Origin: Primulina eburnea
Lineage: Eukaryota > Streptophyta > Magnoliopsida > Lamiales > Gesneriaceae
Direction of reading: 5' to 3'
Length of the DNA: 64,000 bases
Assembly (NCBI RefSeq): GCF_022965805.1
Contig: NC_133103.1
Location: forward strand, 49,235,693 to 49,299,692
The position numbers and the translations under genes were made by a program. Shown here one piece after another: positions 1 through 64,000 of this stretch (position 1 is the first letter of the stretch; the number at the start of each line of letters is the position of its first letter). The notes below the pieces were generated by a model. That model was not told the origin of the DNA. It searched no databases and worked only from the letters and a program-made list of their open reading frames with translations.

Positions 1-542
1 GAGGAGGCTACAACATTCTCTTCTGCTGACAACATCAAAAGGATGGCAATTTTTTTTTTTCATTATTATTATTTTTTCATTTAGAATTTGAGCACATCTT
101 CTATTTTAAAAAAATGGGACATAAGACCATATACAAAAATTTAGAATTGAAGACCGAGTTCAATAATTTGTAACACAGATCATCTTAAAATGGTGAATCG
201 AAAAAAAATTAGTTATTTATAAAATATTAGGTAATTTATTCTTCAAAATAATTTGTACTCTTTTTATTTTTTTTAAAATATTTATTTATATAAACATGCG
301 TTGGTTTAGTTTTCCAAAAATAAAGAAATGAATACACATATTGGTCCACTTATTTTTTTATTTTACTTTTACTTATAATATGATTATGAAAATTTAATAA
401 TGATAGTTAGAATATACAAATTCTTGAATTTTCTTATTTATATTTCTTGAATTTGTGCATCAAATCTCTTTTTATGTGTGTTGACTAATTTAAAGATAAA
501 TAAATTTAAAATGGTGAATCAGTCAACCATTTTAAAAAAAGA

Positions 543-717
543 ATGAGTCTCATGTGAGACCGTCTCACGGATTATAATCTGTGAGACGGGTCAACCCTAC
601 CCATATTCACAATAAAAAATAATACTCTTAGTATAAAAAGTAGTACATTTTCATGGGTGACCCAAATAAGAGATCCGTCTCACAAATATGATCCGTGAGA
701 CCGTCTCATACAAGTTT
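543..717 (-). repeat. Short palindromic GTGAGACCGTCTCAC repeat, copy 1
   Basis: A unit of about 170 bp carries GTGAGACCGTCTCAC palindromes at both ends and the internal block GGGTTGACC / AGTATTACTTTTTA (here on the reverse strand). It recurs at 849-1003 and at 1690-1830 plus 18331-18378. It has no coding capacity and is a MITE-like short interspersed repeat. Confidence 0.6.
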
Positions 718-848
718 TTGCCTTAAAAAAATTATTTGATTTTAAAATATAGGCAATTTATCTTTCGAATTTTTTTTTCTATAAAAAAATATTTTATTTA
801 GTTTAATGAGTTGCCTTAGTTTTCAAAAATAATAATAAAAGAAAGCAA

Positions 849-1003
849 AAAGTTGTGTGAGACGGACCTCTTATTTAAGTTATCCATTAAAAAGTATTAC
901 TTTTATGCTAAAAGTATTACTTTTTATTGTGAATATCTATAAGGTTGACCCGTCTCACCGATTAAAATCCGTGAGACGGTCTCACATGAGACCTACTCAT
1001 AAA
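849..1003 (+). repeat. Short palindromic GTGAGACCGTCTCAC repeat, copy 2
   Basis: This is the same unit as at 543-717 in opposite orientation: GTGTGAGACGG, two AAGTATTACTTTT blocks, GGTTGACCCGTCTCAC and GTGAGACGGTCTCAC. Together with copy 1 it forms part of the larger inverted arrangement of the foldback element. Confidence 0.6.
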
Positions 1004-1689
1004 AGAAAGTATGTGCGTATGTCTACTTATTTTTTATTTATTTATACTGGTAATATGATTAATAAATTACGATAATCATCAAAGATTTTAAAAAATAAAA
1101 ATAAAAAGCCCCAAATTCAAGAATTTTACATATCAATTTTCATATTTCAATTATTATTATTATTATTATTAATATTATTATTAATAGTATTACTAGTAAA
1201 AATAAAAAAAAATAAACGAATTGATACACATACATCTTTCTTTATTTTTTCGAAAAACAAACCAACACATATTTAAATAAATAAAGAATTTTTTAAAACA
1301 ATAAAAAGACTACAATTTTTTTTGAATGATAAATTACGTAATATTTTACAAGTAAAGAATATTTTCGAAAAAAAAAATTGGTTAACTAATTCACCATTTT
1401 ATGGTTATCTATCAAATTATTGAAGTTAAGCTTTGACTTTCGTTTTTTATATGTGGTCTCAAGTCTCATTTTTTATATAAGAGATGCACACAAGTTTTAA
1501 AAGAAAAAATAATAATAACGAAAATCGATATAAAAAAATAAAAAAAAAAATTTGGCAACGGATGCTACGACGTTGCATTAACCCCACACATCAAATATCT
1601 ACCATTTTTCTACCTTGGAATGCAATGAATGCCCTTTTACAACTTTGTAACCAGATATTCAACAAAAAATTTTGTACAATCATTTAAAG

Positions 1690-1830
1690 CAAAAACTTGT
1701 GTGAGACGATCTCACGGATATTATTTTGTGAGATAAATCTCTTATTTGGGTCATCAATGAAAAAAAAATTTAATTTTATGCTAAAAGTATTACTTTTTAT
1801 TATGAATATCGGTAGGGTTGACCGGTCTCA
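1690..1830 (+). repeat. Short palindromic repeat, copy 3, left half (split by copia A)
   Basis: The repeat runs from ACTTGTGTGAGACG to GACCGGTCTCA and is cut by the 16.5-kb copia element starting at 1831. The remainder resumes at 18331 after a TCTCA duplication. Confidence 0.7.
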
Positions 1831-2663
1831 TGTTGGAATTTTGATGCTTAATGAATGAAAATTAAGCAAATTAATCAATCTGTTTGATTGGAAAAATTCG
1901 AAAAGAAAAACGAAGCTTAATAAATGAATATTAAGTTCGGTGGTTCTGAATAAAACTCGAAAAAGTTCTTCATATGTCGAAAGAATTTCAAACGAATAGT
2001 CGGAACATGTAAGGGACGGAAAACGAATTGATTTGAAAAAAAAATAAAAAAATTGGGTGGTGAACAGTAGCATGCGCGCGCCTGGGCGAGTATGCGTGCA
2101 AGCGCGCGCTAGCGCCTGCCGAGACAGTGGCAGGCGCGCGCCTGCGCCAGATCCGGCGCGCAGGCGCGCGCGCCTGCCGGCAGCGCTCGGCAGGAGCTGC
2201 CGAGACGACTCCTATGAATGCCGAGACGTCCCTTCAGATTTTTTCGAGTTTTTCTAATATTTTTTCATTTCTTTGGCATTGTTTGATGATTGTAATCAGT
2301 TACAATAGCCAAGGGACATCTCCTATGAATGAGAGATCATGTCTTTTCATTTGAAAAACATTAAATGCATGATTATTTAAAAATCAAAAACACATTCAAA
2401 CACATACAAGCATAAGCATATTCTCCTTCTTCCTTTCTTCTTCAAGAGAGAGTTCATCCATTTCTTTGTGAAAGAACTTGAATATTTGAGTGCTCATTAT
2501 TCAAGTGTTGTAGTTGTATCTTGGGAGAAGATTGCCACAAAACTCTAGCACATTGTGAGGGCAAATTCTTCTTAAGGACAAAGTGTTCAACACTTGCCTC
2601 TACATAGTTTTATTCTTTGATTTCTTCTTGCATTTCTCTCATATTTGAATACCCCACACAACA
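1831..2663 (+). repeat. 5' LTR of copia A
   Basis: It begins TGTTGGAATTTTGATGC and ends CCCCACACAACA. It contains a GC-rich palindromic module at about 2071-2232 in otherwise AT-rich DNA. It is 833 bp against 751 bp for the 3' copy, mainly because the 3' copy lacks about 110 bp after the AAGCTTAAT block and has a longer GC module. Confidence 0.92.
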
Positions 2664-2711
2664 ATCTTAAGAAGAATTATGGATTTTTGATCATTTGCAA
2701 GAAGAATATCA

Positions 2712-3411
2712 ATGACATCTTCATCTACAACACCACATCCAACCATTGCACAAGGAGAGAAACCGGAGAAGTTTTCTGGTGCGGATTTCAAAAGATGGCA
2801 ACAAAAGATGCTCTTCTATCTCACCACCTTGAGTTTGTCAAGGTTCTTAAAAGAGGATCCTCCCACCGTTGCTGAAAACGAGACAGATACCAACATGAGG
2901 GCCGCTTTGGATGCTTGGAACCAAAGTGATTTCTTGTGCAAGAACTACATCCTCAATGGACTTGACAATGCATTGTACAATGTGTATTGTCAAGTCAAGA
3001 CCGCCAAGGAACTATGGGATATGCTTGATAAGAAATACAGGGCGGAGGATGCGGGCTTGAAGAAGTTCATTGTTGGGAGGTTTCTAGACTTCAAGATGAT
3101 AGATCAAAATCTGTGATGAGTCAAGTGCAAGAACTACAACTTATCTTGCACGAGATTCATGCAGAAGGAATGAGTCTAGGTGAGTTCTTCCAAGTTGCTG
3201 CGTTGATCGAGAAACTCCCTCCGTTGTGGAAGGATTTCAAGAATTATTTGAAGCACAAAATAAAAGAGATGTGATTGGAGGATCTCATTGTAAGATTGAG
3301 GATAGAAGAGGACAATAAGAACACCGAGGCCAAGTCAAGTAAGATGGTACCAAGGGTGAACATTGTTGAATCGAGTCTTCAAGGGAAGAAGAGAAAGTTT
3401 GAGAAGCAACC
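2712..3411 (+). pseudogene. Copia A gag, N-terminal part, broken
   Basis: This is a copia gag (UBN2 / Retrotran_gag type). It opens [20 protein letters not shown] and continues [34 protein letters not shown] and [21 protein letters not shown] single-base frameshift near 3105 moves the frame to [17 protein letters not shown] and [14 protein letters not shown], and TGA at 3272-3274 breaks that frame before LEDLIVRLRIEEDN. The reading ends at 3411, where solo LTR B is inserted after the CAACC target. The missing C-terminal part resumes at 13795. The assignment is firm; the gene is inactive. Confidence 0.88.
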
Positions 3412-4524
3412 TGTAACGCCCCGAAAATTTTAAGGTCCACGCAAACCACATGCATGCAATTATTAAATTCTCTTGTATTTTAATTAAATGTTTTAATTGC
3501 ATTATTATATTATGTTGTGCATATTTGCATATTTAAAATATATTTTTCTACATTGTTGCATTAAAATGTATTTTTAAAGGTTATTCGAGTTGCGATCGAG
3601 GAACGAGGACCGAGGGCTGAAATATAGAAAATGATTTTTTATTAAATAAATGTTTTTAATTATTTAAAAGATGGTCGATGCTTTTTCTTATTTTTGAAAA
3701 TATGGGGTTTTGAGGTGATTTTATACGCCGGGGCGTAAATTTTATCGGTGTTGATTTTTGAACTAAAAATCGAGCTTTTTAGCAACCCGGCTAATAAATT
3801 CAAATTTTTATTAAAAGAAAACTTTGCTAATATTTTTAATTATGTCCTAATTTGACTAATGGGCCTAATTAGATGGCTTGATAGGCCTAATAGGCCTTGA
3901 AGGTGATTAACTAGTATTTAAAGTATTAAATTACATTAAACCCTACACTTTGCACTACTAGAATCCATCGGCCACTATCACAAATCTGAAACACTCCACC
4001 ACACACACAATCACACGGCACTTCATTCAAATTGGAGAGATTTTCGAAGGTTCAATCAAGAGCAAGCCTAGTCGCCCTCCGTTCTTCGTCGTCAACGATA
4101 ATTCGAGCGTATTACACGCAAAGGCACACCTTAATCTCCTTTTCTCATCTATTATACCATATTAATTGTTTTAAATTATCGGTGCATGAAATACATGATA
4201 GAAAGTTGAAAATTTCGAAATATTGCATGAAAAGCCTTCGATTTCTTGGTTTAAAGTTCATAGAAAAATCGTATTGATTGATTTAGGGGCTGCCATGTTA
4301 GGATACATGTTCAAGGGTGGTTTTTACATGATTTAGGATCCACACAACACCACAATCAATCGGCCAAATCGAATAAAAGAAGGAAAAATCAGAAAAAAAA
4401 AAAACAGAAAATCGATGATCATGCGTCGCGTGGGGCTTCTCCGCCTTCGACTTGTCTTTGGCAGGGAAGGGCGTGGCTTGGCAGAGGCTAGGCACGTCCA
4501 AGGGGTTGTCTTTGAGTTGGGGGA

Positions 4525-4589
4525 GAGTCCTAGCCAGGCTAGGACTCGATCCATGGTCAAGGGAAAGAGTCCTAGCCAAGCTAGGACTC
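4525..4589. repeat. Pair of 23-bp palindromes in solo LTR B
   Basis: Two copies (4525-4547 and 4567-4589) each have the arm GAGTCCTAGCC, a short centre and the arm GGCTAGGACTC; the second copy has one arm mismatch. Relaxed GAGTCCTA half-sites follow near 4681 and 4744. The function is unknown; binding sites or simple local duplication are possible. Confidence 0.6.
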
Positions 4590-5559
4590 CTCTCGAATTT
4601 GCGCGCATGGTGCGCAGTTTGGTGTCGAAGCTTCCAGCAGAGTTGAGGCGATGCATGGGGGCTTGGGGCTAGGTTGGATAGAGTCCTAAGGGACCTAGGT
4701 AAGTGCTAGACACCATGGTTCAGGGGTGGGGTCGATTGGATAGAGTCCTAGGAGGTTTAGAAGTGTCCTACTCCAACTACAACACTCGGCCGAAAATAGT
4801 AAGGGAAGGATAGGGTTCGTTTTTGGGTTTTAAGGCATGGTTTCGACTAACTTAGAGTTTAGGAACCTAATTTAACATGTTGGGCAACTTCTGGATAGAT
4901 CTTGTTCGGGACGAACTCGTGAGGATCGAGAGTTGGCTCGGGGTCGAAGATTTAGTGTCAAATAGGGTTTCTAAAAGAAGGAATTTTTGGAAAATGACTC
5001 ACGGGGGTCGAGTCGTGGTCCAAAAGGGCTAAAATAATATAAAATGACTAAATTTAGAATTTAGGAATTTTATATTAAAGTTTGGTATTTTTCGGGAATT
5101 AAACACAATCAGAATAATTAATTATGGGTAATTAGAAAAGTCTAAGTTTTGAGCTTCATAAAATTATGGAAAAATTCATATAAGCTTAATTAATTATTTG
5201 GGACATGTTAGAGTCATAAAATCAAGAAAAAAGTTAAAATTGGAAAATTTTACGTCCAGGGGTAAAACGGTCTTTTTACACCTAGAAGTCAGTTCAGGCA
5301 TGGCAGTGCCCTAAATGCTATTTTCATGTTATATTGATGTTTTTTTTAAATGTTTATGAACTTCTCATGATTTATTTATGATTTTTAAATGTCTCAACGA
5401 TTTTTACGATTTAAGAAGACATTTAAAATACATGTTGCATGCTTGGTTTCCAAAATGAAAATGTAAATATTATTCACGATTTTTATAAAGTGATGCGAAT
5501 GAAAACTGTTGAAGGAAGTGAGGTGATTGTGACTAATTCGTTAATAATGGCGATGTCGT

Positions 5560-5735
5560 GAGGGTTATGGTCCCAGTGGGAGCCCGACGATCGTGTTTCC
5601 ATTATTGCGAATATGAGGTTATGAGGTTTGAGGAAGAATGAGAATATCGTGAGGGGAGAAGGCCCCAGAGGGAGCCCATTTATGGGAAAAGGCCCCAGAG
5701 GGAGCCCCGACGATCGTATTTCTATTCGATCATGT
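5560..5735 (+). repeat. Degenerate tandem repeat in solo LTR B
   Basis: The phrase GGTCCCAGTGGGAGCCCGAC, with relatives GGCCCCAGAGGGAGCCC, occurs three times, interleaved with GACGATCGTGTTTC and GACGATCGTATTTC. Confidence 0.6.
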
Positions 5736-6475
5736 TAGGCCAAGGCTCAGTTGACCGGTGAGAGTGTCGCTGATGTCCCCGCTGCCCAGTACTGTGGTTA
5801 TATTTCTGATGGATCCATCGTCATGTCATGTCATGTGAGGAAAGTCACAATTAACGATCTGAATTCAACAAAGGAAAAGGAAAAGGAAAACGTTTATTAT
5901 CATGTTAAAGGTTTTATGTCATGTCATGTGGAGGAAAAAGAAAAAGATTAAGGTTTATTTATGCACGTCATGAAAATGTTTATGTTTAAAGTTGATGCAT
6001 CATTATGAAAGTATTTTTATTTACAGTTTACGCATCATGAAAAAAGTATTTTACGAAAATGTTTATGTTCAAGTTTATGCATCTTCATGAAAAGATATTT
6101 TAAGTACAAGTATTTTTCACTGTTATATGTTGACTGTATTATGTATTACTCGTTATAAAGATTATGGTGTGTTGAGTCTTTAGACTCACTAGGTGTGATG
6201 GATGTAGGTTATCATGATAATGCTAATAGAGGTCTTGATGGTTGATCCGACTGGACTGAAGGTGCACATGACCCGAGGACCGGCGCTAGTTTCCGCATAT
6301 ACGTTTATGATTTATGTTAAAAGATTGTACGACTTTTTATTTATGTTTTGAGATATTTTTGAGAGATTATAGTATGGGCTGTATTTCTCAAAAATGTAGT
6401 TAGTGGTTTTAATTTTAAAAGGGCTCTAAAATATTTTTATGCAATGTGTATGGTTCGGCCGATGCTATGTGAGGT

Positions 6476-8042
6476 TGATAAGTGCAAGATTTGCACTTAA
6501 TTTACATTTAAATCCATTTTGAATTATGCTTGTTTCGAACAGAATTATGCGTTTTTGGTTTGTTTATGTTGTCATTTCAGGAATGGAGAAAATAGTGGAC
6601 ACGAGACCAAGTGGACTAAGAAAACACAGCGGAGCGCACACGTCTGGAAAGTAGCGACCACGCCCCAGCGCGACATCACGCGCGACCGCGCGCACATGCA
6701 CGCAAGGCTTCAACCCGAGGATCCAGCGCGCCCGCGCCAAGTCTCGCGCTGCCGCGCGCGCAGATACAATGTTGCAATATCCGAGACTTCCGCGCCATCG
6801 CGCGAGATAACGCGCTGCCGCGCACGCTCAAGACCTACAGACAACCCGAGACCAACGCGCAATAGCGCCAAGTCTCGCGCCGTGCGCGCGCACGAGACAC
6901 GCATCAACCCGAGACAAACGCGCCCCCGCGCGACATTACGCGCTGCCGCGCGCACGAGCAAACGATACACAACCAGACCATCACGCCCCAGCGCGACACC
7001 TCGCGCCTCCGCGCGCGCACGCACCTTCTCACCCGGCAGAACACAGCGCGCCCCAGCGCCAAGTCTCGCGCCCCTACGCGCGCCGCACTATAAATGGAGC
7101 GAGTTAGGTCATAACACGTTATTATTCAGCCGTCGGGGAGTTACAACACACGAAATTATACCATCTTGGGGAGAAAAAAAGAAGCGAGAACGGAGCGCCT
7201 GCACGAGACGATTGCAAATACGAAGACGACGCATCTGGACACAGAGACGACACTTCGGATTTGTTATTCTTTCTCTTGTTTCTTTGTTTTCGTGTGTAAC
7301 GATGTTTAGTTCTACGAACATGTCTTGTTTTCTCATGGAATTCGTGATGAACTAAATTCCCATTCTAGAGAATGACGTAACTCTGTTGATACGATGATTT
7401 GACACTTTTATTTATTTGATTGAATTCCGCTTTCGTTTAATTGTGTTCTCTGCGCTTACTGCACTGCAATTTACTGGCCATAAATTTTTTGTTGTTTGAT
7501 TAATCTTATAACTCGGGAGAGGGACTAGGATTATAGATCATTAGAGACACATCGTTAAATGTTTATAGCGTTCGGAAGGCGTATAACTTTAGCGAGGCTT
7601 AGTAAGAACATAGTTTGCATTTATCTATGAAACGTAGATTCTAATTAGGAATAATTGAATCGAAAGTTGATAGATACACTTTATTCGTCACTTGGGAAAG
7701 GGGGAATAAAACAATCTAAGTGTTCTTGGCCATTAATTGATTGGAATTCAGGAAGATAAATTAAACTGTGAATAATTATCGTGGAAACTTTGTGAAATCA
7801 TTTCTCTAGATATTTCTCTCAGTATTATCTCTCAATTCGGTGACTTAATTACTTCATTGTTTTCAGTTAATTCATTTAAACAAACAAATCTGATTACTGA
7901 TTTTTCTAGATAAAGTCTTGGCTATTTTAATTACAAGAATTGATATACATTTTTATACACACTCCTCGTGGGATCGATACCTGTACTCTAACCAGTACTA
8001 AAACTTGACACCGTATACTTGCGGTAGTGAAAACACGCAACA
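6476..8042 (+). repeat. 5' LTR of element C
   Basis: It runs from TGATAAGTGCAAGATTTGC to ACACGCAACA. It has a CpG-dense block at about 6640-7085 made of CGCGC palindromes, then a TATA box. The long arginine-rich ORF over this block (6519-7355) comes from base composition and is not called as a gene. Confidence 0.93.
7088..7097 (+). promoter_or_regulatory. LTR TATA box, element C
   Basis: CTATAAATGG follows the CpG-dense block in the LTR, where a pol II promoter is expected. The same motif is at 12774-12783 in the 3' LTR. Confidence 0.6.
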
Positions 8043-8048
8043 AGTTTT

Positions 8049-8065
8049 TGGCGCCGTTGCCGGGG
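8049..8065 (+). other. Primer binding site of element C
   Basis: TGGCGCCGTTGCCGGGG lies seven bases after the 5' LTR. This site, commonly attributed to tRNA-Asp priming, typifies Athila/Tat elements. The same site is found on the minus strand at 43396-43412. Confidence 0.85.
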
Positions 8066-8180
8066 AGTGTCAAATTTGAATTTATATCAGTATTGTTACC
8101 AAGTAGACTTGACTTTAATTTAGAGTTTATTTTTATTGTTTTACTTTGTTATTTTATAATCTTCTCTGTTTTTACAGTGC

Positions 8181-9300
8181 ATGCGAAAATATACAAATCC
8201 CGACTTGCTGGTTTTTGATCCTGAAATCGAAAGAACTGCCAGGAGATTAAGGAAAGCAAGACGAGAGGAGATTAAAGAAATGGCCGAAAACAGAGATCAT
8301 CAGAACGAGCTCCCACGAGAGGTGCCAATCCGAGAACATTTCCGCCCAGTCATTAACGCTCACTATTCTGGAATAGCTCGTGGAACCATTGCTGCTAATA
8401 ACTTCGAGCTAAAGCCCGCACTGATCAACATGGTTCAACAGAACCAGTTTGGAGGTGTAGCCACAGCAGATCCCCATCTTCATCTCAGGACTTTTCTAGA
8501 GATCACGGACACGGTAAAAATTAATGGTGTTTCTGACGAAATTATTCGATTGCGTTTGTTTCCGTTTTCTCTCAGGGATCAGGCAAGGAGCTGGCTCCAA
8601 TCTCTGCCGCTAGGGAGTATTACTACATGGGCAGATTTGGTCACAAAATTTCTATCAAAGTATTTTCCTCCTGCCAAGTCTGCTCAGCTGAAAATAGACA
8701 TCACTAACTTCAGGCAGAGGGAATTTGAAGTGTTATATGAGGCTTGGGAGAGATAAAAAGAACTGCTCAGAAAGTGTCCGAATCATGGATATGCAGAATG
8801 GGTTCAGATTGAGCTCTTTTACAATGGTCTGGATGGGCCAACTAGAGGCAATGTGGATGCAGCCGCCGGAGGTACTATTTTTTCTAAAACACCTGATGAA
8901 GCTTATGAATTACTTGAACAGATGACCATCAACAGTTATCAGTGGCCAAGTGAGAGATCAGGAGTACAGAGAACAGCTGGAGTGTATGCCGTAGACCCGA
9001 TCACATCACTGACTGCACAGGTTTCGGCATTGACATCACAAATTGCAGCGATGAACAAGCCAGACCAATCTACGTCTGATGTAGCTTTGGTAACTGCTGC
9101 GGAAGAGCCAGTTGTGGAAGAAGCTCAGTACATTAACAATCGTGGCTATGAAGGCTACAGAGGTAACCCTCCCCCTAACACTTATCACCCTGGTTTGAGA
9201 AACCATGAAAACTTTTCTTATGCAAACAATAAGAATGTGTTGAACCCTCCACCGGGTTCAATACATAAAATGGGGAAGGAAAGCCATCATTTGAAGATTT
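8181..9300 (+). pseudogene. Athila-type gag of element C
   Basis: The protein reads DPEIERTARRLRK, EVPIREHFRPVIN, ADPHLHLRTFLEITDTVKIN, LFPFSLRDQARSWLQSLP and KYFPPAKSAQLK, the core of a gypsy retrotransposon gag. An in-frame TAA at 8754-8756 interrupts it right after YEAWER, and the same frame goes on with KELLRKCPNHGY, PDEAYELLEQM and NSYQWPSER. A frameshift near 9275 moves the reading to the frame that opens at 9302 (VGTFVVESGKRMARTESRL). A C-terminal coiled-coil-like stretch (LDNLETHMASIGATLKILES) follows in that frame. No zinc knuckle is visible. Confidence 0.85.
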
Positions 9301-9301
9301 A

Positions 9302-10240
9302 GTGGGGACTTTTGTTGTTGAATCTGGGAAGAGAATGGCTAGGACTGAGTCTAGGCTTGACAACCTAGAAACCCACATGGCAAGCATTGGTGCTACATTG
9401 AAAATCCTTGAGTCGCAAGTTGGGCAGATAACCAAGCAACTCACGTCGCAACCATCAGGTGCAGTACAAAAGAATGCAGATCCACATCTGAGGGAAGTAA
9501 ATGCTATCTTTATACATCATAAGGAAATTGGGATGATAGAAGGAGAAAAGAAAAAAATTGATTGCACACCCAGCCGGGAGGATAAGAAGACTCCAAGCAA
9601 AGGAAACCAAGGTAAGAAAGTTATGAGTTCTGATTTTGATCAATGCATCGATATTTCTTTACTTCCCTACCCCCAGAGATTTTTACAATTACAAGCTGAA
9701 TTTCACAAGAAAAAAGGTCTTGAAGATCTCAAGACCCTACACTCTAATATTCAGTTTGCAGAGCAGAAAGAGGTGGCATTTACTGGAGGAGATGATAAGG
9801 GCAGGCAAGGAGGTCTTCCTCGGAAGCTGCAAGACCCCGGGGAATTCGTCGTACCATGTGAAATAGGGGGTCAATTAGTGAAAAAAACCATCTGTGATTC
9901 AGGAGCAAGTGTGAATATAATGTCAAGCTCTCTTTACGAGAAACTTGGATTGAGCAGGATAGAACCCACAAGACTAAGCTTGCAGATGGCAGATAAATCG
10001 GTCAGGACACCGCTGGGTATAGTGGAAGATGTTGAACTTAAGATTGATAAAATAAAGCTTTTAGCAGATTTTGTGGTGCTTGACATGGGGAACAGTCAGA
10101 ATGTTCGTGCTATTTTAGGACGACCATTTTTGGCTACTGCTGGAGCCGTCATTGATTTGAGACAAGGAAAATTGACCATGGCGGTTGATGGTCAACACAT
10201 AGAACTCAAGGCTTCCAAGATATCATACGATCCACCATGA
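9302..10240 (+). pseudogene. gag C-terminus and aspartic protease of element C
   Basis: The 312-codon frame starts in the gag tail (KRMARTESRLDNLETHMASI) and runs into a retropepsin domain. The catalytic signature DSGASVNIMSSSLYEKLG lies at about residues 199-216, and the second signature is [19 protein letters not shown] near the end. The frame ends at a normal TGA after KISYDPP, just before the post-pol landmark sequence. In complete Athila elements RT follows protease in the same ORF, so the end here marks a clean internal loss of about 3 kb of pol. The protease itself looks intact; its start depends on the upstream frameshift. Confidence 0.85.
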
Positions 10241-12161
10241 ACAAGATTGGTATAGTCGGGATGATGACGTTAAACCAAGCGCTGTGTGGGAGGCAACCCA
10301 CAATTTATTTTCTTTAGCATTCATTTTGTTTTTATTATTTTATTTTATTTTACGTCCTTAGTTGTTAATTTTACCCACCACCAGATCTATCACCGCCGCA
10401 GCCCATGGACATGGATGACACAGATGCTGCGGACAACAACTCGAGCGCCCGAGTTTTGGCACTCGTGTGCGAGGTATGTGTTGTCATGTTCTTTATTTTC
10501 ATACATTGAGGACAATGCATGATTTAAGTTTGGGGGGGTCAAAATTGCTTTGTTAGAATTTTTCTTCTGAATGTTTTTTAATTTTTGCTCAGTAGTTAAG
10601 TTGTTTTGCTTTCTTCTAGTTTTATTTCATTTTTTTTGTTTTTTTGCGTTCTATATTTGTTAGGAACAGTCATGGATAAGTAAAACGTGTGGCCGATGAT
10701 GAAAATTGAATTGTGGTCATGAGGTTTATATGTGTTCATGAGAACCTAGGAGTCACAAATATTTTGCACTGTCGTGTTTATTGATACTATGGTTGCTTAG
10801 AGACAAGTTGTATGCCTGTGATGCTAAACAGACGACAGATATCTAATTTTTGATAATTCGTGCATGACATTGAGTGACATTTTCACAAACATAGAAATGA
10901 TCTAGGCAGTCTTTCACAATATCCTTGGGCCTGTGTTCCTTGTTTACTATCAATTGTAGCCCGTTGAGCTTTAAGTTAATTGAGATGCTTACTTTTTCTT
11001 CTTGCACCTATTTCATCTATCATTCTATTGAAAATTGCATGTGACGGGTTTATATGAGTTGACTAATGGATTGATGGAAGTCTAGAACTTGTTTGAACAC
11101 TTTTCGAGGCGAAATACGGATAATATGTGACATAGGAATGATTTAGGCGATATTTGGAGCCGTTTTGAGCCTTCGAGCCGACCAAATGAACATGATATAT
11201 CCCTAGTGTCCCATTTTGAGCCAACTAAAAATCAAGTGGTGTGTGTCAATGACACACAATTAGCCCCCACTTGTATTTATTCTACATCCCACAACAACTA
11301 CCTAATGAAGCCTATACACTGATTTTCCTACCTATTTCTGAGAGAAATAAATTCATTGGTGTTGTAATGATTCAGATGCTCTTTGAAAAGAAAAAGAAAA
11401 CGTAAAGTGTGCGAAAAGGAGTTGGCAAAGAAAAGAGGAATAAAAAAAAAAAAACAATGAAAAGAATCACACAAAAGTGGTGAAAAAAAAAAAAAAAATT
11501 TGGAAAATAGAGGATATGATTGGGAAGAAAACAATAAAGAGATGGTGAATGAAATGCTAGCGAAATTGACGAAGATTCAATTATTTCTCTCAAATTTTGA
11601 ATTCCATACCTTTTATTGTAGCCATGAGCCGTGGCCTAACGTTACAAGCCTACAAGACCTATTAACCTTGTCACATTTATCCAATATACTAGTGGAGAAA
11701 AGTTGTTCAAGTTAAGCCTATGGATACCTGAAAAACATAGTCATCAAGTGTAGACTTTGATCACTTGCTTGCAAGCATCTCGTTGTGTGATTTCATCTTT
11801 GGTATAATTTCGTTGAATATTCATTGAGCCAGTTAATCACCAATAAAGTCCTATGTGATCTATGAATGTGAATTTGGATTTTAATGAAGTGTGAGTTGAA
11901 CTAAACTGAGGATTTCTCGATTCTGAAAGGCGAATGGGCATTGTTACTCTATCTGAGCATTCGATGGGGTAAACAAACATGGACATATCACACACACACG
12001 TGACTCTTGGGAAATTGTGAATTACATTAAATAGATAAAATCTGAGGCCAATATCACTTCTTGCGAATCCATGACTGTTAAGAGTTTCATTATTTATTAA
12101 TTGACTTCTTGTTTTTATTTTATTTTGCTCGGGACTAGCAAAAGTTCAAGTTTGGGGGGTT
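10241..12161 (+). other. Non-coding 3' internal region of element C
   Basis: No credible gene is seen. GACGTTAAACCAAGCGCT and GGGAGGCAACCCA lie at about 10266-10302, and a first purine tract AAGTTTGGGGGGG at about 10527-10540. The true polypurine tract AAGTTTGGGGGG is at 12147-12158, just before the 3' LTR. Poly-A and poly-T tracts near 11440-11500 explain the small ORFs. Confidence 0.7.
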
Positions 12162-13728
12162 TGATAAGTGCAAGATTTGCACTTAATTTACATTTAAATC
12201 CATTTTGAATTATGCTTGTTTCGAACAAAATTATGCGTTTTTGGTTTGTTTATGTTGTCATTTCAGGAATGGAGAAAATAGTGGACACGAGACCAAGTGG
12301 ACTAAGAAAACACAGCGGAGCGCACACGTCTGGACAGTAGCGACCACGCCCCAGCGCGACATCACGCGCGACCGCGCGCACATGCACGCAAGGCTTCAAC
12401 CCGAGGGTCCAGCGCGCCCGCGCCAAGTCTCGCGCTGCCGCGCGCGCAGATACAATGTTTCAATATCCGAGACTTCCGCGCCATCGCGCGAGATAACGCG
12501 CTGCCGCGCACGCTCAAGACCTACAGACAACCCGAGACCAACGCGCAATAGCGCCAAGTCTCGCGCCGCGCGCGCGCACGAGACACGCATCAACCCGAGA
12601 CAAACGCGCCCCCGCGCGACATTACGCGCTGCCGCGCGCACGAGCAGACGATACACAACCAGACCATCACGCCCCAGCGCGACACCTCGCGCCTCCGCGC
12701 GCGCACGCACCTTCTCACCCGGCAGAACACAGCGCGCCCCAGCGCCAAGTCTCGCGCCCCTGCGCGCGCCGCACTATAAATGGAGCGAGTTAGGTCATAA
12801 CACGTTATTATTCAGCCGTCGGGGAGTTACAACACACGAAATTATACCATCTTGGGGAGAAAAAAAGAAGCGAGAACGGAGCGCCTGCACGAGACGATTG
12901 CAAATACGAAGACGACGCATCTGGACACAGAGACGACACTTCGGATTTGTTATTCTTTCTCTTGTTTCTTTGTTTTCGTGTGTAACGATGTTTAGTTCTA
13001 CGAACATGTCTTGTTTTCTCATGGAATTCGTGATGAACTAAATTCCCATTCTAGAGAATGACGTAACTCTGTTGATACGATGATTTGACACTGTTATTTA
13101 TTTGATTGAATTCCGCTTTCGTTTAATTGTGTTCTCTGCGCTTACTGCACTGCAATTTACTGGCCATAAATTTTTTGTTGTTTGATTAATCTTATAACTC
13201 GGGAGAGGGACTAGGATTATAGATCATTAGAGACACATCGTTAAATGTTTATAGCGTTCGGAAGGCGTATAACTTTAGCGAGGCTTAGTAAGAACATAGT
13301 TTGCATTTATCTATGAAACGTAGATTCTAATTAGGAATAATTGAATCGAAAGTTGATAGATACACTTTATTCGTCACTTGGGAAAGGGGGAATAAAACAA
13401 TCTAAGTGTTCTTGGCCATTAATTGATTGGAATTCAGGAAGATAAATTAAACTGTGAATAATTATCGTGGAAACTTTGTGAAATCATTTCTCTAGATATT
13501 TCTCTCAGTATTATCTCTCAATTCGGTGACTTAATTACTTCATTGTTTTCAGTTAATTCGTTTAAACAAACAAATCTGATTACTGATTTTTCTAGATAAA
13601 GTCTTGGCTATTTTAATTACAAGAATTGATATACATTTTTATACACACTCCTCGTGGGATCGATACCTGTACTCTAACCAGTACTAAAACTTGACACCGT
13701 ATACTTGCGGTAGTGAAAACACGCAACA
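12162..13728 (+). repeat. 3' LTR of element C
   Basis: It has the same 1,567-bp length as the 5' LTR, with about nine substitutions by eye. It is followed by the GAGGT duplication and then the last 61 bases of solo LTR B. Confidence 0.93.
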
Positions 13729-13733
13729 GAGGT

Positions 13734-13794
13734 TTTAAAAAAAAAAAAAAATTTACTTGTACTTTTAAAGCAATAAAAAGATCAGGACGTTTCA
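13734..13794 (+). mobile_element. Chromovirus-type solo LTR B, right end
   Basis: These are the last 61 bases of solo LTR B after the GAGGT duplication of element C. The stretch holds a run of about 15 A and ends GGACGTTTCA, directly followed by the CAACC duplication and the resumed copia gag. Confidence 0.85.
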
Positions 13795-16700
13795 CAACCA
13801 CAACAAGGCCAACAAACACCAAACAAGAAGAAGTTCAAAGTCACTTGTTACAACTGCGGAAAACCGAATCACATGGCTAAGGATTGTAGGAGGCCAAAGA
13901 AGGGAAATCCTCAAGCCAACGTAGTTCATGAAAGGTCGGTACCATTTGATTTTTCTGAACTTAATTTGTCTGCAGTTATTTTGGAAACAAATTTGGTGGA
14001 AAATCCCAACGAGTGGTGGGTTGATACGGGAGCAACTCGACACATATGCTCCGACAAAGGGATGTTCTCTACATACATTCCATCGACCGGGAGAAAACTA
14101 TACATGGGGAACTCCGCTACATCTGAGGTGGTGGGCACCGGAAATGTCGTACTGAAGATGACATCGGGTTTGCAAGTAACCCTTGTTGACGTACTTCATG
14201 TACCGGACATAAGAAAGAACCTCGTGTCGGGGTCTCTGTTGGTCAAACATGGGTTTAGACTAGTATTTGAGTCTAACAAGTTTGTATTGACTAAAAATGG
14301 TCATTTTATTGGAAAAGGATATCTCGATGAGAACCTTTTCAAGTTGAATGTAATGGCTATACGCCAAAATGTTGTTGAAAGTAATAAAGGAAAAAAGTTC
14401 TATTTACCTGCTTGAGTGTTCTTATTTATGGCATGTTCGTTTAGGACACGTAAATTTTAATACCTTGCAACGTTTAATGAAACTTGAATTATTGCCTAAA
14501 CACAACGTCGATCCAATACACAAATGCGAGATATGTGTTGAAGCAAAAATGACCAAAGCGCCTTACCACTCGATTGAAAGATGTACAACTCCTCTAGAAC
14601 TAATACACACCGATCTTGGTAATTTAAAGTTTGTACAAACTAGAGGAGGAAAAAGATGCTACGTGACATTCATTGATGATAATACAAGGTACTGTTACTT
14701 ATACCTTTTGAGGTCAAAATATGAAGCTCTTGAACCATTCAAATGTTATAAGACCGAAGTTGAGAATCAACTAGGCAAACAAATAAAGAGAGTTCGAAGC
14801 GATAGAGGGGGCGAATACGGATCATCGTTTGATGAATTCTGCACATCCGTGGGTATAATTCATGAAACGACTGCTCCTTATTCACCACAATCGAATGGCA
14901 TTGCCGAAAGAAAAAAATAAAGAATCGAACTCTGAAAGATATGGAGAATGCTATGTTAATAAGTTCAGGACTACCCCAAAACTTGTGGGGGGAAGCAATA
15001 CTATCGGCTAATCACATCCCGAACAAGATACCCCACAAGAAAAATGACAAATCACCTTATGAATTGTGGAAAGGTCACAAACCTTCCTACAAGTATCTAA
15101 AAGTGTGGGGGTGTCTAGCTAAGGTAGAAATACCAAAGCCTAAACAAGAGCGAATTGGACCAAAGACGGTCGACTGCATATTCATCGGATATGCACATAA
15201 CAGTAGTGCCTATAGGTTTATAGTGCACAAATCTGAAAATGCAGAAATGAATACGGGCATGACAATTGAGTCAAGAAATGCAGTATTTTTTGAAAATATA
15301 TTTCCTTGTAAAGAAAGGAAAGAAAATGGTTCTAGCAAGAGGAAACTTGAGACGGAAAATGAAGGTCAAGTACCTACACGTGATCCAACTCTAAATGAAA
15401 ATGCTATACCATTGGAAGATTCTTCAAAAGAGCAAGAGCCAAGAAGAAGCAAAAGGGCTAGAATCTCATAGTCCTTTGGTCCAGACTTTCATACTTTTAT
15501 GTTGGAGAATGAACCAAAGAACATACAAGATGCTCTTGCTAGCCCTGACGCTATTTATTGGAAAGAAGCCATCAACTCTGAAATGGATTCCATTTTGCAA
15601 AACCATACTTGGGAACTAGTGGATCTTCCACTAGGTACCAAGCCATTGGGATGCAAATGGATATTGAAAAAGAAAATGATGGAAGTATTGGAAAATACAA
15701 AGCCAGGCTTGTGGTCAAAGGCTATAGACAAAGAGAAGGTCATGATTTCTTCGACACGTATTCACCAGTTTCAAGAATAACATCCATTCGTGTGCTCATT
15801 GCTATATCAGCTTTGCATAACCTTGAGATACATCAAATGGATGTCAAAACAGCATTCTTAAATGGTGAACTTGAAGAAGAAATATATATGGAGCAACCTG
15901 AAGGCTTCATTGTTAAAGGACAAGAAAGAAAAGTCTGTCGTTTAATTAAGTCACTATATGGACTTAAACAAGCGCCCAAGGAGTGGCACGAAAAATTTGA
16001 CAAGGTGGTATTGTCAAATGGATTTAATATTAATGAGTGTGACAAATGTGTTTACATTAAAGGCACTCGAGAATCTTATGTGATGGTATGTCTATATGTG
16101 GATGACATGCTAATAATGAGGAATAACCAAGAGTTGATTAAGGGTACAAAGAAAATGTTGACAAAAAATTTTGATATGAAAGATATGGGTATTGCTGATG
16201 TAATTCTAGGGATTAAAATCTTTAGAACTCCAGAAGCAATAGTCCTATCTCAATCTCATTATGTGGAAACAGTGTTGAAGAAGTTTAACGCTTATGACTC
16301 TACCCCAGTAAAAACGCCTTTAGACGTGAATGTCCATTTGGCGAAGAATCGTGGAGAACCAGTTTCCCAATTGGAATACTCCAAAATTATTGGAAGCCTT
16401 ATGTACATCACTAATTGTACTAGACCTGACATCGCTTGTGCGGTTAACAAGTTAAGTCGGTTTACAAGTAATCCTAGTGATGCACATTGGAAGGCGTTGA
16501 CAAGGGTGCTTAGATATTTAAAGCACACATCAGAATATAGACTACATTTCACAAAGTATCCAGCAGTACCTGAAAGATACTGTGATGCAAATTGGATTTC
16601 TGATACCAATGACTCCAAATCCACCAGTGGCTATGTATTTAGCATTGGTGGAGGAGCAGTCTCTTGGAGGTCATCGAAACAAACTTGCATTGCGAGGTCT

Positions 16701-17044
16701 ACTATGGAATCGGAGTTCATAGCGCTAGATAAAGCTGCAGAAGAAGCTGAGTGGCTTCACAACTTTCTAGAGGACATTCCATGTTGGACAAGTCCAGTGC
16801 CAGCAATCATGATACATTGCGACAGTCAGTCGGCAATTGCAAGGGCACAAAACAGTATGTACAATGGCAAGTCTCGACACATACGTCGAAGACACAATAC
16901 TGTGCGACAGTTGATCTCTAATGGAGTTATATCTGTTGATTATATTAAATCAAAGGATAACTTAGCGGATCCGCTTACAAAAGCATTAAATAGAGATCAA
17001 ATGTACTGTCTGTCAAGAGGAATGGGTTTAAAACCTACCAAATA
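13795..17044 (+). pseudogene. Copia A gag C-terminus and pol, decayed
   Basis: The order is zinc knuckle [14 protein letters not shown] (about 13849), protease [12 protein letters not shown] (about 14014), pre-integrase domain [11 protein letters not shown], integrase with [14 protein letters not shown] and [12 protein letters not shown] with [15 protein letters not shown] and YVDDML (about 16098), and RNase H with CDANW, STSGYVF and RSTMESEF. Breaks are a frameshift near 14400, a frameshift in an A run at about 14912 with TAA soon after, TAG at 15469-15471, and a frameshift near 15655. From about 15690 to TAA at 17042-17044 the RT-RNase H part is one open frame ending GMGLKPTK. The assignment is certain. 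Confidence 0.93.
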
Positions 17045-17579
17045 AAGTTTTCATAGTGGCAACCCAACCTTGTAGATTGGAGATCCCAAGATCTTGGTTC
17101 AATGGGACAACTAAATTATGAGAACTTGAGAAATCACTCCTCATTCCTAAGACGATGAGTGAAGTTGCCTACAAAGGTAGTGAGGTTAAGTATTGTACTT
17201 TTAATGATTCCGTAGCTTTCAAAAGCGGGGTAAGTAGGATACCCTTTTACAAGGAGATCAACTATGTACGTGTGAGGACGGGCCACCTCGATGAAACACG
17301 TATGAAGCCAAGATATGTTCCATGGCCAAAACGGACACAACCGATAAAACAAAATGGAAATGGAAGGAAGGTTATCATGTGGGTACAGTTGTCTGGTTTT
17401 ACATGAACCGTCAATAAGTTCAAGACATCACGTTCACTTCGTGACCTAGTAAATCCGATTGTATCCACTAGGGCAGGTTCAAAGCCAAAAGCTACCTCTC
17501 CTGATGTGATAATTTTTCGTATATACTCTCTCTTATGCATCACGAGCATTCATGCATTAATTTCATTCATGTGGGGGAT

Positions 17580-18330
17580 TGTTGGAATTTTGATGCTTAA
17601 TGAATGAAAATGAAGCAAATTAATCAATGTGTTTGATTGGAAAAATTCGAAAAGAAAAACGAAGCTTAATGAATGAATATTAAAAAAAAATTTGGTGGTG
17701 AACAGTAGTACTCGCGCAGGTGCGCGCTAGCGCCTGCCGAGACAGTGGCAGGCGCGCGCCTGCGCCAGATCCGGCGCGCAGGCGCGCGCGCCTGCCGGCA
17801 GCGCTCGGCAGGAGCTGCCGAGACGGCTCGGCAGGCGCTGCCGAGACGTCTCGGCAGCGTGCGAGCAGGCGTGCGGCCCTGCGCGCACAGACGCGTCCCT
17901 TCAGATTTTTTCGAGTTTTTCTGATATTTTTTCATTTCTTTGGCATTGTTTGATGATTGTAATCAGTTACAATGGCCAAGGGACATCTCCTATGAATGAG
18001 AGATCATGTCTTTTCATTTGAAAAACATTAAATGCATGATTATTTAAAAATCAAAAACACATTCAAACACATACAAGTATAAGCATATTCTCCTTCTTCC
18101 TTTCTTCTTCAAGAGAGAGTTCATCCATTTCTTTGTGAAAGAACTTGAATATTTGAGTGCTCATTATTCAAGTGTTGTAGTTGTATCTTGGGAGAAGATT
18201 GCCACAAAACTCTAGCACATTGTGAGGGCAAATTCTTCTTAAGGACAAAGTGTTCAACACTTGCCTCTACAGAGTTTTATTCTTTGATTTCTTATTGCAT
18301 TTCTCTCATATTTGAATACCCCACACAACA
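17580..18330 (+). repeat. 3' LTR of copia A
   Basis: It has the same start and end as the 5' LTR. The polypurine tract TGTGGGGGAT lies at 17570-17579 directly upstream. The GC module at 17709-17905 has extra CTCGGCAG / CTGCCGAG inverted repeats relative to the 5' copy. Confidence 0.92.
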
Positions 18331-18378
18331 TCTCACAGATAAAGATTCGTGAGACCGTCTCACTAGAGACCTACTCAT
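18331..18378 (+). repeat. Short palindromic repeat, copy 3, right half
   Basis: TCTCACAGAT, GTGAGACCGTCTCAC and AGAGACCTACTCA complete the unit interrupted at 1830. The first five bases repeat 1826-1830 (TCTCA) and are the target-site duplication of the copia element. Confidence 0.75.
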
Positions 18379-18399
18379 TATTTAATGCTTTAGCTTTTG

Positions 18400-18945
18400 C
18401 ATTTGCAAGTTCTGGAATTCAGAATTGATGGAAAATTGACACGAAAAATTATTTTAAATGTTGTGTCAACGTTAAAAAAAATAATCATACAACAGCTCAG
18501 AAAATCCTATAAATACATCATTTGTTCCTAATTAAATCTTATATATTTTACCATGCTGGTGTTGATCCTATAAATCCGATGTATGCTCCTCAGTCCTCAA
18601 GTCGACATGCTGCAAAGAAGGAAAGGACATCCGCATCATCAAGTGCGTATACTGAATCATCTAATACTAACACAAATGTGGATGTGGAAGATAGCAAAGC
18701 CCGATCTTGTCCAATGGGACAAAAGACAGAAAGGAGGAAAAAAGAGAGACCCAAATTGATGACATTAGTCAAGATATGGAACAATATGCAGCACAATTGG
18801 AGAAATATAATAACAATAGAAAAGTAGATCAACTCCTCCAAGCACATCAACTCCTCGTAATAGATACATGAGGCATGACAGATGAACAACTTCCGAACCA
18901 TCGGGCGATATGTGAGCAGCTCAAGAAAAGATTGAACATGTATTG
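18400..18945 (+). pseudogene. PIF/Harbinger ORF1-like (Myb/SANT) relic
   Basis: The frame near 18540-18830 gives NPMYAPQSSSRHAAKKERTS, SSSAYTESSNTNTNVDVEDS and RSCPMGQKTERRKKERPK. This Ser-rich linker followed by RPxGxKxxKRK resembles the end of ORF1 of plant PIF/Harbinger elements. A further piece EQLKKRLNM lies near 18912-18940. The N-terminal SANT domain is missing. The call rests partly on the transposase relic just downstream. Confidence 0.5.
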
Positions 18946-19290
18946 TGTTTTGTAATTTTTGTTTTCATATCATTATTTTAGTATCTGTGCGAGTTGTAAT
19001 TTATATTTTCATGTCATGTGTTTAATATCTGCGTGGTTTGTACCTTTTGATTATTAATTTAATTAATATTGTTTTGTTGTAATACGAATTTATGTAGTTC
19101 GTGTAATTTTTACAAATTAATTGTTCAAACTAGCCGTTACGAACTTACTGTTACTAACTAGATGTTATGATCCAGCCGTTACAAAGTAGCTATTAAAACT
19201 TGAATATAAGTAGGAGATGAAACATTCACAACTATTCACATTACATATTTTCTCTTCTCTCTCTTACACTAAACTCTTCATTTGTTCCAA
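18946..19290 (+). other. AT-rich spacer between Harbinger ORF1 and transposase
   Basis: It has no ORF. It holds CTAGCCGTTACGAAC-like repeats near 19131-19190 and a short pyrimidine-rich leader before the ATG at 19291, as is usual between the two genes of plant PIF elements. Confidence 0.45.
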
Positions 19291-19786
19291 AATGTTTGAA
19301 AATCCTAGCCAAACTAACACAAAAAACATTCTTGAAGACACAACTAACCATACAACACCAGGTTGAATAATTATTCATGACGATATTGCACAATCAAGGT
19401 AGATTGCGCGAATTCTTGCAAAGTTCTTATGGTAGTGCACAAAAAAGGTCAATTAATAGATAACATGTAGTTAAACACGTTCAACTTGTTAATAATAATT
19501 TATCTACTGAGCTGGTATATATCGATGACATGTTCCGATGGCGATTTTTAAATAGAAAATATTTGTTTTTGCGCATAGTCACTGATTTGGGGAATCACCT
19601 GATGAATATTTTAAATGAAGGGAAGATGCAACAAGAAGAAAAGGCTTATCGGCACTTCAGAAATGCACATAGGCTATCTGTCAACTGGCTTACGGAGGCC
19701 CTAGAGACCAATTGGACGAGCACCCGCGGATGGGTGAAACAACCGCCCTTGAATGCTTGTCCAACCTTTGTCAATGTAATGCAAAT
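19291..19786 (+). pseudogene. PIF/Harbinger transposase, N-terminal part
   Basis: MFENPSQTNTKN opens the frame. DDMFRWRFLNRKYLFLRIV (about 19527-19584) matches the conserved start of plant Harbinger transposases, which have FRRRFRM followed by LFLRIV. EALETNW and ECLSNLCQCN follow in shifted frames before an LTR interrupts the gene at 19787. The nuclease part resumes at 21337. Several stops and frameshifts make it inactive. Confidence 0.7.
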
Positions 19787-21265
19787 ATGTTGAAACATTT
19801 CATGTTCGCAATCTTGATTTTGATGTTAACAAAATTTGTTATTTTGTTTTTAATGAATTTACCTAAGTGCACAGAAACTGAAACTGATCAGGATTTGAAC
19901 TGATCAGTTATCGAGACGTAAACTAAAAGCATCAACTGATCGTCCAAACGGAACCAGTTCAACTGAAATATCAAAAGACAAGTTCAATTGATTGCCCAGC
20001 TAATAGGCAGTTCAGCAGAAGACCTTCAGAAGCCCGACCAGCTGATGAAGATCTCAATTGATGAAGAGTCCAGCTGATCAGTTCAACTGAAACACCGAAC
20101 CAGTTCAAGATCAATTCATAATCAATCAATTTGCAGAATATGACAAGCTTATTCAATGGAATCCAGCTGTGCGCACTGAGAAAATTTTTTTTGTCCAATC
20201 AAAGGACAATAATAGATGTTACAACAGTGCTTAAAGCCAAAATGTTCCGAATGGCTGTTGGAAAGTACAAGACAAATATCGTGGAACATATTCAAAATGA
20301 AACGGATACAATAATTGAGTTTTACTGTACGATCAAAATTCGCACCTATAAATAGAAGATGAAGAACAACGAAGATAATAATAAGAAGGGTGTGAAGTTC
20401 AAAAGAGAAACATGACATGCCAACTGCTTAGTATAGAAGAAAAATAGTCAGTGTGTGAGAACACCTTCGTGTTATATTCATAGTTCAGTTCTCACACACA
20501 CACCCCCCCATCACTCACATTTACAGAGAGTTGAGCTTGTCTTGCACAAATACGTAAAACTTGTGTATGTAGTCTTTAACATATAGACGTTAAACAAGTG
20601 TTGGCTGGAATGTGCTGCCTTTAGTCTAGGCTAAGAGTTCAATTAGGCAGTATGGTAAGTCCTAAGCTGAGTGGGTTTATACAAGGTATTGTATAAATCA
20701 AAGTCTTCTAGTAAAAAAAGGGTGAACCCCACCCCCGAGGGCCCCACACAGAGCCGCCCCAAGCCCCGGCGTGAAGGGAGGTAAATCAGGGTTATGCATC
20801 GGCAGCAGGTACCCAGAGGAGAGGTTGGCAGGAGAAATTCTCCATAAAGGGTGAGCCGAGATTCGATCTCTCACCAACATGAATTAAAGTATCCTTCACT
20901 CCATGCCCTTACCACACAGCCTATGCCCCTGGGGGCATCAAAGTCTTCTAGTAGAACATATCTGATGTGGTAGAAGGGGTGACGTAGGAGCATTTGAAGT
21001 CTTCGAACATCCATAAATATAACTTGTGTATTTAACTGCTTAACTTTTGCTTTAAAACTGATTTGATTAGTTAAAGCTGTTATCAGTTCAATTCTCACCA
21101 TAACTAAATTGATATATGAAAGAACTGATCCCCCTTACATCAGTTAATCGGTTTACACAAGTTAAAAGCTTTAAACTGATTAGCTTTCTTAACGAAGGAT
21201 TATTTCGAGTATTTTTCACTTGGTTTAAAACCAAACTCGAATTAATTCATCGGTGTGTACATTCT
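19787..21265 (+). mobile_element. Copia-type LTR (solo or truncated) inside the Harbinger relic
   Basis: It starts TGTTGAAACATTTCATG. It has a TATA box CTATAAATAG near 20345, rich CAACTGA / TCAGTTGA half-sites, and a possible end CATTCTTAGAACA near 21265. No primer site, coding region or second LTR is seen. No matching 5-bp duplication was found, so the right border is a guess. A SINE is inserted at 20714-20936. Confidence 0.5.
20714..20936 (-). mobile_element. tRNA-derived SINE with 17-bp target duplication
   Basis: The perfect direct repeat ATCAAAGTCTTCTAGTA flanks the unit (20697-20713 and 20937-20953). Read on the minus strand, the unit starts GATGCCCCCAGGGGCATAGG. It has an A-box-like TAGGCTGTGTGGTAAGGG, a B-box-like GATCGAATCTCGG (20856-20870), a GC-rich body and a short T-rich tail. 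The layout and tail suggest an Au-like plant SINE; the family name is from memory and less sure than the SINE call. Confidence 0.85.
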
Positions 21266-21336
21266 TAGAACACGAGCTATTGCAGCTAATTGAGAATATT
21301 GTGTTTGAAACCTTCTAAGGTGCCCGAACCAATCCA

Positions 21337-21745
21337 TCAAAATATATATGTACTTAAGAAAACCCAATGCAACTGACACTGCTCGTTTGCTCAAAATGCA
21401 TAAGGAAAAATATGGTTTCCCCGGCATGTTAAGAAGCTTTGATTGTATGCATTGGGCCTGGAAAAATTTTCCAGTCACGTGGAGTAACCAGTACACATGA
21501 GACAATTATGGCTACCCAATAATTATGCCTACGGCGGTTCGTTAGCCGAATTTTGGATATGACATGTTTTTTTGAAGTCATTGTGTCTCATAATGATATC
21601 AATATTCTTAATGAATCATCTATTTTTAATGACGTCTTGAAAGGAAACTCACTGGAGGTTAATGTATTACTCAATAGTACATAATATATTAAAGGATACT
21701 ACGTAACAGATGATTATTTGAGTATCGAGATATTTGATTGATGAT
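21337..21745 (+). pseudogene. PIF/Harbinger transposase, DDE nuclease part
   Basis: YLRKPNATDTARLLKMHKEK, then YGFPGMLRSFDCMHWAWKNF (about 21411-21470) match the first catalytic Asp block of plant Harbinger nucleases. HNDINILNESSIFNDVLKGN (about 21590-21650) is the second Asp block, and GYYVTD near 21697 is the following conserved block. Stops and frameshifts separate the blocks. This is the same gene as the fragment ending at 19786. Confidence 0.8.
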
Positions 21746-21899
21746 GTAGGTCATAGGCCCACAAATATTTGAGAGAAATATACTTGATATTGGATGCTCT
21801 TAGTGGGTTTATTTTATAAAAAAATTAATTTTTTTTAAAAAAGATTGTTTAAATAATATAGATGGTGGAATTTTACAAAATTAAGACATAAATCCATCA

Positions 21900-22018
21900 T
21901 TAATGATAGATAAATATTGTAGCGTCTGCTACAAAGTTGGCAGAGTTGCGTCCAACTGCCATTTTTTTTTTTTAATTTTTTCATTATTATTGTTTGTTTT
22001 TTTAGAACTTGGACACAT
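21900..22018. mobile_element. Foldback family, second copy, left part
   Basis: TGCCATTTTTTTTT, TTTCATTATTATTG and TTTAGAACTTGGACACAT repeat the order seen at 42-100. The copy is interrupted at 22019 by an LTR and resumes at 26152. Confidence 0.55.
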
Positions 22019-23144
22019 TGTGAGAACCCGTACTCCAGTAGCTAAAAACTGCTAGTAACTAACAATTACAGGAGCAGCTAGACAAATTTAGCAGCTTGCA
22101 AATCTAGCAGCTGATCATTTTTCAGCAGACATATGTCAGCAAACAGAATCCAGCAGTTCGAGATACCAGCCGACCACTCGACAAACATCTGTTAATTTTG
22201 ATCCAAACTTGTAACCGATGCATTAACTCGAAATCATTACACATAATGATAGATAATGGTCACTAAATTACAGGCTTACAGTCAGATAGTTGCCTATAAG
22301 TAGAACACAAAATATGCATCACATCACCTAAAATTCGAGCAAGTAACTGCCTTATTTTTTAGCAAAAATTCAGTAGCAAGGGCAATCCACTTTTAGACTT
22401 CAACCAAAATCTATCAAGCAAATTACAATAAGTGAGCTTTATGTTTTAACTCTTAGAATATGATTTAAAATCGTCCATCATATATATCATATATTCAAAG
22501 CATGAACTTCGAAATTTTATCTCTAAATCACTTTAAATTGTGAACTAATAGTAGAAATATATATTATGAACATTACCGATTACTATTATTATTGATTACT
22601 GACATAACTCCTTAGAGGAGAGGAAATTTATGAAACTGATATCATTTAGACCTGAAATCATAATCTGTTCATTGCATAAAATGACAGTTGTTTTCCTCTG
22701 AAAAATATGTGATTTCTGTTCTGATTTTTGTATATGAGATTATTGTTTAAAAACAATTTTAAAAGCTGAGAGGATTCCTCCATTTACTGAGAGACAACCA
22801 TCTCACTCACCACTCAAACCCCTATCAGATACGAACTTAGAAGAGACAAAAAAGATGAGAAGATTCAGTTATGGAGATGGTGAAAAAGATTTAACAGCTG
22901 CTGCTTCTTAGTTTTTTATTATGTTTATCCGCTTTGTTTGTTAAGTATTTCGATGTATATCTTGTTTTACTTTTTCACCATCATAAAACAATATTTGAAG
23001 TTGTATAAGACAATTAAGTTCAATATTATGAATGAATAGACTATTTATATTTCTGAAATATAAACTTCTTAGACTTGTTGTTTTCGAATGTACATTCGAG
23101 AGCAAAATCGATGTTGATAGCCTCAGGTAGTCATGCTTATCTGT

Positions 23145-23335
23145 TCCATCAAACCGGTTTCGGACCGGTTCCTACTAGTTCTGGGTCTGATGAGTTCGGA
23201 ACCGGTCTGAACCGTTTAGGAACCGGTTCCGTTTCCAAGTTGAAATACTCGGAACCAATCCAAATCTAAGACCGGTTCGACTATAATAAACCGGTTCCGG
23301 TTCGGATCGAACCGGTTCCGAACTTAATTTATTAT
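23145..23335. repeat. hAT subterminal AACCGGTTCC repeats, left
   Basis: About eight ACCGGTT cores in both orientations occur within 190 bp of the left terminus, for example AAACCGGTTTCGGACCGGTT. Subterminal motif clusters of this kind bind transposase in studied hAT elements such as Ac. A matching cluster is near the right end. Confidence 0.7.
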
Positions 23336-23559
23336 ATTTAATATATAAATAAAATTAGTAATAATAATGGACAATTTTTTATTTAGTATTTGATTGCAAA
23401 TAATTGTGATTACATAAAAAACTATAACAAAATAACTTAAACATTTTGTTTACATTTTGATTGCAAGAGCTTGAGGTTTGAAATTCGTCGATCGCTCCAG
23501 CGGTCCTATTATTTTTTTTTATGCTGCAAACCAATCTTGTAGGCATGTTAGCATGCCAA

Positions 23560-25607
23560 GTGTTTCTGACTTTAAATTAGTTCTTTGCTCACCGATGATT
23601 CTTCCACATACTGAAAATGCTGATTAAGAAGCAACACTTGAACTTTGAACGGCTAGGAAATCTCTTGCAATTGTCGCTAACATTGGATACAATTGAGAAT
23701 TTACTTTCCACCAATCTAAAACATCAAAATTCTCTACAGTCTCAATATATTGGCTTAGGAAAATTTGGATCTCATTGTAATTTATCGTTGTCACTAATTT
23801 TCCTTTGAACTTTTGTCTTTTTAAAATTTGAAAAAAGTTTAGTGCTCCACTTTTGACTTTCTTTGTGGGTCTCCTCCGGCTGTCGACTTGGTTCACACTA
23901 TTGACTAGATTACAAGTCAAAAAATTCTTGAATATAACACATTATTGACTTCTTTTGATCGTCGACAGTATTCTCCAAAAATTTAGAGTAATATTTAAAA
24001 AAACATGTCTAACCCACCTTGACTTTGACTAGTATCAAGTAATGTTGATATACCATGCACAATTAGGATTTTCTCCCAACATTTTAAAATTTTGTTTTCC
24101 ATATTTGAAACAAATTCATTCATAAGTCATAACAACATCATCAAAAAATTCAATAAATTTCGTCCATAGTTTCTAACTCACTGGAATTGAACCTTGAAAG
24201 CATGTTATCCCGACTTTCCTTCTTAGCGACCCGCTGTTCCGCAGCTGCAGCAAAGATTTATAAAGCATATTGAAAATTAAAGGTAGAAACATGGTTGAAG
24301 TAGGATAGTTACTTCTTTAAAAATTTCTAACAACAAAACACATTTACTCAAAATATTCCAATTATCATCTGTCAACATTAAAGACTCTAACGAAATATTA
24401 TTGTAATATGAAGTAAATAAATTTTGAAAACGTAACAAAGTGTGAAGCAAATGATATAAAGAATTTCATCTAGTTTCAACAGGAAGAGAAATTTTTTAAA
24501 ATTTAATCCCATTTGTTTCGACTAGTGTTTTCCAATCACGTCCATGTTTTCTTTCACGCAATAATTTTCCGCATACTTTGAATTTTTCTACTACAATAGT
24601 CATTTGTTCAGCGCATGCACATTTTACACATAAGTTAATAATATGACATGCACATCTAACATGAAGCAAATTATTATCTAAAATTGTTTTAATGAATCTT
24701 TAAGATATTTAATCGCAAGAGTATTGGCGCTAGCATTATCTAATGTGATCGACATTATTTTGTTTTGTATCTCATAAGTCTTAACAACATTTAACACATA
24801 TCTAGCTATAGTGTATGCGTTGTGTGTTGATTCTAAATGATCTAACGCTAAACTTCTTTTTTGCATAGTCCAAGTTTCATCTATCCAATGACATGTAACA
24901 ATAAGATAAGATTCATATTTCAAATTAGTCCAAATATCAGTTAAACTAACTCTACAAGAAATATTTGAAAGATGTGATATTATTTAAGTATTTATTTATA
25001 TTCCTTATACATATCAAAACAATATTTCTTAAGTGTGTGTCTAGAAATATTATGAAACCAGGTTGAATAGTACTTGTAAATTCAACAAAACCTTCTTGTT
25101 CAGCTATTATAAAAGGTTGACAACATTTCGTAACAAATTTAACAATATATTTTCGAGATATTTCTTTTGTAATCATGAAAGCTTTACCAGATGAAAGATT
25201 AATTTGTTGTTGAGTTGTTTCTCTACCGAATAGTTGTAGAGTATCAGAGTTAAGCTTATATACCTTGACTAAATGTTTTTTCAAAGTGCTGGTACCACTG
25301 GAACCACCACCTGTTTTATAAGTATATCTATTTTTTCAAATTCTACACACAGTAAAAGAGTCGTTTGTACCAGGTTTTTTTTCCAATGTCGAAGTGATCC
25401 CAACTTTGATCGCTTTGCTCGACCCGTCGTCGTGCTCGTCAGAATGTTGCTTCCTCCGGTGGACGATGATGATCGAAAATTCCCACCACCTTCATTGGGA
25501 AATTCCGCAACATGTTTTTCCTCGTGACTAGGTTCAAGGTCTTCAAAATCGGGAATGTAGGCAAAATCTTCACCAAAATCTAAATTGCGGTTTGAAGACG
25601 AAACCAT
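23560..25607 (-). pseudogene. hAT transposase, RICESLEEPER-like, decayed
   Basis: Read from 25607: an acidic Ser-rich N-terminus with SKLGSLRHWKKN where a BED finger is expected, then TKCCQPFIIAEQEGFVEF, then YLIVTCHWIDETW and ITLDNASAN (about 24885-24735), the central RNase H-like core. The C-terminal dimerization region reads FDVLDWWKVNSQLYPMLATI and ARDFLAV (about 23740-23650). These blocks are diagnostic of plant hAT transposases. They fall in different frames with stops between, so no active protein is possible. Cys and His residues of the BED finger are not clear. Confidence 0.85.
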
Positions 25608-25929
25608 TGAAAATATATTTTGTAAATATGTATAATGAATAATATCAAATAACAATTGTGTAAAAAATATTAATATTTTGAGATTGAGTGCAAAGAAATA
25701 GAATGAGATTGTTGAGTAATTAGGGATGGAAAATAAGCACATATTTATAGTGATTGGAAAAAAATTTACAATTTTACCCCAAAATTAATTGCTATTTGGC
25801 CCCCTAAATTAGGGGCCAAATTGCAATTATTTAAAAAAAATCCGTTGGGCAACGGTTGCTCAACGGATATGTCAATATTTTATTTTTTTAGCCAACTGAT
25901 ATAATATTTATGATTTTTTTTGTTTTTTT

Positions 25930-26110
25930 TAAATCCGAACCAAAACCAAATCCGAACCGGATCCAGAACCTAATTTGGTCAGTTTTTTTTTTTTTTTTTT
26001 TAAATTGAACCGGGCCACTCAATTTATATGCGATTTTGGACCGGTTTTGGAACCGGTTCGAGCAAACCGAATCGGATCCAATTTTTTCGGATCGGTTCAA
26101 GGTCAAACCG
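25930..26110. repeat. hAT subterminal AACCGGTTCC repeats, right
   Basis: Clusters of AACCGG, CCGGTTTTGGAACCGGTTCG and GGATCGGTTC lie within 200 bp of the right terminus and mirror the left cluster. Confidence 0.65.
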
Positions 26111-26154
26111 CCCCAATAAGCATTCCTAACCTTGGTTTGGGGCGTGACACACAC

Positions 26155-26360
26155 ATCTTATTTGATAAAATGAGATTTGACACCTCATATCATAAATGAG
26201 AATTGAAGCTCAAAATCAATAATTTGAAAAATCTCTCACCTTAAAATGGTGAATCGGTCAACCAATTTTTTTTAAAGTGATCTATCTTTCAAATTATTGA
26301 ATTTGAGCTTCAATTATATTTTTTGTACGCGGTCTCAAGTCTAATTTTATTAAATAAGAT
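26155..26360. repeat. Long inverted repeat (MITE core) of foldback copy 2
   Basis: The left arm ATCTTATTTGATAAAATGAG...GAATTGAAGCTCAAAATC pairs with the right arm GAATTTGAGCTTCAATTATA...TAAATAAGAT, so most of the 206 bp folds on itself. The same order flanks the larger copy at 1-1600. Confidence 0.7.
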
Positions 26361-26402
26361 ACGTTAAAAGTTAAAAAAAAAAATAATGATGAAGAAAAAA
26401 AA

Positions 26403-26502
26403 NNNNNNNNNNNNNNNNNNNNNNNNNNNNNNNNNNNNNNNNNNNNNNNNNNNNNNNNNNNNNNNNNNNNNNNNNNNNNNNNNNNNNNNNNNNNNNNNNN
26501 NN
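26403..26502. other. Assembly gap, 100 N
   Basis: Exactly 100 unknown bases. The sequences on the two sides are of different kinds, so the true distance is unknown. Confidence 1.
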
Positions 26503-27919
26503 CATAGGACTAAGCCAGTTGAGGAAAGGACTACAGCTCCACAAGAAGCTAAAGTCTCTAGTACTCCTGCATCTCCGAAGCAGCCTACTCAGTCATCATC
26601 TCTCCTATCTGTTCGTGAATTGGCTCTTAGTGGATGAAGTCATTCAATCTCTTGTTGTTAATGTCTCTGCTGCACCAGAATCACTCAGCTGATGACTTTG
26701 TCCCAACCAGCAGTTCTCCCAGCAGAACACAAACCTAGCAGAATCGGATGTGCCATCTCATCATTGCCAAAATTTAGATTATTTCTCTGCAGAACATCAA
26801 GCAAGAAATGTGGTAGCCATCCTGAATGATCATATTCCAGCAGCTGAAAAAACTAGGGCCATGGAAACGAGCAACAGAAGAAAAACACTTCCTGAACCCT
26901 CTGCTGCTGCTGAGGATCTTCTGCTGACAGAGTACTATTGTGTCTATGCTCATTACATATCTTATTTCTTCTACTGCCTTAGTTGTACGTCCTAATGATT
27001 CCCATCTCACATTGCTCACATTGTGCATCTTGCTGAAATCTCAGAACGTATGATCCAAGAAAGTCCATCTTCAGACGAAGAGAGCTTTATAATTTTGATT
27101 TGAAATTGACTATTGAAACGAAACAATGACAGACTTTTGAGATCGTTCAAGCAGATATCCTTTGAACATCTGGTAAAGTCGCCGCCACCAAATTCTTCCG
27201 CGAACGCATAATGAAACATCCACGTATTTACAACGGACAGAACGTGGCTATGCTGAAGTGTGAACTATTCCGAACTTTTCCGGAAGATGTTTTGTCTAGT
27301 CACAGCCAACATCGTTCTTGGAAAATCTGATTTCTAAACGAACTGTCTCTGATCTTGAGTCATCTCTGATCGTCTTGCATATTTCAACTAAAGTGGAGGA
27401 CTAATGAGTTGAAACGATGGGAATCCATCGATGCCAAGATTAGTCCCCAATCTCAAATCTCGTCAGGTCTTAAGATTGCGTTTTCGGAATCTAGTCTCAT
27501 TGTCTGAGATGAATGAATGATTCGTAGCAATCAGTCTGCTGTGTAAAGTGGAGTAACTGCTATAATCTCTGCATTGATGCACAATAAAGGGAAGCAGTCG
27601 AGGAACCGTGAGACAGATGACAAGGACAGAAGGAAGAAAGATTGGGAGTGATATACTCATCACAAAAACATATGGGTCAGAAGCCCAGATCCTCAAGATA
27701 TGATGAGGCACTATTCAGGATATTGGGAGATGGATTAATTCTTCTGATTAATACTCTTTGAACTCTATTTATGTTTTAAACTTTTCAAAATATTTGGTTA
27801 TTATTGATATCTTTTTTTTTATTTAACTGTTTTAGTCTACATACTAACTTCAAGGTTTTGGCATCCACTACAAAGAGGAAGTTGATCGAAAAAAACTTTT
27901 TTTAATTTAATGGTGGTGA
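26503..27919 (+). pseudogene. Decayed retroelement tail upstream of a copia-type LTR
   Basis: The first 130 bases encode a Pro/Ser/Thr-rich stretch (KPVEERTTAPQEAKVSSTPA, SPKQPTQSSSLLSVREL), then the frame is lost. Later fragments are basic (RNRETDDKDRRKKDW near 27610). It is followed by an AT-rich segment and an LTR at 27920, so it is probably the extra 3' coding region of a large copia element. I do not recognise a specific domain. The 5' side is lost in the gap. Confidence 0.4.
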
Positions 27920-28934
27920 TGTTAGTCAAATCCAGCAGCATCACGTATATTAAAACAGAAGATAGTATAAAAGCAGAAGTTTCGTATCGCCTTCTTAACC
28001 AAGCATGACTCTTTGAGTCCTTATCATATTAGAAAAAACAGACAAGAAGCAGAAGAATGACTTTTACTGAATCAGAAACCTAAAGAATCTTATATTAAAT
28101 ATTTACCGTGACTTTTATCAAGTACGAGTATTAAATGATCATTAATGCTGAACAATGTCATTCTAATAAGTATTACCAAATATGGTATGAGGAAACAAGA
28201 CTTGATTGTCTTTAGCATTTTTGCATGAACCTGTGTAGGTAATAAGATGATCCTATCAGAAGTCAAAGAAGTCGTTTTGTTTATAAAACGTTGGATTCAA
28301 AACTTCTAAAATACACAAGATCAACGAGTTTATAGGTTACCGATACCAAAACAACGATTACCACTCTCTAACATACGAACTTGATTTGAGCATCCGAACT
28401 ACTTATCATCTTCAAGCTCAATATACAGATAAGCATCACATGCATGAACATGAGTTATTGATCTTTTGAGATCATATTGTGATGACTGTTCTGACTCTCT
28501 CTACAATATAGTCAAGTACTATTATATTTGAGAAGAGTTTGTAAACTGGAAAAAAAAAAAGTCTTTTACAGAACATTGCTGTATTCATTTTATGGTGTGT
28601 GACCTAAGAGTTTCAGAGGCGAAGAATAATTCCGCTGAAGTGGTGTGTACAAGTGTTGTACTGTAAAAACCAAAGTCTTTTAGTGATTACCTTCTGGAAC
28701 TAATAAGGGGAGGACATTTAGAACAACCATGTTCCTACGGTTAATGTTTTTATTGTGTTTCACCGTATTCCATGGATCGTTTCCGCACTATTTATTGTAA
28801 TCTGGCTGAACTTACTCTTTGAACAAGATTAGCTACAATCTCTAAAGACAGGATTCTAGCATCCTTTGCAAAAATGACCATCCAAAAGACGGAGTTTAGT
28901 CACCCCCCTATAAACTCTATATCGATCCCCAACA
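27920..28934 (+). repeat. 3' LTR of a copia-type (SIRE-like) element
   Basis: It begins TGTTAGTCAAATCCAGC, has a TATA-like GTATAAAAGC near 27966 and ends ATCGATCCCCAACA. A C-rich stretch just before the end (CACCCCCCTATAAACTC) is usual in such LTRs. The 5' partner is not in the window. Confidence 0.6.
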
Positions 28935-30683
28935 TATTTTAAAAAAAATGGATAGATTTAGGCTTGTAGCAAAGTCTAATTATGCGTACTCATGGCATTT
29001 AAAAATTTGATGATACATCATAGTTACTTGAAAGTCCGGTACACTACTCGTTTTTTCTTAAAAAAGTACAAGAAATTGTTTTTAAAAGCTTCTTAAAAAA
29101 TATGAATAATTTGGCTCCAGTTTAAAATATAAATCACCAGCAATATTTAAAATTCAAAAGAAATTAATTCAAACATTTAAAACCGTAAAAGTCAACCAAC
29201 TAAAATAAACTTTTGTTTCAAAATTAACTTAACTCAACCATCTCTCAAAAACCTCTCAAAAGCATTCATAAGGTCATAAAAATTTTCAGGTATACGTAAT
29301 TTATAAACGAGTTTTATTTGGGAAAAGTAACGACGGTTCTAGGGTTGTGTGCACCTTCCAACCCAGCAGATCAACCATCAGACCCCATTAACACAATATC
29401 ATGCTCACCTGCATCAACACACCTAGGGAGTCTAATTGAATTGCAACCTTAATCATGATAACAAGTATACATATACATCCACAAGCAACAGTGAAAATAC
29501 GTTGTACTTAAAAGAGCTTTTCAATGAACATAAATTTTAGTGTTTTTCTTTCAACATATTCATATCATATCACATTTCATTTCATCATGGTCAGATATGT
29601 TTTTTTTTTATTGATTCAGATCCTCAATTGTGACTTGTAAGTATTAGTTGTAGGTCCGATGGATCCATTTACGTATTACACAGTGCTGGACGCAGGGACA
29701 TCAGCGATATCTGACCCATCAACTGAGCCTGACCGTACAGATCATCGTATCATCGGATGAAGCAAAATATTCCTTCCTTGCAACTTTCATTATGGTTCAT
29801 TACTTATAAAAACGCATGCACATATAAATCGTTTTCTTTTTAAACAAGAAGACATAGTCTTTTAGCATTTTCATCATACAAAATTCCATAAAAACATTTA
29901 AAATAAATATTTGAACATATGTACAGCTTCCGGGCCACTTGCCAAGGATGTCTAACAGTTTTCAGATGTAAAATGACTGTTGTACCCCAGAAGCATAACT
30001 TTCCATATTTATCCTTAGACCTCTAAACGACGTATCAAAGTCATTTCAACTTAACATATTACCTTAAAACAATCCCTTAAATATTCATTCGGCTTAAAAT
30101 TTATATTTTCACTACTTTCATCTGATTCATTTTTAACAAGTAGACGTACATCCCGCTTTTGACTCGTTAGGGATTCGAAACTTAACCAAACTTTACAAAC
30201 CTTGAACCAAAACTTAAAACACATAAATAAACCTTTTTCACCCAATTCAAGCCCAACAAGACCTTCGCTCAGCTTAGGAAGGAAGCTGGCTATTTTTTGC
30301 ACAAGCGTCCTGTTTCTAGTGTGATTCGAACCTGAGGCCAGCTTCGATTCCAGCCCTTTAGCCACCCGACCCCTTGGCCACCATCTTAGGACCTAACCAA
30401 ACCCTAGGTAAGTCTGAACCGACGCTAACCCCCGATAGGACGACCATCCCTCTCTCTCTTCGCTTGCAACCAGCCGTGCGCGCGGCTCCATGCGTGCAGC
30501 CGTGACGTTCATTTGGCTATAGCCCTCTTGTGTGTCATATATTGTCCTAGGATCATGGTAGCCTCTCTTGAGGCCCCTGGATGAGCCCAACCCAAGTTTG
30601 CAGCCGCCCTGCCCTGGAAAACAAACCTAAAAACCCTAGAGCGACTCTAAAATTTCCCAAAATTTCGGTTCAGCAAGCTTCAC
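28935..30683 (-). mobile_element. Chromovirus-type LTR, minus strand, left part
   Basis: Read on the minus strand it has the landmarks of solo LTR B in the same order: GGCTCAGTTGA...GCTGATGTCCC (B: about 5746, here about 29685-29735) and GACTCCCTAGGTGTG...GAAGGTGCACAC (B: about 6182, here about 29350-29435). It is diverged and without coding capacity. Solo LTR E interrupts it at 30684; the rest continues at 32927. Small ORFs at 30051-30590 are not credible genes. Confidence 0.6.
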
Positions 30684-32926
30684 TGTAAATGACCGGGATT
30701 TGAGTTATTTGTAATCTGAGATTAATTGAAAGAATTATGATTAATTGAGTATGTATAACGGAAATATTATACCGAGAAAGACGGGAAAAGAAGCAAAACG
30801 ATGCTGCGAGCAATGTGCGGAACGGGCAGAAGACCCCGCACATATGCACGGAATGAGGGGTGCGCATATACGCGAAAACTCGAGTGTCTCCAACAGCATG
30901 TCCAAAGAATTGTGGCGCACATGGAGGAAGATGAACGGCCCACATATGCGCGGGAAAGCCAAGGACTGTCCAGAGAACTCGCGCATATGGCGCCGAGGGG
31001 TAGGCGCGATATGGCGGAGAGTGTCGAGATACACGCGCCGAGACAGTAGGTCCTCGTGAATATGCGCGAGGCGGAGGTGCGCGAAATATGCGCGAGGTGG
31101 ATAAATTTTGAAAGGCCGGGCAGGAAGCCAGGCGCATAGAGACGGGCCTTGGGCGCGCATTATGCGCCGGAATGCAGAACAAAAAACAAGCCACGTGGGT
31201 CCCTACATGCAATATATAAGCAAAGTCGTTTCCATCCTTCAGATTTTGAGAAATGCGGTTCAAGGAATGTACGAAAATTCCTTCTGCCTTTTTTTAAGCT
31301 TTGAAGCTTTGTGCAAGATTCGCCCGTCAGAATTTCAATCCGACTTCAGCACCGGTTTTGAGACGCCGACAGCTACCAACAGGACGTAAAGTTATTGAAT
31401 TTGATATCGTTTGAAGTTATGATATTGGGGGAATTATGATTTGATTGATATTATGTGTTCTAGATATTACTGATCAGTATATAATTGAAGTCAGACCAAA
31501 CACGAACTTTTGATTATTAATGTTATTATTTTTAGAGTTGATATATCGAAGATTATACGATTTAGATTTATCTGTTATGATGAAGATTATGATCGTCTTG
31601 ATATCGATTATGAGTGGTGTATTATATCGTGATGTGAGCGTGCCGGGGTATCGAGACTGTATGTTTATGCTGTGACACATCCATACATGATATGATCAGA
31701 TCAGTATTGATTGAGATTGGATTGTTGTATCATGACATTGATAAGATTATGTTCTTGATTTGAGTATTGATCAGAACATGTTCTGATTGAATTTTATATT
31801 GATATTGTGCCTGTTCTATATTTCATTACCAATGGGTATGGACAGATTTGAAATAGAGGAATTCGACTTCGTCAAACGGAAAGAAGAAGATAAGGTTTAT
31901 AAAATTGATGTTGAGTGGGAGGACAACTCGCGTTTGATTTAAACGTGAGGATCCCCAATCACATACTTGTAGTTTATTGTATGTAATTGCAATTGAATGA
32001 GAATTGAATCTTTGATCTATTGATTTATGTAGTGAGTAATGAGATATCGCTTTGATCTATTGATTTAGTATTGAGTTCATAAGCGATATGCCTTAGTCGT
32101 AAATGAGTAATCTTGTGACCGAGTGCCGGATTAGTGATGGAATCGTCACTAGCACCAAGCACAATTTGTCAGGGATCATGATATTGGTGAAAATGCCAAA
32201 GTCTGTGATGGATAGGTCAAGAAAACGGATTTTTGGTCATATCGAAGTGCATAGAATGGAGTTTTTTTATATTATGATGTTCCGTATGAAAGGGCCAAGT
32301 CCGTGAATAAGAACATGCACACCCGATCGGGAGTGTAGGTGGGGGTGTAGGTTCTTATCCGATCGGGATCCCTAGATTAGGAACGAGTCGAGTCAGCGTC
32401 CATGAGGTCTCTGAGTGTGATTCGGAGTTTGTGTTTCTTTCAGGTGTCGTATTTGAATACATGTATATCAGAGTTTATACTTGATTCATGTTTCTGATTT
32501 TGATAATGTATAATGTTTATTTCATGCTTTTATAACTGTTTATATGATGCATGTGGTACATGATTTATACTGGGAATGTAATTCTCACGGAGCTATAAGG
32601 CTAGGTCTTGTTTGTATGTGTGCTTCTTGACAACAGGTGGTGGGGATGGACATGATCAAGATCAGGAGAGGATGAGAGAGATAGTAGAGTGGAGATCCGG
32701 GGCCAGAAGCAGAGTAGGATTTCAGCCACTGAGTTAGATGCTGAACCTAGTTGAGATAGATACTGTTAGTACATGTGTTTTATTTTATACGACATATAAT
32801 ATTCGATATATTACATTACGCCTTCCGATTTATAATTTAAAAGAAAATTTTTAGTCCCACTTTTCTTAATTGTTATTTGACGTAAATAAATGATTAAAAA
32901 ATGAATTAGCGTCCGAGGCCCCACCA
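30684..32926 (+). mobile_element. Solo LTR E, 2.24 kb, with TTCAC target duplication
   Basis: It begins TGTAAATGACCGGG and ends GTCCGAGGCCCCACCA. The perfect duplication TTCAC lies at 30679-30683 and 32927-32931. A CpG-rich block at about 30800-31190 is full of GCGCATATGCGC-like palindromes and is followed by a TATA box, AATATATAAGC, near 31211. There is no internal coding region, so it is a solo LTR. The long ORFs on both strands over 30670-31263 are composition effects of the CpG block. Confidence 0.85.
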
Positions 32927-33563
32927 TTCACCATACTGTCCAGACCTTAAACCGTCATCTATGGACCCTTAAACCTTCTGGAAACCGTCCCTTGTGTGCC
33001 CCCTAACCATGGCAGCCAATTTATGCCCCCCCCCCCCCCCCCCAAATTTATCACCAAGTTTGGCATCACAAAAACTAAGGTTATTGACATATTATGGGCC
33101 TTAGAAATGAAAATAAATGTATGGTAAAATGTTTTACATGCAAATATAATCAACTATACATAATTATGGTGTACGTAAATAAAAGATGTTTGAAAGAAAC
33201 GTTAAGGGTTGCCTTTGCGTATTAAAAAACAAGAAAAAAATGGTTTGCGATGCGAGGAGAGACGTTGGTGGAGATACGGGGATGCACCGCTGATTTTTCT
33301 CAAGATTTAGTGAGTTTCTTCCGAATCATGTGTTGTTTGGTTTTGTGTTTTGCTGCCAATAGAGTCTTAGTATTTTAGAGGGTGGGAGGCGGAGTTTGGA
33401 ATGAATCTCCCCGCCTGGCCGCCCTGCCTTGCCTCCCCCCCGTGGGGCAGCTTCGCCCCCCTTCCCTGGTCTACTGGGCCCATCTGTGTTGACCTTCCCC
33501 ACCCCACCCCCCACGGAGTGACGTGCACTCCCCTCATCTCTTCCACACATTCCTTGTTCACAA
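32927..33563 (-). other. Right remainder of the minus-strand LTR plus unassigned sequence
   Basis: The stretch 32927-33025 appears to continue the LTR interrupted at 30684. A run of 18 C at 33026-33043, read on the minus strand as AAATTT followed by G18, looks like an expanded polypurine tract. From about 33360 to 33540 the DNA is GC-rich with C runs (CCTCCCCCCCGTGGGG, CCCCACCCCACCCCCC). I recognise no gene; minus-strand ORFs here are Gly-rich and low in complexity. Confidence 0.4.
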
Positions 33564-35132
33564 TGTTTGCGACTTTGATTGTTGCACTCCCAAGAGCAGG
33601 TTGTCCACAAGTAGTATAATTCGGTGAGTCCGAATATCGTATCCACAGGGAAGCTAAGGTAATTACAAGTCCACTACAATGTCTTTTTGTTTTTGTTTTT
33701 GTTTCTTTTTAATTTTAATTGAATCTTTAATGGGTAAATTTTAATTGTTCAAATTTAAATTTAAGTAGTTGAGATTAAAGGATCCACTCTTGGTATTTTA
33801 ATAAAGTTAACATTAACGAACAATATTGAAATCCACTTAATAAAATGGTTCCAATATATTAAATAATCATATTTATATTATGTTATAAATTATAATCTTA
33901 TAAGTACATAATATATACCAAAACTTATAAATGTGGTCAAGTATTTATTGTGCTATATATATTTGTAAACACTAAATCAAGGTTCCCACTTTAAATGGTT
34001 GGTAAAACCAAACAAACATTTAAATGGTACCAATAAATTAATACTATAATATATTCATATATAATAAATCAAGGAATCCAAGTTAAATGGTTGGTAAAAC
34101 CAAACTAACATTTAAATGGTTCCAAGAATTTAATATTATAATATATTTATATATAATAACTCAAGGCATCCATTTTAAATGGTTGGTAATACCAAACTAA
34201 CATTTAAATGGTTCCAAGAATTTAGTGTAACATATAGCAACAATAAATCAAAACTCCCACTTATAAGTAGGGTATAAAAATGCTTAAAGAAATAAAATAA
34301 CATAAACAATAAATAATGATTAAATAATATAAAACATAGATTCTTACCTTATAATAACCTTATTATCATGCCAAGAGCTTCACCTTATCATCTCAACTTT
34401 AGGAAGTTAGCTATTCATTATTCAAAGTGTAAAACTTTGAATATGAAATTAACATGCTAATTATATTTAAATGAAGAAATAAAAGAAAAATATAGAGAGA
34501 AATATTATGAACTCAAAGATTTGTTCATAGAATGAGGGATATCTCAATACATTACAATGCACCCCTATTTATAGCCAAATTTGGGGAGACAACCACAAAT
34601 AAAATATTATTTTTTACACATAAGTCTTCATTGGTGTTCCAAGAAATTAATATTATATTGCACATCACTTTTGACAAGCATCTTCTCCGAATTTTCTTCT
34701 TCACATAAAATGAAACATGTGGATAATTGAGTTGTCTAGTTGTGGTATTTTTTCAGAATATTTGACCAAGTAGTTTGAGAGATATGGTCAAAATACTAGA
34801 GCATGGTAAAACTGCCACTCCTTCGGTAACTTTAATTGTTGCTTAATTTGATCCCAATTGTGAGAGGATTTTTATCTCATGCTTGCCACCAGTATTGTAG
34901 ATATTAACATCAACTTTCTACAGGTCCAAGAATCATCTTAATCCCATTTGCAACGCCAAGGTTATTCTTGTTTTATCGAACCTGTAAAAATAGTAAAAAC
35001 TTATAATTACACAACAACTTATATTTTATACAATTTATTATAAAACATATAATATTTAAAAATTTAATAAAACAAAAACTATATATTTATATTATAAAAC
35101 ATTTAATTAATGTACAATTTTTATGTTTATCA
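33564..35132 (-). repeat. 3' LTR of element F
   Basis: 1,569 bp, TG...CA. It contains about three tandem units of roughly 90-100 bp (33985-34235), each with AAATGGTTGGTAAAACCAAAC and CATTTAAATGGTTCCAA. A TATA box is on the minus strand at 34565-34574 (CTATAAATAG). The polypurine tract TTGGGAGGTG (minus) borders it at 35133-35142. Confidence 0.95.
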
Positions 35133-36395
35133 CACCTCCCAACCAGCTTATTGCTAGTCCCTAGCAATTTAAGCGTTAATAGCAATACAAAACATATTGA
35201 TTAATTTAAATAGAAATGTAATCAGAACTATCTAAGTGTTTAAATAAAATTGAAAACTGTCAAAGTTATATCAAGATCATCATAATTATAATTTATGAAA
35301 TAATTTGAGATGATTAATTCAAAGCTTATTTTAGGTAGTTAAATGTACACGGCCTTCAGAAATTCCTAGTAAGAGTCTCAACTCCATATCCTCACAGGTT
35401 AATAAATGTTTCAATTTATGGCAACGATTTCTCTCATGGAGTTGGAATACAGATAAATGCTCAGAAAAATGGTTTACAGAATGCAGACAGACAAACGAGC
35501 CAAACTAATCAAAAGATAGAAAATCAATTGATTTAAAATCCAGTTGTTCTTATTATATTTTTTTTTTTTCTGATTTTTTTTTTTTTTTTTACATCATGGA
35601 ATCAGACTAAGTTTATGCTTTTTGACCACATATTTATTTAATTTGTACAATGTATTTCTCTCTTTCTTTTTTTTATTTTTATTTTTTTATTTTTTTATTC
35701 TTATGAGAGAAAAATGGGTCGCAGCATATAACTTAAAAACTACATAGATCTTCAACATCTTTCTTTTTGTATTTTTCTTTTTTTTTTCTTTTTTTTTTTC
35801 AGGAAATATATATTTTTTTTTTCAAAATAAGAACTCAAGATCTAAACAATAGATAGTCTCTCTCATGATCAATAAAGGCTCGAAAGCTGTTTTCTCAGTC
35901 CTCTCCACTCACTCACAAAATATGTGTGAGTTCAAAAATTTTAGGCACTCTTATAAGGTATATCTTGGGCCATATACTTTACTACCTAATTTTATCACAA
36001 TGGTTAATCACTCAAAAAGATTTCATAAATCATATTTTTATATTGATCAGAATATTAAAAATGACCTTTTTTCAAATAAAATTTAAACATTCTTAAATAG
36101 ATTAATGCATGTTCTAATTTAAATCTTTCAAATATGTAATGTATGACATTTTTGCAAAAAATTACTAAGGTACAAACAATAAACATGGTTTTATTTTAAA
36201 ATAATATTTAATTTTTTTTTAAATTTGTTTTTTTTTTTTTTTTTTTATATGTGTTCTCCCCCCAATCAGAATATGACATTGTCCCTAATGTCAAAATAGC
36301 TATTAATAAAGAGTACATAATGAAAGAGATATCACCTGGAACTTTATTGAAGATAACAAACTGAAACAAACGCAAACCAATCCACGACTTTTGAA
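35133..36395 (-). other. 3' non-coding interior of element F
   Basis: AT-rich, with long T runs on the plus strand (about 35555-35590, 35760-35830, 36210-36250), which are A runs in the element's sense. No gene is seen. It separates the LOG stop codon from the polypurine tract. Confidence 0.6.
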
Positions 36396-37034
36396 TCAAT
36401 GATCCAACTTCCTTTTCTTACTGCTTGATTGCGACCAATTGATCTTTGTTATCATCGGATCAGGCTTATGAACAAAAGCTTCCAAATCATCAATTAATTG
36501 ATCGGCAGTCGAAGCACAGATGAGCATCCGTCGTGAATTTTCTGAAATGAAATTCTGTTCCACAGCTTTATCAAGAAATGTCAACAAACTGTCATAATAA
36601 TTATTGATATTCAACAAGCCCACGGGTTTATTATGGATATTAAGTTGTGCCCAAGAAACAGTGTGAAAAATTTCTTCTAATGTACCAAAACCACCTGGTA
36701 GTGCGATAAAAGCATCAGAATTTTCAATCATTTGAGTGATTCTTTCATACATAGAAGAAACTTTTAATTCCTCCCCAATCGTAATACCTGTAATATTTCC
36801 TTCAGCTAAAGCTATAGGAATAATACCCAATACCTGACTACCTCCAAGATGAGCAGATGTTGAAACAGATCCCATTAACCCAATATTACCTCCCCCATAT
36901 ACCAAGTGAATTTTTCTCTCAGCCAATATCTTTCCAAGATTATTCGCTGCTTCTACAAACACTTCATTTTTTCCAGGACTCGACCCACAAAATACACAAA
37001 TATTTTTCAATGTTTGTGCAGAGGATCCAGTCAT
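36396..37034 (-). CDS. LOG: LOG-type cytokinin riboside 5'-monophosphate phosphoribohydrolase
   Basis: 212 aa, the usual length of plant LOG proteins. LOG enzymes release active cytokinin bases from their nucleoside monophosphates in the cytosol. Visible motifs: KNICVFCGSSPG (10-21), LVYGGGNIGLMGSVS (44-58), a conserved Arg at 98 in SSMYERITQM, the signature PGGFGTLEE (113-121; host copies usually have Tyr for Phe), WAQLNIHNKPVGLLN (128-142) and DKAVEQNFI (155-163). The C-terminus SSSKKRKLDH has a basic KKRK patch. The start at 37034 is chosen because homology begins just after it; the frame is open further upstream. Plant LOG genes usually have several introns; this copy has none. It lies between pol and the 3' LTR of gypsy element F, same strand, 213 bp after the Cys-rich ORF. 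Identity is firm; activity is inferred. Confidence 0.93.
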   Translation of the reverse strand: MTGSSAQTLKNICVFCGSSPGKNEVFVEAANNLGKILAERKIHLVYGGGNIGLMGSVSTSAHLGGSQVLGIIPIALAEGNITGITIGEELKVSSMYERITQMIENSDAFIALPGGFGTLEEIFHTVSWAQLNIHNKPVGLLNINNYYDSLLTFLDKAVEQNFISENSRRMLICASTADQLIDDLEAFVHKPDPMITKINWSQSSSKKRKLDH

Positions 37035-37059
37035 GTTTTTACTTTCCTTTTTTTTTTTT

Positions 37060-37078
37060 CTGCGAAAGTAGAAAGAAA
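37060..37078 (-). promoter_or_regulatory. Possible 3' splice acceptor ahead of LOG
   Basis: On the minus strand TTTCTTTCTACTTTCGCAG ends 25 nt before the LOG ATG: a pyrimidine tract followed by CAG. A spliced subgenomic RNA, as for retroviral env, could use it. Not proven. Confidence 0.35.
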
Positions 37079-37085
37079 GATGAGA

Positions 37086-37098
37086 GATTTTATAGGGG
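37086..37098 (-). promoter_or_regulatory. Possible TATA box of LOG
   Basis: On the minus strand CCCCTATAAAATC lies about 52-64 nt upstream of the LOG ATG, which would leave a leader of roughly 25-30 nt. It could give LOG its own promoter inside the retrotransposon. Confidence 0.4.
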
Positions 37099-37247
37099 TA
37101 ATATGTTATCATGACAAAACTATGGGTCACAGCTGTAAACAGAATAAATAGTAAAAAAAATAATGACACACATGCTTATAAACAGTAGTGTGATTGTGGC
37201 TCACAATTTTCCTCTGGTTTTACGTCCAGAAACGGCTTCAACGCCTT

Positions 37248-37793
37248 CTATGAGTCGAGGATATGCTTCCCATCCAATTTTCTTATAAATTGGCAAACAG
37301 GGTCTTTTTTAGTCAGATTCCCAAGACTATGACGCTCATCTTGAAATTGTTTCCATAAACGGAGAAGTTCAATATGCACATGTCCACTAGAATGCGTCTC
37401 AAGAGTCAATAAGATGTTATCTAAAGACTCCTTACTCAGCCCATTCTTAATGAAATCAATTTTATCTTCTCTGTTATTGGAAACACATCCCAAAGATCTG
37501 CATCGTTTGTCACAAGTCCATCTTGCACACTTATGACAAACCCCTAAACTTTTGGCCCTTCGTTTTTTCGCATAAGTGCTTTTTCCTAATCCAGGCAAAT
37601 ACCGAATAAGCAATGATTGTGGAACTTCTCCTCCTAATCGGACCTTAGCTTCTATTACAAGACGAATATCTTCTGGAATTCCTTTTTGCATTAGTAATCT
37701 CAATCTTTCACACCTTCCTGCATAAATTTTTCTTAGAACATTTTCAGAAACAGAGGGAAAATATTTACAAATTTTTGAGAGAATTTCATCCAT
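37248..37793 (-). CDS. Cys-rich basic protein, carlavirus NABP-like, in gypsy element F
   Basis: 181 aa, intact, ATG to TAG. An N-terminal helical-looking part (EILSKICKYFPSVSENVLRK, RCERLRLLMQKGIP) is followed by GLGKSTYAKKRRAKSLGVC and a cysteine cluster C86-x2-C89-x4-C94-x3-C98-x4-C103, then REDKIDFIKNGL and a C-terminal helical part (HVHIELLRLWKQFQDERHSL). A GxGxSxYAxxRRA-like basic block next to C-x2-C...C-x4-C resembles the cysteine-rich nucleic-acid-binding proteins of carlavirus-like plant viruses, several of which suppress RNA silencing. That link is motif recognition only. It is not a retroviral zinc knuckle, as no CCHC spacing is present. It lies about 190 bp after the pol end and upstream of LOG. 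It may bind nucleic acid; real function unknown. Confidence 0.8.
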   Translation of the reverse strand: MDEILSKICKYFPSVSENVLRKIYAGRCERLRLLMQKGIPEDIRLVIEAKVRLGGEVPQSLLIRYLPGLGKSTYAKKRRAKSLGVCHKCARWTCDKRCRSLGCVSNNREDKIDFIKNGLSKESLDNILLTLETHSSGHVHIELLRLWKQFQDERHSLGNLTKKDPVCQFIRKLDGKHILDS

Positions 37794-37984
37794 TTTGAAA
37801 AGAAAAGAAATGATTTTTTTTTTTTAAATTTTTGTATCAGCAATTGTGGGAAACTGATTTAACCGACTATGAGAGTCACGGAGTACCGTTATCCGCCATT
37901 TAACCGGGAAAATAAAAAGATTAAGAAAACCTGAAATAAAAACAAACAATAATCAAATGCAACAAAAAAAAAAAAAAAAAAAAA

Positions 37985-40900
37985 TCAAGGATCAGAAAGG
38001 GAAATAAACTCTTCTTGAAAGATTTCATTTTCCAAAAATGGTTTAAGCCTTTGTCCATTCACTTTAAAAACATCACCATTTTTAGGATTTTCAATATCCA
38101 CAGCTCCATAAGGATACACATGCTTTATAACATATGGGCCTGTCTATCTTGATCGTAATTTTCCTGGGAATATGTGAAGTCGAGAATTATAAAGCAAAAC
38201 TTTTTTACCAATCTCAAAAGATTTTCTAAGAATTGTTTTATCATGAAATGATTTGATTTTTGCTTTATAAATCCTTGAATTCTCATACGCATCATTTCTG
38301 AGTTCATCAAGTTCATTAAGTTGCAATTTACGCAATTTGTTGGCATCATCCATGCTTGAATTTAAAGTTTTTATCGCCCAATAAGCTTTATGTTCCAATT
38401 CCACAGGCAAATGACAATGTTTTCCATAAACCAACCTATAGGGAGACATATTCAATGATGTTTTAAAAGCTGTTCGATATGCCCACAGTGCATCATTAAG
38501 TCGCAGAGACCAGTCTTTTCTATTTGAGTTAACAGTTTTTTCCAAAATTTGCTTTATCTCCCTATTAGCTAATTCAACTTGTCCATTTGTTTGAGGATGA
38601 TAAGGAGTTGTTACTTTGTGAGTAATACCATATTTTTTCATTAATGAAGCAAATGGTTTATTAACAAAGTGAGTTCCCCCATCACTTATCATAGCTCGAG
38701 GAATTCCGAATCTACTAAAAATATTTTCTTTCAAAAATTTGATGACGATTTTATGATCATTTGTTCGACATGGAATTGCCTCTATCCATTTGGAAACATA
38801 ATCAACTGCAACTAAAATATACAAGTATCCAAACGACGGTGGAAAAGGTCCCATAAAATCTATTCCCCAACAATCAAATATTTCAATTTCAATGATAGGA
38901 TTCAAAGGCATCATGTTTCTTTTTGAAATCGCACCCAATTTTTGACAATTTTCACAGATCTTGCAGATTTCGTGGGTGTCTTTAAACAAAGTGGGCCAAT
39001 AAAATCCACACTGCAAGATTTTTGCAGCTGTTTTCTTTGAAGAAAAATGTCCCCCGCATGCTTCTGAATGACAAAATTTAATGACACTACTTACCTCATT
39101 GTCGGGTATGCAACGTCGAAAAATTTGATCCGGACAATACTTGAACAGATACGGATCATCCCAATAAAAGTTTTTTACCTCATTCAAAAATTTTCTTTTA
39201 TCTTGGGAACTCCATTGCGGTGGCATTTTTCCTGTCACAAGAAAATTTACTATGTTAGCAAACCAAGGTGTAGTAGTAACTGAAAATAGATGTTCATCAG
39301 GAAAATTATCGTTAATTGGTGTCATTTCAAAAGATGATCCTGTTACTAGTCTCGATAAATGATCGGCTACGACATTCTCGGTTCCTTTTTTATCTTTGAT
39401 TACAATGTCAAATTCTTGGAGCAACAAAATCCATCGTATCAGTCGTGGCTTTGCATCCTGTTTGGTCAACAAATATCTAATAGCAGAATGATCAGTAAAC
39501 ACGATAGTTGTTGATCCAATCAAATAAGAACGAAATTTATCTAATGCAAATATTACAGCAAGTAGCTCTTTTTCAGTTGTGGAGTAATTCATTTGAGCAT
39601 TGTTTAAAGTTCTACTTGCATAATATATCACATAAGGCTTACCGTTTCTTCTTTGACCCAATACTGCACCGACTGCATAATCACTCGCATCGCACATGAT
39701 TTCAAATGGTAAAGACCAATCAGGAGGTTGCATGATAGGAGCTGATGTTAAATGTCGAATGATTTTATCAAAAGCATTTTGACATTCTTGAGTCCACTCA
39801 AATGCACTGTCTTTTGTTAAGAGGTTACAAATGGGTTTAGAGATTAAACTAAAGTCCTTTATAAACCTCCTATAAAATCCAGCATGTCCCAAAAATGAGC
39901 GAATTTCTTTAATGGTTTTTGGAGGGGGTAAATTGGCAATGACATCAACTTTTGCTTTATCGACTTCAATTCCATGAGATGACACGACATGTCCCAAAAC
40001 AATTCCAGAAGTAATCATGTAATGACATTTTTCCCAATTTAAAATAAGACCTTTTTCCTCGCATCTTTTTAAAACTTTTTCCAAATTTTCAAGACAATTA
40101 TCAAATGTATTCCCAAAAACAGTTAAATCATCCATAAAAATTTCCAAACAATTTTCAACCATGTCGCAGAAAATGCTTAGCATACATCTTTGAAATGTTG
40201 CTGGGGCATTGCATAAACCAAATGGCATCCTTCTGAATGCAAATGTTCCAAAAGGACATGTGAATGTAGTTTTTTCTTGATCTTCGAGTGCAATGGGAAT
40301 TTGATAATAGCCTGAATATCCGTCAAGAAAACAGTAGTAGGGATGACCTGCTACTCTTTCTAAAATTTGATCCAAAAATGGTAATGGAAAATGATCTTTT
40401 CTAGTGGCGTCATTTAATTTTCTATAATCAATACACATCCGCCAACTAGATGGGACTCGACTTGTTAACAATTCACCTTTTTCATTTTTTATCACTGTGA
40501 TGCCAGATTTTTTTGGAACTACTTGTGTTGGGCTTACCCACTTACTATCAGAAATAGGGTAGATAATTCCAACATCAAGTAGTTTGAGAACTTCAGTTTT
40601 CACAACATCTTTCATGTGTGGATTTAATCTCCTTTGTGGTTGTTGAGATGTTTTTGCATTTTCTTCTAAGTGAATTTTGTGTGTGCAAATTAGTGGATTA
40701 ATGCCCTTAAGATCTTTTAGTGTCCAACCAATTGCATTTTTATGTCTTTTAAGCATATCAACTAATTTACCTTCTTGATTACTTGAGAGTTTGGAAGAAA
40801 TTACCACCGGATATGTTTCATCTTCTCCAAGAAATGCATACTTCAATTCTTCTGGCAAGGGTTTTAACTCCAATACTGGTGGTTCGTCTTTGTTCTCATA

Positions 40901-43231
40901 TTTTTCATCAAATTCTTTCTCTGATCCTGGTAACGAGTGATACCTGAAAAAATCGTCAAGATCAATTTCAATATTTTCTTTAACAGTTTCAATTGAACAA
41001 ATATCTAATTGATCACGAGTACTCCCTTCTTGAATGTTTTCTTCCACAAGAGTTTCAATAAGATTTTCATCTTCACTTTCATCTCCTTTGTCATGTGGTT
41101 GCTTACAAAGATTAAAAACATTGAGCTCCAAGGTCATGTTACCAAATGACAACTTCATTATTCCATTCCTGCAATTTATAAGAGCATTAGAAGTTGCTAA
41201 AAATGGACGACCTAAAATTACAGGAATTGCATTACAAGCTTCAATAGGTTGTGTATCTAAAACTATGAAATCGACAGGATATACAAAGTTATCAACTTGG
41301 ACCAACACGTCTTCTACCATACCTCTTGGCACTTTAACAGATCTATCAGCAAGTAAAAGTGTTACCGAAGTAGGTTTTAACTCGCCTAGATTGAGTTCTT
41401 GATAAACTGAATATGGAAGTAAATTCACACTAGCTCCAAGGTCAAGCAAGGCTTTTTTAATCTTTCGTTCTCCAATAATACACGAAATAGTAGGACAACC
41501 AGGGTCTTTGTATTTCAAAGCATTATTATTTTGAATGATTGCACTTACTTGTTCGGCTAAAAATGCTTTCTTTTTCACATTCAATTTTCTTTTCACAGTG
41601 CACAAGTCTTTCAAAAATTTGGCATATGATGGTACCTGTTTTATTGCATCTAATAAAGGAATATTAACTTTTACTTGTTTAAAAATATCATATATATCAG
41701 AATTCAAATTTGATTTTTTTGTATTTTTCAATGCATGAGGGAATGGTGGTGACACTGTCTGTTGAACCTCCTCTTCGCAAGTTATGGGTTCCACTTCCTT
41801 ACCCTTTGGAGTTGATTTATCATCATCTTCACAAGGTTCAAGAATGGATTTTTCCACAACCTTACCACTTCGAAGGGTAATAACAGATTTTACCTGATCC
41901 ATCGGTTGAGTTCCAGAAGTTCCAATTTGTGTATGATGATCCTTGGGATTAGGCAGAGGTTGTGAAGGAAATTTACCTTTTTCATGAACATTAAGTGCAG
42001 ATGCAAATTTAGCAAGAGTATCTTTCAAGTCTGTCATGGTTTGAGCAGTTTGAGTATTGATAGACTCTTGCTTTGCAATGAAAGAATTCAATGTATCTTC
42101 CAAATTTCTTTTCGGCGGAGGAACATAAGGTGCATAATTTTGAAAATTTTGTTGATTTTGAAAATGTGGTTGCGGAAATTGTGCAGCATTATCATTCCTC
42201 CAACTAAAATTTGGATGATTTCGCCAACCTGGATTGTAATTTTGAGAAAATGGTTCAAAATTTGGCCTTTTGAAATTGTTCAAAACATTGGCTTGCTCAT
42301 GGAGACATTCTTTAAAAGAGGGCAAAGTGGGACAATCTTTTGTAAAATGATCACTTGTATCACAGATGTGACACACAATTTCTTGAACAGATTTTAATTG
42401 ACCATTCTTTTTCAATTCAAGTGCCTCAACTTTTCTTGCCAAAGAGGTAAATCTAGCTTGAAGATCATGTTCATCTTTGAGAGTGTACATACCTCCACCA
42501 GATGTAGGAGATTGAATCTTGTTTGATGGTTCGATTGTACCTATAGTGTCCCAATTTTGAGCATTTTCAGCTAATGAATCGAGATACTCAATTGCCTCGT
42601 TCGGATCTTTATCTTCAAATGTTCCATTACACATAAATTCAACCATTTGCCTATCTTTAGGTGTTAAGCCTTCATAAAATTGAGAAACAACTCTCCAAAT
42701 TTCAAAACCATGATGTGGACAAAGATTAAGTAATTCTTTGTATCTATCCCAACACTGATAAAAAGTTTCTCCTTGTTTTTGAGTGAAAGTGATGATTTGC
42801 CTTTTGAAAGAATTTGTTCTATGAGATGGAAAAAACTTTTTCAAAAATTGTTGTTGCAATTCATCCCAAGTTCGAATGGATCCCGATCTAAGATTTTGTA
42901 GCCAAGTTTTAGCTTTATCTTTTAAAGAAAAAGGAAAAAGCTTAAGGCGAATGGTGTTCATGCTACAATTTAGATCATTATATGTGTTGCACACTTCTTC
43001 AAACTCTCGTAAATGCATGTATGGATTTTCAGAATCTAAGCCATGAAAGTTGGGTAAAAGTTGGATAATACCAGGCTTAAAATTGAAATGAGATGCATCA
43101 GGGGGAAAAACTAGACATGAAGGTGCACTAGTACGTGTAGGATTCATGTGATCTCTAAGTGTTCTTCGTCTATCATGATCATGTTGAGATTGAATTTCAT
43201 CTTCATTTTCTTGGATGGTTTCTTCCGCCAT
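37985..43231 (-). pseudogene. gag-pol polyprotein of element F, one nonsense codon
   Basis: One frame opens at [12 protein letters not shown] (43231) and stays open for 1,695 codons to TAG at about 38144. The same frame then goes on for some 52 codons to TGA at 37985. The stop sits in GKLRSR*TGPYVIKH, where relatives have Trp, so it fits TGG to TAG. Domains by approximate residue: gag to 285, knuckle [14 protein letters not shown] (287-300), protease [12 protein letters not shown] (about 593), RT with FMDDLTVFG (about 1031), RNase H from [10 protein letters not shown] (about 1177), integrase zinc binding HSEACGGHF...CKICENC (1386-1428), and catalytic [14 protein letters not shown] and VELANREI. 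All catalytic acids are present. An upstream Met at 43330 lies in the leader and is less likely. The product could be nearly complete if the tail is dispensable. Confidence 0.95.
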
Positions 43232-43395
43232 GTTTTGTAAAAATAAAGGGTTATTTCGAATGAGTCGACCACTAAGTGTACGTGACCAAATGCTCATGCA
43301 AATGCAAAACAAAAAGAAAAAAAAACACACAAAAGCAATAAAAAGAAAAATAAACTTTAAACAATATTAAATAGACTTGAAATTAAATTATACTT

Positions 43396-43412
43396 CCCCG
43401 GCAACGGCGCCA
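43396..43412 (-). other. Primer binding site of element F
   Basis: On the minus strand TGGCGCCGTTGCCGGGG lies six bases after the 5' LTR, identical to that of element C. It fixes orientation and the Athila/Tat assignment. Confidence 0.88.
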
Positions 43413-43418
43413 AAAACT

Positions 43419-44988
43419 TGTTGCGACTTTGATTGTTGCACTCCCAAGAGCAGGTTGTCCACAAGTAGTATAATTCGGTGAGTCCGAATATCGTATCCAC
43501 AGGGAAGCTAAGGTAATTACAAGTCCACTACAATGTCTTTTTGTTTTTGTTTTTGTTTCTTTTTAATTTTAATTGAATCTTTAATGGGTAAATTTTAATT
43601 GTTCAAATTTAAATTTAAGTAGTTGAGATTAAAGGATCCACTCTTGGTATTTTAATAAAGTTAACATTAACGAACAATATTGAAATCCACTTAATAAAAT
43701 GGTTCCAATATATTAAATAATCATATTTATATTATGTTATAAATTATAATCTTATAAGTACATAATATATACCAAAACTTATAAATGTGGTCAAGTATTT
43801 ATTGTGCTATATATATTTGTAAACACTAAATCAAGGTTCCCACTTTAAATGGTTGGTAAAACCAAACAAACATTTAAATGGTACCAATAAATTAATACTA
43901 TAATATATTCATATATAATAAATCAAGGAATCCAAGTTAAATGGTTGGTAAAACCAAACTAACATTTAAATGGTTCCAAGAATTTAATATTATAATATAT
44001 TTATATATAATAACTCAAGGCATCCATTTTAAATGGTTGGTAATACCAAACTAACATTTAAATGGTTCCAAGAATTTAGTGTAACATATAGCAACAATAA
44101 ATCAAAACTCCCACTTATAAGTAGGGTATAAAAATGCTTAAAGAAATAAATATAACATAAACAATAAATAATGATTAAATAATATAAAACATAGATTCTT
44201 ACCTTATAATAACCTTATTATCATGCCAAGAGCTTCACCTTATCATCTCAACTTTAGGAAGTTAGCTATTCATTATTCAAAGTGTAAAACTTTGAATATG
44301 AAATTAACATGCTAATTATATTTAAATGAAGAAATAAAAGAAAAATATAGAGAGAAATATTATGAACTCAAAGATTTGTTCATAGAATGAGGGATATCTC
44401 AATACATTACAATGCACCCCTATTTATAGCCAAATTTGGGGAGACAACCACAAATAAAATATTATTTTTTACACATAAGTCTTCATTGGTGTTCCAAGAA
44501 ATTAATATTATATTGCACATCACTTTTGACAAGCATCTTCTCCGAATTTTCTTCTTCACATAAAATGAAACATGTGGATAATTGAGTTGTCTAGTTGTGG
44601 TATTTTTTTCAGAATATTTGACCAAGTAGTTTGAGAGATATGGTCAAAATACTAGAGCATGGTAAAACTGCCACTCCTTCGGTAACTTTAATTGTTGCTT
44701 AATTTGATCCCAATTGTGAGAGGATTTTTATCTCATGCTTGCCACCAGTATTGTAGATATTAACATCAACTTTCTACAGGTCCAAGAATCATCTTAATCC
44801 CATTTGCAACGCCAAGGTTATTCTTGTTTTATCGAACCTGTAAAAATAGTAAAAACTTATAATTACACAACAACTTATATTTTATACAATTTATTATAAA
44901 ACATATAATATTTAAAAATTTAATAAAACAAAAACTATATATTTATATTATAAAACATTTAATTAATGTACAATTTTTATGTTTATCA
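43419..44988 (-). repeat. 5' LTR of element F
   Basis: 1,570 bp. On the minus strand it runs from TGATAAACATAAAA to GTCGCAACA. The TATA box CTATAAATAG is at 44420-44429 (minus). It matches the 3' LTR except for three one-base length differences in T or A-rich runs. Confidence 0.95.
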
Positions 44989-45940
44989 TCTTAGCAAAGT
45001 CTGGAATGAAGCCTACTGAATACGGTACAGATTCTCCAAATGTCTGTTCTTGAGCAAGAAGTTGCTCATTCATCATTCTCAAATGGTCAGATAGAATGTG
45101 GATTACATTTTGATCCTGAGCAGCAGTTGGAATCATAGCATCAAAATTAGACTGAAGAGTCTTCAAAACTAATTCCAGCTTATTTCGTTTCAGCTGCTCA
45201 AGAATGAAACTTCGGCGTCTCATCGCTTCAATCACATTTTCAGTCTTGGCAAGTTCAAACACCTTCTCTTCATTCTTTACCATTTTACGGAATGCACCTT
45301 GTGTTCAGAAGAATGTGAGAGGATGGAAAACTCGAACCTTATGCCAATCATCAAAGAAAGTCATCCCTTCATTGGCAGATCTTTCAATCTCTTCCAAATG
45401 AAGATCAATACCAGTAAAAACAGATGATTTGACGCCATGAAATTGTGATTCTGCAACGAGTTTCCCTTTGCATTTATCTCAAAATGAGGCAGGCATCACG
45501 GGTCGAAAAGCAGAAGATCCTGCAAAAAATTCACGAATAACAACTCCAGACGAGGGTCTGAAGGTCGGAGAAGTAGAAGAGGTGGTAGCAGAAGTGACTG
45601 CTGGCTTAGTGACCGGAACAGATACTTGTACAGAAGATGTGGCTTCTGGAAAAACTTGTCTCAACAGGACAATGTCTAAATCAGCAATGACTGCTGTTTT
45701 CTTGATGCGAAGCACCGTGCGAGCCTTCTTCTTGCTGGGGGTGGCAGGGACAGATGCTTGTGTAGGAGCAGCAGACTCCTCAGAAACTGTTTTATCAGAA
45801 TCAGTGAAGATAACCACTTTTTTTCTTTTGATCTTCTTCCCTTGAACCTCAGTCTGAGCATCTCGAATTTCCCTTTTTAGAGCAACAAATTCTGCCACAG
45901 AAGACGGCCTCAAGGCGAGCACATTATCAGCATCGGCCAT
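44989..45940 (-). pseudogene. Unassigned ORF of the retroelement hosting F, two in-frame stops
   Basis: Reading from 45940: MADADNVLALRPSSVAEFVA, a basic Ser/Thr/Pro/Val-rich middle (KKIKRKKVVIF, SATTSSTSPTFRPSSGVVIR), TGA near 45465, then LVAESQFHGVKSSVFTGIDL, a second TGA near 45305, then MVKNEEKVFELAKTENVIEA and SYSVGFIPDFAK-like text up to the insertion of F. The start follows a primer site and LTR within 100 bp, where gag would be expected, but no gag, protease or RT motif is seen. I do not recognise the family. It may belong to a non-autonomous retroelement with a plant-specific ORF. Both stops would suit CGA-to-TGA or TGG-to-TGA changes. Confidence 0.55.
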
Positions 45941-46013
45941 TGTCACATACGAAGCGTCCTGTTCAGTAGTGAAAGGAAAACCATCATCCTTAAGCAGCAA
46001 TTCAATGAGCCAA

Positions 46014-46028
46014 AGCTCTGATACCAAA
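46014..46028 (-). other. Primer binding site (initiator Met-tRNA type)
   Basis: On the minus strand TTTGGTATCAGAGCT directly follows the LTR end ...GTGGATACATATCA. It sets the orientation of the element that hosts F. Confidence 0.75.
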
Positions 46029-46800
46029 TGATATGTATCCACGTACGTAAGAATAGCAAACACGATTAATTTAGAATCGCGCCCTCAATTCAATAACAAA
46101 CAAGGAATCGTTGTTGTGTCTCAATCTTTTGATTCAAATACGACGTGATTTTCACCCCTAAACTACGCGGTTTAGTAACAAAGAATCACAATGAAACAAT
46201 TGAAAACCAAACAAACCTTCAAAGAACCCGTCCTTGACAATCTGTATGAAATCAACCGTAAAACGCCACAAAGTAAAACTTTGATAAGTTTGATTTGGTT
46301 ACAAAGCAAAAGCCTTGAAAAGCTTGAGAGAAAAATTCTCAAAAGTTTGATAAACTCACTAATAATATCTGAATTGTGTCCCAAAATTTCGTCCAATATG
46401 TTTACATATAATCAAAGATACCAAATCTAGTTACCAAAATAATGAAAACCCTAAATTAGGAAAAATATGCGCCGCGCGCATATGCACGCCCCAACTCGCG
46501 CATATGCGCGAAAGTCTCTGCCTGTGTCGCGCATATACGTGTTGTATTTCGCGCATGTGCGCGAGACTCTCTGCCTGTACGCTGCATAATTTCCCCTCGT
46601 GCGCATATGCGCGTATGCGCGCACTAGTTCCGCGCATATGTGCGAATGTCTCTGTTCAACACTTTGGTGGCGCACCTTGTCTTCGCGCATGTGCGCGAGG
46701 TCTTCTATCCAAATTTGTGCTTTGCTTCGCGTGGATGCTTGAATAGTATTCATATAAATCCAAAACTTACTCCCATGCATCACGCACCCTTCAGCATTCT
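46029..46800 (-). repeat. 5' LTR of the retroelement hosting F
   Basis: The 3' end (plus-strand start TGATATGTATCCACG) is fixed by the primer site. The other end is unclear and may lie anywhere from about 46740 to 47045. It contains a CpG-rich block (46465-46740) of GCGCATATGCGC-like palindromes alternating with GTCTCTGCCTG. The ORFs over this block on both strands are composition effects. Confidence 0.5.
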
Positions 46801-46825
46801 GTACCTCGTTCGTACATCCTTCTTC

Positions 46826-46980
46826 TTTGCTCATAAGCCCATGCAATGCTTCTTTGAACCTCTTCAATCGTCCCCTCGTGATTGGTCCCTCTGGAAACTC
46901 TAAAGGATCCCATGCTTTCCTTGGGGCTTGACCAACTGTGTTCGCATCATCCGACCCGAACGAAACACCAATTAGGTTCT
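46826..46980 (-). pseudogene. Gypsy polyprotein C-terminal tail remnant
   Basis: The minus-strand reading NLIGVSFGSDDANTVG...DPLEFPEGPITRGRLKRFKE, ALHGLMSK has the GPxTRxRxKxFKEAL ending typical of some gypsy polyproteins. No upstream pol is attached, so this is a stray fragment or part of the neighbouring LTR element. Confidence 0.4.
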
Positions 46981-47045
46981 GAGCACAACACACAACATAC
47001 CTAAACGTAGCAGTGATCACCCGGCGGTTCCCAAAAAATCCTGCA

Positions 47046-47821
47046 ACCAATAAACCTCAAGAAAACATGAAGACCACATTTTGTTAACAACACAGTTTGA
47101 GCAATCACACGATAATGATCATAACTCACACGTCTCTTATCCGAAAATTACGAATTTAATGTCAAATCAAAGGTATCAAAAAGTACTACGTTTTATATGT
47201 TTAATGTTTTTCCAAAAAAACGACTGAAAATTTTTAAGATTTGAAATGACAGCAGATTTTATTTTTGATATCTAAAACTGTTCAAAAATCATTCAAACAT
47301 CATCACTCAAACTTTGCATAACATAAACGGATTTTTACACACAATATGCATCAAAATATTTACTATGACAAGATCGATGCAGAAAAATGAAAGATTATAC
47401 ATGCCTTAATGATTTATGCTCACGAAACGACGAATATCTAAGAGAGTAGGTGCGAGAACCGATCTGGGAACCAATTAACATGCTAAATAAAATTCTAATC
47501 ACCCATTAACTTACTAGAACCCCTAATTTAAAATAAAATGCACAAGTATCAAATTTTCAAGATTTAAAATCCCCAACTAATCAAATTAGTATTTTTGAAA
47601 AGCTTAAATAGTCACCGGTCTCTTTTCCCGATCCCGTATCGAATATTCGCCTGAAACATAAAACTCAAGAAAATTTTTTAACGTGCATCACATAAACATT
47701 TAATAATTTAAAATAATGCAAATCATAAATCATGCATCCTTAAAATCATTTTAAAAAACAATAAATAATTTAACAATTTCATAAATGTATGGGTTTACAT
47801 GTACTGATTTTGGGATCTACA
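47046..47821 (-). repeat. Chromovirus-type LTR fragment, minus strand
   Basis: On the minus strand it begins TGTAGATCCCAAAATCAG, interrupting the copia RNase H reading at 47822, and runs left as AT-rich non-coding DNA of LTR character. The left limit is only approximate. Confidence 0.4.
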
Positions 47822-50800
47822 TGATTCATCCATAAAAGTTGTGAGCAACAACTTCCGGCTGCCACATATTCAGATTCAGCATTTGAAAGTGATACACCAA
47901 TTTGTTTCCGACTATATCATGAAAATAAATTATTTTCAAGGTAGAAACATCCTCCTATTGTGATCTTCCTATCATCTAAATCTTCAACCCAATCGGCATC
48001 TGAAAAGCCTACCAGGTTGGTATTAGTTCCTTGGATGTATGTACCATAGTCTATGTTTATAATTTCAGCTATGTATCGTAGAATATGCTTCACAACTTTT
48101 AGATGTGAGATTTTAGGATTTGATTGGTAACGGACACACAAACAGACTCTAAACATTTTGTCAGGGTGACTAGCAGTCAAATACAAGAGGATTCCTATGA
48201 TGCGCAGTATAAGGTGTTGTCAACATTTTCGAAAACATCATCCTTGCAAAATTTCTCACTACAGCCTATAGGTGTTCTAATGTGTTTAGCATTTTCATTA
48301 CAAATTTCTGAATCAAATTATTTGCATATTTACTTTGGCACAGAAAAATACCATCATGCATTGGTTTAATTTGCAGGTCGAGAAAAAAAATTAACTCACA
48401 AACCATGCTCATTGCAAAGGTAGAGGACATACACTCAACAAAATTATCAGCATGTTTTTGAGAAGATGCACAAAAAATGATGTCATCCACATAAACTTGT
48501 CATATGAGAATTTCACCTTTAGACTTTTAAATAAAAAAAGTTTTTTTCTACTTTACCTCTTTTGAAGCCAATTTCGAGTAAATACTCGGTCAGTCTACCG
48601 TACCATGCTCGTGGTGCTTACTTCAATCCATAGAGAGCATTTTTCAACTCACAAACATGATCCAAGTGATGTGCATCTTCGAATCCCCTTAGGTTGTCTA
48701 ACATATACTTCTTCACACAAAACGACATTTAAGAAGGCACTTTTGACATTTATTTGATAAATTTTTATCTTCATATAGCATGCAATGACTAGTACTAGTC
48801 GGACTGACTCAATACGGGCTACAGGAGCAAAAGTCCCATCAAAGTCAACCCCTTCTACCTGTGTATACCCTTGAGCAACCAGCCTTGTTTTGTTTCAAAT
48901 GATGTTCCCTGACTCATCAGTTTTATTTTTAAAAATGTAATTTGTGCCAATTATGTAACCATTGTCAGAAGGTGGAACTAAGTACCACAGATCATTTCGA
49001 ACAAACTGCTGAAGCTCATCATGCATCGCATTTGTCCAAAACTCATCTTCTAATGCTTCATCCACATTTTTGGGTTCAAATTGAGATAGAAAAAAGGAAT
49101 GTCTAACCTGGGAGTACATGGAACTCATGTATAGTAACCTTACCATCTTGCGGTAGTCAACTTTTTCTTTATTTCGAGTTTGAATCTCTCTATGCACATT
49201 TCCAATGATTTGATATGATGAATGATTTTTCTGAATTTTGTTTGGAATATTTATTCCATCATTGAATGCATCATCATCCCTTTGCTACTCATCCTCGGGC
49301 TCAATCACTTCATGATCACGTGTTGTGCCTAGTGTTGCAACATGTGAGGCAACATCTGGATTTTCCAGTGAGATGAAAATTTCCAGCAGGTCATTAATGT
49401 TATCTTCGACAATTTTATTTTTCAGATCTGCATGATCATCAAACAAAACATTAATAGACTTCATAATAGTCCTAGTTCTATGATTAAACATTCGATAAGC
49501 AGGACTATTAATGGCATATCCAAGGAATAAACATTTATATCTTTTTGAGGCAAATTGTGCTAGGTGATCTCTATTATTCAAAACATAGCACACACAACCA
49601 GAAACATGAAAATATTTGATATTTGGTTTCTTTCTCATGATTATCTCATAGGATGCTATTGTCTTCCGCTTTTTAAATACACACGGTTTGTTATGTGACA
49701 AGCAGTGTTTAAGGCCTCGGTCCATAAACTTTTTGAGATGTTCTTCAAGCTTAGCATCACCCTAGCCAATTTTTGAGGTGTTCTATTCTTACGTTCGGCT
49801 ATGCCGTTTTGTTGTGGAGTTTTTGGAGCAGAAAATTCATGCGATATTCCTTTCCTATTAAAAAAAGATGAGAATAGAGAGTTTTCAAATTCCTTACCAT
49901 GATCAGTCCTGATTTTCCCTACTTTTAAATTATGGAGATTAATAATTCTTGTAACTAAATGTTTAAATGCATCAAAGGTATCTGACTATTTTCTAATAAA
50001 ATTTATCCATGAAAATCGTGAAATTTATCTAAACACACAAAGGAATATTTTTTTACCTCCAAAACTTTCAACTTCTATAGGACCCATAAGGTCCATGTGT
50101 AGAAATTCAAGACAGCGTATTGTCCCGAAGTGTGATAACACGGGAAGTTAGTTTACCTTTCTGACAATCTCCACACACTTATGGTATATCTGATGACAAG
50201 TTAGGCATATCTCTCACGGCATCATACTTACTCAGATTCTTCTAGGTTTTGAAATTGTCATGCCCCAAATTTTGATGCCAGAGGTCCTGTTAACTGACCT
50301 TTGCATGTTTGCATGTAAGTTCTTCTCCTAATTGATAGCAGTTATCCGGAGATCTCGTTCATGTCATCACGCAAATATTAGCATCATCAAAAACTTCACA
50401 TGTATGTTTATTAAACTTAACATGTAAATTGTCATCACACAATTGGCTAATGCTGATTAAACTCGAATGTATTCCATCGACATGTAGCACATTGTGGAGC
50501 TTCGGTAGTCCTTTAACATTCGGTGTTCCTTTTCCTACAATCCTTCCTTTTGCTCCCCTCCATAACTTACTCTTCCGCCCTTTTGTTCAACGTAGTCTGT
50601 GAGATGTTCAAGTGAACCTGTAATGTGGCGTGAGCTTCCATTGTCAAAGTACCAGTGACATGCAGTATGAGTTTTTAACGATGTGTATATAACATTGCAG
50701 TTAATTTTTACCTTTGGTATTCAAATTTTTCTTACTGTAGGTCAATTGTTGGAGGTGTTGAAAGACGTGTTGGGCAACACTCTGGACAATATCCGATTAG

Positions 50801-52565
50801 CTTTGTTGTTTATGCAGTCATATTTGAGTTTGAAGCGGTATGATCTGATATGTCCATTCTTAAAGCAGTAATGACAAACATACCTTTGTTTCCTTGACTT
50901 CTGCTTATGAGCATCAGTTTTTCTTTTTTATGGAGATTTCTTAGTCATGAAAATAGCTTGCAGCTGTTTCGATGTATCAACTTTTTCATTCACAAAACAG
51001 CTTTTTTTATGATTCTCCAACTTCAAAGATACTGTTTTTGAAACCTAATCCATCCTCATCATCTTTTCCCATCATAAGTATGGAATCCAGCTTAGATGTA
51101 TTCCAGTTGAACTTGGTAAGCATTTCTGTTGTCTTATTAAGCTCTTCTTTGGTTTCACACAATTCTAAATCCTTCTTGCTCAGATCACTTCGAGTTTAGC
51201 AACTATGGACTTCAGCTCTGAGTTTTCCTTTGTGAGAGTTGTGTTTGATTTTTTTCTTTTAATTCAATCAGCATACGACTCTTCATAAAATTTTTGCACA
51301 CTCTTTAAAGTGATTTCTTTAACATCAGCTTAGACATATTCATCTGTTCTCAGAGTTTCAGAAGTTATTGAGTTGAGGCAGAATGATTTTGAATAGGTGT
51401 TGCGACCAGGTGTGGTAACACCTAAGGCAACACCTAATGGATTCACTTGTAACAAATGTTTTTATTCCAGAAGTGCAGTCAAGGAGGTTTGTTTATCTTC
51501 TTCATTGGATTATTCCTCCTCATCAGATTCCTCATCATTCAGAAAAACATTAAGTCCTTTATTTTTGCGGGATCTTTTTGCACATTTGCTGGCATAATGT
51601 CCAAAGCCGTGACATTTTCTGCATTGCGCATAGTCATACCTTTTCGAATTAAGCTAGTTCTTTCCTTCATTTCTTGGCCGAAACTGTCCTTGGCCAGGAG
51701 ACTTCTGTGTTTTGTCAGGAGCAGTAATGCTGGGGAATTTGTATGGCTTTCCTGTTTTGTTTTTGTCTCTAATTCTCTTCAAATAGTCTTCAAACTTCTT
51801 CGTGATGTAGGAGATAGAGTCCTCACAGATATCCGACTCATTCACTTCTTGTGACAGTTGAAGAAGATCATTACATGAGTCATTTGATACCTGGAAAGTG
51901 ATCGTTTTACCTTTGTACTTCTTCTACATGTCCATGTTCATCACGAAGGTGCGGAGTGAGCTTATCAGATCTACCAGTGTAATTAGAGTTGTATCCTTTG
52001 CTTCATCAATTGCACAAATTTTGATATTAAATCGTTTAGGCAAAGATCTGAGAACTTTGCTTACTAGACGTTCATTGGATATGGGATCACCTAGACTGAA
52101 TGCTTCATTGTCAATCTCCCTAAGGCGTCGATCATACTCAACGATTGTTTCGGTTTCTTCCATTCTCAGATTCTCGAAATTTGATGTCAGCATTCTCAAC
52201 TTTGTTTTCCTTACACTTTCAGAGCTTCACAATGCTTCTGAAGGATTTCCTAGGCATCCTTAGCTGATACACAATTTGTAATTAGGCTGAACATATTGAG
52301 ATCGATTGAGGTGAAAATAACATTTAAGGCCTTCGAATTGTGGTTCGAGATCTGCATTGCCTCAGCAATCCACTCATTTTCAGGCTTTATCAAGATGTCA
52401 CCATCTTTGTTTATTCTCTTCGGTGGTCTCCATCCGCTGACAACACTTTTCCACGCTTATTCATCTATGAATTTAATATATATTCTGATTTTGACCTTCC
52501 ACAGACTGTAATTGGATCCACCCAAAATAGGTGGTCGAATTGTTGCGTTAGCGAGTGACGTGTCC
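47822..52565 (-). pseudogene. Copia gag-pol, minus strand, heavily decayed
   Basis: Pieces in element order: gag (LNMFSLITNCVSA near 52290; NFENLRMEETETIVEYDRRL and KVLRSLPKRFNIKI, 52199-51924), knuckle CRKCHGFGHYASKC (about 51610), integrase (about 50250-49735), integrase C-terminus (FHVSGCVCYVLNNRDHLAQF and YKCLFLGYAINSPAYR, 49725-49285), RT start (ALEDEFWTNAMHDELQQFVR, 49197-48895), RT catalytic end (MDDIIFCASS, 48490), and RNase H (GFSDADWVEDLDDRK and SESEYVAAGSCCSQLL, to 47822). Many stops and frameshifts; it is truncated by the LTR at 47821. The large gag linker suggests the SIRE/Maximus side of copia, but that is tentative. Confidence 0.88.
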
Positions 52566-52621
52566 ATCAAAAAGACATGTTAAACAAATTAATCAGGATC
52601 AACAATTAGTATATCAAGAGA

Positions 52622-52635
52622 CCACTCTGATACCA
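52622..52635 (-). other. Primer binding site of minus-strand copia
   Basis: TGGTATCAGAGTGG on the minus strand, two bases after the LTR end. It matches the usual initiator Met-tRNA priming site. Confidence 0.8.
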
Positions 52636-52637
52636 CT

Positions 52638-53520
52638 TGTGGGATATTGGGTATATTTTGTTTAACATCAGTTATAAAAGTGTACGAGATTTTGTGTGTA
52701 TCGGATTTAAATCTTGTTCCAAATGTTATAACACTTGGCACAACATGCAGCGGAATAATAAAACACAAATATATAACCCAAACTCAAATAACTAGGAATT
52801 AATTGTGCACAAGTATAAATACTTGTGCGATGCCTCAGGGTAAAATAATCACTAGAAAACACTTTTCAGTTTACAAAGACCAATCACTAGTGAATTTAAT
52901 GAAAATCAATTTTCTCAACCCTTTGAGAAACTAAACTGCTTTCTAAAATAACTAACACCACTAAAACGTAATCAAGAAAGCAAAAACACGGTGCCAGAAA
53001 TTGGAATAGTAAAACACGATCTTCAGCCAACACCTTCACGCGTGTTATCTATAGATGCCTCCAACAATCATGGAAACACGTGAGACAATACTCTTTAACA
53101 CAACAATGTCCTTGTGAATAGTTTTTCTCTGAATTTCAAAACGTGCAAAAGTGCACCAGTAAGCAGCCACGAAAACTTCCAAGCGAAGAGTAAACAACAG
53201 AATTGTCGAAGAGCCGAAGAAGTATTTTCCTTAGCTTGCTTCTCTTATTTATAGTTTCCTCATCTCCTAGGGTTTATCTTCAAAAAAGAAATGTACAAGA
53301 TATAGACATTAAGAGTTTTATTAGAAGCAAAATCTTTTTAAATCAATAATAACATATCATAAATATCCTATCTCGAAAGGAAAAACCCTTTATCGATAAG
53401 GAAATTATATTTTAGAGAAAAATGATTTAAAGGAATAAATTATATCTTAGAATCCAAGATTATTTTTTCTTTCAAAGCCTATATAAACTTATCGTATGTG
53501 CTTACATATATCTTACATCG
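52638..53520 (-). repeat. 5' LTR of minus-strand copia
   Basis: The 3' end is fixed by the primer site (plus-strand TGTGGGATATTGGG). The right limit near 53520 is approximate. A diverged relative lies in the opposite orientation at 54050-55050 plus 63603-63938. Confidence 0.6.
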
Positions 53521-53589
53521 AGTCGTTTTGAAGCAATGATATTTGTGCCTTTTATTTTTATTATTTAAATTTTATATTGGAATTGTTTT

Positions 53590-54025
53590 TGGGTAAAAGG
53601 AGTGGTATACCGTACCGTACTATATCGAAACTTGTATACCATATACTATACCGAAAATTATGGTACAAGAAATTTTATTCCGATTGGTATGTATAACTAA
53701 CATACTGATTATATCGAAATTGTACGGTGTACCGAGATTTCGGTACGGTATCGGTATATACCGTTTTATACCGAAAAAATCCTTATATTTTTAAAAAATT
53801 AAAATTTATTGTTTAAAAATATTATATATTTTAAATTTTTATATATTGTTTCGATATTACGGTATATACCAAAATTTTTAAATTTTTTATCGTCACCGTA
53901 TTGAAAAATTATGTATCATTATATATCGTAACGGAATCTTTGGCATACTGAAAATTCGGTAAATTTGGTATTTTTCTATATGGAAATCTCGGTATACTGA
54001 AATTCAATATTTTTCCACCCCGAGG
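53590..54025. mobile_element. hAT-like MITE with GGTATACCG subterminal repeats
   Basis: About 430 bp dense in CGGTATA / TATACCG words in both orientations, between the ends GGAGTGGTATACCG and, on the other strand, GGGGTGGAAAAATATTG. It has no coding capacity. Degenerate inverted ends and subterminal repeats suit a small hAT derivative. Confidence 0.45.
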
Positions 54026-54049
54026 TAACATAAATAAATGTATTTGTAT

Positions 54050-55050
54050 TGTGTCAAGGATATTTTTTTTATGAGAAAGAGAATGAAATGTGTGTTCGGA
54101 AAGAATAGTTTAAAATAATTTTATCATTGAAATGATAGTAAAAAGATTTTAATAAATAGTAAAAAAAATGTTCTCGGTTTCTAAAATATAATTTATTCCT
54201 TGAAATAATTTTTTTCTTAAATATTTTTTCCTTATTCATAAAATTGTGTGAAATATTTAATTAAGGGTTTTTCATTTCTAGATATTTGATAATTATGATA
54301 AGAATTTTATGATAAGGTGTTGGATGCAATAATTGTTCCTGCTGGAAGAGCGATCGAACCATGGTGCTTGAGCTGCTGTGCGGTTTAAAAGATTTGAGTT
54401 GCATCATTACTATTAGCTATAGTTTTTGGTAAAGCGGTAAACACTCGGTCTTACAATTGGTATCAGAGCCAATGTCATAGGTTTGATTCATATTGATTGC
54501 AAGAAGTGCAATTATTGGGAGGGAGATTGTTGGGTGCAATAATTGTCCCTGCTGGAAGAGCGATCAAACCATGGTATTTGTGCTGTTGTGCGGTTTAAAA
54601 GATTTGAATTGCACCAATACTGCTGTTGTGCGGTTTAAAAGATTTGAATTGCACTAATACTACTTGCTATAGCTTTTGGTAAAGCGGTAACACTCGGTCC
54701 TACATATGATATTATAGTTTAAAAATAATTTATTTCTAATAAAACTCTTGTTTCTATGTTTTGTATGATTCTTTTTGGATATAAACCTTATGAGAGAAGG
54801 AAGCTAAAATAAGATAAGTAAGCTAAGGAAAAAGGTTTCTTACTTTCGAATTTCCGGCCGGTGATTTAACTTTTGGTGGCTGCGTACTTTTGCACGCCGT
54901 GAGCTTCAGATAAAAATAATTCACAAAAACGTTGTTATTTTGAAAAGTGTAGTTTTACGTGTTTCCGTGATTGTTGGATACATTTTCATATAACTTGCGT
55001 AAAAGTGTTAACTGAATATGGTGTTTTTATTACTCCAGTTTTCGGTACTG
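54050..55050 (+). repeat. Plus-strand copia LTR, left part, with TRIM insertion
   Basis: Read on the minus strand it parallels 52638-53460 (shared AGAGTTTTATTAGAA, AGGAATAAATTATAT and CCTTAGCTTACTT-type blocks). The TRIM interrupts it at 54318-54704, and chromovirus G cuts it at 55050. The rest is at 63603-63938. The left limit is approximate. Confidence 0.6.
54318..54704 (+). mobile_element. TRIM (miniature LTR retrotransposon)
   Basis: Two short LTRs, 54318-54455 (138 bp) and 54528-54704 (177 bp), both begin TGTTGG(A/G)TGCAATAATTG and end ACTCGGTC(T/C)TACA. Between them are the primer site TGGTATCAGAGCC at 54458-54470, about 50 bp of spacer and the purine tract GGGAGGGAGA. The 3' LTR is longer because GTTGTGCGGTTTAAAAG and its neighbours are duplicated. 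TATGA occurs at 54308-54312 and 54705-54709, a possible target duplication with five extra bases on the left. No coding capacity. Confidence 0.88.
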
Positions 55051-56305
55051 TGTGAGAACCTGAAATTCCAGCCGTTGCAGCAGATAGCATAATATCAGCA
55101 GCAACTCATATTTCAGAAGATGGCATTTTCCAGCAGACCAAAATCCAGCAGATTAGATTCCAGCAGTGGCAGCAGATAGCATAATATCAGCAGCAACTCA
55201 TATTTCAGAAGATGGCATTTTCCAGCAGACCAAAATCCAGCAGATTAGAATCCAGCAGCAGAAAAGCGAATTCCAGCAGACAGTTACTGATTCAGCTTGA
55301 ACTTGTAACTGAAGCATTTAACGTGAAATAAAGAGTGCTAATGTCAGATTATGGCCTTAATGGGGAGGCCAACAGTCAGAATTTCACCTATAAATAGCAC
55401 CCTCAAACATCTGAATTGGTTTACCAAATTCTTGAGTTATCACTTGAAATTAGAGCTAAGAGAGTGCATTTTCGAAGCTGTAAAATCCAGTAGCAGGGCA
55501 AGCAGATTTCCAGACCCCAACCGAAATTCTTTAAGCAAGTTACTGTAAGTGGGCTTATGTATAAATATCTTGAAAACCGTTTGATGATTTCTGATTTAAA
55601 GCAAAGTATATTCTTGAATCCTATTATTTGATTTCGAAGCACTGAAACTTAGTGAACTAATGGTAGGAATATATATTCTGAACATTACTGATTACTGATT
55701 ACTGATTACTGATTACTGGCCTCACCCCTTAGAGGAGAGAACATATAGGGGACTGATATCAGTTTAGCCATGAAATTCACGAATGTGCTCAGTGCTTACT
55801 TGTTAAACTTCTGATTTCTGATTATTGAATACTGAATACTGATTTCTGAATACCGAATACTGATTTCCGTTATGAAAATAAGAATACTGTATATTTTCGA
55901 ATTACTGTTTCTGTATGATAATGATTTCGAAAACTGGGAGTTATTCCCGCCCCTGCTTACAGAGTGACAATCATATCACTCACCCACCAAACTCATCTCA
56001 GATAAGAGTACTGAAGAAATGTTAGAAGAGGAAGAGCAGATCCAGTTCTGGGGCTGGTGAAGAAGACTGTTATTATCAGTTTTAAACTATATTTTCCGCT
56101 GCCTCTGTAGAAGCAATGTTTCTGTCTGTTTTACATTTCCGCTGTAAAACATTAATTATTCGAGTTTGTATCAGACATTGAAATATTCAGTATTTATGAA
56201 TAAAAGACTGGCTTTCTGAATTTCGTACTTCTGAGGCTTGTTGTTTTCGAATGTAAATTTGAGAACAACGCCGGTGTCAACCAACCCCCGTCCCGGGGCG
56301 TGACA
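55051..56305 (+). repeat. 5' LTR of chromovirus G
   Basis: From TGTGAGAACCTGAAATTCC to CCGGGGCGTGACA. A unit of about 90 bp rich in CAGCAG is duplicated in tandem (about 55070-55256). ATTACTG is repeated in tandem near 55686-55717. TATA box CTATAAATAG at 55388-55397. Confidence 0.93.
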
Positions 56306-56311
56306 TTGAAG

Positions 56312-56323
56312 TGGTATCAGAGC
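56312..56323 (+). other. Primer binding site of chromovirus G
   Basis: TGGTATCAGAGC six bases after the LTR, complementary to the initiator Met-tRNA 3' end. Confidence 0.88.
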
Positions 56324-57131
56324 GAAACCGGGTTTCATAATTTGGGGAGGAGGAACTAGAAATAATAAGTTCTTATAGACTTCTGAGAATAAGTTTTGAA
56401 GGTTACTGAAATAGACTACTGAAAATAAGCTACTGTAAAAAAAAAAATATCAGTAGGCCAAAACCAGTAGACGAAACAGTAGGATAAGACCAGTAGTCTG
56501 AAACCAGAACCAGTAGAAGGAAACCAGTAGATCTGAATGCAGAAGACTGGGTCAGTAGACTTGGAATGCAGCAGACAATGCTGGAAAAGTAGCAGACTGG
56601 ATGCAGTAGCATCAGAATTGCAGTAGCAAGTGAATTCCAGTAGGCGCATGCAGTAGACTTCGCAAAATGGCATGGAAGTTGAGGTGTTTTTCGCGCAAAC
56701 TTCAAACGGCCATAACTTTTGATCCAGGAGGAATTTTTACTATTAAAAGTAGGCGTTGGAAAGCTCTCGACGAGGAGAACCTAACCTAGAACCACTTATC
56801 AATATAGCACCGCCGACGAACACCAAAATCCATCGTTTAGATAGTGATATCATCATTTCTGTAAAATTTTCCAAAAATTTGCAACTTTGAGGAATTTTCA
56901 TTTCCAATTGGCTTAGTATTTTTACACCATACTTGGCACCATTCATGTTCTTGATGTCAAGGATTTTTAGTAAATTTTTCACGTAATTCTGAGACCGAAA
57001 ATTTTTGGGCTATTTCTTCTGTTAATTGTATAGGCATACTGATTCTGTTCATTCCAGTAATTGTATATAGTTCGACTTGTATTCTTGATATCGTTCCTGA
57101 ACCTTTACCCTTATGTTTTTGGATGTAGGAT
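56324..57131 (+). other. Long leader of chromovirus G
   Basis: About 0.8 kb with no credible gene, CAGTAG-rich at 56440-56660. CCAGTAGAC-type words repeat many times, so the stretch is low in complexity. Confidence 0.6.
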
Positions 57132-57695
57132 ATGGCTGACCAAATTAGCTACATTAAGAGCTTAGAGAGGAAGCTAGAAAAACTCAAGGAGAATAACTGC
57201 TGCCTAAAGTTGGACAAAGATGAGTTAGAGCGTCGAGCAGAGCACTTAGAGGGTGATGTTCAACGTTATGCTCACTATCTGCATGAAGCAGAAGAGAGGA
57301 ATAGGAAGACTCAAGAGGAGTTTGAAATATCCCAAGAGACTGTGGCAGAATTCATCGAGCTACGTGATACACTAGTTGACAAGATCCAAATACTCAAGGA
57401 TCAGAATCACCAACTCGTGCACCAACATAATCAGTATAGTGCACAGACTGATGCTCAGATTCTAGAGCTGCAGAGTACTGTTGAAGTTCTTATTGACCAG
57501 AATGCAGTTCTGCATGGCCATACTGAACATCTACAAGCAGTAATAGCCAACCAAGATGAACCTGAAGAGGAACCAGAAGAGGAAGAAGAAATGGAAGAGG
57601 ATCCTATGGAGTTGGGATTAGGAGAAGTAATAGATTATACATTCAGTAGTAGTCCTTTGTATTACCATGTGTTCCATTTGCATTCATGTTCTTAA
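57132..57695 (+). CDS. Coiled-coil ORF upstream of gag in chromovirus G
   Basis: 187 aa, intact, ATG to TAA, in the element's sense. Heptad-like charged helices run from MADQISYIKSLERKLEKLKE through residue 145 (LKLDKDELERRAEHLEGDVQ, EIDQ-type spacing, QILELQSTVEVLIDQNAVLH). An acidic segment of Glu follows (about 146-158), then a short hydrophobic tail. There is no retroviral motif, signal peptide or zinc finger. Typical chromoviruses have gag-pol alone after the leader, so this is an accessory gene. It stayed open while pol collected stops, which may be chance or selection. A role in particle assembly, RNA binding or multimerisation is speculation. A separate ATG for gag follows 163 bp downstream. 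Confidence 0.7.
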   Translation: MADQISYIKSLERKLEKLKENNCCLKLDKDELERRAEHLEGDVQRYAHYLHEAEERNRKTQEEFEISQETVAEFIELRDTLVDKIQILKDQNHQLVHQHNQYSAQTDAQILELQSTVEVLIDQNAVLHGHTEHLQAVIANQDEPEEEPEEEEEMEEDPMELGLGEVIDYTFSSSPLYYHVFHLHSCS

Positions 57696-57857
57696 TTTCG
57701 ATGTTTCGTTGTAATTGCACCTTCTTGAGGAATCAATAAAAGATTATTTCCATCCATTGGTTCATATTTAATTTTTGGAGCAATTACTCAATCATTGTGA
57801 TTCTTTTGATTAGTCTCTATTCTGTCATCAACCTTAGAACTTTCATCATTGTAGGAA

Positions 57858-60800
57858 ATGGACGGAAGACCAGTGAGAAACAACCGCAACCCTCGTTACA
57901 ACAATCGTAACAACAACCAAAATGATGAGGATGCACATCAACAACCCTAACAACAACCACCAGCAGTTGGCCTCAGTCAAGTGGATTTGATGGCTATAGC
58001 CACAATTGTGGCAACCACGCTACAAGGGTTGGTGAACCCTAATGCTAATCATCCACCACCGCCACCACCTCCAGCTCAGAATGGGACTAAACAGCACTAT
58101 GAGGCTCTCCGAAGAGCAAGAGTCCCTAACTTCGATGGAAGCACCGATCCAGAGGTCGGACAAAATTGGATGAAAGAAGTGGAAAATCATCTTCGACTAC
58201 TTGAGGTTCCCCAAAGGATCAGAGTAGAGGTGATTACACCTTTTCTTGTCGTTAAAGCTGCCAAATGGTGGGAAGGAGTCTCGCCAGCTATGTTAGAGGC
58301 GGGACCTATCACTTGGCAAAGGTTCCGAGAGGCATTTCTGAGGCAGTACTTTCCGACAGCAGTTCGAGTGCAGAAGCTGTCAGAATTCGAAAGCTTAGTG
58401 CAAGAACCAAATATGACAGTGGTGGAGTACTCATCCAAGTTCCACTCATTGGGAACTTACTCACCAACCATCATGGGAGACGAAGCTTTGAAGATGCATC
58501 GCTTCAAGAAGGGATTGAACAGCCGTATTCAATCTGCCCTTGCCATTATCGAGCCCAACAGTTTTGATGAATTGATGGGAGCAGCCATCAAGGCTGAGAA
58601 CGATATTAAGAGGCGTGAAGGCGAGAACAAACTCAAACGTCCTCAGTCAAATCAGTACCAACAGGGCCAACAATTCAAGAGGCCTAGGTTCCCAAGCAAC
58701 CAATTCGCCAGTGATCCAGCCAAAGGAACCACTTCTTCTCCATCAAGCAAAAAAGGAGTCAAGTGCCAAAATTGTGGATTCACTCACACGGGTGAATGCC
58801 GTAAGAATTCAAGAGCTTGTTTCCATTGTGGAAAGATGGGTCATCGCATTGCTCAATGCCCTTTTCCAGATCCGAGTAATGGTCCAGCAGGCGGAGCAAC
58901 TCCAAGCAAGCCTAAGGAGAACAAGCCCAATGCTCGAGTTTATGCTATCACTCAAGAAGATGCTGATAACTCGAATGATGTCGTAGCTGGTACCATTCTA
59001 ATCAATAATATACCTGCTTATGTGTTATTTGATTGTGGTTCTACGCATTCATTCATGTCTAAGAGATTTGCCAAGAAATTAGGAGCGAAACCTGATAACT
59101 TAGAAGAACCATATAGAGTAGCCACTCCTGCAAATCAAATTTTAGAAACTCGCACTCTATATCGGGGTATTAGTGTTCTCATAGAAGATCAGAAAATTCA
59201 AGGCAAACCTTATTCAACTAAACATGGTGGAATTCGACGTAATTCTTGGAATGGATTGGTTAACCAAGAATCATGCTTTAGTGGACTGTCACGGAAAGAC
59301 GGTAACCATCCAAACTCCACACCAAGGGAAACTTTTATTTCATGGCAAGACCAAAGAACGAAGGACTCTCCTTTCTGCTTCTCAAACTTGGACAGCCATG
59401 AAAAATGGAGAAGAAGTTTACCTAGCCATGTTAAGCGAGGTAAAACAAGAAATTGCACCTACACTAGAAGAGATTCCGGTAGTGCAAGAATTCCCGGATG
59501 TCTTTCCTGAAGAACTCCCGGGTGAACTTCCTGATTGCGAAGTGGAATTTGAGACTAACTTAGTGCCCAATGCTACACCAATCTCAAAAGCACCATACCG
59601 AATGGCTCCAGCCGAGTTGAAAGAACTCAAAGAACAACTTCAAGAATTGTTGGACAAGAAGCAAATCCGACCAAGCGCATCTCCGTGGGGAGCTCCTGTC
59701 CTATTTGTAAAGAAGAAGAACGGAAGTATGAGGATGTGTATCGATTACAGAGAGCTGAACAAGATCACAATAAAAAACAAGTATCCGCTTCCAAGGATAG
59801 ATGACTTGTTTGACCAACTCAAAGGAGCTTCAGTCTTTTGCAAGCTCGACTTAAGGTCAGGCTACCACCAATTGAAGGTCAAATCAGACGATATCCCAAA
59901 GACAACCTTCAGGACAAGGTACGGACACTATGAGTTCACAGTGATGCCGTTCGGATTAACAAATGCTCCGGCAGTATTCATGGATCTCATGAACAGAGTG
60001 TTTAAACCATTTCTTGACAAGTTTGTTGTGGTATTCATCAACGACATACTAGTATATTCGTCAAGTGAAGAAGACCACAAAGAACATTTTCGTCTCACCC
60101 TCCAGAAGCTGAGAGAAAAGGAATTATACGCCAAGTTCAAGAAATGTGAATTCTGGTTAGATAGCGTCGCATTCTTGGGACACATAATAGCAGCAGCATG
60201 AGTATCTGTGGACCCTAAGAAAGTGGAGGCAATCTCGGATTGGCCTACACCAAAGAATGTGACAGAGGTACGAAGCTTCTTGGGGTTAGCAGGCTATTAT
60301 CGAAAATTTGTTGAAGGATTTTCCTCAATAGCCATACCTCTCACCAAGCTCACACAGAAGAATTATAAGTTTCAATGGAGTGAAAAATGTGAGCAAAGCT
60401 TCGAGACTTTGAAGAAGAAGCTTACATCCACACCAGTGCTAGTATTACCTATGGAAGGTAAGGACTACACCGTCTACAGTGATGCATCCAAAGAAAGTTT
60501 AGGATGTGTACTCATGCAGGAGGGAAGGGTGATTGCATACGCATCAAGGCAGTTGAAGCCGTATGAACAAAATTACCCAACGCACGACCTCGAACTAGCT
60601 GCAGTGGTATTCGCACTAAAGATTTGGAGACATTATCTTTATGGAGCCAAGTGTGAGGTGTTCACCGATCATCAAAGTCTCAAGTATTTGTTCACTCAAA
60701 AGGAACTAAATATGAGACAAAGGCGGTGGATTGAACTCATAAAGGATTACGACTTGACGATAAACTACCATCCAGGCAAGGCCAACAAGGTAGCAGATGC

Positions 60801-62298
60801 TTTAAGTCGAAAGAATATGAGGAAGGTAATCCTGACATCACTTTCCGCACAACCATGTCTTCGAGAGACAATCAAGATAAGCCAAGATAGATATTCCGCT
60901 TTGGTGAAACTGAAAGAGCAAGCCAAAGAAGGGAAATCACAAGATTTCGAAATAGATAACAAAGGAATCTTGTGGATGAAAGGACGATTGTGCGTACCAG
61001 ACATTGATGACCTTCGACAAGAAGTAATGTCTGAAGCACATAAGTCAAAATTTTCAGTTCATCCTGGCAGTACCAAAATGTACAGACACTTGAAGGAAAA
61101 TTTCTGGTGGAGTGGAATGAAGAGGGACGTGGCAACGTTCGTTTCTAAATGTCACGTGTCACAACAAGTCAAAGCAGAACACCAAAGACTTGGTGGACTT
61201 CTTCAACCATTAGAAATCCCGGAATGGAAATGGGAACATATTTCCATGGATTTTGTAGTAGGCTTACCCAAGTCGAGACAAAGTCATGACTGCATCTGGG
61301 TAATCGTAGATAGACTCACGAAATCGGCGCATTTCTTACCTGTCCGCATGACCTATAATCTGGACAAGCTAGCCAACTTGTATATGAATGAGATCGTGCG
61401 GTTACATGGAGTACCAGCTAGCATATTGTCAGACAGAGATCCTAGATTTACATCTCGATTTTGGAAGAGCTTTCAACAAGCTATGGGAACCAAGGTTACT
61501 CTTAGTACGGCTTATCACCCTCAAAGCGGCGGCCAAACTGAGAGGACCATTCAAACTCTAGAAGATATGCTGAGAGCATGTGCTCTAGACTTCAGTGGTA
61601 ATTGGAGCGAACATCTGCCCTTAATCGAGTTCGCGTACAATAATAGTTACCACAGTAGCATTGGAATGGCACCATACGAAGCTCTGTATGGACGAAAGTG
61701 TCGATCACCACTATATTGGAACGAAGTAGGGGAAAAAGCCATTGTTGGACCCGAAATGATCCAAGAAACAGTGGATAAAGTTGCCGTGATCAAGGAGAGA
61801 TTAAAAACTGCATAAGATCGACAGAAAAGCTGGGCTGACCTTAAAAGAAGACCCGTGGAATTCGAAGTTGGAGAGAAGGCGTATGTGATAGTGTCACCCA
61901 TGAAAGGTGTTATCCGATTCAATAAGGCTGGGAAACTGAATCCCAGATACGTCGGACCATTTGAAATCCTCGAGAAAGTGGGAACACTAGCTTACAGATT
62001 AGCACTTCCACCCGACATGTCAAGAATTCACAATATATTTCACGTCTCGCAGCTGAGGAGATATATTCCTGATCCAAGTCATATTCTGGAAGCTGGACCA
62101 CTTCTGGTTGAGAGCAATCTAAATGAAGAGCTGAAATATGAAGAGATTCCGATTCGAATTGTGAATAACAAAGACCAAGTACTGAGGAGACGAACTATTC
62201 CGTATGTAAAAGTACAATGGTCCAACCATACCGAAAGAGAAGCTACTTGGGAGTTAGAAGAAAAGATGCGAGATCAATACTCTTATCTCTTTGAGTAA
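57858..62298 (+). pseudogene. gag-pol polyprotein of chromovirus G, inactivated
   Basis: Gag starts at 57858 (MDGRPVRNNRN) and meets TAA at 57948, where Gln would suit. The rest of gag holds WWEGVSPAML and LRQYFPTAVRVQKLSEFESL, then knuckle CFHCGKMGHRIAQC (about 58820-58861). Protease reads LFDCGSTHSFMS. An extra A near 59205 shifts the frame. RT has [12 protein letters not shown] but its catalytic box is FINDILVYS, Asn replacing the first Asp (codon 60040-60042). TGA at 60199-60201 precedes RNase H ([13 protein letters not shown]), and integrase follows ([30 protein letters not shown]). One zinc-binding Cys looks replaced by Ser (codon 61159-61161). TAA at 61813-61815 precedes the tail with LNPRYVGPFEIL and a chromodomain ending EREATWELEEKMRDQY. 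Clearly dead. Confidence 0.95.
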
Positions 62299-62347
62299 CA
62301 TGTTCAACCAAGTTTCGAGAACGAAACTTCTCATAAGGAGGGAGGGA

Positions 62348-63602
62348 TGTGAGAACCTGAAATTCCAGCAGTGGCAGCAGATAGCATAATATCAGCAGCA
62401 ACTCATATTTCAGAAGATGGCACTTGCCAGCAGACCAAAATCCAGCAGATTAGATTCCAGCAGTGGCAGCAGATAGCATAATATCAGCAGCAACTCATAT
62501 TTCAGAAGATGACATTTTCCAGCAGACCAAAATCCAGCAGATTAGAATCCAGCAGCAGAAAAGCGAATTCCAGCAGACAGTTACTGATTCAGCTTAAACT
62601 TGTAACTGAAGCATTTAACACGAAATAAAGAGTGTTAATGTCAGATTATGGCATTAATGGGGAGGCCAACAGTCAGAATTTCACCTATAAATAGCACCCT
62701 CAAACATCTGAATTGGTTTACCAAATTCTTGAGTTATCACTTGAAATTAGAGCTAAGAAAGTGCATTTTCGAAGCTGTAAAATCCAGTAGCAGGGCAAGC
62801 AGATTTCCAGACCCCAACCGAAATTCTTTAAGCAAGTTACTGTAAGTGGGCTTATGTATAAATATCTTGAAAACCGTTTGATGATTTCTGATTTAAAGCA
62901 AAGTATATTCTTGAATCCTGTTATTTGATTTCGAAGCACTGAAACTTAGTGAACTAATGGTAGGAATATATATTCTGAACATTACTGATTACTGATTACT
63001 GATTACTGATTACTGGCCTCACCCCTTAGAGAAGAGAACATATAGGGGACTGATATCAGTTTAGCCATGAAATTCACGAATGTGCTCAGTGCTTACTTGT
63101 TAAACTTCTGATTTCTGATTACTGAATACTGACTACTGATTTCTGAATACCGAATACTGATTTCCGTTATGAAAATAAGAATACTGTATATTTTCGAATT
63201 ACTGTTTCTGTATGATAATGATTTCGAAAACTGGGAGTTATTCCCGCCCCTGCTTATTGAGTGACAATCATATCACTCACCCACCAAACCCATCTCAGAT
63301 AAGAGTACGGAAGAAATGTTAGAAGAGGAAGAGCAGATCCAGTTCTGGGGCTGGTGAAGAAGACTTTTATTATCAGTTTTAAATTATATTTTCCGCTGCC
63401 TCTGTAGAAGCAATGTTTCTGTCTGTTTTACATTTCCGCTGTAAAACATTAATTATTCGAGTTTGTATCAGACATTGAAATATTCAGTATTTATGAATAA
63501 AAGACTGGCTTTCTGAATTTCGTACTTCTGAGGCTTGTTGTTTTCGAATGTAAATTGGAGAACAACGCCGGTGTCAACCAACCCCCGTCCCGGGGCGTGA
63601 CA
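62348..63602 (+). repeat. 3' LTR of chromovirus G
   Basis: Same length as the 5' LTR, with the same internal duplication, TATA box at 62685-62694 and ATTACTG repeats at about 62983-63014. Ends GGGGCGTGACA. Confidence 0.93.
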
Positions 63603-63938
63603 GTGTTTTGCTTTCTTGAATACGTTTTCTTCTGATTATTTGCATTGGAAAGCAATTTATTTTCTCAATGTGTCGACAAAATTAGTTTTCGTTAAAATCA
63701 ATAGTATTGGTTTTTGTAAACTCAAGTTGGTTTTCTAGTTATTATTTTGTAATGAGGCACCACACAAGTATTTATACTTATGCACAATTAATCATGAGTT
63801 ATTTTGATTTAATTTATTCATGTGTGTATTACATTATTACAGTGCACATTGTCACTAGGTGTTACAACATATATGACGACATTTAATTATGATACACACA
63901 ATTTTTTATGGTTTATGTTAAATAAAATATCCCCTACA
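63603..63938 (+). repeat. Plus-strand copia LTR, right part
   Basis: Continues the LTR cut at 55050, starting GTGTTTTGCTTTCTTG and ending AAAATATCCCCTACA. Its reverse complement parallels 52638-53000 (GGGATATT, TGCACAAGTATAAATACTTG). The last 62 bases of the window, 63939-64000, are AT-rich with nothing recognisable. Confidence 0.6.
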
Positions 63939-64000
63939 AATACTAGTACTTCATTTTTATGTACGTGACTTTTAAAAAAAATTAAACAAAAAAAACTGTA

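What the first reader, a model, noticed from the sequence alone, without database searches (positions are those of the whole stretch)
36396..37034. A full-length cytokinin-activating LOG gene inside a young gypsy retrotransposon
A complete intronless 212-aa LOG frame with its PGGxGTLEE signature lies between pol and the 3' LTR of an Athila-type element, on the element's strand, and both LTRs are almost identical. Gene capture by LTR elements is known (Bs1 of maize), but captured genes are usually fragments. LOG makes active cytokinin in one step; gall-forming Rhodococcus fascians carries a LOG-like gene in its fas operon. A retroelement that keeps host cells dividing or meristematic would gain germline access. 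The capture is seen; the benefit is inference.
Basis: partly seen in the sequence, partly recalled or inferred. Interest (0 to 1): 0.92.

Follow-up and report, generated by a model that had tools for sequence, protein, structure and literature searches.

The report
Retrotransposon family carrying a remodelled LOG
A plant jumping gene carries two extra genes, one related to the plant enzyme that activates the hormone cytokinin and one resembling a plant-virus nucleic-acid-binding protein; in most close relatives of the enzyme the substrate pocket and tail have changed, so it may no longer do its original job.

Summary
The LOG frame is real: uninterrupted, 212 aa, minus strand, between pol and the 3' LTR of a structurally complete Athila-like Ty3/gypsy element (33567-44988; LTRs 1566/1568 identical). 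It does not look like a one-off capture: its best database relatives form one clade apart from the sampled host LOGs, and LOG (YgdH) domains in gypsy elements of Citrus and Populus are already in print (PMC9289625 section 12). Three things go beyond the finding, and I found none of them in print. (1) Catalytic Arg/Glu and phosphate loop are mostly kept, but the adenine-binding Lys is hydrophobic in 114 of 117 relatives and the prenyl-pocket Glu is His/Gln in 110 of 117; the 114 host LOGs compared all have Lys and Glu. (2) 99 of 121 end in LxLxL (0 of 120 host hits) and 109 of 121 have a basic stretch (1 of 120), an NLS-plus-EAR-like tail; the window copy keeps only the basic part. (3) A second intact frame (181 aa) between pol and LOG matches the carlavirus nucleic-acid-binding family. 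Best reading: a working accessory gene, probably nuclear and of changed substrate preference. Cytokinin activation is doubtful; activity, expression and LOG dN/dS were not measured.

The parts
33567..35132 (-). 3' LTR of the element
   Evidence: direct repeat with 43421-44988; 1566/1568 identical
35133..36395 (-). 3' noncoding region with a purine-rich tract next to the LTR and a GGACAATG...TTGGGGG motif also present in L001
36396..37034 (-). LOG-family frame, 212 aa plus stop; catalytic Arg98 and Glu121 kept; pocket residues Y96, I99, H124 differ from host LOGs; ends SKKRKLDH
37248..37793 (-). Second accessory frame, 181 aa, carlavirus-type cysteine-rich / nucleic-acid-binding protein (CRP/NABP): basic stretch KKRRAK followed by C-x2-C-x4-C-x3-C
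   Evidence: Pfam Carla_C4 31.0 bits against a cut-off of 20.9, Viral_NABP 22.4 against 23; 97 of 116 aligned rows match each family at E up to 0.001
38144..43330 (-). Intact gag-pol frame, 1728 aa (gag, zinc knuckle, protease, RT, RNase H, integrase; no second RNase H and no chromodomain found)
43331..43420 (-). Leader with primer-binding site TGGCGCCGTTGCCGGGGA (tRNA-Asp type, recalled)
43421..44988 (-). 5' LTR of the element

Best explanation
The element belongs to an Athila-like Ty3/gypsy lineage that took up a processed plant LOG copy and has carried it since as a working accessory gene, downstream of a carlavirus-CRP-like gene. Shown: intact frames in the window element, a single clade of TE-like LOGs, mostly kept catalytic residues and phosphate loop, a changed base/prenyl pocket, and a basic (usually plus LxLxL) tail that the host LOGs compared lack. 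Inferred: most of those relatives lie in elements, the protein goes to the nucleus, it still splits a nucleoside monophosphate but not the standard cytokinin ribotide, in most copies it recruits a TOPLESS-type corepressor, and together with the CRP-like protein it blunts host silencing or changes host gene expression during the element's life cycle.
For: One side of a branch: 69 TE-like rows against 45 host rows (SH-aLRT 100, quick tree), and 38 against 27 with two bacterial outgroups (99/92). Catalytic Arg 113/117, Glu 114/117; all eight catalytic and phosphate-loop residues canonical in 97/117. Lys at position 99 in 3/117 against 114/114 host; His/Gln at 124 in 110/117 against Glu in 114/114 host. 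LxLxL tail 99/121 against 0/120; basic tail 109/121 against 1/120. Substitution-only neutral simulation of the window gene: intact frame in 41/300, 5/300 and 3/300 runs at 80, 67 and 62% protein identity, all eight residues kept in 53/300, 17/300 and 4/300. LOG relative P0002 is fused to a piece of gag-pol like the window's, and CRP-like relative P0202 to the end of such a pol. CRP-like frame against L001: dN/dS 0.27 (bootstrap 0.18-0.42); integrase region 0.11 (0.05-0.16).
Against: The database lists predicted proteins, so broken copies are unseen; the 120 listed of 7983 hits are the most similar ones. Genomic context was not seen for nearly all relatives. No DNA of LOG relatives was available, so LOG dN/dS is not measured. 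20 of 117 relatives have at least one non-canonical catalytic or phosphate-loop residue, and TE-like LOG columns are more variable than host ones (mean entropy 0.87 against 0.36 bits). LOG papers themselves say that base-pocket residues vary somewhat between LOG types (PMC5379747, passages). L001 has pol and the CRP-like gene but no LOG within the 983 bases that follow. The window copy lacks LxLxL. No localisation, partner, activity or expression data.
Confidence: 0.55

Rival explanations
1. It is an ordinary cytokinin-activating LOG: the element makes active cytokinin and so keeps host cells dividing or meristematic, perhaps with help from the CRP-like gene.
For: Catalytic dyad and PGGxGT loop kept. 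Three relatives (P0106, P0111, P0112) keep the host pocket and branch outside the rest. A carlavirus CRP, CVB p12, is reported to act as a transcription factor and cause hyperplasia (PMC12172455, introduction passages), so both extra genes could favour proliferation.
Against: The window copy and 113 other rows of 117 lack the adenine-binding Lys, and 114 of 117 lack the prenyl-pocket Glu; the equivalent Lys-to-Ala change in Cg1261 gave complete loss of AMP hydrolysis (PMC5379747).
Confidence: 0.2
2. Catalysis no longer matters: the LOG fold is a nucleotide-binding scaffold carrying a nuclear, corepressor-recruiting tail.
For: Basic plus LxLxL tail, altered pocket and some copies with changed catalytic residues.
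Against: Catalytic Arg and Glu kept in 113 and 114 of 117; the window copy has the catalytic residues but no LxLxL.
Confidence: 0.17
3. Passive passenger: a processed LOG copy carried along without effect.
For: L001 has no LOG at that place; gene capture by LTR elements is known (Bs1, named in the finding).
Against: Full-length relatives at about 60-70% identity with catalytic residues mostly kept; neutral simulation keeps the frame in 3/300 at 62% identity; a shared, specific tail.
Confidence: 0.08

Closest known systems
YgdH (LOG) domain in gypsy LTR-element consensuses of Citrus sinensis, C. clementina and, without the n5 filter, Populus trichocarpa (PMC9289625 section 12, read, which credits Steinbauerova et al. 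2011)
   Same: LOG-family domain as an extra domain of plant Ty3/gypsy elements
   Different: That section reports only the domain's presence; pocket changes, tail, partner gene and phylogeny are not in it. Steinbauerova 2011 is not held and was not read.
Plant LOG cytokinin riboside 5'-monophosphate phosphoribohydrolases (AtLOG3 2a33, At5g11950 1ydh)
   Same: Sequence family, PGGxGTxEE, catalytic Arg/Glu, Met95, Trp128
   Different: His96, Lys99 and Glu124 changed; extra basic/LxLxL tail; uninterrupted frame inside a retroelement
Carlavirus/mandarivirus cysteine-rich proteins (CRP, NABP; Pfam Carla_C4, Viral_NABP)
   Same: Basic stretch directly followed by a four-cysteine cluster beginning C-x2-C
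   Different: Spacing C-x2-C-x4-C-x3-C instead of the C-x2-C-x12-C-x4-C described for one carlavirus (PMC8839810, passage); in a retroelement
Phalaenopsis gypsy elements with an m6A RNA demethylase (PMC9289625, abstract)
   Same: Gypsy lineage that fixed an extra enzyme, proposed there to bear on host control of the element
   Different: Different enzyme; there activity was assayed, here not
Athila clade of OTA Ty3/gypsy elements (PMC6317226, passages)
   Same: No archaeal RNase H, large non-polyprotein region with extra frames
   Different: Extra frames are not Athila ORF-1; at 181 and 212 codons both are below that survey's 250-codon cut-off for extra ORFs

Membership tests
LOG family (sequence) | Lysine_decarbox/LOG domain with PGGxGTxxE and catalytic Arg and Glu | tested here: met
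Cytokinin-activating plant LOG | Adenine-binding Lys after the catalytic Arg; prenyl-pocket His and Glu | tested here: not met
   window Y96, I99, H124; host His, Lys, Glu in 114/114 compared
Cytokinin-activating plant LOG | Hydrolysis of cytokinin ribotides | not testable with these tools
   needs a bench assay
Athila clade (OTA, Ty3/gypsy) | Gag-PR-RT-RH-INT without archaeal RNase H or chromodomain | tested here: met
   Pfam at E up to 1 on four pieces shows neither
Athila clade (OTA, Ty3/gypsy) | RT/INT phylogenetic placement with named Athila elements | not tested
   no reference Athila sequences at hand
Complete LTR-element insertion | Target-site duplication (5 bp in 93.4% of the elements of PMC6317226, passage) | tested here: not met
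   TAAGA/AACAT; concerns this copy, not the clade
Carlavirus CRP/NABP family | Pfam Carla_C4 above its curated cut-off | tested here: met
   31.0 against 20.9 bits
Carlavirus CRP/NABP family | Pfam Viral_NABP above its curated cut-off | tested here: not met
   window copy 22.4 against 23 bits
Carlavirus CRP/NABP family | Four-cysteine finger C-x2-C-x12-C-x4-C, as described for one carlavirus | tested here: not met
   C-x2-C-x4-C-x3-C; columns 86, 89, 94, 98 are Cys in 107, 112, 115, 113 of 116
EAR-motif repressors | LxLxL that binds TOPLESS | tested here: inconclusive
   absent from the window copy; at the C-terminus in 99/121; binding not testable here

The most novel reading that the evidence does not exclude
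The element lineage carries a two-gene host-manipulation cassette: a virus-type CRP and a LOG turned into a nuclear, TOPLESS-recruiting nucleotide hydrolase with a new substrate (for instance a modified or signalling nucleotide), used against silencing or immune signalling.
Probability: 0.22. Interest if true: 0.88.

Novelty: new variant of a known kind. Interest (0 to 1): 0.66.

Why it matters
It turns a brief remark in the literature (LOG domain in gypsy elements) into a testable case: a retroelement accessory enzyme that kept its catalytic residues but changed its base pocket and gained an apparent nuclear/corepressor tail, next to a gene type otherwise known from plant viruses as a silencing suppressor. 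Relatives with the host pocket and relatives with the new one are natural test pairs for how a retroelement re-tools a host enzyme and for what the extra genes of plant retroelements do.

Tried and rejected
Searching the window's own genome for sister copies failed: the genome search was unanswered nine times, so copy number, sister LOG frames and LOG dN/dS in this genome are unknown. Viral-contig scans with LOG, the CRP-like protein and its alignment A1 found no relatives. AlphaFold of the CRP-like protein gave mean pLDDT 52.8 with 17 rows and 67.8 with 116; its structure search in BFVD had 0 matches at E up to 0.001, uninformative at that confidence. A PDB profile search for it gave nothing below E 0.51. 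Papers: none holds carlavirus + LTR retrotransposon + nucleic acid binding protein; Carla_C4/Viral_NABP/PF01623/PF05515 gave two glyoxalase papers, and in the one I opened, PMC11168688, the accession is given to another domain (passage); retrotransposon + EAR motif + TOPLESS + encoded by gave seven papers, none about such an element by title and start of abstract (listing only); YgdH + retrotransposon + gypsy gave only PMC9289625; LTR retrotransposon + additional ORF + lysine decarboxylase gave none. A review of extra ORFs (PMC7264820) and the survey PMC6317226 do not contain the words YgdH or carla(virus) in the text held. Rejected: that the LOG is a one-off capture; that a cytokinin role can be read from the PGGxGTLEE signature alone.

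Rows dropped before counts: one search used 117 of 121 TE-like rows and 114 of 120 host rows (length limits); one search used 69 and 45 (length limits and thinning); one search used 38 and 27 (further thinning, tails cut off before the tree); A4 used the window and 115 of the 120 listed CRP-like hits; A1 the window and 16 of 120; A2 the window and 21 of 120. The tail patterns were applied to 121 and 120 rows without dropping. 'TE-like' means the 120 listed hits to the window LOG plus the window copy; for nearly all of them insertion in an element was not seen.

Full report
What is there. The LOG frame lies on the minus strand at 36396-37034, 212 aa from its ATG, with the Lysine_decarbox/LOG domain (E 7.5e-38) and AtLOG3 as best solved relative (E 1.8e-63). 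It is inside an LTR element, also on the minus strand: the LTRs differ only by two 1-base gaps in 1568 aligned positions; gag-pol is one intact 1728-aa frame with gag, zinc knuckle, protease, RT, RNase H and integrase and without a second RNase H or chromodomain, which fits the Athila clade as described in PMC6317226 (passages). I did not place it on an RT tree. The element lacks a matching 5-bp target-site duplication (TAAGA/AACAT), which could mean recombination between copies, a flank deletion or an assembly problem.

A second accessory gene. Between pol and LOG lies a 181-aa frame (37248-37793) that scores 31.0 bits with Pfam Carla_C4 (cut-off 20.9) and 22.4 with Viral_NABP (just under its cut-off of 23). 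Of the window copy and 115 of its 120 listed relatives, 97 match Carla_C4 and 97 match Viral_NABP at E up to 0.001. Four cysteines are kept in 107, 112, 115 and 113 of 116 rows, spaced C-x2-C-x4-C-x3-C, unlike the C-x2-C-x12-C-x4-C given for one carlavirus (PMC8839810, passage). A basic K[KR][KR][KR]A[KR] stretch is in 94 of 116. Viral CRPs are described as silencing suppressors, and that of chrysanthemum virus B as a transcription factor causing hyperplasia (PMC12172455, abstract and introduction passages). Whether virus or retroelement is the source cannot be told here.

Relatives of the element. A 3330-bp contig (L001) in a bacterial MAG record, probably plant contamination, has the end of pol (integrase 79% identical over 348 aa) and the CRP-like gene (71%) in the same order, but no LOG match in the 983 bases that follow; a LOG beyond the contig's end is not excluded. 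The first 75 bases from the stop codon of the CRP-like gene align at 85%, and a GGACAATG...TTGGGGG motif is found further down in both; in the window the LOG lies between these marks (the second mark rests on the motif, its alignment is weak). So LOG seems to have been gained by some members or lost by others. Window against L001, the CRP-like gene has dN/dS 0.27 (0.18-0.42, 180 codons) and the integrase region 0.11 (0.05-0.16, 409 codons; dS there is near saturation). P0202 (Rhamnella) joins the end of such a pol (77% over 101 aa) to a CRP-like protein, and P0002 (Xanthoceras) joins LOG to a piece of such a gag-pol (50% over 50 aa). LOG P0006 and CRP-like P0152 are both listed with a longest contig of 8723 bases, and P0070 and P0135 with 4511, so they may share contigs; contig names were not shown.

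The LOG clade. Of 7983 hits, 120 are listed; many stand for clusters of several members, and 28 are named as Reevesia pubescens genes on 15 chromosomes by their gene names (my count). With 45 of 120 host LOGs from a separate search with AtLOG3 and At5g11950, 69 TE-like rows form one side of a branch with support 100 (quick tree, as the careful one did not finish; midpoint root). With two bacterial outgroups and 38 and 27 rows the split stands at 99/92. The long stem, and the host paralogues that I did not sample on purpose, leave long-branch effects possible, so an origin before the split of the sampled host LOGs is suggested, not shown.

Catalysis kept, pocket changed. In 117 of 121 TE-like rows against 114 of 120 host rows, the catalytic Arg is kept in 113 and the Glu in 114; all eight catalytic and phosphate-loop residues are canonical in 97 of 117, so 20 rows have some change. 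The adenine-binding Lys is Lys in 3 rows (P0106, P0111, P0112) and Met, Leu or Ile in 114; the pocket Glu is His or Gln in 110 and Glu in 3. Host rows have His-Lys-Glu at the three positions in 114 of 114; the window has Tyr-Ile-His. These roles come from PMC4979012 (passages) and PMC5379747 (passages), where the Lys-to-Ala change of the type II LOG Cg1261 gave complete loss of AMP hydrolysis; the same paper notes that base-pocket residues vary somewhat between LOG types. The three Lys-keeping rows branch outside the other 66 (99) and the other 35 (100/99), which suggests that the pocket changed after capture, once on the reduced tree.

The tail. LxLxL within the last 14 residues is in 99 of 121 TE-like and 0 of 120 host-query hits; a basic [KR][KR]x?[KR] stretch in the last 25 is in 109 of 121 and 1 of 120. 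Among 98 such rows of 117 the end mostly reads K-[LR]-[KR]-L-[DN]-L-[ST]-L-x-L (Leu at -5, -3 and -1 follow partly from the filter, Leu at -7 in 90 of 98 does not). This resembles an NLS followed by an EAR motif (recalled). The window copy and its close kin P0001, P0004, P0010 and P0022 end in the basic part without LxLxL. The motif needs five changes on the reduced tree.

Selection. LOG dN/dS could not be computed because no DNA of LOG relatives was available. A substitution-only neutral simulation from the window gene kept an intact frame in 41, 5 and 3 of 300 runs at 80, 67 and 62% protein identity, and all eight residues in 53, 17 and 4 of 300. Because the database lists predicted proteins only, broken copies are invisible, and this is support, not proof. 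Column variability in TE-like LOGs tracks that in host LOGs (Spearman 0.45 over 182 columns) but is higher (mean entropy 0.87 against 0.36 bits).

Mechanism. Most likely the gene is a working accessory gene of the element lineage: expressed from the element, perhaps by splicing (a pyrimidine-rich CAG lies 25 bases before its ATG; inference only), going to the nucleus, still a nucleotide hydrolase but of changed preference, and in most copies able to bind a corepressor. Ordinary cytokinin activation, a non-catalytic scaffold role and passive carriage are the rivals.

Prior knowledge. LOG (YgdH) domains in gypsy elements of Citrus and Populus were reported (PMC9289625, section 12 read), with credit to Steinbauerova et al. 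2011, which I could not read. In the searches I found no account of the pocket change, the tail, or a CRP-like gene in LTR elements. The library holds only open-licence papers.

Noticed in passing
37248-37793 (-): Carlavirus-CRP-like frame whose relatives form large protein clusters in plants (up to 566 members), with one relative fused to the end of such a pol. Origin from virus or retroelement is open.
   Followed up: partly
33540-33590 and 44960-45020: Near-identical LTRs but no matching 5-bp target-site duplication.
   Followed up: partly
2227-2667/17894-18333, 6475-8049/12161-13736, 55051-56305/62348-63602: Three further long direct-repeat pairs, 98.2-99.3% identical, probably LTRs of other elements.
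   Followed up: no
59599-61776 (+) and 8247-9032 (+): Distant pol-like (26-37%) and gag-like (34%) matches, probably of other elements.
   Followed up: no
26403-26502: Run of 100 N, an assembly gap.
   Followed up: no
L001 1-3330: Plant-type retroelement sequence inside a record titled Candidatus Nomurabacteria MAG: probable contamination.
   Followed up: partly
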